DNA from: Myxococcus sp. RHSTA-1-4
Lineage (GTDB): Bacteria; Myxococcota; Myxococcia; Myxococcales; Myxococcaceae
Reading direction: 5' to 3'
Length of the DNA stretch: 64,000 nucleotides
Assembly: GCF_020037125.1 (NCBI RefSeq)
Contig: NZ_JAIQDG010000008.1
Span: 1 to 64,000 of the forward strand
Shown: piece after piece, positions 1 through 64,000 of the stretch
How positions within the stretch are numbered: position 1 is the first letter of the stretch
Layout of the letters: each line of letters starts with the position of its first letter
Notes under the pieces: generated by a model
The model's input: the letters and a program-made list of their open reading frames with translations, nothing else
What the model was told of the DNA's origin: nothing
The model's database searches: none
Position numbers and translations under genes: made by a program

Positions 1-73
1 GCGGAGGGACGGGCGGCCCAGGTGCAGCAGGGAGCCCTTTACCTCGCTCCTTGCCCGTTACAGCAACACGCTC

Positions 74-466
74 CTAGCGGACAGCGCGGCGGAGCACGGG
101 GGCAAGCTCGCTCCGGCACGCCTCGTCGCACTCGGGGAACTGGGTGAGGAAGTCCGCATGCTGCTGGCAGCGCTTCTCGAAGCCGCGCTTCACGCCCGCG
201 TCGGTGAGGCACACCAACCGGACCTCGTCCCACGTCTCCTTGTAGAAGGCCGCCCGCTGAGCGGGGGACATGGCGTTCAGCGCCCGGTTCTCTCCTCCCT
301 GGAGGTACAGCCACACGGTGCCCAGCATCAGCAGCACCACGCCCAGCACCAGTGCCTGACGGAGCCGCTTGTCACCGCTCGGGGGCGCCAGGTCCCTCGA
401 GAAGATGTTGTCCTCGCCACCATCCCCGGGCGGAGAGCCGCCGGCCATCATCCCGTTCAGACGCAT
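74..466 (-). CDS. Small membrane-anchored protein of unknown function
   Basis: A 130-residue protein with a short polar N-terminus rich in Gly, Asp and Pro, one hydrophobic segment at about residues 38-56, and a charged C-terminal domain of about 70 residues. The C-terminal domain carries four Cys (near 86, 100, 113 and 117) that could form disulfides if it lies outside the membrane. The topology would be a type II anchored protein. The start is the ATG at 464-466, preceded closely by GGAGGG. A longer reading frame continues upstream but has implausible composition. It is divergent from the sigma-54 regulator. I do not recognise the family and assign no function. Confidence 0.6.
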   Translation of the reverse strand: MRLNGMMAGGSPPGDGGEDNIFSRDLAPPSGDKRLRQALVLGVVLLMLGTVWLYLQGGENRALNAMSPAQRAAFYKETWDEVRLVCLTDAGVKRGFEKRCQQHADFLTQFPECDEACRSELAPVLRRAVR

Positions 467-611
467 ATCCCTCCGTTTCACTGCAACACGGGGCCCCATG
501 CCAGCACGACCTTTCCCCGGTGTACACGAGCCGTCACCCACCACGCCCGGGTTGCAGCCTGCAATGTCTGGGGGCCCTGCCGGTTGCGCGATGCGGTGAG
601 CGCGGCGCGTG

Positions 612-677
612 CCGGCGCGCGGGATGGCCCGGTGGCGCCCATTCCCCCGCGGGACGCCGGGCCCGGCGCGCGGGATG
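612..677. repeat. Exact 15-bp direct repeat upstream of the sigma-54 regulator
   Basis: CCGGCGCGCGGGATG occurs at 612-626 and again at 663-677, 51 bp apart, in the 229-bp divergent intergenic region. The second copy ends 19 bp before the regulator's start codon. The same region has the small palindrome TTGCAGCCTGCAA at 552-564. Either could be a protein-binding site. Chance similarity in GC-rich DNA is possible. Confidence 0.35.
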
Positions 678-695
678 CACCTAGGATTGAGCCAT

Positions 696-2090
<1,395 letters not shown>

Positions 2091-2291
2091 AGTCCCAGGG
2101 TGCACCGGGCAGGCAGCCGAGACGGGGCTCTCTCTGGCGGCCGGGTTGCCTGGAGGCAGCGGGACTGGCGGGAGCCACCACGTCTCCGGAGTGAGGAGCG
2201 CGCGAGGCCCCGCGCGGCCGGGCCGGTGATTGCGACGCCCCGCGGGCGTGCGGACCGTTCGGAGGCAAGGACCCGAGACAAGGAGCGCACC

Positions 2292-2759
2292 GTGGACGTC
2301 ATTGACCTGTTGATTCAGCAGCACCGCGAAGCCGACGCGTTGTTCGAGGCATTCCGGAACGCACAGGACGACACGAGCAAGAAGGAGTTGTGCATCCAGC
2401 TCGCGGAGGCGCTCACGTTGCACGACACCATCGAGACGCGGTGGATCTACCCCGTCGCGCGCCGCGTGGTGGGCGATGACAAGATAAACCACTCGGAGGA
2501 GGAGCACGGTGAGATGAGGCGGCTCATCGCCGACATGCTCCGCTCCCGGAACGACGCGAACGCCATGGCGTCGAAGGTGGGCGAGCTGGAGAAGCTGGTG
2601 AAGAGCCACATCTCGGACGAGGAGCAGAACGTGCTGCCGCAGTTCGGGCAGAAGGTCACCGAGAAGGACATCGGCATGTCCTGCAACGACATCGTCCGCA
2701 CCGCCTCGGATGTCCGCCGCGAGGAGATGAGCAAGCTGGAGGGACAGGCCACCCTCTGA
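2292..2759 (+). CDS. Hemerythrin-like (HHE domain) protein
   Basis: A 155-residue cytoplasmic four-helix protein of the hemerythrin/HHE cation-binding family, expected to hold a di-iron site that binds O2 or reactive species. Candidate ligands are H11 (LIQQHREAD), H44 and E48 (LHDTIE), H67 and H72 (HSEEEH), H106 and E110/E111 (SHISDEE). I chose GTG 2292 because AAGGAG lies 6 nt upstream and the conserved helix begins at once. A longer frame to 2100 adds low-quality sequence. It ends 7 bp from the stop of the convergent histidine kinase, leaving no room for a terminator. The physiological role is unknown, oxygen sensing or iron handling being typical of the family. Confidence 0.85.
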   Translation: MDVIDLLIQQHREADALFEAFRNAQDDTSKKELCIQLAEALTLHDTIETRWIYPVARRVVGDDKINHSEEEHGEMRRLIADMLRSRNDANAMASKVGELEKLVKSHISDEEQNVLPQFGQKVTEKDIGMSCNDIVRTASDVRREEMSKLEGQATL

Positions 2760-2766
2760 CGGCCTT

Positions 2767-4614
2767 CTATGTCTCCATCCGCCCTGCCGCGCCCGGCTGC
2801 GGCAGGGTGAACCAGAACGTGCTGCCCTGGCCCGGCGCGCTCACCACGCCGATGTCCCCGCCGTGCGCCTGCACGATGTCCCTGGCAATCGACAGCCCCA
2901 GCCCGGCCCCACCGGCCGGCGCGCCCGGCGCCCGGTAGAACTTCTCGAAGATGCGCGCCTGCTGCTCCGGCGCAATCCCCTCCCCCGTGTCCCGCACCTC
3001 GAAGCGCACCCGCGCGCCCTCGCGCGACACGCGCAGCTCCACCTCGCCTCCCGCCGGCGTGTGTTTCACCCCGTTGCCCACCAGGTTGCCCAGCACCAGC
3101 CCCAGCCGGTCCGGGTCCACCTCCACCGCCTCCACGTCCAGCGCCACCTGCCTCGACAGCCGCACCCCTCGCTCCTCCGCCACCGCCCGCTGCGAGTCCA
3201 GCGCCGCGTCCGCCAGCTCCTCCGCCGTCACCCGCCGCACCTCCAGTTGGAGCTGCCCCGCCTGGATGCGCGACAGGTCCAGCAGGTCGTCCACGATGCC
3301 TTGCAGCCGCTCGCAGTCCTCGCGCGCCGCGAAGAGCAGGTCCGCCTGCTTCTCCGTCACCGGCCCCACCACCCCCTCCGCCACCAGGTGCACCGCCATG
3401 CGCAGCGACGTGAGCGGCGTGCGGAACTCGTGCGCCACCGTGGCCACCAAATCGTTCTTCAGCTCGTCGAAGCGCCGCAGCCGCGTCACGTCCTGGAGGA
3501 TGACGGTGGCCCCCACCACCTCGCCCGTCTCGCCGTACACCGGGCTCCCCCGGGGCAACAGCCACCGGTCCCCTTCCGGCAACCCCACCCGCACCGCCTC
3601 CTCGTAGCCCCTCGGTTGATACGCGCCCCGGCCCCCCAGCACGTGCCCGCGCACCCGCTCCAGCACCTCGCGCGCCTCGGGCGCCACGCGCCCCAGCACG
3701 TCCCCGCCCTCCTCCAGCGACAGCCGCAGCACGTCCTCCGCCGAGCGATTCACGTTGAGCAGCCCGCCCCCCGCGCCGAACACCACCACCGGGTCCGGCA
3801 GGCTGTCGATGGCCGCCTGCGACGCGGCCTGCGCCTGGAGCAGCTCGCCCAGGCTGCTCCGCCGGTACTGCTGGAGCGCCTCCGCCATGGCGTTGAAATC
3901 CCGGCCGAGCTGCGCGATTTCGTCCCGCCCCTCCACCACCGCCCGTGTCGCGTAGTCCCCCTTCCCCAGCCGCTGCACGGCCTGCGACAGCACCGCCACC
4001 GGCCGCAGCGCCCGGTGCATCAGCGACGTGGAGGCGAACAGCCCCGACACGAAGGCCGCCAGCACCGCCGTCACCATCAGCGTGTTCACCCGGGTGCTCT
4101 GCCGCCGCAGCGCCTCGCTCTTGCGCACCATGGCGTCCTGGTTGAGCGCGAGAATCGCCGCCGCCGCCGCCTTCGCCTCGGTGAAGGCCGGCTCCAGCGC
4201 CCGGAAGTACGCGCCGCGCGCGGCTTCCGGAGAAGGCAGCGCGAGGAAGGCGTCGTACTCCGCCACGTAGCCCCGCCACGCCTCGCGCAGCCGCGTGGTG
4301 GCCTCCACCTCGCCCGGCTCGGTGACGTTGCCCTCCTGCACCCGCAGCTCCTCTTCCAGCGCCGGCCGCTGCGCCGCCTGCTGCGCCGCGCCCCGCTCCC
4401 GCTCGCCCGCGACGATGAAGAGCGCGGCGCTGTCCATGCGCTCGAGCTGCTCCGTCATCCGCTGCATGGCCAGCACGCTGCGGTAGTTGTCCTGGAGGAT
4501 TTCCTGCCCCGACCGCCCCAGGCGAGACAGCGTGAGGACGGCCACCACGCCCACCAGCACCAGGGCGAGCGCCAGCGGCGCCTGCGCCAGCAACAACCGG
4601 CCCCGCAGCGTCAT
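2767..4614 (-). CDS. Membrane sensor histidine kinase (HAMP-PAS-HisKA-HATPase) ending the kdp operon
   Basis: A 615-residue kinase. TM1 is at about residues 8-30, followed by a helical periplasmic sensor of about 145 residues, TM2 at 178-198, HAMP at 199-252 and PAS at about 265-378. HisKA has H395 in VAHEFRTPLTSLRMAVHL. The ATPase domain includes DTGEGIAPEQ and GAGLGLSIARDI. Its ATG overlaps the kdpD stop by 4 nt (ATGA), so the two are translationally coupled. Together they replace a full-length KdpD: the cytoplasmic sensor is one protein and the kinase another, and the kinase lacks the four-TM DUF4118 region of classical KdpD. No cognate regulator lies in the operon. Phosphorylation of the NtrC-type regulator at 696-2090 is my inference. 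Confidence 0.9.
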   Translation of the reverse strand: MTLRGRLLLAQAPLALALVLVGVVAVLTLSRLGRSGQEILQDNYRSVLAMQRMTEQLERMDSAALFIVAGERERGAAQQAAQRPALEEELRVQEGNVTEPGEVEATTRLREAWRGYVAEYDAFLALPSPEAARGAYFRALEPAFTEAKAAAAAILALNQDAMVRKSEALRRQSTRVNTLMVTAVLAAFVSGLFASTSLMHRALRPVAVLSQAVQRLGKGDYATRAVVEGRDEIAQLGRDFNAMAEALQQYRRSSLGELLQAQAASQAAIDSLPDPVVVFGAGGGLLNVNRSAEDVLRLSLEEGGDVLGRVAPEAREVLERVRGHVLGGRGAYQPRGYEEAVRVGLPEGDRWLLPRGSPVYGETGEVVGATVILQDVTRLRRFDELKNDLVATVAHEFRTPLTSLRMAVHLVAEGVVGPVTEKQADLLFAAREDCERLQGIVDDLLDLSRIQAGQLQLEVRRVTAEELADAALDSQRAVAEERGVRLSRQVALDVEAVEVDPDRLGLVLGNLVGNGVKHTPAGGEVELRVSREGARVRFEVRDTGEGIAPEQQARIFEKFYRAPGAPAGGAGLGLSIARDIVQAHGGDIGVVSAPGQGSTFWFTLPQPGAAGRMET

Positions 4615-5780
4615 GGGCGGCGCTCCTCGTGGGGAGGCTCGAAGGCCACCACGTGGATGTCGAAGCCCTCGCCCTCGCGCAGGAGCCGCACGTCCGCCGC
4701 GCGCCCCAGCATCCGCTTCCACCACGGCTGGTGCGAGCGGCCGACGATGATGTGGCCCACCCCGTGCGAGCGCGCGAAGTCGAGAATCGCCTCCACCGGG
4801 TCCTTCGCGCGCAGCCGCACCACCTCCGCGCCCAGCTCCTTCGCCTTCTCGATGTTGGCCAGCAGGTGCCGCTGCGCCTCCGAGTCGATGAGGTGCGGCG
4901 CCTCGCGCGGCGTCTCCACGTAGACGACGAACCAGTCCGTGTTGAGCCGGCCCGCCATGCGCGAGCCCCGGCGCAGCAGCGTGGCCGCGCGCGGCGGGTA
5001 GCTGGACAGCGCCACCAGCACCCGGCCCCACGCCGCGCCCTTCTGCAGGGACTCGTCCCCCGCGCGCGAGGGCTGCCCGGCGGTGGCCCGGTCCAGGCTC
5101 TCCGCCACCTCGCGCAGCGCCAGCTCCCGCAGCGTGGACAGGTTCTCCCCCTTGAAGAAGCGCTCCAGCGCGTGGGGCACCTTGTCCTCCGCGTAGATTT
5201 TGCCCGCCTTGAGCCGCTCGTGCAGGTCCTCCACCGCCAGGTCCAGGTTCACCACCTGGTCGGCCCCCTTGAGGAAGCTGTCCGGAATCGTCTCGCGCAC
5301 GGTGACGCCGGTGGTGCGCTCCACCAAATCGTTGAGGCTCTCCAGGTGCTGCACGTTGAAGGCGCCGATGACGTTGATGCCCGCGTCCAGCAGCTCCTGC
5401 ACGTCCTGGTAGCGCTTGCGGTGGCGGCACACGGGGAGGTTGGTGTGGGCCAGCTCGTCCACCACCGCCACCTGGGGCCTGCGGGCGAGGACGGCGTCCA
5501 GGTCCAGCTCCTCCACGGTGACGTCGCGGTAGGTGTACGGCTTGCGCGGCACCGCCTCCAGGCCTTCCACCAGCGCCTGCGTCTCCTCGCGGCCATGCGT
5601 CTCCACGAAGCCGAGCACCACGTCCACCCCGCGCCGCTTCAGCGCGTGGGCCTCCTCCAGCATGCGGTACGTCTTGCCCACGCCGGCCGCGAAGCCGATG
5701 TAGAGCTTGAGCCGGCCGCGCCGGCCCCGCTCCACCAGCTCCAGGAAGTCCTCCGCGCGCGTGCGCCGCGTCATCGTCAT
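4611..5780 (-). CDS. kdpD: Short KdpD: osmosensitive K+ sensor domain plus universal stress domain, no kinase
   Basis: A 389-residue protein matching only the N-terminal cytoplasmic half of KdpD. Residues about 22-235 form the KdpD sensor domain, with a P-loop AAGVGKTYRML near 30-40 and Walker B-like VVDELAHTN. Residues about 250-380 are a universal stress protein fold ending in HIIVGRSHQPWWKR. The membrane segments and kinase of canonical KdpD (about 900 residues) are absent. The kinase function is probably supplied by the ATGA-coupled downstream gene. Start ATG 5780 has GGAAGG about 7 nt upstream. The family role is sensing K+ limitation or turgor to control kdp expression. Confidence 0.9.
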   Translation of the reverse strand: MTMTRRTRAEDFLELVERGRRGRLKLYIGFAAGVGKTYRMLEEAHALKRRGVDVVLGFVETHGREETQALVEGLEAVPRKPYTYRDVTVEELDLDAVLARRPQVAVVDELAHTNLPVCRHRKRYQDVQELLDAGINVIGAFNVQHLESLNDLVERTTGVTVRETIPDSFLKGADQVVNLDLAVEDLHERLKAGKIYAEDKVPHALERFFKGENLSTLRELALREVAESLDRATAGQPSRAGDESLQKGAAWGRVLVALSSYPPRAATLLRRGSRMAGRLNTDWFVVYVETPREAPHLIDSEAQRHLLANIEKAKELGAEVVRLRAKDPVEAILDFARSHGVGHIIVGRSHQPWWKRMLGRAADVRLLREGEGFDIHVVAFEPPHEERRP

Positions 5781-5968
5781 CCCCGGGCCTTCCAGCGGCG
5801 GTCCCGGCTCAGGATGCCCACGAAGCGGACAGAATGCATGGGAAGAGTGGCCCGGCCCATACCGCGTCCTCCATCCTCCGCTGGCACGGGCAGCGTCGCG
5901 CCAGGATGAACCTCCACCCGCACACCCTCAGCCGGAGGGCCCCCACCACGGTGAACCCACGGGCTCAC
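5777..5968 (-). CDS. Possible 63-aa coupled ORF between kdpC and kdpD
   Basis: This ORF starts with a GTG that overlaps the kdpC stop (GTGA) and its TGA overlaps the kdpD start (ATGA), so it exactly bridges an otherwise 184-bp gap. The C-terminal third ([19 protein letters not shown]) looks protein-like. The N-terminal part is Gly/Pro-rich and has many T- and A-ending codons: about 69% GC at third positions by my count, well below the near-saturated neighbours. It may be a real small gene or a chance frame in a leader that separates the structural and sensory parts of the operon. I recognise no homolog. Confidence 0.3.
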
Positions 5969-6618
5969 GGCGCCCCCGGGCCCACGGGCGCCGCGACGCC
6001 CCTGGCATCCGCGCCCGTGCCGCCCGAGGGCTCCGCCGGGAGCCGGCCGAACTGACGGTCCATCGCCAGGTTCAGGAGCAGCACGTTGACGCGCGGCTCA
6101 CCCAGCACGCCCAGGGTGCGGCCCTCTACCTGCGAGTCCAGCAGCGCCAGCACCCGCTCGGGCGCCACGCCTCGCGCCCTCGCCACCCGCGGCGCCTGCC
6201 AGCGCGCCGCCTCCGGGGACAGGTGCGGGTCCAGGCCGGACGCCGACGCCGTGACGAGCTCGCCCGGCACCGGGCCCGGCGCGTCCGGGTTCTCCCGGCG
6301 CAGGCGCTCTGCGTCGGCGGCCACACGCGCCTTCAGCTTCTGGGACGTGGGGCCCAGGTTGCTGCCCGAAGACGCCGCGCCGTCGTAGCCGCTGCCCGCC
6401 GCGGACGGGCGCGGCTGGAAGTAGCCCGCGCGGCTGAAGCCCTGGCCGATGAGCGCGCTGCCCACCACGCGGCCCCGCTCGTCCTTCACCAGCGAGCCGT
6501 TGGCCTCGCCGGGAAAGAGGAGCTGCGCCACTCCGGTGACGGCCAGCGGGTACAGCAGGCCCGTGAGCACCAGGGTGACGACACAGGCGCGCAGGGCGGT
6601 GACGAGGTGGGAGACCAT
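5965..6618 (-). CDS. kdpC: Potassium-transporting ATPase subunit C
   Basis: A 217-residue KdpC, the single-span subunit that stabilises the KdpFABC K+ pump and assists ATP binding. A hydrophobic segment lies at about residues 10-33. Family signatures follow: [41 protein letters not shown] and [15 protein letters not shown]. The C-terminus extends by about 20 Gly/Pro/Ala-rich residues beyond the usual end. It follows kdpB after 12 bp. Confidence 0.96.
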
Positions 6619-6630
6619 GATGGATTCCTT

Positions 6631-8691
<2,061 letters not shown>

Positions 8692-8693
8692 GG

Positions 8694-10415
8694 TCAGTAG
8701 ACCTTTCCGGCCCCGGCGAGGAAGTGCTCGACGATGGGACCGAGGGAGAGGACGGGAAAGAACGTGAGCGCGCCGACGATGACGACCACGCTCACCAGCA
8801 GGCCGGTGAAGAGGGTGCCGTTGGTTGGGAAGGTGCCCGGGCCGGCCGGCACCACCTTCTTGCCCACCATCGAGCCCGCGAGGGCCAGCGCGGGGACAAT
8901 CATCAGGAAGCGCCCGCCGAGCATCGCCAGGCCCAGGGTGATGTTCCAGAAGGGCGTGTTGGCGTTGAGGCCCGCGAAGGCGCTGCCGTTGTTGGCCGTG
9001 CCGCTGGTGTACGCGTAGAGGATTTCCGACAGGCCGTGCGGCCCCGCGTCGTTGAGCGAGGACACGCCCTGGGGAATCACCGCCGCCACCGCCGCCAGCC
9101 CGAGGATGAACAGCGGGAAGATGAGCACGTACAGCATGGCGAGCTTCATCTCCTTCGCTTCAATCTTCTTGCCCAGGTACTCGGGCGTGCGGCCCACCAT
9201 GAGGCCGGCGATGAAGACGGAGAGCACCACCATGATGAGGATGCCGTAGAGGCCGGCGCCCACCCCGCCGAAGATGACCTCGCCGAGCTGCATGTTGACG
9301 AGCGGCACCAGCCCGCCCAGCGGGTTGAAGCTGTCGTGCATGGAGTTGACGGCGCCACACGACGCGTCCGTCGTCACCGTGGCGAAGAGGGCGGACGCGG
9401 AGAGGCCGTAGCGCACCTCCTTGCCCTCCATGTTCCCGGCCCGCGCCACCTGGGCGGCGGAGGCCACGGCCGCGTTGGGCTGGGTCTCCGCGGCGTAGGC
9501 GGTGGCCACGCCCGCGAAGAAGAGGACGGACATGGCGGCGAAGAGGGCCCAGCCCTGCTTCGTGTCCCCGGCCATCTTCCCGTACGTGTGCGTGAGGGCG
9601 GCGGGGATGGCGAAGATGGAGAACATCTGCACCAGGTTGGTGAGCGGCGTGGGGTTCTCGAAGGGGTGGGCGCTGTTGGCGTTGAAGAAGCCGCCGCCGT
9701 TGGTGCCCAGCATCTTGATGGCCTCCTGCGAGGCCACCGGACCCATGGCCAGCGTCTGCCTGCCGCCCTCCAGCGTCACCAACTCCGGGTACGCGGAGAA
9801 GTTCTGCAGCACGCCCTGGGACACCAGGAAGAGCGCGTAGACGAAGCAGACGGGCAGCAGCACGTAGAGGGTGCCGCGGATGAGGTCCACCCAGAAGTTG
9901 CCCAGCGTCTTCTGCCCCTCCGGCCCCGGCCGGCGGGTGAAGCCGCGCGCCAGCGCCAGCGCCACGCCGATGCCGGCCGCCGCGGAGACGAAGTTCTGCC
10001 ACGCCAGCCCCGCCATCTGGCTGAGGTAGCTCAGGGTGGACTCACCACCGTAGGACTGCCAGTTGGTGTTGGTGGTGAAGCTGGCCGCCGTGTTGAAGGC
10101 CAGCTCCGGGCCCACCGCGCCCAGTCCCTGGGGGTTGAGCGGCAGCAGGTGCTGCAGGCGCTGCAGGAGGTAGACGCTGAGGACGCTGAAGAGGCTGAAG
10201 GCCAGCAGCGCCAGGGAGTACCGCACCCAGGTCTGCTCGCGCCTGTCCGCCGCGCCACACAGGCGCAACAGCACGCGCTCCACCGGGCCGAGCACCCGGG
10301 GCAGCGGCTGCGAGTCCCCCTCGAAGACGCGGAAGAGATACGTGCCCAGCGGCTTCGTCACCGCGAGCACCAGTCCGAAGAACAGCAGTATCTGCGACCA
10401 ACCGATGAGCGTCAT
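8694..10415 (-). CDS. kdpA: Potassium-transporting ATPase subunit A (K+ channel-like)
   Basis: A 573-residue integral membrane subunit with about ten hydrophobic segments that binds and passes K+. Typical KdpA filter loops are visible: [40 protein letters not shown], and the C-terminal [20 protein letters not shown]. Length is normal. Separated by 9 bp from kdpF and 2 bp from kdpB. Confidence 0.98.
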
Positions 10416-10424
10416 GGCGGGCCC

Positions 10425-10514
10425 CTAGAACCGCTCCGGGCGGAGCAGGGCGTAGACGAGGTAGACGGTGAGCAGCACGGACAGCAGCGCTCCGGCGGCG
10501 TATTCGAAGGTCAT
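10425..10514 (-). CDS. kdpF: Potassium-transporting ATPase subunit F
   Basis: A 29-residue single-span peptide (…LLTVYLVYALLRPERF) with the usual KdpF ending L-x-x-PE-x-F, which stabilises the KdpABC complex. Its Shine-Dalgarno GAGG overlaps the stop of the 26-aa ORF just upstream, with 8 nt to the ATG. Gap to kdpA is 9 bp. Confidence 0.92.
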   Translation of the reverse strand: MTFEYAAGALLSVLLTVYLVYALLRPERF

Positions 10515-10524
10515 TGCGGGTGCC

Positions 10525-10605
10525 TCACAGGCGCTCGCAGCCGTGGGTGTAGGCCCACCCGAGCGCGAAGAAACCGACGGTGACGAGGACGAGGACAAGG
10601 TCCAT
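10525..10605 (-). CDS. 26-aa membrane peptide upstream of kdpF
   Basis: A tiny ORF of 26 residues: a hydrophobic stretch at residues 2-19 (DLVLVLVTVGFFALGWAY) followed by a polar tail THGCERL. GGAG lies 6 nt before the ATG, and its stop overlaps the kdpF ribosome site, so the two would be translationally coupled. Size and topology are like KdpF, but the sequence differs: it has no PE-x-F ending and has a Cys-Glu-Arg tail. It could be an extra small subunit of the K+ pump. I have an unverified recollection of similar tiny peptides near kdpF in other bacteria. Confidence 0.65.
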   Translation of the reverse strand: MDLVLVLVTVGFFALGWAYTHGCERL

Positions 10606-10672
10606 TCAGGGCTCCAGCGAGCACGGCGCGGCCACGCCCCCCCGGTGGGAGCGGCTGCACCGCGCGAAAGGG

Positions 10673-11797
10673 TCAGAAGTAGGCGACGGCCCCGAGCACC
10701 ACGAGCGTCTCGGAGTCCACGAGGACCGGCGAGCCGTCGGCCTGCGTGTCGTGGCCGGAGAAGACGTCCGCCGTGGAGCGGTCGTGCCGCGCCTCCAGCT
10801 TGAGGGTGAGGGGCTCCGCGGGCTTCACCTCCAGGGTGAGGGTGCCCCCGGTGAGCGTCTGCTCCACGCCGGTGATGAGGCCGTCGTCGTCGCGGTAGGC
10901 CTCCACGCGGGCGGCCACGGCCACGGGCCCGGTGAGCTGCACACGGGCGTTGAGCCCGGCGGCATACCAGAGCGCCGAGCCGTCCTCGGGAAGGTCCTGG
11001 GTGCCCACGTCCGCCGTGGCCGCCAGGCTGAGGGCCTCCGTCACCTTGAAGGTGGCCACCACGTCCGCGAAGAGGCGCAGGCCGTCGCTGCCCTCGGTGC
11101 CCTCCTCGCCGATGAAGGTGTTGAAGGCCGCGGACAGCCGCTCGCCCGCGTAGGCCACCTGCGTGCCCAGCGCCTTGCCGCGGTTGTTCTCGCCAATCGT
11201 CTGCCAGCCGTTGAGGAGGTGGAGCTGCGCGCTCCACGCGTCATTGAACTTCCAGGTGCCCTTGAGGCCGGCCTGGTAGTAGGGCGACAGCTCGCCCATC
11301 CACGAGCGCGTGTACGTCCAGTTGAGCTGTGACTGGAAGGACTCCAGGCCGATGTGGCTGGGATAGAGGCCCGCCTCCAGCGTCAGCGGGCCCGTGACGT
11401 AGAACAGCGAGGCCTGCTGGTGGAAGCGCCACACGTCCGGCCCCACCGCGGGGCCCTCGGGCTCGGCCAGGTGCAGCACGTCCACGGAGGTGCCGAAGCC
11501 CAGCAGCACCCGGAAGCCCACCGGCCCTGGCTCCAGTCTCACGCCCAGCGTGGCCAGGTTGATGGATGCCTCGTTGTGCCGCTTCGCCGTGGTGCCGGTG
11601 CCGGAGATGAAGTTGGCGGAGTCCGCGGGGCGGTTGAAGTTGTAGCCGTAGTAGGTGTCCACCCCGCCCTCAACCCTCAGACGGGAGAGGAGGCTCGGGG
11701 ACTCGGACCCGGTGGCCTGCTTGGAGGGAGACTCGGCTGGCGCGGTCTGGGCCAGGAGCAGGGCGGACAGCAGGGAGGGAAGCTCGGCGAGGACCAT
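10673..11797 (-). CDS. Outer-membrane beta-barrel porin (Bbp2/OmpL-like), first gene of the kdp operon
   Basis: A 374-residue exported protein. A signal peptide is followed at about residue 40 by VEGGVDTYYGYNFNRP, the hallmark start of putative beta-barrel porin-2 proteins. Alternating strands run to a C-terminal Phe (VLGAVAYF), the outer-membrane assembly signal. I chose ATG 11797 (GGAG 8 nt upstream), giving a proper signal peptide. The frame open to 11917 adds non-signal sequence. It precedes the 26-aa ORF by 67 bp on the same strand, suggesting it lets K+ cross the outer membrane. That substrate is inferred. Confidence 0.85.
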   Translation of the reverse strand: MVLAELPSLLSALLLAQTAPAESPSKQATGSESPSLLSRLRVEGGVDTYYGYNFNRPADSANFISGTGTTAKRHNEASINLATLGVRLEPGPVGFRVLLGFGTSVDVLHLAEPEGPAVGPDVWRFHQQASLFYVTGPLTLEAGLYPSHIGLESFQSQLNWTYTRSWMGELSPYYQAGLKGTWKFNDAWSAQLHLLNGWQTIGENNRGKALGTQVAYAGERLSAAFNTFIGEEGTEGSDGLRLFADVVATFKVTEALSLAATADVGTQDLPEDGSALWYAAGLNARVQLTGPVAVAARVEAYRDDDGLITGVEQTLTGGTLTLEVKPAEPLTLKLEARHDRSTADVFSGHDTQADGSPVLVDSETLVVLGAVAYF

Positions 11798-11974
11798 GGC
11801 CCTTGCTCCAAGAGCACTCGCTGTACCAAGCCGGGTGAGGTCCAGCTCCCTGGAGTTGCGCGGGGTTGGCCATCCCTCCCACCTTCGCGTGGTTGCAACC
11901 TGCACGAAGCGCTTCAAGCGCCCCGTGCGCGGTGAAAGCCCGCCATGCCGCGTTCAACGCGTGCGGGGAGACGG

Positions 11975-12010
11975 CCCTCCTGGAAGCGGGCTCACCGGCC
12001 TCCAGGAGGG
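11975..12010 (-). terminator. Hairpin downstream of the Cys-rich protein gene
   Basis: Perfect 10-bp inverted repeat CCCTCCTGGA (11975-11984) / TCCAGGAGGG (12001-12010) with a 16-nt GC-rich loop, 13 bp beyond the stop of the minus-strand gene at 12024. No T-run follows, as is common in high-GC genomes. It also separates that gene from the porin-kdp promoter region. Confidence 0.55.
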
Positions 12011-12023
12011 GAAGCGGAGAAGC

Positions 12024-12791
12024 TCAGTCGTTGAGGTCCCGGCAGCAGAGCACTCCGCCGAACTTGGAGCCCGTCTTGGTGACCGTGTAGGCCTCGCACA
12101 GGCCGTTGTCGTCCGCGTCCGTCGCGGCGTCGCACGACCACGGGGAGCCCACGCTCGCGAGCCCCGAGCACAGGTTCTCCGAGAACTGGTTGAGGGGTCC
12201 GCAGGTGGCCTCGGCCCCGAAGTTGCCGCAGCCGAAGAAGTCGTTCGACGTCAGCGCGGTCTGCTGGCAGCCCTCGGAACAGCTCGCGGAATCGCACTCC
12301 GGGCCCGTCGAGGTGCCGTTGGCGCACACGGCGCAGCCATTGGTGCTCTGGCGGGTGGCGAAGAAGAGGGGATTGTCCGTCGGCCGGGTCGCGCCCTCGC
12401 AGCCGGTCGGGGAGCGCGCCGCCACCTCGGCGTCACTCGTGCAGACGTGCCATCCAACGGCGCAGAGGTCGGCCACGTTGCACCCGGCGCCTCCCGGACG
12501 CGGGCCGTCGTCTCCTCCCTGGCGGTCACAGGCGGGGGTCTGGGTGTCGTAGGTGGCGAGGCCAGGACAGGCCGGGGCCTCTCCCGGGTTCTCCGTGTGA
12601 ATGCCGGGAATGCGCCAGGCGCCGGCACACCCCGCGATGTCCGGCCAGCGAGAGATGTCACGGAAGCCTTCCCGTTGACGGTCCGCGCAGCCGCTGTCGT
12701 CGGATGGGTGGGCGAACCCGGATGGGGCCACCGCCAGAATCCCGCCCGCGACAAGGCCGCCAACCAGCAACACTCTTCGTAACGTTCTCAT
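12024..12791 (-). CDS. Secreted Cys-rich protein of unknown function
   Basis: A 255-residue protein with an N-terminal signal peptide (MRTLRRVLLVGG… cleaved near AHP at about residue 27) and a mature region with about 20 Cys, many in short spacings (e.g. CAVCANGTSTGPECDSASC, VLCCRDLND at the end). This implies a disulfide-stabilised extracellular domain. It includes GWHVC, a motif I associate only loosely with other secreted myxobacterial proteins. The start at ATG 12791 is supported by GGGGGA just upstream and by the signal peptide. No catalytic motif is apparent. A hairpin closes the gene. Confidence 0.75.
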   Translation of the reverse strand: MRTLRRVLLVGGLVAGGILAVAPSGFAHPSDDSGCADRQREGFRDISRWPDIAGCAGAWRIPGIHTENPGEAPACPGLATYDTQTPACDRQGGDDGPRPGGAGCNVADLCAVGWHVCTSDAEVAARSPTGCEGATRPTDNPLFFATRQSTNGCAVCANGTSTGPECDSASCSEGCQQTALTSNDFFGCGNFGAEATCGPLNQFSENLCSGLASVGSPWSCDAATDADDNGLCEAYTVTKTGSKFGGVLCCRDLND

Positions 12792-12937
12792 GAGTCCCCC
12801 GTTCGGGCGGGCCTCAAGCCCGCGCCGTGTTTTTTGGGCGCGGCGGAGGATGAGACGCGGGCACGGTCCCCACAACCGCCCCTGGAAGCCGTGTCATCCA
12901 CCCGGTGGAGGACAGTCACGGCCGCCTTCGGCGAACC

Positions 12938-15526
12938 CTACTCCACCGTCTGCGCCTGCGACACGCTCACACCGTCCCCCGTCACCGACACCGTCACGGC
13001 TCCCGCCTGGATGGCCCGGAAGTAGAACACCGCCTCCTGGTGCGGCGCCTCCAGCGTCAGCGCCCTGCTCTCCCCCGAGACCGGCAGCTCCTCCGTGCAC
13101 GCGTCATCCCGGTAGAACGTCACGCCCGCGCTCTCGCTCCGCACCACCAACGCGGACGACGCCAGCGCGGACAGGTTGCCCGTCGCGTCCTGGCTCTGCA
13201 CCACCAGCGCCCCCGAGCACGCCCCTACCGCCACCCGACGCTCCGGCGTGAGGAAGGCCACCCGCGACGCGGCCTCCGCCAGCACGTCCACGTCGAACGT
13301 GACGCCCGGCTGGGTTGCCCGGTCGTACCCCGCGCCGCTGATGCGGTTGCGGCTGATGATGTTCGCTCCGCCGTAGTCCGCGATGGCCGCCTGATACGGA
13401 TAGCCGTTCGTCACCGCCTCGCTGTTCAGCATGTTCTCCACCACCTGGATGCGCGTGGGCTCCGGCGGCGCCCCGGTGCCGTCCGCCGACGACTGCGACA
13501 GGTTGATGCCCACGTCGTTGCCCTCCAGCGTGTTACCCCGGATGACGACGTCCTTGCTCAGCGGCGTGCCGCCGTTCGGCCCTCCCACCACCAGGATGCC
13601 GGAGGCGACGGTGCCCGGCCCCGTGTACGAGTGTCCCCGCACCGTGTTGCCCGAAACCCGCCCCGTGGCGCCGGAGCCCACCAGGATGCCATTGCGCGCG
13701 ATGGCGGCCACCGGACCACCGCCGTCCACCGTGTTGCCCTCCACCATCACCTCCACCTTGCCCGAGGCCACGATGCCGCCCTTCTGGTAGCCCGCCACGC
13801 TGTTGCGCAGCACGTCCACTCGCACCGAGTCCGCCGCATCCACCGCGTTCCGCACCTCGATGGCCGTGCCCTCCTGGCAACCACCCGTCGAGCCCTGCTG
13901 GTGCAGGTCCACCACCTCGCTGTCGGTGATGGAGCCGCTCGCGCCCTCAAGCCGGATGCCGCTCAGCGCGTTGGCGCCATCGTCACACAGCGAGCCCGCC
14001 AGCCCGCGCGCCTCCACCCTCGCGTTGCTCACGTGAGCCGTCGCACCCCGGTTGCGCAGCACCGCGCCCTGGAAGCGGCCTCCTTCCGGGTCCACCGCCG
14101 TGAGCACATGCCCCGCCCCGTCGAACGTGTGCCCGTCCGGGATGAACACCGTGCTCTCCGTCGTGCAGTCCGCATCCAGCGCCACCCTCGCGTCCGCCAG
14201 CGTGACGGAGCACGGAGGGAACTGGCCGCACCGCCGGTCTCCCCAGTCCACCGTGAAGGTATGCGTGGCGCTCAGCCCCGAGGCATTCGTCACCGTGAGC
14301 CGCACCGTGGGCGCCACGTCCGCCGGGACGCAGGACAGCGCCGCCCAGTCCACCTCGCCCGAGCCCCCGGCGCGCTCCGGCGCACCGAGCAGTCCCGTGT
14401 TCGCCGTCCACGTGAAGGTCAGCTGTTCATTCTGCGGGTCCTCCGCCGTGGCCGTCAGCCGCACCAGCTCCGCCGCCCGCGCGCCCGGTGCCGACTGCGA
14501 GGTGGACACGATGACCGGCGGCAGCTTGCGCACCACGCACAGGTCCACCGTGCCCTCGCGCTGACCGCCGAACCCGTCACTCACCAACAACGAGAGCCGG
14601 CAGTTGTTGCACGCTCCCTCGGGAAGCGCCGTCGGCGTGAAGCTCGCCTGCGCCACCGACGCATCATCGAAGTCACCCTCGCACGTGGCCGTCCAGGCGT
14701 AGGTGAGCGCGTCACCGTCGTCATCCACGCCCACCGCCTGGAGCGCCACCGGCGAGCCCACGCTCACCTCCGGCGCGGGCCGTGCCCCCAGCTCCGCCAG
14801 CGAGGGCCAGCGGTTGAAGACGGCCTGCCCTTCGCTCTCGCCACCCACCGGCACCGTGAAGTCCAGCGTGGCCGCCGCGCCCCGCGCATCCGTCACCTGG
14901 AGTGTCAGCGTCACCGCGCCCCGCTCCGCCGGCGGCGTCCACACCGGAGCGGCAAGCGTGGCGTCGGAGAAGCTCCCCGCCGGAGCCCGCCATGCGTACG
15001 TGAGGGCCTCGCCCGGGTTGGGGTCATGCGCCACGGCGCGCAGCGCCAGCTCCACCCCGGGCCGAGCCACCGCGTCCGAGGCCACCACCGCGTCGATGAA
15101 GGGCGCCGCGTTGCCCACGGGCTCTCCGGCGGAGGGGGCCTGGGGCACCAGGACCACGAGCGCCGGCCTGAACCGCACCAGCTCCACGCCCTGGACTTCC
15201 CCCCGCGCCACTTCCGCGCCCTGCGCGTCGAGCACCGTGGCCCGCAGCGTGGCGTCCCCGCCCGACGGCATCCCACGCACCGAGCCCTGCCACTGTGAGC
15301 CCTGGCCGGACAGCTCCTGGCCGGAGGAGTCCCCCTCGCCGGGCAAGGCCACCACCTGCACATGCGCCACCGACGCGGCGGGCAGCGAGCGCGGCAGCGC
15401 CACCACCATCCGCGCCGACGCGAAGGGCTCCAGGTCGATGCCGGGCTCTTCATCCAGATGACAGCCCGCCGCCAGCAACAGGGCTCCAGCCATCAGCGCC
15501 AGGCGCGTCGTGTCCGCTCGATGCAT
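12938..15526 (-). CDS. Lipoprotein with Ig-like repeats and a right-handed beta-helix
   Basis: An 862-residue lipoprotein. The signal peptide ends in lipobox LLLAAGC with lipidated C22. About residues 115-400 hold three PKD/cadherin-like Ig domains, recognisable by repeated L-T-Y/F-x-W and L-x-V-x-D/N-x-x-G patterns. About residues 420-730 form a NosD-like parallel beta-helix with runs such as VVIRGNTLEGNDVGINLSQS and MVEGNTVDGGGP. The C-terminus (about 740-862) is another beta-domain. Family knowledge suggests a surface protein binding or cleaving polysaccharide, but I see no catalytic signature. Start ATG 15526 fits the signal peptide. Confidence 0.85.
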   Translation of the reverse strand: MHRADTTRLALMAGALLLAAGCHLDEEPGIDLEPFASARMVVALPRSLPAASVAHVQVVALPGEGDSSGQELSGQGSQWQGSVRGMPSGGDATLRATVLDAQGAEVARGEVQGVELVRFRPALVVLVPQAPSAGEPVGNAAPFIDAVVASDAVARPGVELALRAVAHDPNPGEALTYAWRAPAGSFSDATLAAPVWTPPAERGAVTLTLQVTDARGAAATLDFTVPVGGESEGQAVFNRWPSLAELGARPAPEVSVGSPVALQAVGVDDDGDALTYAWTATCEGDFDDASVAQASFTPTALPEGACNNCRLSLLVSDGFGGQREGTVDLCVVRKLPPVIVSTSQSAPGARAAELVRLTATAEDPQNEQLTFTWTANTGLLGAPERAGGSGEVDWAALSCVPADVAPTVRLTVTNASGLSATHTFTVDWGDRRCGQFPPCSVTLADARVALDADCTTESTVFIPDGHTFDGAGHVLTAVDPEGGRFQGAVLRNRGATAHVSNARVEARGLAGSLCDDGANALSGIRLEGASGSITDSEVVDLHQQGSTGGCQEGTAIEVRNAVDAADSVRVDVLRNSVAGYQKGGIVASGKVEVMVEGNTVDGGGPVAAIARNGILVGSGATGRVSGNTVRGHSYTGPGTVASGILVVGGPNGGTPLSKDVVIRGNTLEGNDVGINLSQSSADGTGAPPEPTRIQVVENMLNSEAVTNGYPYQAAIADYGGANIISRNRISGAGYDRATQPGVTFDVDVLAEAASRVAFLTPERRVAVGACSGALVVQSQDATGNLSALASSALVVRSESAGVTFYRDDACTEELPVSGESRALTLEAPHQEAVFYFRAIQAGAVTVSVTGDGVSVSQAQTVE

Positions 15527-15668
15527 GTCACCGTCCTCCGTGCGGGGCCGAGTCACGCCACGATACCGGCAAGCGCCCATCCCCCCAAGGAACCGGCCCC
15601 AGCCCGCTCGCCCTCCAGGGCCGCCTCGCGTTGGCCGGGCGACGCTCACGGGCCTCGTGCTGTCCGCC

Positions 15669-16400
15669 ATGTGCACGTGCGCGCGGGTGCGAGCCTCACG
15701 GCACTCCACGGGCGTGTCTCCGGTGCTCTCCTGTACGGCCGTGCGCGACCTCGAACATCGCCGGCCCCAGCCCTGGCCCATCCGCGTGGCCCACTGGGTC
15801 AACGTGCCGCTGCTCGCCATCATGGCCGCCAGCGGGCTGCAGATTCTCGCCGCGTACCCCATGCTCGGACCGCAGGGCCGTCCCTACGGGTGGTACCCCT
15901 TCCAGGGCACGCCGCCGCCCGAGTGGAGCCGGCTCGGAGACTGGCTCGCCGGCGCACGGCACTGGCACTTCGCCTTCGGCTGGTTCCTCACCCTCAACGG
16001 CGTGGCGTACGTGCTCTACCTCGCCCTCAGCGGCGAGTGGCGCCGCCGCCTCTTCCTCCCCCGCCGCGACACACGCAACGCGCTGGCCACGCTCGCCTTC
16101 TACCTGCGCCTGCGCGGACACGCGCCCGAGCAGGGCCTCTACAACGGACTCCAGCGGCTGGCCTACACGGGCACGCTGGTGCTGGGCGCCCTCTCCATCC
16201 TCTCCGGCCTCGCCCTCTACAAGCCCGTGCAGCTGCGAGCGCTCGCCAGCCTGCTCGGCGGTTATGACCCGGCGCGCGCCCTCCACCTCATCGTGCTGGC
16301 CCTGTTCGCCCTCTTCACCGTGGGCCACATCCTCATGGTGCTCCTCCACCCGCGCACGCTGGGGGAGATGGTGACGGGCGGGAGGAAACCCGATGCCTAG
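15669..16400 (+). CDS. Di-haem cytochrome b subunit (hydrogenase/formate dehydrogenase gamma-type)
   Basis: About 243 residues with four TM helices and His at positions typical of b-type cytochrome ligands: RVAHWVNVPLLA, GARHWHFAFGW, RALHLIVLAL and FTVGHILM. The family anchors periplasmic redox enzymes and passes electrons to or from quinone. It overlaps the next gene by 8 nt, so it is likely the membrane partner of that molybdoenzyme. The start is uncertain: ATG 15669 is used here, while GTG 15741 would begin shortly before TM1. Neither has a good ribosome site. Confidence 0.85.
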   Translation: MCTCARVRASRHSTGVSPVLSCTAVRDLEHRRPQPWPIRVAHWVNVPLLAIMAASGLQILAAYPMLGPQGRPYGWYPFQGTPPPEWSRLGDWLAGARHWHFAFGWFLTLNGVAYVLYLALSGEWRRRLFLPRRDTRNALATLAFYLRLRGHAPEQGLYNGLQRLAYTGTLVLGALSILSGLALYKPVQLRALASLLGGYDPARALHLIVLALFALFTVGHILMVLLHPRTLGEMVTGGRKPDA

Positions 16401-17106
16401 ACTCCTCCGGCCCGCGCGCGGGCTCCTCACCCGGCGCACCGCCCTGCTCGGCGCCGCGGCGCTGACGGCCGGCGCGTGTGACAGCAGCCGCCCTCGCGCC
16501 GGCTTCCTCGGCGCCATGGAGCGCTTCAACGCGCGCGTCCAGGGTGCCCTCTTCGACGAGGCTCGGCTCGCCCCGGAGCTGCCGGCCTCGGAGGCCACCC
16601 CGCCGGGGGCCTTCCCGCAGTACTACGTCTCCGACAGCGTGCCGCGCGCTCCCGCGGGCTGGGCACTCAAGGTGGGCGGGCTGGTGGAACGCCCGGGCGT
16701 GCTGTCCCTGGAGGACCTCCAGCGCCTGCCGCGCACGGAGTACCGCATCCGCCACCACTGCGTGGAGGGCTGGAGCGCGGTGGCCTCCTGGCACGGCGTG
16801 CGCCTGCGCGACCTGGCCGGGCACGTGGGCGCGGACGCTCGCGCCGGCTACGTGGAGTTCCGCTCGTTCGACTCCGGCTACCACTCGTCCTGGGACAGGC
16901 CGAGCGCCTTCCACGCACAGACGATGCTGGCCTACGGGATGAACGGACAGCCGCTGACGCCGGAGCACGGCGCGCCGCTGCGCCTCTACGCGGCGGTGAA
17001 GCTCGGCTACAAGATGGTGAAGTACCTCACCGAGGTGAACTTCCTGCCCGAGCCCACCGGTGGCTACTGGGAGGACCGCGGCTATGAGTGGTACGCGGGC
17101 GTGTAG
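16393..17106 (+). CDS. MsrP/YedY-like molybdopterin oxidoreductase with Tat-type lipoprotein signal
   Basis: A 237-residue sulfite-oxidase-fold molybdopterin enzyme. The N-terminus LLTRRTALLGAAALTAGAC combines a twin-Arg signal with a possible lipobox (C29). The Mo-ligating Cys is C123 in RHHCVEGWSAVASWHGV. The typical ending KYLTEVNF…GYWEDRGYEWY follows. The family reduces or oxidises sulfoxide-type or related substrates in the periplasm. Coupling to the upstream cytochrome b resembles MsrPQ in concept, but the cytochrome here is hydrogenase gamma-like. Start ATG 16393 has GGAGG 8 nt upstream. The physiological substrate is unknown. Confidence 0.9.
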   Translation: MPRLLRPARGLLTRRTALLGAAALTAGACDSSRPRAGFLGAMERFNARVQGALFDEARLAPELPASEATPPGAFPQYYVSDSVPRAPAGWALKVGGLVERPGVLSLEDLQRLPRTEYRIRHHCVEGWSAVASWHGVRLRDLAGHVGADARAGYVEFRSFDSGYHSSWDRPSAFHAQTMLAYGMNGQPLTPEHGAPLRLYAAVKLGYKMVKYLTEVNFLPEPTGGYWEDRGYEWYAGV

Positions 17107-17116
17107 CGCGCCCGCG

Positions 17117-17551
17117 TCACGCCTTGCTGCCGGCGAAGCCTCCACCAAAGGGCGAGAAGCCCCGCTTGCGCAGCGCCTCGCGCTCGGCCTTCAGCGCGGC
17201 CAGGGCCTCGTCGCGGTTGTTGTAGTGGTTCACCGCCGCGCCGTTGATGGCCCCGCTGGTGAGCACGAACATGCGCGTCATCTCGTCCCCGCCGTAGCGG
17301 TACGAGCGGTGCGTGTAGCGCTCCAGCACCTCGCGGCGCTCCCGCCCGAAGACGCGGCCGGCGGTGAACTTCACCACCAGCCCGTCCAGGTTGATGAGCA
17401 GGTCCACCTTGCCGGGGTACTTCGAGAGGTGCTCCTCCACCTCCCGCCGCCAGCGCAGGACGTCCGCCTCGTTCGTCAGGATGCAGTCCGTGAAGTGAGC
17501 GGTGACGACGTCGTTCTGGGCGTCGTACTCGAAGTTCATGCTCCAGGCCAT
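17117..17551 (-). CDS. Small cytoplasmic protein, possibly STAS/SpoIIAA-like
   Basis: A 144-residue soluble alpha/beta protein. The pattern of strand DVVTAHFTDCI, helix ADVLRWRREVEEHLSKY, strand DLLINLDGL and a C-terminal helix DEALAALKAEREALRKRG resembles SpoIIAA/STAS-fold proteins, but this is a fold guess. GGAGGAGG 8 nt before the ATG supports the start. It converges on the oxidoreductase with a 10-bp gap and lies 34 bp after the alpha/beta hydrolase on the same strand, so those two may form an operon. Confidence 0.65.
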   Translation of the reverse strand: MAWSMNFEYDAQNDVVTAHFTDCILTNEADVLRWRREVEEHLSKYPGKVDLLINLDGLVVKFTAGRVFGRERREVLERYTHRSYRYGGDEMTRMFVLTSGAINGAAVNHYNNRDEALAALKAEREALRKRGFSPFGGGFAGSKA

Positions 17552-17585
17552 CGCTACTGCCTCCTCCTCGTGCCTCGGATGGCGC

Positions 17586-18371
17586 TCAAGCCGGCGAGGA
17601 GCCGGCGAGGAACGCGGAGACGAGCGCCGCCATCTCCACCGGACGCTCCACCTGCGGGTAGTGACCGGGGCCCGGCAGGTACGTCAGGCGCGCGCGGCGG
17701 ATGGGCTTCACCACGGCGTCACGCAGGAAGGCCGGGGGCAGGAAGGCGTCGTCCGTGGCCACCACCAGCGTGGGCGCCGTAATCGCGGAGAGCTTGTCCG
17801 CGAAGCCACCCGCGGTCCACGCGTCGAAGATGCCCTCGAGGGCCGGCGCGCTCGTGTTGGCCGCGTCCTTCAGCATCTCCTCCACCATCTCCGGCGTGGC
17901 CTGCTTGCAGGAGAGATTGATGATGGTGGTCTGCTTCTCGCGGTTGCCCGCCGACGTGCGGAACAGCCCCGCAGCGTCCGGGGGCAGCGGCAGGCCCGCC
18001 GCCGGCACCGTGTTCACCAGCATCAGGGCCTCCACCCGCTCGGGCGCCTGCGCCGCCACCCACTGCGCGAGCTGGCCGCCCATGCTGTGGCCCACCACCG
18101 TGAAGCGCTTCGCCCCGGCCGCGTCCGCCACCGCGAGCACGTCCTCCGCCAGGCCCTTCAGCGTGTAGCCACCGGCCGGCTTGCCCGACTGGCCCGTGCC
18201 CCGGCTGTCCGGAATCACCAGCCGCAGCCCCGTCAGGTCCAGCCGCTCCACCATGGCGTTCCACACCGCGCCAGACACCATCCACCCGTGCACGAGCACC
18301 ACCGTGCGCGGTCCATCTCCGATGACTCGATAGTGCAGTGAAGTCCCGTCAGACGCGGAAGTCGTGGGCAT
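17586..18371 (-). CDS. Alpha/beta-hydrolase (serine esterase type)
   Basis: A 261-residue alpha/beta hydrolase with oxyanion HGWMVSG, nucleophile S96 in GHSMGG, acid Asp in VVATDDAFLPP and catalytic His in GPGHYPQVERP, so the triad is complete. No signal peptide, hence cytoplasmic. Start ATG 18371 is backed by GAGGAG 5-6 nt upstream. The frame extending to 18545 is not protein-like. The substrate cannot be deduced. Annotation should stay at family level. Confidence 0.88.
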   Translation of the reverse strand: MPTTSASDGTSLHYRVIGDGPRTVVLVHGWMVSGAVWNAMVERLDLTGLRLVIPDSRGTGQSGKPAGGYTLKGLAEDVLAVADAAGAKRFTVVGHSMGGQLAQWVAAQAPERVEALMLVNTVPAAGLPLPPDAAGLFRTSAGNREKQTTIINLSCKQATPEMVEEMLKDAANTSAPALEGIFDAWTAGGFADKLSAITAPTLVVATDDAFLPPAFLRDAVVKPIRRARLTYLPGPGHYPQVERPVEMAALVSAFLAGSSPA

Positions 18372-18607
18372 AAGGTCTCCTCGGTGGACCAGGATAAAAC
18401 AGCGGTGAAGAAATGTGCAGATCTGAAAGAAGCAAGCCACGAGTCCGAGACGGGAGCCAAGGGAGGACATGTAGGAGCCCGCTCCAGGTGAAGCAACCCG
18501 CACGGAGGAGGCGGGAGCGGGCGCGGGAATGACGCGGGCGCCCATGAGGAAACCTGGATGTGGCCGGGCCCCACCCGGGCCGCGGCTCTGGCAGAGTCCG
18601 CGCCCTC

Positions 18608-19357
18608 ATGACGGATGAATGGGACGGGACGGGCGGCGCTCCGCCAGGAGGGCCCCGGCGCACGGTGTACTGCGAGGACGCGCTGGCGTGGCTGGAGGCG
18701 CGGCCGGTGCTGGAGGGGTGCTCGGCCATCGCGTCGCTGCCGGACGTGTCCGAGTTCCCCTCGCTGACGCTGGCGGAGTGGAAGGCGTGGTTCAAACGCG
18801 CGGCGGGGCTCGTCGTCTCGCGTGTGCCGGCGGACGGCGTGGCGCTCTTCTACCAGACGGACGTGAAGCAGGAGGGCGTCTGGGTGGACAAGGGCTACCT
18901 GGTGGCGCGCGCGGCGGAGGAGGCCGGGTGCGAGCTGCTCTTCCACAAGGTGGTGTGCCGCCGCGCGCCCGGGACGGTGACGTTCGGCCGGCCGGCGTAC
19001 TCGCACCTGCTGTGCTTCTCGCGAGGCGTGCGCGCGGACATGGCGAAGTCCACGGCGGACGTGCTGCCGGAGGCGGGCGAGGTGACGTGGACGCGCGGCA
19101 TGGGCGTGGAGGCCTGCCTCGTCGCGTGCCGCTTCATCCTGGAGCAGACCGCCACGCGCACCGTGGTGGACCCGTTCTGCGGCCACGGCACCGTGCTGGC
19201 CGTGGCCAACGCGCTCGGGCTGGACGCGGTGGGCGTGGAGCTGAGCCGCAAGCGGGCTCGCAAGGCGCGCAACCTGCGCGGCGAGTGGAAGGAGGGGAAG
19301 CTCGTGCTCGCCGGAGCGGGAGGCACCGGAGCCTCGGAGGACTCCGGCGCGGAGTGA
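18608..19357 (+). CDS. SAM-dependent methyltransferase of DNA-methylase fold with SLPD motif
   Basis: A 249-residue protein. The C-terminal VDPFCGHGTVLAVANALGLD and following VGVELSRKR are the SAM-binding motif of beta-class N4/N6 DNA methylases, with circularly permuted order. The position of the catalytic DPPY/SPPY is occupied by SLPDVSEFPSL, so the usual aromatic residue is missing. The central part (YQTDVKQEGVWVDKGYL, GRPAYSHLLCFSRG) is well formed. No specificity domain or nuclease accompanies it, so a solitary methylase of unknown substrate is likely. Start ATG 18608 is chosen over 18560, whose extra residues look non-coding. Confidence 0.75.
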   Translation: MTDEWDGTGGAPPGGPRRTVYCEDALAWLEARPVLEGCSAIASLPDVSEFPSLTLAEWKAWFKRAAGLVVSRVPADGVALFYQTDVKQEGVWVDKGYLVARAAEEAGCELLFHKVVCRRAPGTVTFGRPAYSHLLCFSRGVRADMAKSTADVLPEAGEVTWTRGMGVEACLVACRFILEQTATRTVVDPFCGHGTVLAVANALGLDAVGVELSRKRARKARNLRGEWKEGKLVLAGAGGTGASEDSGAE

Positions 19358-19376
19358 GCACGTCGACGCCGGCCGT

Positions 19377-19397
19377 GAGCGCGGTGGGCCCCCGCTC
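19377..19397. terminator. Weak hairpin between convergent genes
   Basis: GAGCG (19377-19381) pairs with CGCTC (19393-19397), with a mismatch then a possible GG/CC inside. It sits in the 51-bp gap between convergent stops, where a bidirectional terminator is expected. The short stem and lack of a T-run make this tentative. Confidence 0.25.
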
Positions 19398-19408
19398 GTG
19401 ACGAGGCG

Positions 19409-20092
19409 CTACTTCGCCGGCTGAGCCAGCCGTGCCGGGACACCCGCGTCCGACGCGAGGGCCGGCGAGAGCAGCGCGTCCTGGGACACCGCCCCCGGCT
19501 CGCGGGCGACGGCCGCCTCCAGCTCGCCAATGAAGGCGCCGAAGAGGCGCTCCTCCAGCGCCAGGGCGTCATCCAGCGAGGCGCCCAGGGCGGTCAGGCG
19601 CGCCACGCACGCGTCCTCGATGCTGCGCCGGTGGCTCTGCTCCTCGGTGACGACGCGGCCCAGCTCCTCGCGCACGCTCGGGTGCCGGGAGGCGGCCTTG
19701 TAGAGCGGGTAGAGCACCATGGCGCGGCGCTCGATGGCCGTCGTGGTGAGCAGGTAGTGCAGGTACACGTCCGGCGCGCCCGTGCGGGACGTGGCCCAGG
19801 CGGCCAGCTCGTGGTCCAGCGCCTGGAAGTAGCGGACCGCGGCCTCCGGGCAGAGCAGGCCCGGAGTCTCCGTTCCGGCCAACTCCACCGCCAGGCGCTT
19901 GAAGGCGAAGGCATGGCGCGTCTCGTCCGCGAGGTGGCCCAGCACCTCCAGCGAGGGATGACGGTCCGCCACGGTGCGCGAAATCTTCCGCGCTCCGATG
20001 AACTCCATGAGGGACACGGTGTGCAGCCAGCGCGCCTCCACCTGCGGCGTCTGGGCAATCTGGCGAAGCACGGTCTGGATTCGGTCACGCAT
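19409..20092 (-). CDS. Ferritin-like di-iron protein of unknown substrate
   Basis: A 227-residue all-helical protein with the ferritin-superfamily ligand pattern: E30 (LMEFIGARK), E57 and H60 (DETRH), E121 (AIERR), E151 and H154 (EEQSH). That is E, ExxH, E, ExxH in four helices, implying a di-iron centre. The C-terminal 60 residues are Ala-rich. It is cytoplasmic, with no export signal. Start ATG 20092 is followed directly by the first helix, and no strong ribosome site is visible. It could be an oxygenase or an iron-storage relative. The substrate cannot be read from the sequence. Confidence 0.75.
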   Translation of the reverse strand: MRDRIQTVLRQIAQTPQVEARWLHTVSLMEFIGARKISRTVADRHPSLEVLGHLADETRHAFAFKRLAVELAGTETPGLLCPEAAVRYFQALDHELAAWATSRTGAPDVYLHYLLTTTAIERRAMVLYPLYKAASRHPSVREELGRVVTEEQSHRRSIEDACVARLTALGASLDDALALEERLFGAFIGELEAAVAREPGAVSQDALLSPALASDAGVPARLAQPAK

Positions 20093-20356
20093 GGCGCCGC
20101 CGTCTAGCGCGCCGCCCGGCCTCACGCGAGCACGAAGACGCGTGTCTGCCCGCCCCAGGGGCAGGGACGGGCGTTTTCACTCCTCGCGAATCAGGGGAGC
20201 GGCTGCCGGGCCGCTCGTGTGCGCATGAGGCTCCGGTGTCGGGGTGTTGCGTGCTTGCCTCCCGGGCCCGGTGCTACACAGGGCCTGCTCGCCACGCGGT
20301 GCCGGTGCGGACCCGGTGTCCCCCGCGCGACCGCGGCTTCGAGAGGGAACGACCTC

Positions 20357-21829
20357 ATGCTCACGCTGCCCACCACCCTCCTGCTGCTCGCCGCCGCTCC
20401 CGCCGCGGGCGGCTCCCTCCGTCTCCACGAGGGCCTGCCCGCGGGCTTCCAGGCCGATGGGAAGCTCGAGGAGTGGAAGCAGCCGCCCTCGCTCACGCTG
20501 GGCGCGGCGAACCAGGTGGCGGGCGCGATGAAGGTGGCCTCGCCCGCGGACCTGTCCGCGAAGGTGTGGGTGGCCATGGATGCGCGGGGCCTCGCGATTG
20601 CCGGTGAGGTGCTCGACGACAAGGTGCAGCTCACGAATCCGAAGCGGGACATCAACGCGGACCATGTCGAGGTGTGGCTCGCGCTGCCGCGGCCGGCGAT
20701 GCCGCCGCTGGCCTTCGTCAGCCACCTGGACGAGCACCGCGTCGAGAAGGAGTCCGACTGCGAGAAGGCGGCCCCGGAGGACCCGGCGAAGTGCAAGGCA
20801 TGGTGGAAGCAGCAGACCGCGCGGCGCAAGCAGCTGCAGTCCGAGCTGGTGGCGCAGTACGGCGTGACGCCGAAGGGCGTGGTGCGCTTCGGTCCGGACA
20901 GCACCGTGGGGCAGGCGCGTTATGAGCCCTTCCCTGGCGGCTACCGCTTCGAGGCGCTCATTCCCGTGAGCGCCTTCCCGCGCACGGCCCAGGCGCCGCT
21001 GCGCGACGTGCGCGTGCTGGTGGACCTGGTGGACAGCGACGAGGGGGGCGTGAAGCAGGAGACGTTCCTGTCCTCGTCTCCGAAGCGGAAGTTCGGTGAT
21101 GCGTCCACGTTCCACGCGGTGACGCTGACGAAGCCGCTGCGCTTCGGGAAGTGGCCGGAGCTGCTGGAGTGGTCTCTGAAGGGGCAGCCGGGCGCCTCGT
21201 ACGCGCCGGGCCCGGACGCGGATGCGCTCGAGGTGTGGGTGAACCCGGCGCAGGCCTACCAGTACGTGCCCGAGACTCCGAGCCCCGACGTGTCCCATGT
21301 GAACCTGGCCGACGTGAAGAGCCTGGGGAAGGTGGGCGACGTGGAGCTGGTGTCCGTGCCGGCGAAGGTGGACGACATGGGCAACGTGGAGCGCTGGCTG
21401 GTGTCTCGCAAGGGACAGACGATTCTGGACACGCGGGGCGTGGGCGGAGACGCGGTGAAGGTGACGCGGCGGGCGCCGGGGATGCACGTGCTCCAGGTGT
21501 ACGACGGCCCCAGCAACCCGCTGGGCAGCGGCGCGTGCGGCGCGTGCCCGGTGGTGTACTTCACGCACTTCTCGATGGATGCACAGGGGAAGTTCTCCAA
21601 GCCGGACGGCCTGGAGGGCACGGGCGGCCGGACGGGATACCCGGTGGAGTGGACGGTGGACGAGGCCCTCACGCGCATCGAGGCGTTCGACGTGGAGGAG
21701 GACGAGGACGGCAAGCACGGCGCGAAGCGGCTCGCCGTGCGCCACACGTTCGATGCGAAGACGGGGAAGTTCACGACGGAGACGTTCGCCGCGCCCGAGG
21801 CTCCGGGCATGTCGGAAGACCAGCCGTGA
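20357..21829 (+). CDS. Secreted protein with CBM9-like domain
   Basis: A 490-residue exported protein. A short signal peptide (LPTTLLLLAAAPAAGG) is followed at about residues 22-230 by a domain with GFQADGKLEEWKQPPSL, AKVWVAMDARGLAIAGEVLDDK and INADHVEVWLALP, the layout of CBM9/DOMON-like domains that bind carbohydrate or haem. The second half is beta-rich with no motif I know, including GSGACGACPVVYFTHFSMD. ATG 20357 is favoured by the signal peptide and AGAGGGA about 10 nt upstream. The 264-bp divergent gap before it shows no clear promoter. Confidence 0.75.
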   Translation: MLTLPTTLLLLAAAPAAGGSLRLHEGLPAGFQADGKLEEWKQPPSLTLGAANQVAGAMKVASPADLSAKVWVAMDARGLAIAGEVLDDKVQLTNPKRDINADHVEVWLALPRPAMPPLAFVSHLDEHRVEKESDCEKAAPEDPAKCKAWWKQQTARRKQLQSELVAQYGVTPKGVVRFGPDSTVGQARYEPFPGGYRFEALIPVSAFPRTAQAPLRDVRVLVDLVDSDEGGVKQETFLSSSPKRKFGDASTFHAVTLTKPLRFGKWPELLEWSLKGQPGASYAPGPDADALEVWVNPAQAYQYVPETPSPDVSHVNLADVKSLGKVGDVELVSVPAKVDDMGNVERWLVSRKGQTILDTRGVGGDAVKVTRRAPGMHVLQVYDGPSNPLGSGACGACPVVYFTHFSMDAQGKFSKPDGLEGTGGRTGYPVEWTVDEALTRIEAFDVEEDEDGKHGAKRLAVRHTFDAKTGKFTTETFAAPEAPGMSEDQP

Positions 21830-21847
21830 CGAGCTGAAGTCGCGCGC

Positions 21848-22729
21848 TCACGGTGGCGGCAGGGACGCGGATGCCCGCTCCACCGCCTCCGCGGGCGCCT
21901 CCACGCCGAGGAACCGGAACAGCTCCGTGGCCACCATGTGCGGCGCGTCCCACATGACGAAGTGCTTCGCGCCCGGCACCTTCACGTACCTCGCTCCGGG
22001 GATGTCCCACGCGAGCCGCTCGCCGTACTTCGGTGGCAGGAAGCCATCGTCCTCGCCCCAGAGAATCAGCACCGGCACGCCGAGGTGTCCCAGCCTCGGC
22101 GCCACCTCCAGCGTGTGGTTCGTGTTCAGCGACACCGCGTTGCGCACCAGCGACACCTTCCCCACCTCCGTCGCGTACGGCGCCAGCAGCCCCTCAATCA
22201 CCCCGTCCGGCGGCGCCCTCGCGAAGCCCCCCCTGCGCATGCCCAGCTTCAACAACCGCTGCACCGCCTCCGCCGACAGCTTTCTCACCGCGCCCGGGTG
22301 CCCGAGCTGCAGCATCAACTCCAGCGGCCACGCGTCGTAACAGACGCTGTCCATCAGACACAGCCGGCCCACCCTGCGCGGGAAGCGCACCGCGAGGTGC
22401 TGCGCCACGCCGCCCCCGACGTCGTGCGCCACCACCACCGCGTCCACCACGCCCAGCCGGTCCATCCACGCGTCCACCACCTCCGCCTGCCGCGACACCG
22501 AGCGGTCGAAGCAGTCCCGCCGGTCCGAATACCCGTAGCCCAGCAGGTCCGGCACCAGCACCCGGTGCGTCAGCGCCAGCGCCGGCGCCAGCGCGCTCCA
22601 CAGGAAGCTCCACGTCGGAATCCCGTGCAGCATCACCACCGGCCGCCCCGTGCCCAGGTCCACGTAGCTCAGGAAGCGGTCTCCCAGCTCCACCACCGCT
22701 TGCCGGGCCTGCCACTCGCGCCAGTTCAT
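21848..22729 (-). CDS. Alpha/beta-hydrolase of the haloalkane dehalogenase/epoxide hydrolase group
   Basis: A 293-residue hydrolase with motif HGIPTWSFLW (oxyanion region) and an Asp nucleophile, D103 in VVAHDVGGGVAQ. Acid Asp is in LILWGEDDGFLPP and His in AKHFVMWDAPH. An Asp nucleophile points to dehalogenase/epoxide-hydrolase chemistry, but the residue after it is Val rather than the halide-binding Trp of LinB/DhlA, which argues against a true haloalkane dehalogenase. The ATG overlaps the upstream DehI-like gene stop by 4 nt and GGAG lies 6 nt upstream. The two are co-translated. Confidence 0.85.
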   Translation of the reverse strand: MNWREWQARQAVVELGDRFLSYVDLGTGRPVVMLHGIPTWSFLWSALAPALALTHRVLVPDLLGYGYSDRRDCFDRSVSRQAEVVDAWMDRLGVVDAVVVAHDVGGGVAQHLAVRFPRRVGRLCLMDSVCYDAWPLELMLQLGHPGAVRKLSAEAVQRLLKLGMRRGGFARAPPDGVIEGLLAPYATEVGKVSLVRNAVSLNTNHTLEVAPRLGHLGVPVLILWGEDDGFLPPKYGERLAWDIPGARYVKVPGAKHFVMWDAPHMVATELFRFLGVEAPAEAVERASASLPPP

Positions 22730-23625
22730 CGCAGCTCCCCCGCGGCCACCCAGTCCGGTACCAGCCGTGACGCCGCCGGCACCGGGCGCCGCTCCACCTC
22801 CGGCGCGTCCAGCGTGAGCTGCGCCAGGTTCAACAGCAGCATCGGCAGCCGCCGCTCCAGCGCGTCCGTCACCCGGAACACCGCCGCCGCGGCCTCGCCC
22901 TGTGACGCCACCCACTCGCGGCTCAGCGTCACCCCGTACGGCAGCGCCCTCGCCTCCCGCCGCGCGGACCTTCCCAGCGCCTCGGCCGCGTGGACGAAAT
23001 CATCCTCGGCCATGCGCGGCTTCAGCCGGCTCCAGGCCGCTTCCAGGTACTCCGGCCACAGCGCCAGCGCGCGGTACTCGCCCGGCACTCCCGGCTGCCC
23101 CACCGTCTTCACGATGTCCGCGAACAGCGAGCGCAGCAGCGCGTCGTCGGGCCGCTCGGACACCCACTCCATCGCCGCCATCCTCGCGGGCGCCCCCCGC
23201 TCCACCCTTTCCGCCGCACCCGGGACGGCATTCCGCCCCACCGGCTCGGCCACCAGGGCCAGCCGCACCGCCGAGGCCAGGAGCAGCACCTTCGGCTGCA
23301 AGGCCCCATACAGCTCCAGCACGCCCCGCACGTGGAAGCGCTGGCTCGGCCCCAGCGTCACCGCGTCCCACGCCCCGAGTTCCTCCCACTCGGCCGCGGC
23401 GTCGAGCGCCTCGTCGCGCAGGCGGTCCGCCGCCTCCTCGAAGGCCCGCGTCTCCACGTTCGGCTCCATTGCTTCCCACATCGAAGCGAAGAAGCGCGGG
23501 AAGGCCGCCCACAGGCGCAGCGACACGTCCACGCCCGTCACTCGCAGTACCTGCCGCAGCTCGTGGTAGACGCGCTCGACGTCGCCGTCCGCGTCGCGCT
23601 CGCTCACCTGCTTTGCTCGGGCCAT
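22726..23625 (-). CDS. DehI-family protein (2-haloacid dehalogenase-like)
   Basis: A 299-residue helical protein with the internal duplication of DehI: VYHELRQVLRVTGVDVSLR / FPRFFASMWEAMEPNV near residues 20-57, and YRALALWPEYLEAAWSRLKP at 184-203. In DehI the catalytic water is activated by an Asp in a 'DFQALANWP' context with help from an Asn in 'GNPK'. By recollected alignment these are E183 (GEYRALALWP) and Q110 (ALQPK) here, so dehalogenase activity is doubtful. It is coupled by ATGA to the downstream alpha/beta hydrolase. Start ATG 23625 lacks a good ribosome site. Confidence 0.72.
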   Translation of the reverse strand: MARAKQVSERDADGDVERVYHELRQVLRVTGVDVSLRLWAAFPRFFASMWEAMEPNVETRAFEEAADRLRDEALDAAAEWEELGAWDAVTLGPSQRFHVRGVLELYGALQPKVLLLASAVRLALVAEPVGRNAVPGAAERVERGAPARMAAMEWVSERPDDALLRSLFADIVKTVGQPGVPGEYRALALWPEYLEAAWSRLKPRMAEDDFVHAAEALGRSARREARALPYGVTLSREWVASQGEAAAAVFRVTDALERRLPMLLLNLAQLTLDAPEVERRPVPAASRLVPDWVAAGELR

Positions 23626-23746
23626 GCCGGATACCCCCGGCAACGGTGGGCCCGGCACACCCGCGCGGACATCCACCATGCCTGGCTCGCCTGCCCTGGA
23701 GGCCGGACGTCAGGCGCACGCATGCACCGCCACGCACCTCACTGCG

Positions 23747-24640
23747 TCAGGACACCGCCTCCGGCGCCGCCGCCACGCCCGGCTTCGACGTCGCGGCGCT
23801 GCCCGCGGACGCGAGGATGACGCAGCCGATGGCCGCCCACTGAATGAGCGTGAGCTGCTCGCGCAGGAACACCAGCCCCGAGAGCGCCGCCAGCGCCGGC
23901 TCCAGGCTCATCAGGATGCCGAACGTCCGCGCCGGAAGCCGCTTGAGGGCAATCATCTCCAGCGAATACGGCAGCGCGCTCGACATCACGGCCACGCCCA
24001 GCGCCATGGGCAGCAGCGACACGTCCAGCAGCCCGCGCCCCGCATGGGCCACTCCCAATGGACACACGAGCACCGCCGCCATGGCCATGCCCAGCGACGT
24101 GGCCGTGCCTCCATGCACGGACGCGCCGGCCCGCTGGCCGAAAAGGATGTACAGCGCCCAGCACGTGCCCGCCACCAGCGCCCAGAAGACGCCCATCCAG
24201 TCGAGCGCCTTCGACGTCTCCGAGAGCGGCAGAATCAGCAGGATTCCCGCCATGGCGAGGAACGCCCAGACGAAGTCGATGGGCCGCCGCGTCGACAGGA
24301 GCGCCACCGCGAGCGGGCCGGTGAACTCGATGGCCACCGCGATGCCGAGCGGAATGCGCTCCAGCGCCAGGTAGAAGGTCAGGTTCATCCCCCCGAGCGC
24401 CGCGCCGTAGACGGCCACCGCGAGCAGCTCCTTGCGGGTGAGCGTCTGCCTCCACGGGCGCCAGAAGGCCAGCAGCATCAGCGCCGCGAAGAACAGCCGG
24501 AGCGCCGTCGCCCCCTGCGCGCCGACCAGCGGGAACAGGCGCTTCGCCACCGACGCCCCCGCCTGGATGGAGCTCATCGCGACCAGAAGTGTCAGCACCG
24601 CGACACTCACCGGGCTCAACATCGTCCGGACTCGAGACAT
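23747..24640 (-). CDS. EamA/RhtA-type 10-TM exporter
   Basis: A 297-residue DMT-superfamily permease with ten hydrophobic segments in two EamA repeats: the first ends near FTGPLAVALLSTRR, the second near LMSLEPALAALSGLVFLREQLTLIQW. Close in style to RhtA threonine/homoserine exporters (EFTGPLAVAL, SSALPYSLEMIALKRLPA). The start at ATG 24640 has AAGG about 9 nt upstream. It stands alone, 121 bp upstream of the DehI-like gene's start region. The likely role is efflux of amino acids or analogues. Confidence 0.85.
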   Translation of the reverse strand: MSRVRTMLSPVSVAVLTLLVAMSSIQAGASVAKRLFPLVGAQGATALRLFFAALMLLAFWRPWRQTLTRKELLAVAVYGAALGGMNLTFYLALERIPLGIAVAIEFTGPLAVALLSTRRPIDFVWAFLAMAGILLILPLSETSKALDWMGVFWALVAGTCWALYILFGQRAGASVHGGTATSLGMAMAAVLVCPLGVAHAGRGLLDVSLLPMALGVAVMSSALPYSLEMIALKRLPARTFGILMSLEPALAALSGLVFLREQLTLIQWAAIGCVILASAGSAATSKPGVAAAPEAVS

Positions 24641-24868
24641 TGCGCGCACCTTCGCACATCCCGACCGCCCGCCCCATCTCCCTCTCCCTGCTCGGGAAAA
24701 CCCGGCGCGGCCCCCGCACATGTCCACAGCCCGTCACTCCCCGGCCCCACCGGGTATGCGGAAGACGCTGGACAACACTCCCGCCCCCCCGGGGAGACGA
24801 CTCGGCTCGGGAGAACCTTGTACAACCCCGAGAGGGGCCACGTGACGGCTCCGTGGGGGGATATCTCA

Positions 24869-25186
24869 ATGGACGGCGGCAACGACATTCACGGAGCGCG
24901 CATCGTCAACGTCACCCTGGCCAGCTCGCTGGGGGCCTATCTCCTGCGCACGCAGGAACTGGGCGTGGTGGAGGGCACGGTGGGCGCGCTGGTGCTCAAC
25001 CCGGCCATCCAGCCGGTGCTGGAGGCGCTGCACCACGTGCTCGCCGGCGGAGAGGTGGAGGTGCGCGTCGTGCGCGCCGGCAACCCGGACATCGTCGAGG
25101 AGCTGGGCCGGCGCGCCGCGCAGGCCACCCAGGAAGCCAACGCCCTCAACCAGGCAGCGGGCTTCTATCTCACCGGCACGGTATGA
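24869..25186 (+). CDS. Small conserved-looking protein, first gene of a four-gene coupled operon
   Basis: A 105-residue protein with alternating strands and helices: GARIVNVTLASSLGAYLLRT, then a hydrophobic ALVLNPAIQPVLEALHHVL, and a C-terminal helix AAQATQEANALNQAAGFYL. No signal peptide or TM helix is clear. GGGGGG lies about 8 nt before ATG 24869. The stop overlaps the start of the histidine kinase (ATGA), so a sensory or adaptor role for that kinase is possible. I do not recognise the family. Confidence 0.7.
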   Translation: MDGGNDIHGARIVNVTLASSLGAYLLRTQELGVVEGTVGALVLNPAIQPVLEALHHVLAGGEVEVRVVRAGNPDIVEELGRRAAQATQEANALNQAAGFYLTGTV

Positions 25187-26526
25187 GCCGGCGCAACGCC
25201 GTCACGTCGTCGTTCCGCCGCTGGACTCGCTCGCAGGACGCGGCCGAGGTGCTGGCCGCGTCCGGCCTGGGCGCGTGGCTGGTGCTCACCGTGTTCGTGG
25301 TGGGCCTGCTGGCCATGGCCGCGTGGGCACCGGGCGCGCGCCTCTTCTTCGGCATTCCCTTCGGCACCGGGCTTCTATGCGCCGCGCCCATGCTGGCCAG
25401 TGGCCTGCTCTTCTCCGCCGTCCACCGGCGCCGCCAGCGAATCGAGCCGTGGGGCTGGCTGTGGCTGGCCTTCGGCGTCGCGGCCGTGCACTTCTTCGTC
25501 GCCGCCCTCATGGCGCTGTCCGCGCTGCCGGGCGCCACCGTCGTCGCCTCCCTCCTCCTCTTCACCGCCGCCTTCCATGGCCGGCTGCACCGGGTGACGC
25601 CGCGTCAGCCCTTCCTCGCCCTGGGCACCGCGCTGGCGCTGTTCGGGGCCCTGCGGCTCCGCGAGAGCGACGAGCACCTGGCCCTCTTCGGCGTCATCGG
25701 CCCCGCCGCGCTCACCGCCGAGCTGTACCTGGGTGCCTTCGCCGTGCAGCACGACAAGGCCCGCGCGGACGCGGAGCGCCTGCGCGCCGCCGTGCACGCG
25801 CAGCTCCTGGAGCAGCAGGAGCGGGACGTGGGCCGGATGTCCCAGGCGCTGGGCGAAATCCTCGGCTACCACCATGACCTCGACAACGCCCTGCTGAGCG
25901 CGAGCAGCGCGGCGGACATGCTGACCGTCATGGGCGTGCAGCGCCACGCGCTCGCGCGCGCCGACCACGAGGAGCTGGTGAAGAAGCTCCACGACAGCCT
26001 GGCGCAAATCAAGGAGATGGTGACGGAGATACGCGCCAAGGGCCGGCGCCATGCCGGCACGGACCCGGAGCCCGTGGACCTGCCGCCGGTGCTGGAGTCG
26101 GTGCAGGCCAGCGTGGGCCTGCGCTTCCCCGACGTGGACATCCACGTCGAGGTGGAGCCCAACCCGCCGCCCCGGGTGTTGATGCGCGGCGGCGCCCCCA
26201 CGCTGCGCCGTGTGGTGGAGAACCTGGTGCTCAACGCGTGCGAGGGCGACGGCGAGCACGGCGCCGAGCAGGTGCGCATCCGCGCGCGCGTGGAGCCGCT
26301 CAGCGGCCGGCTGGAGGTCGTCATCTCCGACGACGGCCCGGGCTTCCCGGCGGACCACCTCGCCGGCCCCGCCCGGGAGCTGCACACCACCAAGCCCCAG
26401 GGCACCGGCCTGGGCCTCTACACCAGCGAGTGCCTGCTGCGCGCCAGCGGCGGCATGTTGCACCGGCAGAACGCGCCCGGCGGCGGCGCCCTGCTGCGCG
26501 TGGTCCTTCCCCGGGAGTACCCATGA
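25183..26526 (+). CDS. Six-TM sensor histidine kinase
   Basis: A 447-residue kinase. Six hydrophobic segments at about residues 28-190 form a membrane sensor with little extramembrane sequence. A coiled linker leads to phospho-acceptor H231 in GYHHDLDNALLS. The ATPase domain has ENLVLNACEG, DDGPGFPAD and GTGLGLYTS. No receiver domain or regulator is encoded nearby, so its partner is elsewhere. The four-nt overlaps with both neighbours show co-translation with a putative isoprenoid synthase and methyltransferase, suggesting it senses a membrane or lipid signal linked to them (inference). Confidence 0.85.
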   Translation: MSRRNAVTSSFRRWTRSQDAAEVLAASGLGAWLVLTVFVVGLLAMAAWAPGARLFFGIPFGTGLLCAAPMLASGLLFSAVHRRRQRIEPWGWLWLAFGVAAVHFFVAALMALSALPGATVVASLLLFTAAFHGRLHRVTPRQPFLALGTALALFGALRLRESDEHLALFGVIGPAALTAELYLGAFAVQHDKARADAERLRAAVHAQLLEQQERDVGRMSQALGEILGYHHDLDNALLSASSAADMLTVMGVQRHALARADHEELVKKLHDSLAQIKEMVTEIRAKGRRHAGTDPEPVDLPPVLESVQASVGLRFPDVDIHVEVEPNPPPRVLMRGGAPTLRRVVENLVLNACEGDGEHGAEQVRIRARVEPLSGRLEVVISDDGPGFPADHLAGPARELHTTKPQGTGLGLYTSECLLRASGGMLHRQNAPGGGALLRVVLPREYP

Positions 26527-27260
26527 GCGCCGGAGCCCTCTACCAGGAAGCGCTGCGGGTGCTCCGCCGCATGGAGCTGCCGGAGGTGTCCGAGCGGGAC
26601 GTGCTCGCCACGCTGGAGGCGGGCCAGCCCGGGCCGCTGTCCCTCTTCTACGAGGCGGGCGCGGAGGCCGGCCTGCCCCGGCGGGTGCTGCTCACGCGCG
26701 GCACCGGACTCTTCTTCAGCTTCTGCGCGGGCAACCTCGCGGACGACCTCATCGACGGCGACTGCACCTACCACGCGCAGCCCCTCCGGGTGGGGCCCTT
26801 CGTACAGTTCCTCCTGCAGAACCTGGCCTTCGCCACGCTGGCGGGCGAGGACGCCCAGGTGCCGGCGCCGGTGCTGTCGGAGGCCACGCGCACGCTGGCG
26901 CTCGCGGCCGGGCCGCAGGCGCTGGAGGTGCGCGCCCGCCAGTGGACGGCCCCCCTGTTCCGCCAGGTCGCCGAGGGCATCGCCGGCCAGCAGTGGGAGG
27001 CGTACCTGCGCGTGCTGTGGGCGGGCACGGTGCTGGAGCCACGCGCCGCGGAGGCCGGCCGCGCGCTGGGGGTGGCCGCGCACGTGGTGGAGGACATCCG
27101 CTCGCGCGACGTGCGCTTCACCAGCATGCCGCCCGAGGACCGCGACGTGGTGGTGGGCTGGGCCCGCGGCGCCGTGCAGGCGCTGCGCCGGCACGACCTG
27201 CGGTGCCTGGACGCGGCGCTGCGCCGCATCGAACCGATTCTCCCGGAGGTGGAGTCATGA
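26523..27260 (+). CDS. Class I isoprenoid synthase-like protein
   Basis: A 245-residue all-alpha protein. DDLID at 74-78 (GNLADDLIDGD) matches the first Asp-rich Mg2+/diphosphate motif DDxxD, and EDIRSRD at 190-196 sits where prenyl synthases have the second motif. The helices between fit the fold. It is shorter than normal polyprenyl synthases (about 300-340) and lacks an obvious substrate Lys/Arg GKxxR near the N-terminus, so activity and chain length are unclear. It may be a terpene synthase-like or regulatory paralogue. ATGA overlaps join it to the kinase and the methyltransferase. Confidence 0.6.
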   Translation: MSAGALYQEALRVLRRMELPEVSERDVLATLEAGQPGPLSLFYEAGAEAGLPRRVLLTRGTGLFFSFCAGNLADDLIDGDCTYHAQPLRVGPFVQFLLQNLAFATLAGEDAQVPAPVLSEATRTLALAAGPQALEVRARQWTAPLFRQVAEGIAGQQWEAYLRVLWAGTVLEPRAAEAGRALGVAAHVVEDIRSRDVRFTSMPPEDRDVVVGWARGAVQALRRHDLRCLDAALRRIEPILPEVES

Positions 27261-28135
27261 GGGCCGAAGCCCCGAAGACCGAGGCGTGGCGCGACGAGGT
27301 GACCGGGTACTACGAGGAGAAGACGGAGCGGATTCTCCGCCGCTACGGCCCCGGGCCGCGCGTGCACTACCACTCCGGGCTGGTGGACGCGGTGCCTCCG
27401 CCGGGCGGGCCGGAGGAGCAGGTGCGCGCCCAGGTGCACGCCGCCCAGGAGTCACTGCTGGCGGAGCTGGCGCGCGCGGTGGGCCGCTTCCCGGACGGCG
27501 GTGACGTGCTGGACGTGGGCTGCGGCCTGGGCGGCGGCGCGCTCTACTGGGCCATGGAGCACCACGCGCGGGTGACGGCGGTGACGAACGTGCCCTCGCA
27601 CGTGGAGCTGGCGCGGAGCTTCGCGGAGGCCGCGGGCGTGGGCTCGCGGGTGAGGCCGCTGCTGTGTGACGCGCTGGCGGTGCCGGGCCGCGCCTGCTTC
27701 GACGCGGTGGTGGCGGTGGAGAGCGCGTGCTACCTGCCGCGCACCGACTGGTTCCGCCGCGTGCGCGCGCTGCTCAAGCCCCGGGGCGTGCTGGCCATCG
27801 CCGACTGCTTCCTCGGGAGGCCGGAGCTGGCCGGGCCCTTCGACCGGTACTGGCGCACGTGCATCGGCACGCTCGACGAATACCTGTCCGCCGCGCACGA
27901 CGCGGGACTGGAACTGGAGGTGCGCGACGACGTGTCCTCGCGCGTGGTGGGCTTCTGGTCCCTCACGCTGGAGCTGATGGCGCACGAGCGGGCGGCCGCC
28001 AGCGGCCCGCACCCGCCGCGCGCCCTCTCCGTGGCTGGCCGCGGCGAGTCCAGCCGCGAGCACCTGCGGCTCCAGCAGGCGCTGATGGACGGCGGGCTGG
28101 AGTACGGCCTGCTCGTGCTGCGCCGCGTGGGCTGA
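27257..28135 (+). CDS. SAM methyltransferase related to isoprenoid/small-molecule methyltransferases
   Basis: A 292-residue class I methyltransferase. Motif I VLDVGCGLGGGALYWA is at 84-99. AVTNVPSHVELAR, FDAVVAVESACYLP and LKPRGVLAIADCF follow. The N-terminal EVTGYYEEKTERILRRYG… HYHSG and the overall order resemble geranyl diphosphate C-methyltransferases and gamma-tocopherol methyltransferases at a distance. Since the upstream partner looks like an isoprenoid synthase, a prenyl substrate is a reasonable guess. The start overlaps the upstream stop (ATGA). It is the last gene of the operon. 147 bp follow before the next gene. Confidence 0.8.
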   Translation: MRAEAPKTEAWRDEVTGYYEEKTERILRRYGPGPRVHYHSGLVDAVPPPGGPEEQVRAQVHAAQESLLAELARAVGRFPDGGDVLDVGCGLGGGALYWAMEHHARVTAVTNVPSHVELARSFAEAAGVGSRVRPLLCDALAVPGRACFDAVVAVESACYLPRTDWFRRVRALLKPRGVLAIADCFLGRPELAGPFDRYWRTCIGTLDEYLSAAHDAGLELEVRDDVSSRVVGFWSLTLELMAHERAAASGPHPPRALSVAGRGESSREHLRLQQALMDGGLEYGLLVLRRVG

Positions 28136-28282
28136 GGCGCGCGGCGCACCTCTCCCGGAAGGCGGCGCTCGCACGCCCGGCCGGTGACAGGACGGGCGGA
28201 AGCTGGGAGGCATCCCGTACAGATGCCGCATGGCGGCACCGCCCCCAGCCTTGGGCCAGTCATTCCACGGGAGGTGGACTGC

Positions 28283-28597
28283 ATGAAGGCACTCAAGCAT
28301 TGGATGGTGCTCGGGGCCGCCGCGGCGGCCATGACGGTGACGGGATGCCAGAACCGCGGGCAGGAGGAAGGCACCGGCGGCGCGGGCATGGAGGGCACCG
28401 AGGGCACCGAAACCCAGGGCACGGGCGGCGCCGGCCAGATGATGGGCACCGACGCGGGCACCGGCGGCGCCGGCATGGGCACGGACGCGGGCACTGGCGG
28501 CTCCGGCGTGCTGCAGCAGGATGAGACGGGTGGCACGGGCGCCATCGAAGACGAGACGGAGCCCGGCGCGGGCACCACGGAGCAGCCCCAGCAGTAA
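28283..28597 (+). CDS. Gly/Thr-rich low-complexity lipoprotein
   Basis: A 104-residue lipoprotein with signal MKALKHWMVLGAAAAAMTVTGC (lipidated C22). The mature part is built of degenerate repeats of GTGGAG, MGTDAGTGGAG and EGTEGT, and ends in an acidic tail with EPGAGTTEQPQQ. No fold is expected. It is likely a disordered envelope peptide. GGAGGT 7 nt before the ATG supports the start. Repeat slippage could vary its length between strains. Confidence 0.8.
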   Translation: MKALKHWMVLGAAAAAMTVTGCQNRGQEEGTGGAGMEGTEGTETQGTGGAGQMMGTDAGTGGAGMGTDAGTGGSGVLQQDETGGTGAIEDETEPGAGTTEQPQQ

Positions 28598-28621
28598 TCC
28601 ACTCCGGTCCACGTGAAGCCC

Positions 28622-28663
28622 GAGGCGCCAGGGTCCGGGAGGTTCCCGGGCCCCGGCGTCCTC
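28622..28663. terminator. Strong bidirectional hairpin between convergent genes
   Basis: Core stem 28631-28640 pairs with 28644-28653 around loop GGT (10 bp with one T-G wobble). After an A/C mismatch, CGCC (26-29) pairs GGCG (55-58), then, with T28659 bulged, GAGG (22-25) pairs CCTC (60-63). The total of about 18 bp lies between the lipoprotein stop (28597) and the aminotransferase stop (28677). Confidence 0.75.
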
Positions 28664-28676
28664 GCACGTGCCGTGT

Positions 28677-29813
28677 CTACAGCAGCGGGGCCAGGGCGGT
28701 GAGCAGCCGGTCCACGTCCTCGGGCGTGTTGTAGAGGTGCGGCGACACGCGCAGGTTTTCACCGCGCACACTGACGTGGATGTCCTGTTCCGCCAGGCGC
28801 CGCGCCACCGTGGGCGCGTACCCGCCCCGTCGCCGCAGGCCGATGAGGTGCCCCACGCGGTGTGCCTCGGGAGTGACCTCCAGGTGCAACCCGGTGGCGC
28901 CCCGGGCAATCCGGTCCGTCAGCGCGCGAAGCGTGCGCTGGACGTCCTCCACGCCCCACGCCAGCAGTTGCTCCAGCGCGGCCGCGGCCATGGGCACGAG
29001 CTGGAAGTTGCTGCGCTCGCCCACGTCGAAGCGGCGGGCCCCGGGCTGGTACGCGTCGCGGTAGTCCACCAGCCGCGAGAAGTCCTCGCTGCCCTGGCGG
29101 AGGAGCCAGTTCTGCTCCAGCGGCACGCCCTCGCGGTGCTGGGGCGCCACGTAGAGGTAGCCCAGGCTGTAGGGCCCCATCAGCCACTTGTACCCGGCGG
29201 CCACCAGGAAGTCCGGCCGCACCGTGCCCACGTCCAGCTGCAGCGCGCCCACCGACTGCGTGCCGTCCACCACCAGCGCCGCGCCCACCTCTCGCGCCCG
29301 CGCGCCCACGCGCACCAGGTCCACGTAGGAGCCGTCCGTCCAGTGGCAGTGCGGCACGGCCACCACCGCGCAGCGCGCGTCCACCTCCGCCAGCACCGCG
29401 CGCGTCCAGTCCCCGTCCTCCGGGCGGGCCACGGTGACGACCTCGGCCCGCTCGCGCCGCGCCAGCTCGCGCCAGGGATAGACGTTGGAGGGAAACTCCT
29501 CCGCCAGCACCACCATCCGCTGGCCCTCGCGCACGCGCAGGTTGGCCGCCGCCACCGCCGTGCCGTAGCTCGCCGACGGCACCAGCGCCACGCCGTCCGT
29601 GTCCGCGCCCACCAGCCGCGCGAAGAGCCCGCGCAGCGCCTCCGAGCCGGTGAAGAAGTCCTCCGGCTTCACGCGCCAGGGCCGCGCCTTGAGCCCGAGC
29701 GCCGCCTCACCCGCCGCGCGCACGGAGCGGAGCTGCGGGGACATGTACGCGCAGTTGAGGTACGTGACGCCGTCGGGCAACTCGAAGAGGTGACGCTGGC
29801 TGGGGATGGGCAT
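28677..29813 (-). CDS. Class V aminotransferase / cysteine-desulfurase-like PLP enzyme
   Basis: A 378-residue fold-type I PLP enzyme. LNCAYMSP at the N-terminus, ASYGTAVAAAN cofactor region, PHCHWTDGSYVDL, D183 in LVVDGTQSVGAL and PLP Lys K209 in AAGYKWLMGPYSLGYLY are all class V features. No Cys loop of true cysteine desulfurases is evident, so an aminotransferase or lyase (e.g. kynureninase/isopenicillin epimerase-like) is more likely. It is divergent, with an 86-bp gap, from the repeat protein. ATG 29813 has no clear ribosome site. Confidence 0.88.
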   Translation of the reverse strand: MPIPSQRHLFELPDGVTYLNCAYMSPQLRSVRAAGEAALGLKARPWRVKPEDFFTGSEALRGLFARLVGADTDGVALVPSASYGTAVAAANLRVREGQRMVVLAEEFPSNVYPWRELARRERAEVVTVARPEDGDWTRAVLAEVDARCAVVAVPHCHWTDGSYVDLVRVGARAREVGAALVVDGTQSVGALQLDVGTVRPDFLVAAGYKWLMGPYSLGYLYVAPQHREGVPLEQNWLLRQGSEDFSRLVDYRDAYQPGARRFDVGERSNFQLVPMAAAALEQLLAWGVEDVQRTLRALTDRIARGATGLHLEVTPEAHRVGHLIGLRRRGGYAPTVARRLAEQDIHVSVRGENLRVSPHLYNTPEDVDRLLTALAPLL

Positions 29814-29899
29814 GGCGGGCGCGGAGTCTATGGCCGCGCGCACCTGTCTCCCACCCCTGCTAGCGTGTCGCGTCCGGGGCAACAAAGGCGGGAAGCAGC

Positions 29900-32857
29900 G
29901 TGAGCACGCGTCGGTGGATATCGGGGCTGGCTGTCATGGGAGTGCTCGCGCTCCTGGCGTGGGGACTGCTTCGAGGAGGCCGGGGGACCGGAACGCCCAC
30001 CACTCCCAGGACGGCCCGTACCTCGGGAGCCATGCCCACGGCCCGCGCTTCCGCGGCCCCCGCCGCCCTGCGTTCCGGCGCCGGCCTGAGCATCCGTGGC
30101 ACCGTGGTGGACTCCCGCGGCGCGCCCGTGGCCGGGGTGTACGTCTCCGCCTCGTCGCCCGAGCCCGGGCAGACGCTGTCCGAGCTGCCCTGCCCCGAAG
30201 GCTCGCAGGAGGACTACGAGGACCCGAGGGACCCGCGCATCCGGGACCGGAAGCTCCCCATGTGCATGAACAAGGCGTCCCACCTCGTCATGGAGCTCGT
30301 CGGCGCGCGTGAGGGCGAAGCCCCCATCCAGGCCGAGACCACCACCGGCGCGGACGGCACCTTCGTCCTCGAAGGGCTTCCCGCGGGTCCCCAGGCGCTG
30401 TGGGCGCTCGGCGAGCACGGCGCGATGGCGCACTCGGGCATTCCCGCCGGCTCCGAGGGCGTGGAGCTGGTGCTGGACGAGGGCTTCCTGCTGAGCAGCA
30501 CCGTCATGGGCGAGGGAGCCCCCCTGGCCGGCGCCTCCGTGACGCTGCTGAGCATCGAGCCCACGCGCTTCTTCGACACGACCACCGGCACGGACGGCAC
30601 CTTCCGCTTCGGCCCCCTGCCGCGCGGCAGCTACTTCGTCTTCGCCGCGAAGGACGGCTGGCTCCCGGCGCTCACCCCGTTTGATTCGGAGGGGGTGACG
30701 CTCCACCGCCCGAGCCGGCTCTCCGGACGCGTGCTCTCCAACGGAGCCCCGGTGCCGGGCGCCGAGGTGCTCATGGCGCCGGGCGAGGCCATCCCGGGAG
30801 ACGACGCGCGCAGGCTCACCGCGGACGCGGAGGGCCGCTTCAGCGTCGTGCTCCCCGCAATCGCTCACACGTTCAGTGCCTCGCTCGACGGGCGCTACGC
30901 GCTCGCCCAGGTGGCGGCGGGCACCGCCTGGCCGGAGGTGGTGCTGGAGCTGGGCAGCGCCCCCTGCGTCGAGGGCACCGTGTCCGACGACTCGGGGCGG
31001 CCCGTGGCGGGAGCCAGCGTGCTCATGTACCCGCCACGGACCTACGACACGAAGCTGCGGACCGTCACCGGCGCGGACGGGCACTACCGCCTGGGCCCCG
31101 TGGAGCCCGGGACCTGGGCCCTCACGGCGGAGGCTCCCGGATACCTCGACCTGCCACAGGCCGAGGAGCTGGAGCTCGGCCCGGGCTCGGGCCGGGTGGA
31201 CCTCACGCTCGAGCGCGCGGTCTCCGTCACCGGACGCGTCACCGACGCCGAGGGCCGTCCCCTCGCCGGCATCCAGCTCGAATTCGTTCGCCCCCTCGCT
31301 TACGACTCGGTGGACCTCGACGAGCCGCAGGAGGGCACCTGGACGGATGAAGACGGCCGCTTCGTCGTGGACGCCCCCGAGCCCGGGGACTACCGCATCG
31401 ACGTCCTCTACGCGCCCCTCCTCGAAGCGTCCTTCCCGGTCCGCGCTCCCTCGCGGGACGTCCACCTCACGCTGCGGCCGGGCGCCTCGGTGGAGGGGAC
31501 GGTGGTGGATGCGCGCGGCCTGCCGCTGGAGGGCTTCTACGTGGAGCCGCAGGACCCGGAGGGCGAGGAGGACCTGGAGCTTCGGCGCGGCGCGCACACC
31601 GACGCGAAGGGCCGCTTCCACCTCCGGGGCGTGAAGCCCGGCCGCTACCTGCTGCTGGCGTCGCGGGAGACGTCAGGGCTCACCCTCCGGGCCTCCCTCC
31701 TGGTGGAGCTGGCCGAGGGTGTCCGGACCGATGTGGAGCTACGGATGGCGCCGGAGCGCATGCTGTCCGGAGTCGTCGTGGACGGGTCGGGCCAGCCCGT
31801 GGAAGGCGCCTTCGTCCGGGTCCGGCCGCCCCAGGCGGACGCGCCGGTCTGGAAGCGGGAGGGCCGCCACGGCCGGCATGGACCACCAAAGGGCGTCGAG
31901 ACGGGTCCGGACGGCCGCTTCACCCTGCGCGGCCTGACGGAGGCCGAGTACGACGTCAGCGCGTGGAAGCCCGGCCATCTCCTCGCTCCCGAGCGCTCGA
32001 CGGGAGGCACCCCGCGGGCGGAAGGGCACCTGCTCCGAATCGGCGCGGACACGGCGGAGGTGCGCCTCGTCCTCGCGCGAAAGGACCACATCGTCGGCCG
32101 GCTCGTGGACCCCGGCGGCGCGCCCGTCACCTCCTTCCAGGTGAACCGCCTCCCGGTGGAGGACCCGGGCGGCGCCTTCGCCGTGCCCCGCGACGCCATG
32201 GGGGACGAGCCGCTCGTCTTCGAAGCGGACGGCCTGAGCCCGCGGGTGCTCCGGCGGGAGTCCCGTGAAGGAAGTGACGGGGACCTGGACCTGGGCGTGG
32301 TGCGGATGAGCCGGGGCCGCAAGCTCCGCGGCCGGGTGGTGGACGCCGAGACGTCCGAGCCCGTCTCGGACGCCAGCCTCCTGCCCCATACCCGCCCCAC
32401 CGGCCCGGAGGGGCGTTCCCTCTCCCTGCTTCCCATCGGCACGGCGGAGGACGGCACCTTCGAGATTCCCGCCCTGGACCTGGAAGCCTTCACGCTTACC
32501 GTGAGCGCTCCGGAGTACCGCGAGCAACAACTCACCCTGGCGCCGGAGCAGGAGGAAGTCACGGTGCGGCTGGACCCGGGCGCCCGGGTGGAGGTGACGG
32601 TGAAGGACCGTCAGGGCCGCCCCCGCGCCGCGAGCGTCGAGTTCGATACGGAGAACGGTCCCGGTGCGTCGGCCATCGCCCACAAGGGCCGGCTCGTCCT
32701 GCGCGGCCTGGAGCCGGGGCTCTACACGGTGCGGCTGGAACCCGAGAGTCCCCTGGTGCACCGGTTTCCCACCTTCCTTCCCCAGCGCGTGACGGTGCCC
32801 GCGAGTGGACACGTCCAGGTCCACTTCCAGGAGCAGGAGGCAGGCGCCGCCAGGTAG
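29900..32857 (+). CDS. Large protein of carboxypeptidase-regulatory-like repeats
   Basis: A 985-residue protein anchored by one N-terminal hydrophobic segment (GLAVMGVLALLAWGLL, residues 9-24), followed by about ten tandem beta-sandwich domains of the CarboxypepD_reg/transthyretin-like type. The repeating signature is G-x-V-x-D-x-x-G-x-P-V-x-G-A followed by T-x-x-D/E-G-x-F-x-L/F-x-x-L-x-x-G. It is probably periplasmic or outer-surface with a structural or adhesive role. There is no peptidase domain. GTG 29900 starts the hydrophobic segment at the right distance. A paralogue with the same organisation lies at 42194-45034. Confidence 0.85.
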   Translation: MSTRRWISGLAVMGVLALLAWGLLRGGRGTGTPTTPRTARTSGAMPTARASAAPAALRSGAGLSIRGTVVDSRGAPVAGVYVSASSPEPGQTLSELPCPEGSQEDYEDPRDPRIRDRKLPMCMNKASHLVMELVGAREGEAPIQAETTTGADGTFVLEGLPAGPQALWALGEHGAMAHSGIPAGSEGVELVLDEGFLLSSTVMGEGAPLAGASVTLLSIEPTRFFDTTTGTDGTFRFGPLPRGSYFVFAAKDGWLPALTPFDSEGVTLHRPSRLSGRVLSNGAPVPGAEVLMAPGEAIPGDDARRLTADAEGRFSVVLPAIAHTFSASLDGRYALAQVAAGTAWPEVVLELGSAPCVEGTVSDDSGRPVAGASVLMYPPRTYDTKLRTVTGADGHYRLGPVEPGTWALTAEAPGYLDLPQAEELELGPGSGRVDLTLERAVSVTGRVTDAEGRPLAGIQLEFVRPLAYDSVDLDEPQEGTWTDEDGRFVVDAPEPGDYRIDVLYAPLLEASFPVRAPSRDVHLTLRPGASVEGTVVDARGLPLEGFYVEPQDPEGEEDLELRRGAHTDAKGRFHLRGVKPGRYLLLASRETSGLTLRASLLVELAEGVRTDVELRMAPERMLSGVVVDGSGQPVEGAFVRVRPPQADAPVWKREGRHGRHGPPKGVETGPDGRFTLRGLTEAEYDVSAWKPGHLLAPERSTGGTPRAEGHLLRIGADTAEVRLVLARKDHIVGRLVDPGGAPVTSFQVNRLPVEDPGGAFAVPRDAMGDEPLVFEADGLSPRVLRRESREGSDGDLDLGVVRMSRGRKLRGRVVDAETSEPVSDASLLPHTRPTGPEGRSLSLLPIGTAEDGTFEIPALDLEAFTLTVSAPEYREQQLTLAPEQEEVTVRLDPGARVEVTVKDRQGRPRAASVEFDTENGPGASAIAHKGRLVLRGLEPGLYTVRLEPESPLVHRFPTFLPQRVTVPASGHVQVHFQEQEAGAAR

Positions 32858-33008
32858 GAGGGGTGTGCTGTCACCCCCGCTACACCCGGTGTGGCGTCCA
32901 TTCGACTCCGGGAGGCAGCCGGGGGCGGGCCGCTGTCGTCCATCCATCGGTGTTGGGGGCTGGAAAATCGGGCGCGCGGACGGCTTCGGGTACGGTGGAT
33001 GACGCGCC

Positions 33009-34262
33009 ATGCCCTTCAAGTTCGTCCACGCAGCGGACCTGCACCTGGATACGCCGTTCCGGGGGGTGTCCGCACAGGGGCCGCTGCCCGGCCGCTTCCA
33101 GGAGTCCACCTTCCGTGCCCTCGCCCGCATCGTCGACCTGTGCCTGCGAGAGCGCGTGGCCTTCCTGCTGCTCGCGGGGGATTTGTTCGACGTGAAGGAC
33201 CGCTCGGTGCGCGCGCGCCTGGCGCTGCGGCGCGAACTGGCCCGGCTGGACTCGGCGGGCGTGCAGTCCTTCATCGTCCACGGCAACCATGACCCGCTGA
33301 GCGGCGACACCGGCACGCTGGGCCTGCCCGCGTCGGTGAAGGTGTTCGGCCCGGACTGGGAAGAGGCGGAGGTGGTGCGCGAGGGCCGGCGCCTGTGCCG
33401 GGTGCAGGGCATCTCCTACCCGGACGTGGAGGTGCGGGAGGACTTGTCCGCGCGCTTCCGCCGCACCGGCGACGGCTTCTCGGTGGGGCTGCTGCACGCC
33501 AACCTGGGCGGCGCGGAGGGCCACGCCAACTACGCGCCCTGCACGGCGGCGGGCCTGGGCGCGCGCGGGCTGGACTACTGGGCGCTGGGCCACGTGCACA
33601 CCCGGGCCGAACATGCGCTGCCCGGTGGCGGCGTGGCGGTGTACCCGGGCAACCCGCAGGGCCGGCACGCCAACGAGTCCGGCGAGCGCGGCTGCGTGCT
33701 GGTGGAGGTGGAGGACGGCGGCATGCGGCGGCGCTTCGTCCCGGTGGACGCCGTGCGCTGGCACCGGCTGGAGCTGCCGCTGTCCGGCGTGGGCACGCTG
33801 GACGGGCTGCTGGCCATGGCGGTGGAAGCGGTGGAGTCGCGGTGCGCGGCGGAGCTGGACGGCCACGCGGTGCGGCTCACCCTCACCGGCCGCGGCCCGC
33901 TGCACCGGGAATTGGCCAGGCCCGGCGCGCTGGCACAGGTGGAGACGGACCTGCGCGAGCGGCTGGCCCGGAGCCACCCGCCGGTGCTGTTGGAGTCGCT
34001 GCGGGACGGCACCCGGCCGGAGCTGGACTTGGAGGCGGTGCGGGCCGGGGGCGGCTTCGCGCGCACGCTGCTGGAGGAGGCGCGCTTCCTGGCGGAGAGC
34101 CCGGAGGAGCTGGCGCGGCTCTGGGAGCAGGAGACGCTGGGCAGCCTGGGCCAACGGCTGAAGCGGCTGGGCGTGGACGTGCTGGAGGCGCCCCGGCCAG
34201 AGTGGGTGGTGGGCGCGGGCCTGCACGGCGTGGAGTCGCTGCACGAGGAGGAGGCATCATGA
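33009..34262 (+). CDS. YhaO/SbcD-type DNA repair exonuclease (metallophosphoesterase)
   Basis: A 417-residue calcineurin-like phosphoesterase. Metal motifs are D10-L-H12 (HAADLHLD), GDLFD near 57-61, GNHD near 92-95, and GHVHTRAEH. The C-terminal region (about 260-417) is helical, as in YhaO, rather than the shorter SbcD cap. It overlaps the ATPase gene by ATGA, so the two make a nuclease-ATPase complex of the Mre11-Rad50/SbcCD class, acting on DNA ends. The gene follows a 151-bp gap that may hold its promoter. Confidence 0.92.
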   Translation: MPFKFVHAADLHLDTPFRGVSAQGPLPGRFQESTFRALARIVDLCLRERVAFLLLAGDLFDVKDRSVRARLALRRELARLDSAGVQSFIVHGNHDPLSGDTGTLGLPASVKVFGPDWEEAEVVREGRRLCRVQGISYPDVEVREDLSARFRRTGDGFSVGLLHANLGGAEGHANYAPCTAAGLGARGLDYWALGHVHTRAEHALPGGGVAVYPGNPQGRHANESGERGCVLVEVEDGGMRRRFVPVDAVRWHRLELPLSGVGTLDGLLAMAVEAVESRCAAELDGHAVRLTLTGRGPLHRELARPGALAQVETDLRERLARSHPPVLLESLRDGTRPELDLEAVRAGGGFARTLLEEARFLAESPEELARLWEQETLGSLGQRLKRLGVDVLEAPRPEWVVGAGLHGVESLHEEEAS

Positions 34263-37200
34263 AGCCGGGGCTGCGCATCGACTCGCTGCGCGTGCTGGGC
34301 TTCGGCCGCTTCTCCGGCGTGACGCGCGAGCTGGGCCCGGGGCTGCACCTGTTGTACGGACCGAACGAGGCGGGCAAGAGCACGCTGCTGGCCTTCCTGC
34401 GCAGCATGCTGTTCGGCTTCGAGAAGAACGGACACCCGGAGCGGTACGAGCCGAAGGGTGGCGGCCCCTTCGGCGGCGAGCTGCGGCTGACCACCGAGGC
34501 GGGGGCCCTGCTGGTGCGGCGCGTGGCGGCGGGGCGGCGCTCCAAGGGTGAGCTGAGCGTGCTGGGCCCGGATGGACAGCTCCTTCCGTCCGAGCGGCTG
34601 GAGGACGCGCTGGGGCACGTGTCCCGCGAGCTGTTCTTCGACGTCTTCGCCTTCCGCCTGGACGAGCTGGCCGGCTTCGAGCGGCTCACCGAGCAGCGCG
34701 GCGCGTCCGAGGCGCTCGTGGCCGCGAGCATGCGAGGCGCGCGCAGGCTGCCGGAGGTGGTGGCGCGGCTGCAGAAGAGCGCGGACGAGCTCTACAAGCC
34801 GAACGGTACGAAGCCCCTGCTCAACGAGACGCTGAAGGCCCTGGAGGAGGTCCAGTCCCGGCTGCGCGAGATGGGCGACCGGCCGGCGCGGTACTTCGCG
34901 GAGAAGGAGCGGCTGGGCGCGCTGGGCGAGGAGCAGCGGGTGCTGGAGGCGGAGCTGCTCGTGGTGGGCCGTGAGGTGGAGCGCCTGACGCGGCTGGAAG
35001 CGGCGCTGGGCGACCTCGTCGCGCTGGCGGAGGCCCGCGCCGAGCTGGAGTCACTGCCCGCGCTGGAGCACTTCCCCGAGGGCGGCGAGGCCCGGCTGGA
35101 GGATGCGCTGCACCGGCGCAAGAGCTACCGCGCGGAGGGGGCGAGGCTGGCGGAGCGGCTCGCGGACGTGGAATCGGGACTGGAGCGGCTGTCCGCGCCC
35201 TCGCGGGTACGGGGGCGGGAGGAGGCGCTGCGGCTGGCACTGGCCGCGTACCAGGAGCGCTCGGGGTTGATACGGACGCTTCCTGCCCGGCGCGCGGCGA
35301 CGGTGGAGAAGCGCCGGCAGGTGGAGCGCGAGCTGAAGGAGCTGGGGCTGCCGGTGGACGGGCCCGGGCTGCTGGCGCTGGACCTGAGCGCGAGCGTGCG
35401 CACGGCGCTGGAGGAGCTGGCCACGCGGCTCGGCGCGGCGGAGTCGGCGTGCCGGGAGGCCTCGAGTGTTCGAGGCCGGGCGCGCCTGGAGCGGGAGCGG
35501 CTGGACGGCGAGGTGGCTCGCGTCGAGACGGAGCTGGCGGGGCTGCCGGAGACGCGGCCGGCGCAGGTGCGCCAGCAGCAGGCGGGCCTGGGGCGGCTGC
35601 GCGGGGTGCGCGCGGAGCTGGAGCGGCTGGGCGAGCAGCGCACCGAGCTGCGGCGCCAGTTCGAGGGGGCTCGCACACAGGTGGAGCCGCCGCCCGTGGA
35701 GGTGGTGCTGCCCGTGTGGTGGGTGCCGGCCGTCGCGGCGGTGGTGGTGGTGCTCTCGGTGGTGGCGTGGCTGCTGGCGGGGACGGAGGTGGCGGCGCTG
35801 TGCCTCACGGGTGGGCTGCTGCTGACGGGAGTGCTGGAGATGGCGCGGCGACGCGTGGAGGCCGCGCGCGCCGCGACGCTGGAGGCCCATGCCGCGCGCC
35901 AGCGTGGACGGCAGCAGGAGGAGGAGCGGCTGCGCTCGGCGCTGGCGGGACTGGCGGCACGGGAGGAGTTGCTGCACCGCGAGCTGCTGGCCTCGGCCGC
36001 CGAGGCCGGGATGGCTCCGGTGGTGACGGCGGCGGACATGGCGGCGAGGGAGGCCGCGCTGGCGGAGGCGCTGGAGCAGGCAGGGAGGAGGGAGGAGCTG
36101 CGGCGGGAGCGGGAGAAGCTGGGCGCGGAGCAGGGACGCGCGCGGCGGGAGGAGCTGCTCGCGGACGAGGCGCTGCGCGAAGCCCAGAGGCGCCAGGGAG
36201 CGCTCGCGGGAGAGCTGGCGGGGCACCTCGCCTCGCGGAGCTTCCCGCTGACGATTCCCGCCTCGGCCGCGCTGGCGCTGTGGAGGGATGCCGCGGCGCT
36301 CAAGCAGCGGCTGCTGGACGTGGGGACGGAGGAAGCGGCGCTGGCGGCGGATGAGCGGGACTGCGAGCCGGTGCTCACCCGCCTGTGGGAGGAAGCGGCC
36401 GATACGATTCTGACCTCGGACACGGAGTGGACGACCGGCTCGCCTGGAAGCGCCGCGGACTCCGGGACGGCGATGCGGTCCTCGGGAACCGTTCGAGTCG
36501 TGCCGGGCGCGGCACGCTTCGCGAACACAGCGGACCTGCCTCCGGGCTTCATGGAGGATGTGTCCGCGCGCGTGGCCTCCGCGCTGGAAACCGCGCGCAA
36601 GCAGAAGACCGAGAGACAGACCCTGGACGAGCGCCGGCGCGAGCTGCTGGCGGAGAAGGCTCGGCTGGACGGGCTGTGCCACGAGGAGGAGACAGCCATC
36701 ACGGCCCTGCTGGCCGACGGCGGCGGCACCGACGAGGAGTCCTTCCGCCGACGGGCCGCACAGGCGCGCCGGTACGCGGAGCTCATCCACCGCGCGCGAG
36801 AGCTGTCCCTGCGCCTCGAAGCGCGCACGGGAATGTCCGAGCCGCTGGCGAGAGGAGCCCTCCGCGAGACAGGCGGCGAGGAGGGCCTGCGCTCCGCGCT
36901 GGAGTCGCGGCGAGCACGACAGGCGGAGGCACAGCAGCGTCAGAAGGACGTGCTCACCGAGCTGGGCGCCCTCCAGCAACTGCTCGAACAATGGGAGAAC
37001 GATGGCGAGCTGGCGCGGCTCCGCATCCAGGAGGAGGCGCTGAAGGCCCGCGCCGCGGAGCTGGCCACGCGGTACGCGGCGGACCGGCTGGCACTGGCCC
37101 TGCTGTCGCGAGCGCGCCGCCGCTTCGAGGAGGAGCAACAGCCCCGCGTGGTGCAGCTCGCCTCCGAGCACTTCTCCGCCCTCACGGGAGGCCGCTACCG

Positions 37201-37582
37201 CCGCGTCTTCATCCCCACCGGCGAGGAGCGCGAGCTGCGCGTCAGCGACGGTGAGCACGACTGGAGCGCGGCCTCGCTCTCCCGGGGCACGCGCGAGCAG
37301 CTCTACCTGGCCTTCCGCCTCGCCGTGGTGCGCGACTTCGGTGAGACACGGGGCGCGCTGCCGCTCATCGTGGACGACGTGCTGGTGAACTTCGACCCGG
37401 AGCGGGCGCGTAGCGCCATCCGCCTGTTCGCCCGGCTCTCCGCGCAGCAGCAGGTGATTGCCTTCACCTGCCACCCCTGGCTGCGCGAGGCCTTCGAGGC
37501 CGAGGGCGCCCGCGTGCAGGAGCTGGACTCCGGCGCGAGCGCGTCCCAGCAAGCCTCCGCCGCCGTGCTCCAGGCGGGCTGA
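34259..37582 (+). CDS. YhaN-type SMC/Rad50-like ATPase with central membrane hairpin
   Basis: A 1107-residue ATPase. Walker A GPNEAGKST is at 34-42, followed by long coiled coils. A central hydrophobic pair at about residues 482-525 (VWWVPAVAAVVVVLSVVAWL and AALCLTGGLLLTGVL) replaces a zinc hook. More coiled coil precedes the C-terminal lobe with signature SLSRGTREQLYLAFRLA and Walker B LPLIVDDVLVNFD. The two TM segments are typical of the YhaN subgroup and would tie the complex to the membrane. It is coupled to the nuclease. The start at 34259 (overlap with the upstream stop) fits the first beta strand. Confidence 0.92.
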   Translation: MKPGLRIDSLRVLGFGRFSGVTRELGPGLHLLYGPNEAGKSTLLAFLRSMLFGFEKNGHPERYEPKGGGPFGGELRLTTEAGALLVRRVAAGRRSKGELSVLGPDGQLLPSERLEDALGHVSRELFFDVFAFRLDELAGFERLTEQRGASEALVAASMRGARRLPEVVARLQKSADELYKPNGTKPLLNETLKALEEVQSRLREMGDRPARYFAEKERLGALGEEQRVLEAELLVVGREVERLTRLEAALGDLVALAEARAELESLPALEHFPEGGEARLEDALHRRKSYRAEGARLAERLADVESGLERLSAPSRVRGREEALRLALAAYQERSGLIRTLPARRAATVEKRRQVERELKELGLPVDGPGLLALDLSASVRTALEELATRLGAAESACREASSVRGRARLERERLDGEVARVETELAGLPETRPAQVRQQQAGLGRLRGVRAELERLGEQRTELRRQFEGARTQVEPPPVEVVLPVWWVPAVAAVVVVLSVVAWLLAGTEVAALCLTGGLLLTGVLEMARRRVEAARAATLEAHAARQRGRQQEEERLRSALAGLAAREELLHRELLASAAEAGMAPVVTAADMAAREAALAEALEQAGRREELRREREKLGAEQGRARREELLADEALREAQRRQGALAGELAGHLASRSFPLTIPASAALALWRDAAALKQRLLDVGTEEAALAADERDCEPVLTRLWEEAADTILTSDTEWTTGSPGSAADSGTAMRSSGTVRVVPGAARFANTADLPPGFMEDVSARVASALETARKQKTERQTLDERRRELLAEKARLDGLCHEEETAITALLADGGGTDEESFRRRAAQARRYAELIHRARELSLRLEARTGMSEPLARGALRETGGEEGLRSALESRRARQAEAQQRQKDVLTELGALQQLLEQWENDGELARLRIQEEALKARAAELATRYAADRLALALLSRARRRFEEEQQPRVVQLASEHFSALTGGRYRRVFIPTGEERELRVSDGEHDWSAASLSRGTREQLYLAFRLAVVRDFGETRGALPLIVDDVLVNFDPERARSAIRLFARLSAQQQVIAFTCHPWLREAFEAEGARVQELDSGASASQQASAAVLQAG

Positions 37583-37767
37583 ACCTCCACCAGGGCGGGA
37601 AGGCCCCCACCAGGCCCGGTGAACCCAGGCCCCGGGAAGCGCGGCGGCCGGAACGGTCCCTCCTGCCACCACCCGCCGTGAACACCACGGCACGTGACAC
37701 GCGTCGCGCCTCGACGCGCCCGCGTCCCCGCGCGACGCTGCTCCACTGCGGTGCCAGCGTCGCCCGC

Positions 37768-37860
37768 GTACGCTCCCGCGTCCTCCGGAAACGCGGCCCG
37801 GCACCGGCCGGCGTGTCGGTTCCCGACGCGTCGGTGTCGCCGGTGTACGCACCCGCGTCC
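37768..37860 (+). repeat. Imperfect direct repeat upstream of the -24/-12 promoter
   Basis: GTACGCTCCCGCGTCC at 37768-37783 and GTACGCACCCGCGTCC at 37845-37860 differ at one of 16 positions and lie 77 bp apart. The palindrome at 37823-37834 lies between them. The distance of about 110-200 bp from the promoter is typical for enhancer sites of sigma-54 activators. Confidence 0.4.
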
Positions 37861-37968
37861 CCTCCCGACGCGGACCGGCCGCACCGGTTGTCCGATTCCC
37901 CACACCGGCGGCGCGCTTCCCCTCGGAAGCCCCGCTCCGTGCCTTCGGGTTACAGCCCGCGCGGCCCC

Positions 37969-37984
37969 TGGCAGCGCGATTGCA
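37969..37984 (+). promoter_or_regulatory. Putative sigma-54 (-24/-12) promoter
   Basis: TGGCAG-CGCGA-TTGCA matches the TGGCAC-N5-TTGCA consensus in 10 of 11 defined bases with exact spacing (GG and GC 10 bp apart). It ends 35 bp before the ATG of the cNMP-binding protein, so transcription would begin near 37996. It is the best sigma-54 match I saw in any intergenic region here. Confidence 0.65.
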
Positions 37985-38019
37985 AACGGTGGCGGCAAGC
38001 AGAAACGAGAGGAGCCGCC

Positions 38020-39585
38020 ATGCCCCGTATCGCGAGCACCGAGGTCGTCGTCCCGAAGTCCCTGTCCGTGGAAGAGCGCCAGCGCCTGACGGACGCGCTG
38101 TACGCCGTCCACCAGCAGATCTTCGACGGCGTCGAGCGGGAGTCGTTCGCGAAGTACGTGGTGGAGTCCAAGGCGGAGCAGACGTGGATCCAGGTCCACA
38201 AGAACGACGAGGGCGACATCGTGGGCTACTTCGCGATGCACGTCTTCGAGAAGCCGCTGAACGGGGTGAAGACGGCGGTGTTCCGGGCCGAGGCGGGCTC
38301 GCTGCGGGCGTACCGGGGGGCCAACACCAACACGCGCTTCGGGCTGGCGCTGGTGCTGAAGTACCTGCTGCGGAACCCGGGCCGGCCGACGTACTACATG
38401 GGCTCGCTGGTGCACCCGTCCAGCTACTCGCTGCTGGCCAAGTACTGCGGCGACATCTGGCCGCGGCGCGAGCAGCCGGTGCCGCCGGAGCTGCTGGCCT
38501 TCATGGACGGGCTGGCCACGGAGTTCGGCCTGGAGAAGGTGGACGCGGCCAACCCGCTGCTGCGGCAGGTGGGCTGGCGCACGCGCGAGTCCGAGGTGGA
38601 GCGCGACTACTGGCGGCAGTGCGACAAGCCGTCGGCGCGCTTCTTCGTGGAAGCCAACCCGGGCTACGTGGACGGGCACGGGCTGGTGACGCTGGTGCCG
38701 GCGACGGTGGCCAACATCCTGAGCGTGATGCGCGTGCTGGGCGGGCGCACGCTGCGCAAGCCGGTGGACGGCGCGCTGTCGCTGGCGCGGCGGCTGCCGG
38801 GCGGCGCGAGGCTGCGGCGCTCGGAGGTGGCCCGGCGGCTGAAGGCGTCGCCGCTGTTCGCGCGCTTCGACACGAAGGCGCTGGAGTCCCTGGCCGCGCG
38901 CGCCCAGGTGATGGAGCTGCCGGCGGGCCGCTACGTCTTCCGCAAGGGTGACACGAGCGACGAGCTGTACCTCCTGGCGCGCGGCGCGGCCTACGTGCTG
39001 GCGGAGGACGGCGGCGAGGACGAGGTGGTGAACCAGCTCGGCAGCGGGACGGTGTTCGGCGAGATTGGGATGCTGGCGGGTGAGCGCCGCTCGGCCTCGG
39101 TGCGCACGGCGGCGGCGTCCACGGTGGTGCGGATTCCTCGCGCCGCGCTGCTGCCGCTGCTGGAGGCGGACGCGGAGCTGCGACGCGGCGTGTGGAGCAC
39201 GTTCGCGGAGCGGCGCTTCGACGACCTGGTGCGGGGGATGGACCGCTACGCGCACCTGGGCCGCAAGGCGCGGCTCGCGTGGCTGCTCCGGGGCGAGCAG
39301 GTGGAGCTGGCGGCGGGAGAGGAGCGGGCGCTGGAGCCGGGCTCGCACCTGCTGATGCTGACGGGCGCGGTGGAGCTGTCGCACGCCGCGCCGAGGATGA
39401 CGGTGCGGGGCACGCTGCTGCTGGAGGTGGAGCGCCCGCTGCGCGTGGTGGCCCAGGAGGGCACGCGGCTGGTCGTCCTGCCGCGCCTCTCGTCTCCGGA
39501 GCTGCTCCGCGCGGTGGAGGCGGGCGACGCCGAGGTCTTCTCGCTGTCCATGGCACCGGTGCGGGTGCCCCGCGCGGCGGCGTGA
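38020..39585 (+). CDS. Cyclic-nucleotide-binding protein with N-terminal acyltransferase-like domain
   Basis: A 521-residue protein. About residues 1-235 resemble an acyl-CoA N-acyltransferase fold (strand TWIQVHKNDEGDIVGYFAMH, then AYRGANTNTRFGLALVLKYLL, a possible CoA loop and helix). About residues 275-400 are a cyclic-nucleotide-binding domain with a near-canonical phosphate cassette FGEIGMLAGERRSASV (346-361). The last 100 residues look like a degenerate second beta-barrel. GAGGAG lies 6 nt before ATG 38020 and a -24/-12 promoter precedes it. Allosteric control of acyl transfer by cAMP/cGMP is inferred by analogy with mycobacterial Pat, where the domain order is opposite. Confidence 0.75.
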   Translation: MPRIASTEVVVPKSLSVEERQRLTDALYAVHQQIFDGVERESFAKYVVESKAEQTWIQVHKNDEGDIVGYFAMHVFEKPLNGVKTAVFRAEAGSLRAYRGANTNTRFGLALVLKYLLRNPGRPTYYMGSLVHPSSYSLLAKYCGDIWPRREQPVPPELLAFMDGLATEFGLEKVDAANPLLRQVGWRTRESEVERDYWRQCDKPSARFFVEANPGYVDGHGLVTLVPATVANILSVMRVLGGRTLRKPVDGALSLARRLPGGARLRRSEVARRLKASPLFARFDTKALESLAARAQVMELPAGRYVFRKGDTSDELYLLARGAAYVLAEDGGEDEVVNQLGSGTVFGEIGMLAGERRSASVRTAAASTVVRIPRAALLPLLEADAELRRGVWSTFAERRFDDLVRGMDRYAHLGRKARLAWLLRGEQVELAAGEERALEPGSHLLMLTGAVELSHAAPRMTVRGTLLLEVERPLRVVAQEGTRLVVLPRLSSPELLRAVEAGDAEVFSLSMAPVRVPRAAA

Positions 39586-39589
39586 GCCC

Positions 39590-40378
39590 TCACCCCCACA
39601 GCCGCCGCGTTATCACCTCTTCCAGGTTCCGCTGGTGGAAGACCTCCTCGAAGTCACTGGTCCGCACGTCCGCCGGCAGGCAGTCGTCGAGGGAAATCGC
39701 CCGCACCCGCTCCGGCTCCCCGCGCGCCTCGCGCACCGCCGCCTCCAGGGCCCGCAGGTAGTGGCGCGCGGAGCTCAGCGTGCGCGGTGACACCACGCCG
39801 CCGTGCCCCTGGATGACGCGCGAGCGGCCCCTCGCCTCCGAGCACGCCAGCGCCGCGTCAATCGCCTCCGGCGCACCGTAGGCGAAGTACGCCATGTTCC
39901 CCACGGCGGTATCCGCGGAGAACAGCAGGTCCAGCGAGGGCACGTCGATGTTCAGCGTGCTCGTCGTGTGCCCCGTGTTGGGGAACACCTCCAGCGCGTG
40001 CCGCCCCCACTGGAGGTGCAGCGGCCCGGCGGAGACCCGCAGCTCCGGCGCGCGGAAGAACCCCGCCTCCTCCTCCGACTGGTAGCGCTCCGCCCGGAAG
40101 GTGTCCTCGATGCGCTCGTGCGCCAGCACCAGCGCCTCCGGGAACGCCTGGAGCGCCGCCAGGTGGTCGCTGAACCCGTGCGTGCAGACGGCCAGTCGCA
40201 CCCGGGCGTGCAGCTCGTCCTGGACGAAGCGCCGCAGCGCCTCCGCGTCCGCGCGGCTGCCGAGCGCATCCACCATCAGCACGTCGGGGCCGTTCAGGAA
40301 CAGGGTGGTGTTGGAGGCATAGGCGTCCCCGGTGACAACGAGGACATCCGGAGCAAGGGAGCAGGTCTTCAAGCTCAT
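39590..40378 (-). CDS. Metallo-beta-lactamase-fold protein with altered metal motif
   Basis: A 262-residue MBL-fold protein. The usual HxHxDH is HGFSDH at 67-72, so the second His is Phe69, while D71 and H72 remain. Other ligands seem kept: H137 (NTGHTTSTLN), D156 (LLFSADTAVG) and a His in QGHGGVVSP. One metal site is probably lost or changed. It diverges from a LysR-type regulator with a 75-bp gap, so it is the likely target gene. No export signal. The start at ATG 40378 has no strong ribosome site. The gene ends 4 bp from the convergent cNMP-binding gene. Confidence 0.8.
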   Translation of the reverse strand: MSLKTCSLAPDVLVVTGDAYASNTTLFLNGPDVLMVDALGSRADAEALRRFVQDELHARVRLAVCTHGFSDHLAALQAFPEALVLAHERIEDTFRAERYQSEEEAGFFRAPELRVSAGPLHLQWGRHALEVFPNTGHTTSTLNIDVPSLDLLFSADTAVGNMAYFAYGAPEAIDAALACSEARGRSRVIQGHGGVVSPRTLSSARHYLRALEAAVREARGEPERVRAISLDDCLPADVRTSDFEEVFHQRNLEEVITRRLWG

Positions 40379-40403
40379 GAGGCGGACTTGTCCCCAAGTT
40401 CTC

Positions 40404-40437
40404 CACATGAGTCCAACGCATCGTCCGCATGAATCCA
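40404..40437. promoter_or_regulatory. Candidate LysR-type operator: 12-bp repeats 22 bp apart
   Basis: CACATGAGTCCA (40404-40415) and CGCATGAATCCA (40426-40437) fit CRCATGARTCCA with a period of 22 bp, about two helical turns. They fill the 75-bp divergent region between the MBL gene and its LysR-type neighbour, where autoregulatory sites of this family normally lie. Confidence 0.45.
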
Positions 40438-40453
40438 TGCAAGAATCGAATCG

Positions 40454-41353
40454 ATGATTCTGGACGTGAGGCACCTGAGGCTGGTGGCGGCGGTGGTGGA
40501 CACGGGCTCCGTGACGGCAGCCGCGCGCGTGCTGCACCTGTCGCAGCCGGCGCTGAGCCACCAGCTCCGCGACGTGGAGGAGCGCCTGGGCGCCGAGCTC
40601 TTCCAGCGCCAGGGCCGGCGCATGGTCCTCACCGGCCCCGGGAAGCGGGTGCTCGAGGCCGCGCGCAAGGTGGTGGCGGAGGTGGACGCCGCCGAGGTGG
40701 AAATCTCCCGGCTCGCCCGGTCCTCCCAGGGCCTGCTGCGGCTGGCCACCGAGTGCTACACGGCCTACCACTGGCTGCCCGGAGTCCTGCGGCGCTTCTC
40801 CGCGAAGCACCCGGGCGTGGAGGTGCGCATCGCCGTGGACGCGACGCGCAGGCCGGTGGAGGCGCTGCTGTCCGGAGAGCTGGACCTGGGCATCGTCAGC
40901 ACGCCGGTGCGGCACCGCCGGCTCGCGGGCGCGCCCCTCTTCGAGGACGAGCTCCTGGCCGTCATGGCGCCGGACCACCCACTGGCGAAGAAGCGCGCGC
41001 TGCACGCGGCGGACTTCGCGAACGAGCACGTGCTGCTCTACAGCATCCCCCTCACGGAGAGCACCCTGTTCCAGGAGGTGCTGGTGCCCGCGGGGGTGAC
41101 GCCGGCGCGCGTGTCCCGCGTGGAGTTGACGGAGGCCATGGTGGAGATGGCGAAGGCCGGTCTGGGCGTGGGCCTGCTGGCGCGCTGGGCGGTGGCGCCG
41201 GAATTGGCGCGCGGGACGCTGGCCGCCGTGCGGGTGACGAAGCATGGGCTGCGCCGCCACTGGCACGCGGCCTGGCCGCGCACGGTGCGCCCCGCGCCCT
41301 ACCTCACCGCTTTCGTGGAATTGCTGGCGAAGGCCGGGCCGCCGGGACGTTGA
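40454..41353 (+). CDS. LysR-family regulator (MetR-like)
   Basis: A 299-residue LysR-type regulator. The N-terminal helix-turn-helix (GSVTAAARVLHLSQPALSHQL, residues about 18-38) is followed by a coiled linker and the two-lobe substrate-binding domain. ATECYTAYHWLPGVLRRFS at the start of the effector domain resembles MetR (TECHTCFEWL), suggesting a sulfur-amino-acid effector. It probably controls the divergent MBL-fold gene and itself. Start ATG 40454. Confidence 0.9.
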   Translation: MILDVRHLRLVAAVVDTGSVTAAARVLHLSQPALSHQLRDVEERLGAELFQRQGRRMVLTGPGKRVLEAARKVVAEVDAAEVEISRLARSSQGLLRLATECYTAYHWLPGVLRRFSAKHPGVEVRIAVDATRRPVEALLSGELDLGIVSTPVRHRRLAGAPLFEDELLAVMAPDHPLAKKRALHAADFANEHVLLYSIPLTESTLFQEVLVPAGVTPARVSRVELTEAMVEMAKAGLGVGLLARWAVAPELARGTLAAVRVTKHGLRRHWHAAWPRTVRPAPYLTAFVELLAKAGPPGR

Positions 41354-41407
41354 GTCACGAACTCCGCTTCCCTCCGGCGCGCCGGGCTGTGGCAGACTCG
41401 CCGCGCC

Positions 41408-42157
41408 ATTCGACTCCTACTGTCCATCCTCTTCTGGTCGTTCCTGGCCGTCTCCAGCACGGTGCTCTTCGTGGGCGCCGTGCTCATCTGGCTCGTCACG
41501 CTCCCGTTCGACCGGAACGGCCTGGTGCTGCACCTGTACTCGTGCTTCTGGGCGCAGCTCTACTTCTACGTCAACCCGCTGTGGCACCTGAAGGTGGACG
41601 GGCGCGAGCGCCTGCCGTGGAAGGGACCGGCGGTGCTGGTGTCCAACCACGAGTCGCTGGGCGACATCCTCGTCCTCTTCGGCCTCTACCGCCCCTTCAA
41701 GTGGGTCTCCAAGGCGGAGAACTTCCGGCTGCCCCTCATCGGCTGGAACATGCGGCTCAACCGCTACGTGCCACTGGTGCGCGGGGACAAGGCCAGCATC
41801 GCGAAGATGATGGCCGACTGTGAGTACTGGCTGGCGCGCGGCGTGCCCATCCTCATGTTCCCGGAGGGCACGCGCTCCTTCGACGGGAAGGTGAAGCCCT
41901 TCAAGGACGGCGCCTTCGCGCTGGCCATGAAGATGAAGGTCCCCGTCATCCCCGTGGTCCTCACCGGCACGGCGCGCACGCTGCCCAAGCACGGCCTGGT
42001 GCTGAACGCCACGTCCAACTGCCACGTGCAGGTGATGCCCCCGGTGGACCCGGCCACGTTCCCCGACGTGGCCACCCTGCGCGAGCACGTGAGGGACCTC
42101 ATCGTCGCGGAGAAGGCCCGACTGGAGGCCGGCCTGCCCGCCACCGCGCCGGCGTAG
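41408..42157 (+). CDS. PlsC-type 1-acyl-glycerol-3-phosphate acyltransferase, apparent ATT start
   Basis: About 249 residues. An N-terminal membrane segment (LLLSILFWSFLAVSSTVLFV) is followed by acyltransferase motifs: NHESLGDI (HX4D), NRYVPLVRGD, FPEGTRSFDGK and VPVIPVVLTGT. Likely lysophosphatidate acylation at the inner membrane. The first ATG/GTG-type codon that can be used is GTG 41462, which would cut the membrane segment in half. Reading back, the frame is open to the LysR stop (41351-41353, same frame), and the natural N-terminus falls at ATT 41408. No clear ribosome site is present. The end and the motifs are certain, the start is not. Confidence 0.82.
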   Translation: MRLLLSILFWSFLAVSSTVLFVGAVLIWLVTLPFDRNGLVLHLYSCFWAQLYFYVNPLWHLKVDGRERLPWKGPAVLVSNHESLGDILVLFGLYRPFKWVSKAENFRLPLIGWNMRLNRYVPLVRGDKASIAKMMADCEYWLARGVPILMFPEGTRSFDGKVKPFKDGAFALAMKMKVPVIPVVLTGTARTLPKHGLVLNATSNCHVQVMPPVDPATFPDVATLREHVRDLIVAEKARLEAGLPATAPA

Positions 42158-42193
42158 GCCCCCCGAAGACCCGGGCCTCCACGCCCTGCTACC

Positions 42194-44866
42194 GTGCGGC
42201 GGATGCGGTCGGCGGCGGTCGTCACACTCGGAGTGCTGGCGCTGGGCGCCGTCATCGCACTCGTCTCCCCGTGGCTCCAGGCTCCGGAGTCGCCAGCCCG
42301 CGTGGCGCGTGCTCCGGCCCGGACGCTGCCCGGCCCCAGCACGCCCACGCCGCCCCCGCGCGGTGCCCTGTCCCTCCGGGGCCGCGTGCTGGATGCGCAG
42401 CGCGCTCCCGTCGCGGGCGTCGAGGTGTCCGCCACGCGCGTCATGCCCGGCGAGTCCCTGTCCCGGCTCCCCTGCGACGCGGAGAGCCCCGAGCTGCCGC
42501 TGTCCTCCCTGGAGTGCGCCGACGTGGCGGGGAACGTGCTGATGGAGCTCATCGAGGTGGGACGCGGCGGCGCTCCCGTGCTCGCCCGGACCACCACCGC
42601 GGCGGACGGCACCTTCCAGTTCGACGGGCTGCCCACGGGCACCGTGACGCTCTGGGCGATGGATGCCCGGGGCTCCACCCTGAAGCCGAACGTCCCCACC
42701 GGAAGCGAAGGCGTGGAGCTGCTGCTCGCGAAAGGCGCAACCCTTGCGGGCCGTGTCGTGGACGAGTCCAGCGCGCCCGTGGCCGGCGCGAAGGTGACGC
42801 TCTTCGACGTCGAGGGCTCGCGCTACTTCGAGCTGAGCACGGGCGCGGACGGCCGCTTCGCCTTCCCCCACCTGCCGGACATCCCCTATGGCCTCGTCGC
42901 CTCCAGCCCCGGCCTGATGCCGCACTACCTGCCGGACGTCGTCGCGAAGGATTCCGGACTGAGCATCCTCCTCCACGCGCCCCGGCGGCTCGTCGGACGG
43001 GTGCTCGCCGGGGACAGGCCCGTCGCGGGCGCCCAGGTGCGGGTGCAGGGCACCTCCCATGTCACCACGACGGGCGCGGAGGGCCGGTTCGCCTTCGAGC
43101 CGCTCGCCCCGGAGGAGTACGCGGTGGAGGCGGAGCATGAGGGCCAGCACGGCCTGACGTTCGCGCTCATCGCGGAGCCTGGGGAGACGGAGGCCACCGT
43201 GTACCTGGGCCTCCTCTTCTTCGTCGAGGGAGCCGTCCGTGACGAGGCGGGCGGCCCCGTCGCGGGCGCCACCGTCTCCGTCATGCCCCGGAACGACGGC
43301 AAGCCAAGGACGCCCTCCCCGTCCGCCACCACCGCGGCGGACGGCCGCTTCCGGCTCGGGCCCCTGAGGCCCGGACGGACCCGCTTCGTCGTGGAGGCCG
43401 AGCAGTACCTGGACCTCCAGGAGGTGGTGGACCTGACCTCTTCCAGCCCTCCCCCCACCTTCACCCTCGCCCGTGCAGTCACCCTCGAGGGTGTCGTCAC
43501 CGATGCCGAGGGCCAGCCCCTGGAGGACGTGCGGCTCGACGCCGCGCCGAAGCAGGAGGAGAAGCCGGCCCCGGAGCCGGAGGAGGACTCCGACACGGAC
43601 TGGGAGCCGGAGATGGATTGGAATGGGAGCGACCCGTTCTTCGCGAGCTCGGATGCGGCGGGCCGCTTCCGCCTCAAGGTCGACAAGCCCGGACGCTATG
43701 TCCTCACCGTCGGCGGCGGCGACCACGTCTCCACGCGGCTGGAGGTGGACGCCCCCGCCACGGGGCTCCGGCTCGCGCTGCGCGGAGGCGGCTCGGTGAA
43801 GGGCTCGGTGGTGGACTCGCGCGGCGAGCCACTGGCCGAGGTGAGCCTCCACGTGCGGCTCGGAACCGGGAGCACCGCCCAGACACTGGACACTGTGAGC
43901 GACGAGGAGGGGAACTTCCTCCTGGAGGGGCTGCCCCCGGGCCCCCACATGCTGGAGGCCTCGCTAAAGCTCGCGGGCGCCATCCATCGCGCCTCGCGCA
44001 CCGTGGAAGTACCGGGCCCCGGCACCGTGGAAGCCGTCGTCCGGATGGACACGGGACAGTCCGTGTCCGGCATCGTCGTGGACGAGCAGGGGCGCCCCGT
44101 TCCCGACGCCGAGGTGGAGGCCTTCACCTTCTTCGAGAAGTGGGAGTACCCGGGCGGCTCCCCCGCCACGGCGAAGACGGGGCCGGATGGACGCTTCACC
44201 GTGCACCACCTGCCGGAGGGCCGGTGCGTGCTGTCCGTCTCGAAGCCCGGGTACACGCAGGACGCGCGCGAGGAAGAATCCCGGCCGAGCTTCCCGGACT
44301 CCGCCCGCACCGGGGCCCGCGACGTGCGGCTCACGCTGCGCTACCAGGGCAGCGTGTCGGGACGCGTGCTGCACCCGGACGGAAGGCCCGTGGCCCACTT
44401 CTCCGTATACGGAGAGCAGCAGGTCACCCGGGGGACCGATGGCGACTTCCGCCTGCCCGTGGAGCGGCCGGGCCGCCACCACCTGCGCATCATTGCCCCG
44501 GGGCTCGGGTCGGCCTACCGGGAGGTGGAGGTCGCGCCCGGCCAGGACTTGGACCTGGGTAAGGTGCGGCTGGACCCCGGACGCCGGGTAAGCGGCCGGG
44601 TGGTGGACGCGGAGACCTCCGCGCCCGTGGTCGGAGCCGTGGCGCGGGTGTACCTGTCGGAGGAGCCCCCCGACGCGGAGGACCCGGAGGCGCGGGTCGC
44701 GATGCATATCACCTCCTTCGACGGCACCTTCACGTTCGTCATGCTGGAGTCACGCCCCCTGCGGCTGGAGGTGCGGCGAGAGGGCTACCTCCCCCTGCTC
44801 CAGCAGCTTGGCGCGGGTGACGAGAAACTGGAGCTGCGGCTGTCGCCCGGGTGGAGGGCACGGTGA
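42194..44866 (+). CDS. Second carboxypeptidase-regulatory-like repeat protein, 3' end frameshifted
   Basis: Reads as 890 residues: a hydrophobic anchor (AAVVTLGVLALGAVIALV) then about nine CarboxypepD_reg-like beta-sandwich repeats (e.g. GRVVDESSAPVAGAKVTLFD). It is a paralogue of the protein at 29900-32857, sharing even the segment RKLRGRVVDAETSEPV / RRVSGRVVDAETSAPV before the last domain. The frame stops at 44866 in mid-domain (ELRLSPGWRAR), whereas the paralogue goes on for about 90 residues. Continuation is visible in other frames downstream. GTG 42194 matches the paralogue's N-terminal length, with ATG 42203 the alternative. Confidence 0.8.
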   Translation: MRRMRSAAVVTLGVLALGAVIALVSPWLQAPESPARVARAPARTLPGPSTPTPPPRGALSLRGRVLDAQRAPVAGVEVSATRVMPGESLSRLPCDAESPELPLSSLECADVAGNVLMELIEVGRGGAPVLARTTTAADGTFQFDGLPTGTVTLWAMDARGSTLKPNVPTGSEGVELLLAKGATLAGRVVDESSAPVAGAKVTLFDVEGSRYFELSTGADGRFAFPHLPDIPYGLVASSPGLMPHYLPDVVAKDSGLSILLHAPRRLVGRVLAGDRPVAGAQVRVQGTSHVTTTGAEGRFAFEPLAPEEYAVEAEHEGQHGLTFALIAEPGETEATVYLGLLFFVEGAVRDEAGGPVAGATVSVMPRNDGKPRTPSPSATTAADGRFRLGPLRPGRTRFVVEAEQYLDLQEVVDLTSSSPPPTFTLARAVTLEGVVTDAEGQPLEDVRLDAAPKQEEKPAPEPEEDSDTDWEPEMDWNGSDPFFASSDAAGRFRLKVDKPGRYVLTVGGGDHVSTRLEVDAPATGLRLALRGGGSVKGSVVDSRGEPLAEVSLHVRLGTGSTAQTLDTVSDEEGNFLLEGLPPGPHMLEASLKLAGAIHRASRTVEVPGPGTVEAVVRMDTGQSVSGIVVDEQGRPVPDAEVEAFTFFEKWEYPGGSPATAKTGPDGRFTVHHLPEGRCVLSVSKPGYTQDAREEESRPSFPDSARTGARDVRLTLRYQGSVSGRVLHPDGRPVAHFSVYGEQQVTRGTDGDFRLPVERPGRHHLRIIAPGLGSAYREVEVAPGQDLDLGKVRLDPGRRVSGRVVDAETSAPVVGAVARVYLSEEPPDAEDPEARVAMHITSFDGTFTFVMLESRPLRLEVRREGYLPLLQQLGAGDEKLELRLSPGWRAR

Positions 44867-45034
44867 GAGACCGCGAGAGCCGGCCCGTGGAGACCCAGGT
44901 CCGCCTTCCTCGTGCTCATCCTGGAGAAAGGCGCCCGCTGCCTGGCCTGGAGCGAGGAGCTGGACGTCCCCGCGGAAGGAGAGGTCACCCGCGAGCTGAA
45001 GCCGGTACCGCGCCCCGTGCCCGCCACGCGCTGA
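44867..45034 (+). pseudogene. Displaced 3' tail of the repeat protein (two frame changes)
   Basis: From about 44850 to 44905 the repeat-domain sequence continues in another frame (RVEGTVRDRESRPVETQVRL, matching RVEVTVKDRQGRPRAASVEF of the paralogue). It then returns to the original frame as SAFLVLILEKGARCLAWSEE… ending at TGA 45032-45034. Two compensating indels, with a likely loss of some 25-30 codons between them, would explain this. It may be real gene decay or sequence error. The rest to 45090 is spacer. Confidence 0.55.
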
Positions 45035-45090
45035 GCCCGGCGGAGCCCCCACCTTGCGCGGAGGGGCGAAGCAGCGTCAGGCTGGGAGCC

Positions 45091-45948
45091 ATGAGCAACA
45101 AACCCAACCTCGCGAACACCGAGGAGCTGGAGCTGGACTGGGGCAGCCGTGAGCAGCGCGCGCCGGCGCAGGGGGGCGAAATCGCCGTCGCGAACGCCGC
45201 GCAGCTCACGGAGGTGCCCCCGGCCCAGCCCGGCAAGGGAGCGCCGGGAGACCCGCGCTACATGAGCCACGAGATGCGCGCGCAGCTCTCGGGCCTGCTG
45301 GAAGGCCCCTCGCTGCGCATGCGGCAGATGCGCGAGCTGGCGGAGGTGCTCATCGGCTGGGAGTCGAGGAACCAGTACGAGGTGTGCGACGAGACGGGCC
45401 GGGTGACGGTGTACGTGGGTGAGTCCGGCGACGGCTGGGGCTCGGCACTGAAGCGGAACTTCTGGCCCTTCTACAAGGCGCGGCTGGAGTGCATGACGCA
45501 GGGCGGCTCGGTGGCGCTCGCCCTGGAGCGCCCGTGGAGCTTCTTCTTCGCGAAGGCGAACCTCGAGGCGTGGGATGGCCGGCTCCTGGGCACCCTCCAG
45601 CAGCGCTTCACCTTCTTCGGGCGCCGGCTGGAGCTGCTGTCCCCGGGGGGCGCGGTCATCGCCACGGCGGAGGGGCCCCTCTTCAAGCCCTGGACGTTCC
45701 GCATCATGCAGCGCGGCGTGGAGGTGGCCGTCGTCCGCAAGCGGTGGAGCGGGCTCTTGCAGGAGGCCTTCACCGACGCGGACACCTTCACCCTGGAGTT
45801 CTCGCCGGAGTGCACGGACGGCCGCCTGCGGCAGATGATTCTGGGCCTCGCGCTGCTGGTGGACCTGACGTACTTCGACAACCGGAAGGACAGCTCCCCC
45901 GTGGGACCGGGCCTGCAGCTCCTGGACTGGCTGAACCCCTGGTCCTGA
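45091..45948 (+). CDS. Phospholipid-scramblase-family protein
   Basis: A 285-residue protein. The N-terminal 70 residues are polar. About residues 75-270 carry the scramblase/LURP-one 12-strand barrel pattern: NQYEVCDETGRVTVYVGE, then FYKARLECMTQGG…, LLSPGGAVIATAEGP and TFTLEFSPECTDGRLRQMILG leading to the hydrophobic core helix LALLVDLTYFDN. In eukaryotes the family is tied to lipid scrambling. Bacterial members are uncharacterised tubby-like proteins. It lacks a signal peptide. The ATG at 45091 has GGGAG immediately upstream. Confidence 0.8.
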   Translation: MSNKPNLANTEELELDWGSREQRAPAQGGEIAVANAAQLTEVPPAQPGKGAPGDPRYMSHEMRAQLSGLLEGPSLRMRQMRELAEVLIGWESRNQYEVCDETGRVTVYVGESGDGWGSALKRNFWPFYKARLECMTQGGSVALALERPWSFFFAKANLEAWDGRLLGTLQQRFTFFGRRLELLSPGGAVIATAEGPLFKPWTFRIMQRGVEVAVVRKRWSGLLQEAFTDADTFTLEFSPECTDGRLRQMILGLALLVDLTYFDNRKDSSPVGPGLQLLDWLNPWS

Positions 45949-46004
45949 AGCCCCCCTGAGCGGAGCCTGCCCGGGCCCCCCGGCCTGTGCTAAATCCCCC
46001 GGCC

Positions 46005-48728
46005 ATGTCCACGAGCGATGCGCTGAGCGCAGCAGACCTCGAGCGGCTGGTCCGGGCCGAGGCGCCCGACCTGGCCGAGGCCGTCCTCACCTTCCTGGCC
46101 CAGCCGGAGAAGGCGCCCGAGACGCCTCTGCCGAAGGATGCCTTCACCTTCGACAAGCTGCTCCAGACGCTCAACCAGGCCCAGGCGCGCTACGACGCGG
46201 AGGGGCGCCGCACCGCCTCCACCGAGGCCTGGCAGCGCTTCCTCTCGCAGAAGGACGTGCCGCTGCCGCCGCGGCTGTCCCTGGCCGGCCTGCTCGTCGG
46301 CCTCTACGAGAAGGACACCGACGCGTCCCGCGCGGCCCTCATCGACATCATCCGCCGCTCGGACCTGCGCTTCGGCCTGTGGGGCGGCCTCAAGCGCATC
46401 TACAAGCTGGCCGAGGCCCGCCACGACGCGGAGATTTTCGGCGTGCTCGCCTGGCGCTTCGACGTGGAGCGCGGCCGCGGAGGCCACCGCCGCGAGGTCT
46501 CCGGCGGCACCCTCACCTACCTGCGCCGCCGCGCGTGGCGCTACCTGCGCCACCTGGGCACCGCCGTGCCGGAGCTGTACCCCCAGTTCGCCGTGGAGGT
46601 GCTCCGCCACTACGAGCAGGACCCGTCCTGGTACTCCGTCTGGGTGGCCCACCACATCTGGGCCCACGGCAGCGGCAACTACACGGCCACGTCCTTCCCC
46701 ATGCAGCCGCCCGCGGACATGGTGAAGCACCGCGCCTTCCCGGACGCGTGGAAGCGCTCGCCGGACGCGCTGATGCGCCTCCTGGACACCTGCCAGTCGG
46801 ACCCGGCCGCGCGCTTCGCCATTCAGGGCCTGCGCAAGGACCACCCGGAGGTGCTGCGCAAGGTGACACCCGCGTGGCTGGACCGGCTCGCCCGCCGCCC
46901 GCTGGCCAGCGCCCATGACTTCCTCGTGGAGACGCTGCAGGGCTCGCCCGAGTTCCACCAGGGCCGGCTGCGCGCGCTCGGCCTGCACGAGGCGGTGCTC
47001 GCGCTGCTGATGTCCCCCAGCGACAAGGCCCGCGCGTACGCCATCGAGTACGCCCGTGCCCACGCGCAGGACCTGCCCGCCGAGCGGCTCGCGGAGCTGG
47101 TGTCCCAGGGCGCCAACGACGTGAAGTCCTTCGCCGCCGCCACGCTGGAGAAGCGCAACCCGCGCGAGCTGGGCCTGGAGCTGCTGGGCCGGCTGCTGTC
47201 GTCCAAGCCCACGAATGCCTTCGCGGCCCGCTCGCTGGAGCAGTCCTTCGACCGCGCGGAGCTGCCCGCCGCCTTCCTGAGGGATTTGTACCTGGGCACC
47301 AACGAGCAGCTCAACTGGGTGAAGGGCTTCGTCGCGTCCAAGTACGCCGCCACGGAGCTGCCCGCGTCCTTCTGGAAGGAGCTGCTGGAGGACCCGCGCC
47401 TGGAGAAGAAGCCGCACCCGGTGGAGGGGCTCGTGGTGAAGGCGCTGGGTGCGTACCCGCCCGCGGCCATCGGCCCGGAGTGGCTGCTGGACAAGGCGTC
47501 GCACCCGCGCATCGGCGGCACGGTGAGCAACTGGCTGATGCGCGCGGACAGCCTGCCCGGGCTGGACGTGGAGCGGGTGAAGGGGCTCGTCTTCAGCACG
47601 AAGCACCGGAACGTGGCGCTGGCGCTGCTGGGCAACCGCAAGCTGTTCACCGCGCGCCAGCTCACCGTGCCCTGGCTGCTGGCGCTGGCCCGCCGCGCGG
47701 ACCCGCAGCTCCACGGCTTCGCGCACCGCTACCTGCTGGAGCACGTGGCCCCGGCGGACTTCAGCGACTCGGGCGACGCCGCCGCGGGCCTGGAGCGCCT
47801 GTTCGAGCTGGCGCTGGGCGCGAAGCAGCCCGTGCAGGTGCGCGGCTTCGCGCAGACGTACCTGCGCTGCCACCACCCCGTCATCGGCCCGGAGCAGCCG
47901 GAGTCCAAGTCCTACGAGCTGAAGCCGCGCGCGCCTCGCAAGGCGTACACGCCGGAGAAGCTGTGGCCCGCGCTGTCCGACACGCGCGACGACGTGCGCC
48001 GCTTCGCCCTGGCGATAACTCGCGCGGAGCTGCGCGCCTGGGGCTGGCACACGCGCGTGTACGAGCTGGCCGACGCCGAGGCGAAGGAGGTCCGCAACCT
48101 CGCCTATGACGCCCTGCTGAAGGCGGGCGAGGAGGGCGCGGACGCGCGGCACGTGTTGCAGCCGGAGGAGCTGGACCCGGTGAAGGTGTTCTCGCTCACG
48201 GAGAGCACGAAGCGCAGCACGCGCGAGGTGGCGGTGGAGCTGATTCGCCGGCACTACGCGCGGCTGGGCGGCGCCGAGCGGCTCGCGTGGCTGATGCAGA
48301 GCGCGGACCGCGAGGTGGGCCTGTTCGCCGTGCGGCTGCTCTGGGAGAAGCACCGCCCCACGCACCTGCCGGAGGGTTGGAGGCCCGCGGGCGCGGAGGA
48401 AGCGCCCGTCGCCGGCACGGAGCGCTTCGCCAACGTGGACGCGCTGCGCACCTTCCTCCGGAAGATGCTCTTCGGCCTGCCGCCGGGGCGCGCGAAGGAG
48501 GCCCGCGAGGGCGAGGTGCAGCGCCGCCTGTCCGCCAGCGTGGCCAAGCGCCGCGTCATCGAGCTGGTGCGCGACCTGGGCCTGGAGGACGAGGCCTTCG
48601 CCCGCGTGGTGGCGCCCGTGCTGGGCGAGTTCACCGGCTCGATGGCCAAGGGCGAGTGGCAGAGCTGCCTCGCCTCGCTGGTGCGGCTCCGCGCCGCGCA
48701 TCCGGAGGCGCAGCTCGGCGGACTGTGA
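46005..48728 (+). CDS. Large HEAT-like helical-repeat protein
   Basis: A 907-residue soluble protein made almost wholly of paired helices with HEAT-like spacing (e.g. KSFAAATLEKRNPRELGLEL, RNLAYDALLKAGEEGADARH, REVAVELIRRHYARLGGAER). A conserved-looking block WVAHHIWAHGSGNYTATSF lies near residues 220-240. No enzymatic motif is seen. Such proteins act as scaffolds. It does not resemble the WD40-HEAT protein at 57520 in domain layout. Start ATG 46005 is chosen over an upstream in-frame codon at 45987 because the latter overlaps no ribosome site. Function unknown. Confidence 0.8.
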   Translation: MSTSDALSAADLERLVRAEAPDLAEAVLTFLAQPEKAPETPLPKDAFTFDKLLQTLNQAQARYDAEGRRTASTEAWQRFLSQKDVPLPPRLSLAGLLVGLYEKDTDASRAALIDIIRRSDLRFGLWGGLKRIYKLAEARHDAEIFGVLAWRFDVERGRGGHRREVSGGTLTYLRRRAWRYLRHLGTAVPELYPQFAVEVLRHYEQDPSWYSVWVAHHIWAHGSGNYTATSFPMQPPADMVKHRAFPDAWKRSPDALMRLLDTCQSDPAARFAIQGLRKDHPEVLRKVTPAWLDRLARRPLASAHDFLVETLQGSPEFHQGRLRALGLHEAVLALLMSPSDKARAYAIEYARAHAQDLPAERLAELVSQGANDVKSFAAATLEKRNPRELGLELLGRLLSSKPTNAFAARSLEQSFDRAELPAAFLRDLYLGTNEQLNWVKGFVASKYAATELPASFWKELLEDPRLEKKPHPVEGLVVKALGAYPPAAIGPEWLLDKASHPRIGGTVSNWLMRADSLPGLDVERVKGLVFSTKHRNVALALLGNRKLFTARQLTVPWLLALARRADPQLHGFAHRYLLEHVAPADFSDSGDAAAGLERLFELALGAKQPVQVRGFAQTYLRCHHPVIGPEQPESKSYELKPRAPRKAYTPEKLWPALSDTRDDVRRFALAITRAELRAWGWHTRVYELADAEAKEVRNLAYDALLKAGEEGADARHVLQPEELDPVKVFSLTESTKRSTREVAVELIRRHYARLGGAERLAWLMQSADREVGLFAVRLLWEKHRPTHLPEGWRPAGAEEAPVAGTERFANVDALRTFLRKMLFGLPPGRAKEAREGEVQRRLSASVAKRRVIELVRDLGLEDEAFARVVAPVLGEFTGSMAKGEWQSCLASLVRLRAAHPEAQLGGL

Positions 48729-48802
48729 GGAGCCCGCCTCTCGTGTGAGGCCGCGCAGTTGCCGCAGAATGTGCGGGTCCTGGAAGTCGGGGAGATGCGC
48801 CC

Positions 48803-49888
48803 ATGAGAGTGGTTGCGGTAGGGATGAGCTCGAGCCTTGGCCCGGCGACGACCGCCTGCGCCGCATTCCGGGCGGGCATCGTCCGGCCAAGGCCCTCGGA
48901 AGAGGTGGCCACCTTCGCCCCTGGTGACCGTGAGCCGCAGCCTGTCTTCGTTCGCGAACTGCGGGGGTCGACCTTCGGATTCTCGGGTGTGGGCCGGCTC
49001 GTGGCCATCACCCTGGAGGCGCTGGAGGACCTGGGCACCCGCGTGCCGCTGGATACGCTCGGCCGCGAGGCGGGCGTCTTCCTGGCGCTGCCCGGCTTCG
49101 TGGATGGCTCGGGAGTGGCGGCGACCGAGCGGCTGGGACGCCAGGTTCTCGGGAGGGCGCTGGAGGCGCTCGGCGTGTCGTGGCCGGAAGAGCGATGGCG
49201 GTTCTTCGGTGGTGGCTCCGCGGGCTTCGCACTCGCGCTGGACGCTGCTCGTCAGGGAATGGAGCGCGGCACCTTCGAGACCTGCGTCGTGGGTGGGGTC
49301 GACTCGCGGACGGAGCCGGGCCACCTGCGCTACCTGCTGGCGGAGCGCCGGCTCAAGACGGCGGACAACCCGGTGGGCCTCGTGCCCGGCGAGGCCGGTG
49401 CGTTTGTCGTGCTCCGCTCCCGAGGTCCGAAGTCAGCGCGGGGAGCAACGCCCGCGGTGGACATCTCTGCTGTCCGGCTCGGGCACGAGCCACGGCATCG
49501 GGGCACCGATATGCGCCCGGATGGTGTGGCGCTCTCCACGTGCGTCCAGTCGGTGCTTGGCGGTCAGCCCTCGGGAAAGGGAGATGTCCTGTTCGTCACG
49601 GACCTCAATGGCGAGGAGGTGCGCGCCTGGGAGTGGGGCTGTGCGCTGATACGCCTGCGGAGCGACGGGGTGCTGAAAGGGGATGTCCCTTTCTGGGTGC
49701 CAGCCACGGGGTTCGGTGACGTGGGGGCGGCGGCCGGCGCGGTGGGGGCCTGTATCGCCAACCACGCCTTCTGGCGCCGCTACTCGCCGGCCTCCCGGAT
49801 TGTCGTGGTCATGCAGTCGGACTCGGGAGAGCGCGCCGCGTTCACCGTGTCCTCCAGTGGAACCCCGGAACGAGGAGTCCGTGCATGA
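48803..49888 (+). CDS. Ketosynthase/thiolase-fold protein lacking the catalytic Cys, toxin-associated
   Basis: A 361-residue protein with beta-ketoacyl-synthase architecture: N-terminal VVAVGMSSSLGPATTACAAF, GVFLALPGF, FFGGGSAGFALALDAARQGM, CVVGGVDSRTE, VGLVPGEAGAFVVLRS and GFGDVGAAAGAVG. At the nucleophile elbow, ACASG of active enzymes is GGGSAG (136-141), so it has no active-site Cys and cannot be a normal condensing enzyme. GGGGAG lies 8 nt before the ATG. The stop overlaps the nuclease toxin start (ATGA). I recall KS-like genes in type VI secretion cargo clusters, so a role in loading or chaperoning the toxin is inferred. Confidence 0.8.
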   Translation: MRVVAVGMSSSLGPATTACAAFRAGIVRPRPSEEVATFAPGDREPQPVFVRELRGSTFGFSGVGRLVAITLEALEDLGTRVPLDTLGREAGVFLALPGFVDGSGVAATERLGRQVLGRALEALGVSWPEERWRFFGGGSAGFALALDAARQGMERGTFETCVVGGVDSRTEPGHLRYLLAERRLKTADNPVGLVPGEAGAFVVLRSRGPKSARGATPAVDISAVRLGHEPRHRGTDMRPDGVALSTCVQSVLGGQPSGKGDVLFVTDLNGEEVRAWEWGCALIRLRSDGVLKGDVPFWVPATGFGDVGAAAGAVGACIANHAFWRRYSPASRIVVVMQSDSGERAAFTVSSSGTPERGVRA

Positions 49889-50805
49889 GCAGGCCAGGCA
49901 GAGGCAGGGGGAATGGCCCGGTGACGCTCCAGGGGCTCGTGCAGGGCCCCTTCGAGCTGTACGGAAAGCCCGTCTCCGACGGGCGACCCAACCTGCGTGA
50001 CTTCGGCTCCACGCCTCGCGGCACGGGCGAGATGAAGCGCAACGAGCCCCGCAGGAAGCAGGTGAAGGAGACGAGGAAGAACCGCAAGCGGGATGACGGC
50101 TCGCGGGAGGCCGCTCCACACGTGGACCCCGGCAATCCGAAGCGAGCCATCCTCGCCAAGGGCAGCAGCTATGCGAGGAATGGAGCAGCATACATCCGCG
50201 GCACCCGTCCCTCGGAATACAGCACCTTCCCGCACCTGGGCCCCGCGGCGTTCCAGGCGGATGTGCAGTCACGGGCCAGCATCAGCCAGCCATCCAACTT
50301 CAACCCCGAGCTGACCGGACAATCCCTGCCCTACCCGTGGCGCGCCCACCACCTGATTCCGGGCGAGGCTTTCTATACGGAGGATTCCGAAGGCGAGCTC
50401 ATTTTCGACAAGGAAGAGAACTTCGACATCGTGCTGCAGACGCCCTACGACATCGACCATGGGCACAACCTGATTCTGCTCCCGTCCCTCGCATGGGCCG
50501 TGCCCGTCCATGCGCTGATGCAGCATCCCAACAATCACAATGGCTACACGAAGGACGTGATGCACCGGATGAAGAGCATCGACAACCAAGTCGACACTCT
50601 GCGCGGAAAGCGCCTGGAGCATGCAGCCATCGTGGCCAACGTGTTCGAGGAATTGAAGAGCCTGGAGTCGGACCTATGGGACGAGCTCCTCGACGAGTCA
50701 CGGGCAGCCGTCCGTGGAGCCGCTGAGGGCCGACTCCATGATGGCCCCTGGTGCCGGTGGAAGACACAGGAAGGCAGGGAGTATGTCTGGCCTTCACTCT
50801 GGTAG
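49885..50805 (+). CDS. AHH-type nuclease toxin (polymorphic toxin effector)
   Basis: A 306-residue protein with a basic, disordered N-terminus (NEPRRKQVKETRKNRKRDD near 53-71) and a C-terminal HNH/endonuclease-VII-like AHH domain: A154-H155-H156 (WRAHHLIPGEAF), N195 (DHGHNLILLP), H214 and H218 (LMQHPNNHNGYTKDV). AHH domains are nuclease toxins of bacterial conflict systems. No secretion signal or trafficking domain (PAAR, VgrG, RHS, Sec signal) is attached, so delivery needs partners. GAGGAG lies 7 nt upstream. Two immunity-like genes follow directly. Confidence 0.85.
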   Translation: MSRPGRGRGNGPVTLQGLVQGPFELYGKPVSDGRPNLRDFGSTPRGTGEMKRNEPRRKQVKETRKNRKRDDGSREAAPHVDPGNPKRAILAKGSSYARNGAAYIRGTRPSEYSTFPHLGPAAFQADVQSRASISQPSNFNPELTGQSLPYPWRAHHLIPGEAFYTEDSEGELIFDKEENFDIVLQTPYDIDHGHNLILLPSLAWAVPVHALMQHPNNHNGYTKDVMHRMKSIDNQVDTLRGKRLEHAAIVANVFEELKSLESDLWDELLDESRAAVRGAAEGRLHDGPWCRWKTQEGREYVWPSLW

Positions 50806-50824
50806 CGTCACAACAGGAGGACCG

Positions 50825-51409
50825 GTGAGCTTCTCGCTACTCTGCGACCGGAATGATGGGGCCGTCCTCGACGCCTATCCGAAAGGAGGCCCGGAAGGGT
50901 GGCGCTATCTGGTATCGGAGCGCCTGACGGCCGAGTATCCCTCCGGCGGCCTCCTCACGGGGTTCTCACCCAACTTCCCGGACCTGCGGAAGCTCTACGA
51001 CTTCGTCGACAACATCCTGGACATTCGCGTCGTCTCAAACCGGGTGCGGCGCGTCATCCTGGAACTGGCGCCCGACGACGTGGAGTTCCTGCCCCTCACC
51101 CTGGTCGACCATCAGCGGGACGTCGTCTCCCGTGATTACTTCATCATGAACGTGGTCGCCGACCGGAACGTCATCGACCTCGAGAGCTCCAAGGTCCGGA
51201 TGAGCCACATCCTCCCGGAGGAGATCAGCCGCGTGTGGCAACTGACGCTCAAGGACGACATTCCTCCCGAAGGCCCCAAGGTCTTCCGCCCCACGCATCT
51301 GCGCGGCTACACGATGGTCGACTCCACCATCGCAACCGCGCTGACCCGCGCCGGAGTCACGGGGGTGAAGCTCCTCCCCGCCAACGGCTGGAACGGGAAG
51401 TTCCGCTGA
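50825..51409 (+). CDS. Imm11/DUF1629-like immunity protein
   Basis: A 194-residue soluble protein resembling the Imm11 (DUF1629) family: an N-terminal strand-rich part (GWRYLVSERLTAEYPSGG), LYDFVDNILDIRVVSNRVRR, LTLVDHQRDVVSRDYFIMNVV and a C-terminal TMVDSTIATALTRAGVTGVKL. I take GTG 50825 because AGGAGG at 50815-50820 lies 4 nt upstream. ATG 50783 would overlap the toxin gene. Position right after the toxin makes it the primary antitoxin candidate. Confidence 0.75.
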   Translation: MSFSLLCDRNDGAVLDAYPKGGPEGWRYLVSERLTAEYPSGGLLTGFSPNFPDLRKLYDFVDNILDIRVVSNRVRRVILELAPDDVEFLPLTLVDHQRDVVSRDYFIMNVVADRNVIDLESSKVRMSHILPEEISRVWQLTLKDDIPPEGPKVFRPTHLRGYTMVDSTIATALTRAGVTGVKLLPANGWNGKFR

Positions 51410-51416
51410 GGCCCCC

Positions 51417-52217
51417 ATGGAAATCGACTTCGCCCTTCTCCGGGAGAACGCTGGAGCCGCGGTACCCGTCCTCATCTCGCACATCGCCCCGGACACGGAG
51501 CGCGACCGGCTGGTCGAGGAGGTGCGCGAGCTGTGCCGCTGCTTCGTCAACATCGCGGCGGCCACGCTGCTCCTGGAGGGCCGCTCGCAGCCCTTCTTCC
51601 TCAACCTCTGCCGGGCGGCGGAGAACTGGCGCCGGCTCCTCGTCCACCTGGAGCAGCGCCAACAGCCGCCCCCGCCTGCCTCGTGGGGCCTCACGCCGCT
51701 GGCCGGCGTGGTGGCCGCGGGCCACTGGGAGCTGGCCACGCGGGTGGCGGAGCGGCTGTCGGCGCACAGGCGGAAGGAGGAGGGAGAGTACGCCGTGGAG
51801 TTCGCCTGGGCCTCCGCGCTCGGCGGCCTGGTCCTGCACGCGGCGAGAGGAGAGGACCCCACCTCCCGGATTCAGGAACTGGCCCGCGTCTCCAGGGAAG
51901 AATGCTGGCCCACGCTGGCGCGGGCCCTCGTGGACGGGGACTCGGCCGCCTTCCTTCCCGCCTTCGCTGACGCCCATGCACTCCACGAAGCCCGCACCGA
52001 GAAGCTGGCACGCGGCTTCACCCAGCGGGAGGACCGCTTCGCCGCGCATCGCTATTTGTGGTTCGAGGGACTGGCCCTGCTCCGGCTGGCCCGGAAGCGC
52101 GGGCTCGACCTGCCCGCCGAGCGTCACCACTACTGCCCACCCCTGGCCCAGGCGCCCATGACGGAGCCGTACCAGGGAGACTGGGTGGCACGTCTCGGCC
52201 AGTCCTCCGTCACCTGA
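51417..52217 (+). CDS. Imm49-like immunity protein
   Basis: A 266-residue all-helical protein. WGLTPLAGVVAAGHWELATRVAERL, FLPAFADAHALHEARTEKLARGF and the C-terminal RYLWFEGLALLRLARKRGL…YCPPL fit my knowledge of Imm49 family immunity proteins. GAGG lies 5 nt before the ATG, overlapping the end of the Imm11-like gene. It may protect against the AHH nuclease or against a different toxin (stockpiled immunity). Confidence 0.7.
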   Translation: MEIDFALLRENAGAAVPVLISHIAPDTERDRLVEEVRELCRCFVNIAAATLLLEGRSQPFFLNLCRAAENWRRLLVHLEQRQQPPPPASWGLTPLAGVVAAGHWELATRVAERLSAHRRKEEGEYAVEFAWASALGGLVLHAARGEDPTSRIQELARVSREECWPTLARALVDGDSAAFLPAFADAHALHEARTEKLARGFTQREDRFAAHRYLWFEGLALLRLARKRGLDLPAERHHYCPPLAQAPMTEPYQGDWVARLGQSSVT

Positions 52218-52283
52218 TGCTCAGCCCCCACACCTGTCACCACGAGCCCCTGAACCCGCCGGGTGCGGCTACGCTGGCGCCCC

Positions 52284-53171
52284 ATGCTGCTCGATGAACT
52301 GTTGAACGACTTCCCCCGCGAGCGCTTCCTGCGGGAGCACTACCAGCGCCGTCCCTACTCCGGCCGGGCCGCGGCGGAGCGCCTGCTCCAGCTCGGCACG
52401 TGGGACACCATCGACGAGCTCATCGAGCGCACGGAGTGCGACGTGCTCCTGGCGCGCCAGGACGTGCCCTACACCGGTGAGCGCCCCAGGACGGCGCGAG
52501 AGGCCCGGGAGCTGTTCGCGCAGGGCTACACACTCGCCCTCCGCCAGCCGGACCAGCACCACGCCGGGCTGGCACAGCTCGCGCGCACCTTCAGCGCGGA
52601 GCTGCACGGCCGCATCAACCTGCACATCTACTGCACGCCCGCCGGCCACCACGGCTTCGGCTGGCACTGCGACCCGGAGGAGGTCTTCATCCTCCAGACC
52701 ACCGGCCGCAAGGACTACCTGCTGCGGGAGAACACGCTCCACCCCGTGCCCCTCCCGGAGGCCCTGCCGAGCGGCGCCCTGGCCGCGAAGGAGACGACGC
52801 CGGTGGAGACGCGCTCGCTGAGCGCCGGGGACTTCATCTACATCCCCGCCGGACACTGGCACATGGCCCAGGCCCCCGAGGAGGCCATCTCCATCTCCAT
52901 CGGGCTGATGGCGCCCACGCCGCTGGACGTGCTCGACATGGTGCGCGCCACGCTCGCCAGCAACCCCGTCTGGCGCCGGCGCCTTCCCGCCCTGGGGCAC
53001 GCGTCCGGCCTGGACGACGCGCGCAAGCTGGAGCTGCTCCGCACGCTCTTCACGGAGCTGGGCGGCGAATTGCAACGCGCCCTCTCGGACCCGGGGCTCC
53101 CCCTGCGCTTCCTCGCGCAGACCGCCCGGTTCTACCTCCGCGCCGCGGGAATCCGGGGCAGCGGGCGCTGA
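52284..53171 (+). CDS. Cupin/JmjC-like 2-oxoglutarate oxygenase
   Basis: A 295-residue cupin-8/JmjC-fold protein. Iron ligands are H128 and D130 (GFGWHCDPEEVFILQ) and H191 or H193 (IPAGHWHMA). N-terminal MLLDELLNDFPRERFLREHYQRRP is the typical opening of ribosomal-oxygenase-like proteins, and the C-terminal helices would form a dimer region. The likely reaction is Fe(II)/2-oxoglutarate-dependent hydroxylation of a protein residue. ATG 52284 is preferred to 52263. It follows the immunity genes by 66 bp but is probably unrelated to them. Confidence 0.85.
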   Translation: MLLDELLNDFPRERFLREHYQRRPYSGRAAAERLLQLGTWDTIDELIERTECDVLLARQDVPYTGERPRTAREARELFAQGYTLALRQPDQHHAGLAQLARTFSAELHGRINLHIYCTPAGHHGFGWHCDPEEVFILQTTGRKDYLLRENTLHPVPLPEALPSGALAAKETTPVETRSLSAGDFIYIPAGHWHMAQAPEEAISISIGLMAPTPLDVLDMVRATLASNPVWRRRLPALGHASGLDDARKLELLRTLFTELGGELQRALSDPGLPLRFLAQTARFYLRAAGIRGSGR

Positions 53172-53342
53172 CACCGGGACGGGCGGTACGCGCCCCACGA
53201 GGCTCGAGCCGCCACGGCGAAGTTCTTCGAGCGCTGGAGCACATGGACGCCCGAGCTGCACGACACACTCGCCGCCCGCATCCGCGAGGCCCAGGGCGCG
53301 CGCTTCCGGCGGGTGCGCTACGGAGCGCTGGGCGAGAAGTGA
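53172..53342 (+). pseudogene. Remnant of a lost gene (C-terminal fragment)
   Basis: Immediately after the cupin stop, and in the same frame, an open stretch reads as a protein-like helical C-terminus (ATAKFFERWSTWTPELHDTL, then AARIREAQGARFRRVRYGAL) ending at TGA 53340-53342. It has no usable start codon. The codon choice is coding-like. It probably is the end of a gene whose 5' part was deleted. Family unknown. Confidence 0.4.
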
Positions 53343-53352
53343 CGGTGGCCCG

Positions 53353-57282
<3,930 letters not shown>

Positions 57283-57519
57283 CTTCGACCTGTGTTGCGC
57301 GAGCAAGGAGTGCGGCCCCCAACGGACAAACGCGGGGAGCCTACCCCATCCCGGGGGCGCCCACCCGTGACCGCCCGTGTCATACGCGCGGCGGGGGACC
57401 TCCAGCGTGGGAAGGAGGTGGGCCGGGGTGCATGGCTCCCGCTTCGCCTGCTTCGGCCTCGACCTCCTTCTCCACCGCACGCCTCACAGTGCTAAGAAGG
57501 GCCTCCCGTAAGGAGCGTC

Positions 57520-60500
57520 ATGCCCGTCCTCGCCATCGGCAACATCGAGAAGGTCCGTGCGCTCGCGGCCAACGCCCGCATGCTGCTGGTGGGCGGGGCG
57601 CGTGCCTCCGCCGCCAGCCGTGTCACCGCGTACGAGCCGGGCTCCAACAAGGTGCTCTGGAGCACCGAGCTGCCCTCCGCCGTGCTCGCCCTCGCCCTCT
57701 CCGGCGAGCGCTGGGCCGCCGCCGGCGCCGACGGCTCCCTGCACTTCGGCACCCTCTCGGACGGCAAGGCCGACTTCCAGCTCCACGGCGTGCACCCCGG
57801 CGGCGCCACCGCGCTCGCCTCCAGCGCGGACGGGAAGCTCCTCTTCAGCGCCGGCGCGGACGGCTCGGTGCGCGCCTGGGACTGGGAGTCCACGCGCAAG
57901 GTGCATGACTGGAAGGCCTCGCCCCAGCCGCTGCGCGCCGTGGCGGTGGACCCCTCCGGTACGTACGCCGCATGCGGCGGTGACGACGGCGTGGTGCGCT
58001 CCTTCACCGTGGCCACCGGCGCCCGGCGCGACATGCCCGGCCACGAGGGCGCCGTGCGCGCGCTCGCCTTCACCCCTCGCGACGGGCGCCTGGTGTCCGG
58101 CGGCGACGACGGGAAGCTGCGCATCTGGTACCTCGTCGGCGCGGTGGAGTTCGAGGTGCGCGGCGACAAGGACTCCGGCCATGCCGGCTCCGTGCTCGCC
58201 CTCCTCTTCCCGCCCACCCCCGCCGCCGAGCCCGGAGGCGAGGAGCCCTCCGACCGCATCTGGTCCGCCGGCAGCGACGGCAAGGTGAAGGCGTGGCGCC
58301 TGGACGAGCGCCGCAAGCCGCGCACGCTGGACTGCGGCAGCAAGCCCGTGGGCGCGCTCGCCTTCATGCCTCCCGCCAACGCGCGGCAGGCGAAGCAGAT
58401 GCTGGGCTCCGTCTTCGCGGCCGGCGAGGACCGGCGCACGCACCGCTTCGGCATCGCCGTGGACGGCAAGCCCACGGACGACCACGACACCTCCCAGCAC
58501 GGCTTCGACCTGCTGACCGAGTCCCTCAAGGCGGGCCGCCCCAAGCGCGAGTCCGCCGTGCGGGAGGCCGCCGCGCTGGAGGAGACCGAGGCGCTCGACT
58601 TCGTGCTCCAGGTGCTCGGCTCGGACAAGGACGCCGAGGTGCGCCGACTGGCCGCGCAGGAGCTGGCCGCGAAGGGCCGCACCGCCGCCCGCCCCAAGCT
58701 GCGCGAGCGGCTCAACGACGACCACCCCATGGTGCGCAGGGCCGCGCTGGAGGCCCTGGAGAAGCTGGAGACCGAGTCGCCCCTGGCCGCCCCGCGCGCC
58801 GCGCTGGACTCGCGCTTCGCGGACATCCGCGTGGCGGGCCTGGAGCGGCTGGCGAAGCTGGGGGGCGTGTCCCCGCTGGTGCCGGGCCTCATCGCCGGGA
58901 AGCTCGCGGACGGCGAGGCCGCCGTGGGGCTGGCCGCGCTCGACGCCCTCTCCGAGGTGACGCCCGGAGGCAGCACCGAGCCGCTGCGCACCGCCTTCGA
59001 GCGCGGCCCCGCGCACCTCGAGGTGGAGGTGCTCATCCGCGCCGCCGGGGCCGGCCTGCTGGGCCACCCGCAGCTGCAGCCGCTGGCGGCCCGCGCGCTG
59101 GATGACTCGGACGCGGACGTGCGCCGCGTGGCCTTCACGGTGCGCGTGCTGGAGCGCCGCGCCCTGGCCCACGCGCTGGAGTCGCGCGACGAGGACTTCG
59201 CCCGCGCCACCAAGGACGTGGCCCGCCGGCTGGCCCAGCGCGCGCGCCGTGCCCAGGGTGTCACCGGCAACACGCCCCTGACTGACGCGGAGGTGCAGAC
59301 CGCCCGGGACCTGCTGCCCGCGCAGGGCGCCGTCGGTGGCCCGCTGGCCGAGTCCGACCTGGAACCCCTGCTGGCCGCCATGGCCTGCCGCACGCCGGAC
59401 ACGGCGGTGCGGGGGGCTCGCGGCCTGGCGCAGCTCGGAGACGCGCGGGCGCTGGGCGCGCTGCTCCAGCTCTCCCGCGAGCCGGACGCCGCCATCCGCC
59501 GTCAGGCCGCCACCGCCCTCCAGGCCCTCCAGGACCCTCGTGCCCGCGAGCGGCTGGTGTGGATGCTGGACGACGCGGACGCGGACGTGCGCGCCGCGGC
59601 GCTGGAAGCCGTGGTGGCGCTGGACACGGACGCGCCCCTGTCCGCCGCCGAGGCCGCGCTGCGCTCCGGCCACGAGGACGTGCGCGTGCGCGGCCTGGAC
59701 CGGCTGGTGAAGCTGGGCGCGGCGACGCAGGGCGCGGAGCCGCTGCTGGGTGACGCGCTGGAGGACGAGTCCTCCAAGGTGCGCGGCGAGGCCTTCCGCA
59801 CGCTGTGGGCGTGGAACGAGAAGGAGCCCCAGAAGGCGCTGGACCGCGCGCTGGCCGGCCGCTTCCCGGACCTGCGTGGCCGCGCGGTGGAGGTGCTCTC
59901 GCAGCGCGGCACCGAGGACTGGGCGCTGGAGCGGCTGCGCAAGTCCGTGGAGGACCGCGACGCGGGCGTGGCCATGTCCGCGTACGACGCGTGGGTGAAG
60001 CTCGCCGGCAAGGAGAAGCCGGAGCCGCACCTCGCGGCGATTGCCTCCACGCACCCGTCCCTTCGCATCGCCGGCGCGAGGGGCTCCGTCCACGCGCCCG
60101 TCGAGACACTGCGCTCGCCGCTGCTGAAGCTCGTCCAGGACGAGAACGTCGAGGCCGCCGTCGCCGCGCTGGAGGCGCTCGACAAGCTGGTGCCGAAGGA
60201 GAACGGCCCCCTGCTGGCGGGCATCGCCTCGGCGTCGCTGCTCGTGCGCGTGCGCGCCGCGGAGCTGCTGGCCCCGCGCGGCGCCGAGGACATCATCGAG
60301 CCGATGCGGGTCCTCATCACCGACAAGGACCTGGAGCGCCTCTACCCGCCCGCCCTCCTCAACCCGCTGCGCATCCGCGCCTCGCGGGCGCTGGCCTCGC
60401 TGGGCTCGCGGCGGCTGCTCAACTTCTTCGCCACCGTGCTGCTGCCGCACGACCTGGGCGACATCCAGGAGCAGGGCGCCCGGGGCCTCGCCACCGCCAG

Positions 60501-63500
60501 CCGCCGGGGTGACGAGGGCTACCTGCTGGACGCGCTGGGCCACGCCAACGTGGCGGTGCGCTCATGGGCCGCGGACGGCCTGTCGCGCCTGGGTGACACG
60601 CGCGCCCTGCCCGTCCTCACCGGCAACCTCCGCAACGACCACCTGCCCATCCGCCTCGGCGCCATCCTCTCCTTCGCGGCCCTGGGCTCCGAGGGTGACG
60701 GCGGCCTGCTGCACGGCCTGGAGGACCGCGCCCGCGAGGTGCAGGAGATGGTGTTCGCCATCGTCCTCGCCCGCGACTTGCGCGCCAGCCGCCGGGGCGA
60801 GCCGCCCGACCTGCTCACCAGCGCCCTCTCCAGCGGCAGGCCGGAGGTGCGCTACGCCGCCGCCCGCGCGCTGGAATTGCGCACGGAGGCGGACGCGTAC
60901 CGCGCCCACCTGGTGGAGGCCCTGCTGCCGCCGCGCCCGGAGAAGGCCGGAGACATGAAGGAGTGGCCCGCCGAGGAGGACCGCGCGAAGCGCATGGTGG
61001 GGCTCGCCGAGGCCCTCTCCAGCGACCAGCCCGAGCAGCGCTACGCGGCGGCCCAGGTGCTGCTGCTGCGCAACAAGCCGCTGGACTACTTCCGCGAGGC
61101 CCAGAAGGTGGCCCGCCCGCGCACGCTGGAGGCCCCGTGGAAGCCGGAGACGGCGCCCGCCGCCTCGCCCGTGCAGGCCACGCCCGCGAAGAGCTGGCTG
61201 CGCCGCCTCTTCTCCGCCGTGAAGCCGGGTGTGCCGGAAGCCTCGCCCGAGGCGGCCGCCACCGCCGAGCGGCAGCACCTGCGCCGGCTCGCCTTCGGCG
61301 CCTACGTGGGCCTCTTGCGGCAGGTGTCCGCGGGTGATGATGAAGGCCACCGCGTGCGCCGCGACGCGGTGGACCGCGTGGTGAAGCTGACGCAGGAGGG
61401 TCATGCCGGCACACCCGCCGCCGTGGCCGCCCTGCTGCGCGCCCTGGAGGACCCGCACCAGCTGGTGCGCAAGGCGGCGCTGGCCGGCCTCAAGGAGCTG
61501 TTCCCCGCCGGCAGCGACGAGCCGCTGTCCCTCGCCCTGGCCTCGCTGTCCCCGGACGTGGCCCGCGCCGCGCTGGACGAGCTGACGGAACGCGGAGACG
61601 TGGCGAAGCCGCGCATCACCGCCGCGCTCAACTCGCCGCTGGCGGACGTGCGCCGCTATGCCTTCGAATTGCTGGAGAAGCTCAGCCCGCCCGGCAGCCT
61701 GGAGCCGCTGCTGGCCGCGCTGGGCAGCGAGCACGCCGACCTGCGCGTGGGCGTGATTGAGCGGCTGGCCGGTGCCAATGACCCGCGAGTCACCGAGGCG
61801 CTGGGCCGGGCCATGGCCAGCGAGCACGAGGACCTGCGGCTGCGCGCCTCGGAGCTGCTGGCGTGGCGCGGGGATGACCGCGCGGTGGAGGTGCTCGCCG
61901 CCTTCTTGCGCTCGGAGAACGCGGCCGCCGCGAAGCGCGCCATGGAGGCCCTGGCCCGGCTGGCCACGCCCGCCGCCGTGGGCGCCCTGTCCGCCCGGCT
62001 CCAGGCCGCCCCGGATGCCAACGAGCGGCAGCGGCTGGTGGTGGCGCTCGGCAATACCCGCCGCGCCGAGGCCCTGGACGTGCTGGCCCGCCGGTGCCTG
62101 GAGGACGAGTCCCCCGCCGTGCGCGGCACCTGCGTCACCGCCGCCATGAATGTCGCCGGCGCGGACGTGAAGAAGCGCGACGCGGCGCTCGCGGTGCGCT
62201 TCCTGCGGCAGGCGGTGAAGAGCCAGGACGTGGCGGTGCGGCAGGCCGCCGTGCGCGAGCTGGAGTACGGCACCGAGGCCGGCCAGTCCGAGGCGCTGGT
62301 GGGCCTCTTCGCGGACCGCGACGTCACGGTGCGCGCGGAGGCGGTGGCCCGCTACGCGAAGCGCGTCATCGAGCACGGCGCCAGCGTGGAGCCCCTGGAG
62401 GAGGTGCTGCGCGGCGGCGCCCGCGAGCTGATGCTGCCGGCCGCCGAGGGCGTGGCGCACCAGGGACGCGCCAGCGCGCTGCGGCCCCTGCTGCTGTACG
62501 CCCGCGCGGGCGAGGACGGCCAGCGCGAGCGCGCCCTGCTCGCCCTGGGCACGCTGGGCGACGCGCGCGCCCTCTCCGAGCTGGAGACGGTGGCCGCGGG
62601 CGGCACGCCGGAGGCCCCGACGGAGCCCTCCATGATGGCCGCCGCCATCGAGGGCCTCGGGCGCCTCGCCTCGAAGCTGCCGGACGGTGAGGACCGCCGC
62701 CGCGTCGAGGAGAAGGTGGAGGCCGCCGCGGTGGAGGGCACCAGCCTGGACCTGCAAGCGGCCGGCATCCGGGGCCTGCGCGCCATCGGCGGCGAGCGCG
62801 CCCGGGTGAAGCTGGAGGCGCTGCTGGGTGACTCGGGCACGCACCTGTACGTGCGCACGGCCGCGGTGCAGGAGCTGGCGAAGCTGAAGGACCCGGAGTC
62901 GGAGACCGCCCTCGCGCTCACCCTGGACGCCCCCGAGCAGGACCTGCGCCGCGAGGCCCGCAAGGCGCTGGACGTGCTCTTCCCCAGGGAGCGCACGCGG
63001 GTGGAGTTCCACGCCGTGGCCAGCCGCTTCCCGGACATCTCCGAGCCGGCCGCCGCCTACCTGTCCGACGAGGGAGACCCGGCGCTGCTGGTGCCCCGGC
63101 TGGCCACGCTGTCCAACGTGGGCCTGCGGCTGCGGCTGCGGCGGGGACTCGCCCGGCGCGGCGCCCTGCCCGTCCCCGAGGCCGTGGCGCTGCTGGGCCA
63201 CGACAAGCCGGAGGCCCGCGAGGAGGCCGCGCTGCTGGTGGGCACCTGGACGGGTGAGGCCCGCGAGCCGGGCGCGGTGGACGTGGCCGCGCTGTCCCGC
63301 GCGCTGGTGACGGCCGAGCGCCGCACCGCCACCGAGTGGGCCGCCGCGCCCGCCCCGAAGCGCGCCCCGCTGTCCGCCGCCTGGGAGCGCCTGCTGTGGG
63401 CCGGCTCCCGGCTGGGCGCCGCCGCCCTGTCGGACTCCGCGCGCACCCTCCTCCAGGGTGGCGAGGCCGGAGCCCCCGCCCGCGTGCGCCAGGAGGCCGC

Positions 63501-64000
63501 GCGTGTGCTGGGCCGGCTGGGCACCGTGGAGGGCACGCTGCAACCGAAGGGTGCCGCTCCGGCCGGGCCCGTGCTGTCCCATGACAAGGAGCGCGCCGCG
63601 GCGGCCGAGACGCTGCGCGCGGCGCTGGGCGACCCGGACGCGCGGGTGCGCGCGGCGGTGGCGGACGCGCTGGCGAAGCTCGCCCCCGAGCGCGCCGCGG
63701 CCTGGGCGCTGGAGGTAAAGCCCTTCGACCCGGTGGCCCTGGGCCCCACGGGTGACAGGCCGGCGCCGGACGCGCTCACCACGTCCGAGGGCCGCCGCCT
63801 CGCGGTGCCCGCGCTGCTGGGCACCCGCGCCGAGGAGCCGCTGCTGGCCCTGGCCCGGAGCGCGAAGGCCGACGTGAAGCCGGACGCCTATGCCGCGCTG
63901 GGCCGGCTGGGCACGGACACGGCGGCGAAGCTGCTGCACGACGCCGCCTTCGACAACTCGCAACCCGTGGAGCTGCGCAAGGCCGCCTGGCGCGCCCACA
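57520..64000 (+). CDS. Giant WD40-HEAT repeat protein (3' end beyond window)
   Basis: Open without a stop from ATG 57520 (AAGGAG 5 nt upstream) to the window's edge, at least 2160 residues. About residues 1-300 form one WD40-like propeller (e.g. SADGKLLFSAGADGSVRAWD, DGRLVSGGDDGKLRIWYL). The remainder consists of dozens of HEAT repeats of about 30-35 residues (pattern D-x-D-A-x-V-R-x-x-A-x-x-A-L). A less regular stretch near residue 1200 (SPVQATPAKSWLRRLFSAVK) may be a linker. No enzymatic site is visible. It is a cytoplasmic scaffold or adaptor whose repeats may vary in number. Confidence 0.88.
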   Translation, partial: MPVLAIGNIEKVRALAANARMLLVGGARASAASRVTAYEPGSNKVLWSTELPSAVLALALSGERWAAAGADGSLHFGTLSDGKADFQLHGVHPGGATALASSADGKLLFSAGADGSVRAWDWESTRKVHDWKASPQPLRAVAVDPSGTYAACGGDDGVVRSFTVATGARRDMPGHEGAVRALAFTPRDGRLVSGGDDGKLRIWYLVGAVEFEVRGDKDSGHAGSVLALLFPPTPAAEPGGEEPSDRIWSAGSDGKVKAWRLDERRKPRTLDCGSKPVGALAFMPPANARQAKQMLGSVFAAGEDRRTHRFGIAVDGKPTDDHDTSQHGFDLLTESLKAGRPKRESAVREAAALEETEALDFVLQVLGSDKDAEVRRLAAQELAAKGRTAARPKLRERLNDDHPMVRRAALEALEKLETESPLAAPRAALDSRFADIRVAGLERLAKLGGVSPLVPGLIAGKLADGEAAVGLAALDALSEVTPGGSTEPLRTAFERGPAHLEVEVLIRAAGAGLLGHPQLQPLAARALDDSDADVRRVAFTVRVLERRALAHALESRDEDFARATKDVARRLAQRARRAQGVTGNTPLTDAEVQTARDLLPAQGAVGGPLAESDLEPLLAAMACRTPDTAVRGARGLAQLGDARALGALLQLSREPDAAIRRQAATALQALQDPRARERLVWMLDDADADVRAAALEAVVALDTDAPLSAAEAALRSGHEDVRVRGLDRLVKLGAATQGAEPLLGDALEDESSKVRGEAFRTLWAWNEKEPQKALDRALAGRFPDLRGRAVEVLSQRGTEDWALERLRKSVEDRDAGVAMSAYDAWVKLAGKEKPEPHLAAIASTHPSLRIAGARGSVHAPVETLRSPLLKLVQDENVEAAVAALEALDKLVPKENGPLLAGIASASLLVRVRAAELLAPRGAEDIIEPMRVLITDKDLERLYPPALLNPLRIRASRALASLGSRRLLNFFATVLLPHDLGDIQEQGARGLATASRRGDEGYLLDALGHANVAVRSWAADGLSRLGDTRALPVLTGNLRNDHLPIRLGAILSFAALGSEGDGGLLHGLEDRAREVQEMVFAIVLARDLRASRRGEPPDLLTSALSSGRPEVRYAAARALELRTEADAYRAHLVEALLPPRPEKAGDMKEWPAEEDRAKRMVGLAEALSSDQPEQRYAAAQVLLLRNKPLDYFREAQKVARPRTLEAPWKPETAPAASPVQATPAKSWLRRLFSAVKPGVPEASPEAAATAERQHLRRLAFGAYVGLLRQVSAGDDEGHRVRRDAVDRVVKLTQEGHAGTPAAVAALLRALEDPHQLVRKAALAGLKELFPAGSDEPLSLALASLSPDVARAALDELTERGDVAKPRITAALNSPLADVRRYAFELLEKLSPPGSLEPLLAALGSEHADLRVGVIERLAGANDPRVTEALGRAMASEHEDLRLRASELLAWRGDDRAVEVLAAFLRSENAAAAKRAMEALARLATPAAVGALSARLQAAPDANERQRLVVALGNTRRAEALDVLARRCLEDESPAVRGTCVTAAMNVAGADVKKRDAALAVRFLRQAVKSQDVAVRQAAVRELEYGTEAGQSEALVGLFADRDVTVRAEAVARYAKRVIEHGASVEPLEEVLRGGARELMLPAAEGVAHQGRASALRPLLLYARAGEDGQRERALLALGTLGDARALSELETVAAGGTPEAPTEPSMMAAAIEGLGRLASKLPDGEDRRRVEEKVEAAAVEGTSLDLQAAGIRGLRAIGGERARVKLEALLGDSGTHLYVRTAAVQELAKLKDPESETALALTLDAPEQDLRREARKALDVLFPRERTRVEFHAVASRFPDISEPAAAYLSDEGDPALLVPRLATLSNVGLRLRLRRGLARRGALPVPEAVALLGHDKPEAREEAALLVGTWTGEAREPGAVDVAALSRALVTAERRTATEWAAAPAPKRAPLSAAWERLLWAGSRLGAAALSDSARTLLQGGEAGAPARVRQEAARVLGRLGTVEGTLQPKGAAPAGPVLSHDKERAAAAETLRAALGDPDARVRAAVADALAKLAPERAAAWALEVKPFDPVALGPTGDRPAPDALTTSEGRRLAVPALLGTRAEEPLLALARSAKADVKPDAYAALGRLGTDTAAKLLHDAAFDNSQPVELRKAAWRAH

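Follow-up and report, generated by a model that had tools for sequence, protein, structure and literature searches.

A four-gene operon of Myxococcus sp. RHSTA-1-4 with a predicted terpenoid enzyme pair beside a membrane histidine kinase

Related systems and layout of the locus

The genes of the enzyme CqsA and the kinase CqsS are adjacent, and CqsS has a six-helix topology. CqsA makes a small hydrophobic signal, which CqsS binds in its membrane part (PMC3310172). In the conservons of actinobacteria, the accessory proteins CvnE (a P450) and CvnF (a GAF protein) are proposed to gate kinases that lack sensory domains (PMC13343842). On the enzymatic side, the closest described proteins are the C6-FPP-MT of Streptomyces varsoviensis (9tb4) and the GPP C6-methyltransferase BezA (7fbh, 7fbo). 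In C6-FPP-MT, Glu165 is the catalytic base, to which His194 is hydrogen-bonded in this enzyme only, and Phe243-Trp244 position the C6-C7 double bond (PMC12929941). Terpene synthases can also derive from isoprenyl diphosphate synthases: substitution of the IPP-binding residues was the mark used to call the sandfly protein LlTPS2 a terpene synthase (PMC12376265), and similarly derived enzymes are reported in fungi (PMC7484799) and termites (PMC13143122).

The window analyzed here is a 64,000-nucleotide stretch of Myxococcus sp. RHSTA-1-4, in which genes A to D form one forward-strand set (24869-28135; Table 1) with three 4-nt overlaps between its open reading frames, as the initial annotation had described. 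In the 30 best-matching loci (L001-L030, of which L001 is the window's own), the overlap of 4 nt was found between B and C in 30/30 and likewise between C and D, and, among the 29 loci with an identified A, between A and B in 21, with start codons as chosen by the script. Among loci L031-L050, which stem partly from the same genomes as the first 30, the corresponding counts were 15/17 for B/C, 9/11 for C/D (the remaining two being fusions), and 11/17 for A/B. Gene overlaps of 4 nt are frequent in bacteria. Here, they suggest co-transcription of A to D and perhaps coupled translation, but carry nothing on the fixed stoichiometry that had initially been read from them. A chance grouping of the four genes was rejected in view of the B-C-D order, which is conserved in all of the 30 best-matching loci.

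Table 1. Features of the locus, with positions counted in the 64,000-nucleotide window
Feature	Positions	Strand	Basis
Gene A, small protein, 105 aa, without known family	24869..25186	+	
Gene B, membrane sensor histidine kinase, 447 aa	25183..26526	+	HATPase_c PF02518; hydrophobic N-terminal part
His231 codon of B, probable phospho-acceptor (HHDLDN)	25873..25875	+	47-row alignment, 43 genomes
Gene C, isoprenyl-diphosphate-synthase-fold protein, 245 aa, without Pfam family	26523..27260	+	AlphaFold2 model, Foldseek, VIA-align, family profile
First Asp-rich motif of C, D74-D75-L-I-D78-G79-D80 (DDLID = residues 74-78)	26742..26762	+	Alignments
Second acidic motif of C, E190-D191-I-R-S-R-D196-V-R198 (EDIRSRD = residues 190-196)	27090..27116	+	Sits where isoprenyl diphosphate synthases carry their second Asp-rich motif
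Gene D, prenyl-diphosphate C6-methyltransferase relative, 292 aa	27257..28135	+	Matches to 9tb4 and BezA 7fbh
Glu155 codon of D, equivalent of Glu165 of C6-FPP-MT	27719..27721	+	Pairwise alignment; Glu in 19/19 rows
Phe233-Trp234 codons of D, equivalents of Phe243-Trp244	27953..27958	+	F and W in 19/19 rows

The interpretation that we favor, tentatively and at somewhat less than even confidence, is that the operon couples a terpenoid enzyme pair (C and D) to a membrane histidine kinase (B) that senses their product or substrate. D would use S-adenosylmethionine to place a methyl group on C6 of an allylic prenyl diphosphate (GPP or FPP), and C, having apparently kept the metal-diphosphate motif and lost the isopentenyl-diphosphate site, would ionize the methylated allylic diphosphate (or the unmethylated one in relatives that lack D) to give a small homoterpene hydrocarbon or alcohol. 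B may sense a membrane-soluble ligand, most simply the product of C and D, and would pass its signal on by phosphotransfer, the recipient in other lineages being a neighboring receiver protein. A probably serves B and/or C as a small partner.

The layout of an enzyme beside a kinase resembles CqsA/CqsS and speaks for this interpretation, although the chemistry of C and D is unrelated and B has no fused receiver. Conservons are alike in placing an accessory protein, of enzyme type in the case of the P450 CvnE, beside a kinase without sensory domains (PMC13343842). However, the present locus belongs to a different phylum, its accessory folds differ, and a Pfam scan of nine window proteins (A to D and the products of five flanking genes) identified no roadblock or GTPase protein, on which ground identity with a conservon was rejected. 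Searches of the open-access literature, which are weak evidence of absence, found no described system of this shape among the entries listed.

Genes C and D as candidate terpenoid enzymes

By its sequence, gene D is a relative of prenyl-diphosphate C6-methyltransferases, in agreement with the resemblance initially noted. It matched C6-FPP-MT (9tb4) over its full length (E 7e-52, residues 13-287 of D) and BezA (7fbh) over residues 15-236 (E 1.7e-49), and a search with D as a profile gave E values of 8.6e-74 and 1.6e-69, respectively. The catalytic Glu155 and the Phe233-Trp234 pair are kept (Table 1), which favors an enzymatic role within the proposed coupling, and the latter pair is also kept in 4/4 copies read from genus g6, which we take to be Corallococcus. 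Tyr30 and the aromatic residue at position 38 are likewise kept in the D of the window when aligned to C6-FPP-MT and BezA. His194 of C6-FPP-MT is replaced by Cys184 in 19/19 rows of D; BezA has Val at the aligned place, and the difference thus separates subtypes rather than the family. Phe195 of D lies at the Ile205/Trp210 position, so GPP and FPP are not distinguishable as the substrate from the sequence of D. The setting differs from that of C6-FPP-MT and BezA in that no canonical terpene synthase adjoins D and its operon also encodes a kinase. No PF19086 terpene synthase was found in the genome of the window, whereas this family, the only one searched, is present in 62 of the 142 genomes of the order; gene C is therefore the nearest candidate partner of D here.

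Direct searches with gene C against Pfam, NCBIfam, PHROGs, and the PDB returned nothing or chance matches only, and none of the 34 members matched PF00348 at E 1 (the Pfam gathering score was not reached). Judged by Pfam, NCBIfam, and PHROGs, C would represent an undescribed protein family, and its identity was drawn from the predicted fold and a wider family profile. The AlphaFold2 model (pLDDT 95.0) matched FPP synthase by Foldseek (E 1e-4) and was aligned by VIA-align with 4wk5 (Z 23.8, 232 residues, rmsd 2.6) and with FPP synthase 1rqj (Z 23.2), giving the all-alpha fold of trans-isoprenyl diphosphate synthases (PF00348) over nearly the whole chain. This agrees with the initial view of C as class I isoprenoid synthase-like. 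The family profile of C found 11 weak places, of which 8 were PF00348 polyprenyl synthases, including 5/5 of those below E 0.001, while the three unrelated places were a TPR protein (E 0.003), an Hsp70-like protein (0.0066), and a histidine kinase (0.0096); the sequence link is weak but specific. When C was aligned by hhalign with 23 canonical synthases from the same order, the probability was only 34-40% but the register was sensible, and the alignment was used for placing motifs, not as proof. These 23 had been selected by the pattern GK[RK], which 6 of the 29 synthase loci failed.

Both acidic motifs named in the initial annotation, DDLID and EDIRSRD, are present, with Asp residues that rank among the best-conserved positions of the family. 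D74, D75, and D78 of the first motif each occur in 32/34 rows, the exceptions being two rows from the genus Citreicoccus, and a 15-row alignment without Citreicoccus, which extends to proteins of 16 and 23% identity, shows the motif without variation. The metal-diphosphate Asp residues are among the 13 invariant columns of this 15-row alignment. The second motif, which hhalign aligned to the DDxxD of canonical synthases, is changed to (E)D(I/L)x(S/T)xDxR, with D191 and R198 conserved in 34/34 rows and D196 in 31/34. The conservation of the acidic motifs counts in favor of C as an enzyme coupled to B, and the non-canonical form of the second one counts against it. To our knowledge, EDxxS followed by a further Asp conforms to neither the canonical DDxxD nor the NSE pattern. 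Usual terpene synthases are longer than C, and its length of 245 aa is a further point against; beyond the shortness noted initially, C is better described as a synthase derivative without IPP-binding motifs, and 226-240 of its 245 residues were aligned with the 50 solved synthases listed.

Features of chain elongation are missing from C. The second DDxxD occurs in 0/41 rows of C compared with 17/23 canonical synthases searched with the same pattern, RR after the first motif in 1/41 compared with 18/23, and the KT motif in 0/41 compared with 19/23; GK[RK] before the first motif occurs in 0/41 rows, for which the canonical set is no control because it was chosen by this pattern. Given the loss of the IPP-binding motifs together with the fold and the retained first motif, C is probably a terpene-synthase-like enzyme derived from an isoprenyl diphosphate synthase, and the identity of a simple chain elongase was rejected. 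It is very improbable that C supplies the substrate of D, either as a prenyl diphosphate synthase that still elongates chains or as the non-catalytic subunit of one: its fold and family origin would allow this, but the GK[RK], RR, KT, and second DDxxD motifs are gone, and three PF00348 genes above the Pfam cut-off are located elsewhere in the genome of the window.

A synthase fold with substituted IPP-binding motifs is also the combination by which LlTPS2 was called a terpene synthase (PMC12376265). LlTPS2 keeps both Asp-rich motifs, whereas C has an altered second motif, is shorter and bacterial, and is paired or fused with a methyltransferase. The origin of C would be separate from that of the insect enzymes.

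The kinase B and the small protein A

Gene B carries a HATPase_c domain (PF02518, E 7e-16, 59 bits) with intact N, G1, and G2 boxes. The HisKA match was below the cut-off (10.7 compared with 26.9 bits), and the acceptor His231 was therefore assigned by alignment to the pattern H-D-x-x-N. This residue is kept in 32 of 43 genomes (47 rows) and lost in the other 11, and the receiver of Archangium has Ala at the expected phospho-Asp position, as judged by eye; both observations weigh against signaling by B as proposed above. The hydrophobic N-terminal part (approximately residues 29-184) has four hydropathy peaks, one of which is long enough for two helices, and the aligned relatives have five to nine peaks, a few of them outside this part. 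Of the "6-TM kinase" proposed initially, the kinase is thus borne out, while six transmembrane helices are plausible.

According to hydropathy, B has no large extracytoplasmic domain. In this it is like the conservon kinases that work with accessory proteins (PMC13343842), and the similarity would suit an explanation that we regard as unlikely, albeit a serious one, in which C, later joined by D, has turned from an enzyme into a sensory subunit; instead of making a product, the two would bind prenyl diphosphate or SAM and gate B at its catalytic domain. The non-canonical second motif of C would also be consistent with a binding role. However, the invariant Asp residues of C and the retained Glu155 and Phe-Trp of D are more than binding alone needs, and for conservons modulation of a kinase in vitro is reported for the GAF protein CvnF8 and not for an enzyme-type accessory protein (PMC13343842). 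The lack of roadblock and GTPase proteins among the nine scanned window proteins likewise argues against sensory subunits of this kind.

Searches of Pfam, NCBIfam, and PHROGs with gene A gave no match below E 0.08. Its model (pLDDT 76.6) consists of three helices and had no fold match in the PDB at E 0.001. A PDB search likewise yielded nothing of use, and two matches to de novo bundles at E 0.005-0.008 were set aside as composition matches. Homologs of A were identified in 45 of 195 genomes of the phylum at E 0.001, and residues G32, H55, G60, G61, and L79 are invariant in 22 rows.

Distribution, gene losses, and biological meaning

The A-B-C-D set is spread over Myxococcaceae and recurs in another family of the same order (L031), and the four genes are found together outside the genus. 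Neither outcome named initially as one that would refute the reading, concerning the predicted fold of C and the joint occurrence of the four genes, was observed. A core of a receiver-type regulator, A, the kinase, and C, without D, extends to another order and, judged from the genomes compared, is the oldest core seen. C and D are fused into one open reading frame of 522-523 aa in two lineages (L031, from another family, and L038), which is a point for the coupled enzyme pair and, by suggesting sequential chemistry, also a point against C and D as sensory subunits. D was absent from 6/6 sampled genomes of Archangium (genus g3) at E 1e-25 and was not found in L037 or in the deepest loci L084 and L085, although the acidic motifs of C are intact in all of these. 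C therefore does not require D, and methylation lies outside the core function, which counts against the coupled pair; the oldest core seen, which lacks D, would suit the sensory-subunit explanation.

In genus g6, C is absent, and B and D remain coupled by a 4-nt overlap. Neither A nor C was found in the four loci read out of 16 genomes, and the D pocket residues Y38 and F195 are changed. This arrangement would again fit sensory subunits and weighs against the joint action of C and D. A and B were not found in two loci of Citreicoccus (genus g5), where C has lost its DDxxD and D a segment of its pocket; dN/dS is nevertheless low (0.18 for C and 0.12 for D), another observation against the coupled enzyme pair. 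On the other hand, the linked decay, with A and B missing and motifs of both C and D lost in g5, and with A and C missing and the pocket of D changed in g6, supports such a pair, in few genomes (two g5 loci and four g6 loci).

These combinations also bear on the possibility that the locus is an ordinary small homoterpene operon with its own regulator, in which B controls expression in response to an unrelated cue and has no part in making or sensing the product. The C6-methyl-FPP terpene synthases of PMC12929941 each had an adjoining methyltransferase gene, and in Archangium and L038 gene A is preceded by a Dyp-type peroxidase gene (PF20628, E 1e-22), which would fit a tailoring step. Nevertheless, the occurrence of A, B, and C without D (Archangium), of B and D without C (g6), and of A and C without B (L104 and L105) is odd for a dispensable regulator, and we consider an ordinary operon improbable.

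Returning to the enzyme pair coupled to B, the oldest core without D and the loss of the acceptor His in several lineages leave the circuit making or sensing a methylated isoprenoid, as initially suggested, plausible but unproven. A more far-reaching version, which is speculative and in our judgment doubtful, is that C and D make a C6-methylated homoterpene, which B reads as a developmental signal or membrane-soluble autoinducer, that C founds a bacterial line of isoprenyl-synthase-derived terpene synthases separate from those of insects and fungi, and that the receiver-A-kinase-C core is the ancestral, unmethylated version.

Myxobacteria are predatory soil bacteria, and both development and predation of Myxococcus depend on chemical signals. 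The named M. xanthus strain AM003 carries gene C (L093), which makes knock-outs feasible. With its terpenoid synthase fold, conserved acidic motifs, and methyltransferase partner, C is a candidate for a second bacterial route to homoterpenes that lends itself to direct tests. If the proposed coupling is true, the operon would offer, in Myxococcus, a small and genetically accessible example of a bacterium that senses a terpenoid of its own.

Gene order and distribution of the operon

In Myxococcus sp. RHSTA-1-4 (genome of 11.2 Mb), the window has a GC content of approximately 73% and carries genes for a small protein (A, 105 aa), a membrane sensor histidine kinase (B, 447 aa), an isoprenyl-diphosphate-synthase-fold protein (C, 245 aa), and a relative of prenyl-diphosphate C6-methyltransferases (D, 292 aa). 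The three overlaps described between them in the initial annotation are borne out by the ORF coordinates, each being 4 nt. The dN/dS values of B, C, and D are 0.24-0.39 between the window and four near relatives (L002, L003, L004, and L006) while that of A is 0.61 (window vs. locus L042), and A thus evolves faster.

Positions of the operon genes, of nearby genes in the window, and of peroxidase genes at related loci
Feature	Locus	Position	Strand	Remark
A-B-C-D	Window	24869-28135	+	
A	Window	24869-25186	+	ORF
B	Window	25183-26526	+	ORF
C	Window	26523-27260	+	ORF
D	Window	27257-28135	+	ORF
Small lipoprotein-like gene	Window	28283-28597		Directly 3' of D; Gly-rich (GTGGSG-like) repeats
Alpha/beta hydrolase and DehI-like genes	Window	21848-23625	-	Overlapping; PF10778, 72 bits
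Dyp-type peroxidase	L036	5776-7015		Upstream of A
Dyp-type peroxidase	L038	4066-4917		Upstream of A
Dyp-type peroxidase	L042	5884-6609		Upstream of A

Similar Gly-rich proteins are also encoded 3' of D in L034, L035, L041, L042, L048, and L050, and homologues of the hydrolase/DehI-like pair lie near the operon in L037, L039, L043, L044, L046, L047, and L049.

Of 145 genomes searched in the order, 48 have C (9/46 genera) and 55 have D at E 1e-25 (7/46 genera). The co-occurrence beyond close relatives that the initial annotation called for was found, as the four genes stand together in g1 (Myxococcus and Pyxidicoccus; A was not found in one g1 genome, G112), g8 (Hyalangium versicolor), and genus g9, and in another family at L031, where C and D are fused. 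Other arrangements include a fused C-D followed by peroxidase-A-B (L038), receiver-A-B-C-D (L107), peroxidase-receiver-A-B-C without D (six loci of g3, which includes two Archangium species, and L037), and A-B-C up to a contig end (L032). Two loci of g5 (Citreicoccus inhibens) have C-D without A and B, and four loci examined in g6, which we take to be Corallococcus, have B-D with 4-nt overlaps and without A and C (16 g6 genomes have D). Metagenome contigs carry A-C-D (L102) or A-C (L104 and L105). In L084, which belongs to a second family within the order, and in L085, which belongs to another order of the class, a receiver, A, and B accompany a divergent C, and D was not found at the locus; this is the older arrangement.

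The peroxidase is of the Dyp type: proteins from two loci match PF20628 at E 1e-22, and that of L042, in which the GFRDG motif is lost, scores below cut-off. The receiver protein, encoded between peroxidase and A in the Archangium loci, matches PF00072 below cut-off, and by eye the Archangium protein has Ala at the expected phospho-Asp position. Neither gene adjoins A-D within the window.

The closest named record of C is from Pyxidicoccus fallax (92% identity), and other matches above 70% identity bear Pyxidicoccus, Myxococcus, or Hyalangium titles, plus one Comamonas title. The records L088 (BNCN01000009.1, titled Comamonas sp.) and L104 (CAMBFS010000003.1, a MAG titled Klebsiella pneumoniae) hold this myxobacterial C gene at 80% and 53% identity, respectively, and are probably misnamed or contaminated assemblies.

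Fold, origin, and motifs of C

C matched no family in the databases searched. Its AlphaFold2 model from a 34-homologue alignment is all-helical (pLDDT 95.0, pTM 0.91), and the 50 PDB entries listed by Foldseek are prenyl diphosphate synthases or prenyltransferases. The isoprenoid-synthase-like reading proposed from the sequence is supported at the level of the predicted fold, with VIA-align Z 23.8 to 4wk5 (232 residues, 2.6 A) and Z 23.2 to the FPP synthase 1rqj (239 residues, 2.7 A). Both scores clearly exceed the Z 13-14 that the notes of the tool cite for helical models with no convincing counterpart. Independent evidence comes from a profile built on 15 diverse C proteins: of the 195 genomes searched in the phylum, 50 had strong matches, and weak matches (E 1e-5 to 0.0096) were obtained at 11 places. 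Eight of the 11, including all five at E <0.001, are PF00348 proteins (PF00348 E 5e-46 to 5e-55), and the other three (E 0.003 to 0.0096) are unrelated. By eye, the first motif of several of these synthases (DDxQDGD or DDxxDG) resembles the DDLIDGD of C and is followed by RRG, which C lacks. Judging from the fold matches and the profile cross-matches to PF00348, C descends from isoprenyl diphosphate synthases; it is a new family within a known superfamily.

Thirteen columns (L11, G50, D74, D75, D78, G79, Q95, E135, W141, G155, D191, D196, and R198) are invariant in a 15-row alignment without Citreicoccus rows, the two most distant members of which share 23% and 16% identity with the C of the window. 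In a 34-row alignment, D74, D75, and D78 are kept in 32 rows and D191 in all 34. The sequence of the second motif, (E)D(I/L)x(S/T)xDxR, conforms neither to DDxxD, its usual form, nor to NSE. Among 41 rows (L038 counted twice; the truncated L033 protein has the first motif and fails the position filter of the pattern), pattern searches found the IPP-side motifs GK[RK] before the first motif and KT in 0/41, a second DDxxD in 0/41, and RR after the first motif in 1/41. PMC12376265 uses loss of IPP motifs as the criterion for telling terpene synthases of insects apart from isoprenyl diphosphate synthases, and the loss in C is of the same kind. The missing IPP-side motifs argue against a role as chain elongase and point to C as a candidate enzyme, or binding protein, for one allylic diphosphate.

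The putative methyltransferase D and its possible dependence on C

The likening of D to prenyl-diphosphate methyltransferases is confirmed by its best PDB matches in phmmer, the C6-FPP methyltransferase 9tb4 (E 7e-52) and the GPP C6-methyltransferase BezA (1.7e-49), with the third far weaker (6e-14); as a profile, D gave 8.6e-74, 1.6e-69, and 7.5e-22 for the next entry. D adds a member to a known family. PMC12929941, in which 501 related methyltransferases were compared and had conserved active sites, also urges mining of uncharacterised loci. Through a printed alignment to residues named in that paper, Tyr37, Phe45, and Thr211 of C6-FPP-MT correspond to Y30, Y38, and T201, the base Glu165 to E155, and Phe243-Trp244 to F233-W234; E155, F233, and W234 are kept in 19/19 rows. 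Substitutions are Met47 to S40, Gln192 to A182, His194 to C184, and Tyr209 to W199. At the Ile205 position (Trp210 in BezA), D has F195, which is intermediate between the FPP and GPP types and does not discriminate between the two substrate lengths.

At the two g5 loci, C has lost its DDxxD and D a segment of its pocket; the low dN/dS between the two genomes (C 0.18, D 0.12) implies that these proteins may have a new role. The D proteins of the four g6 loci retain Glu155 and Phe-Trp, and in them Cys replaces Y38 and Ser replaces F195. These pocket changes where partners are missing suggest that the pocket of D needs C. The reverse dependence does not hold, since the motifs of C are intact in Archangium without D.

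The kinase and the possible role of the operon

B matches HATPase_c well over cut-off and HisKA under cut-off. A hydropathy script gave four peaks in the protein of the window, one of which could accommodate two helices by its length, and a larger number in relatives, with no loop of sensory-domain length apparent between the peaks. The B of the window has the acceptor His (in HHDLDN), but Gln, Glu, or Asn stands at this position in 11/43 genomes, and most B proteins of these genomes still have the ATP boxes. Of two aligned g6 kinases, one has lost the His. A model and fold search gave no known fold for A.

The main rival reading, which we consider rather unlikely, is that C and D would be enzyme-derived sensor subunits of B, by analogy with the role proposed for CvnE and CvnF of actinobacterial conservons in PMC13343842. 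It keeps some weight because D is missing from the oldest core and the acceptor His of B is lost in some lineages. An ordinary biosynthetic operon that includes a regulator appears improbable. In the cases treated in PMC12929941, C6-methyl-FPP terpene synthases each had an adjoining methyltransferase gene. Within the operon, C alone has a synthase fold. A PF19086 terpene synthase was found in 62/142 genomes of the order and not in the genome of the window; among sampled g1 genomes, the match is absent from G000, G109, and G120, and the other 24 have at least two each. A literature search covering open-access papers did not find the combination of such a putative terpene enzyme pair with a kinase. 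The most economical reading, which we favor tentatively, is that a prenyl diphosphate would be processed by D and C as successive enzymes, and B would read the outcome of this chemistry.
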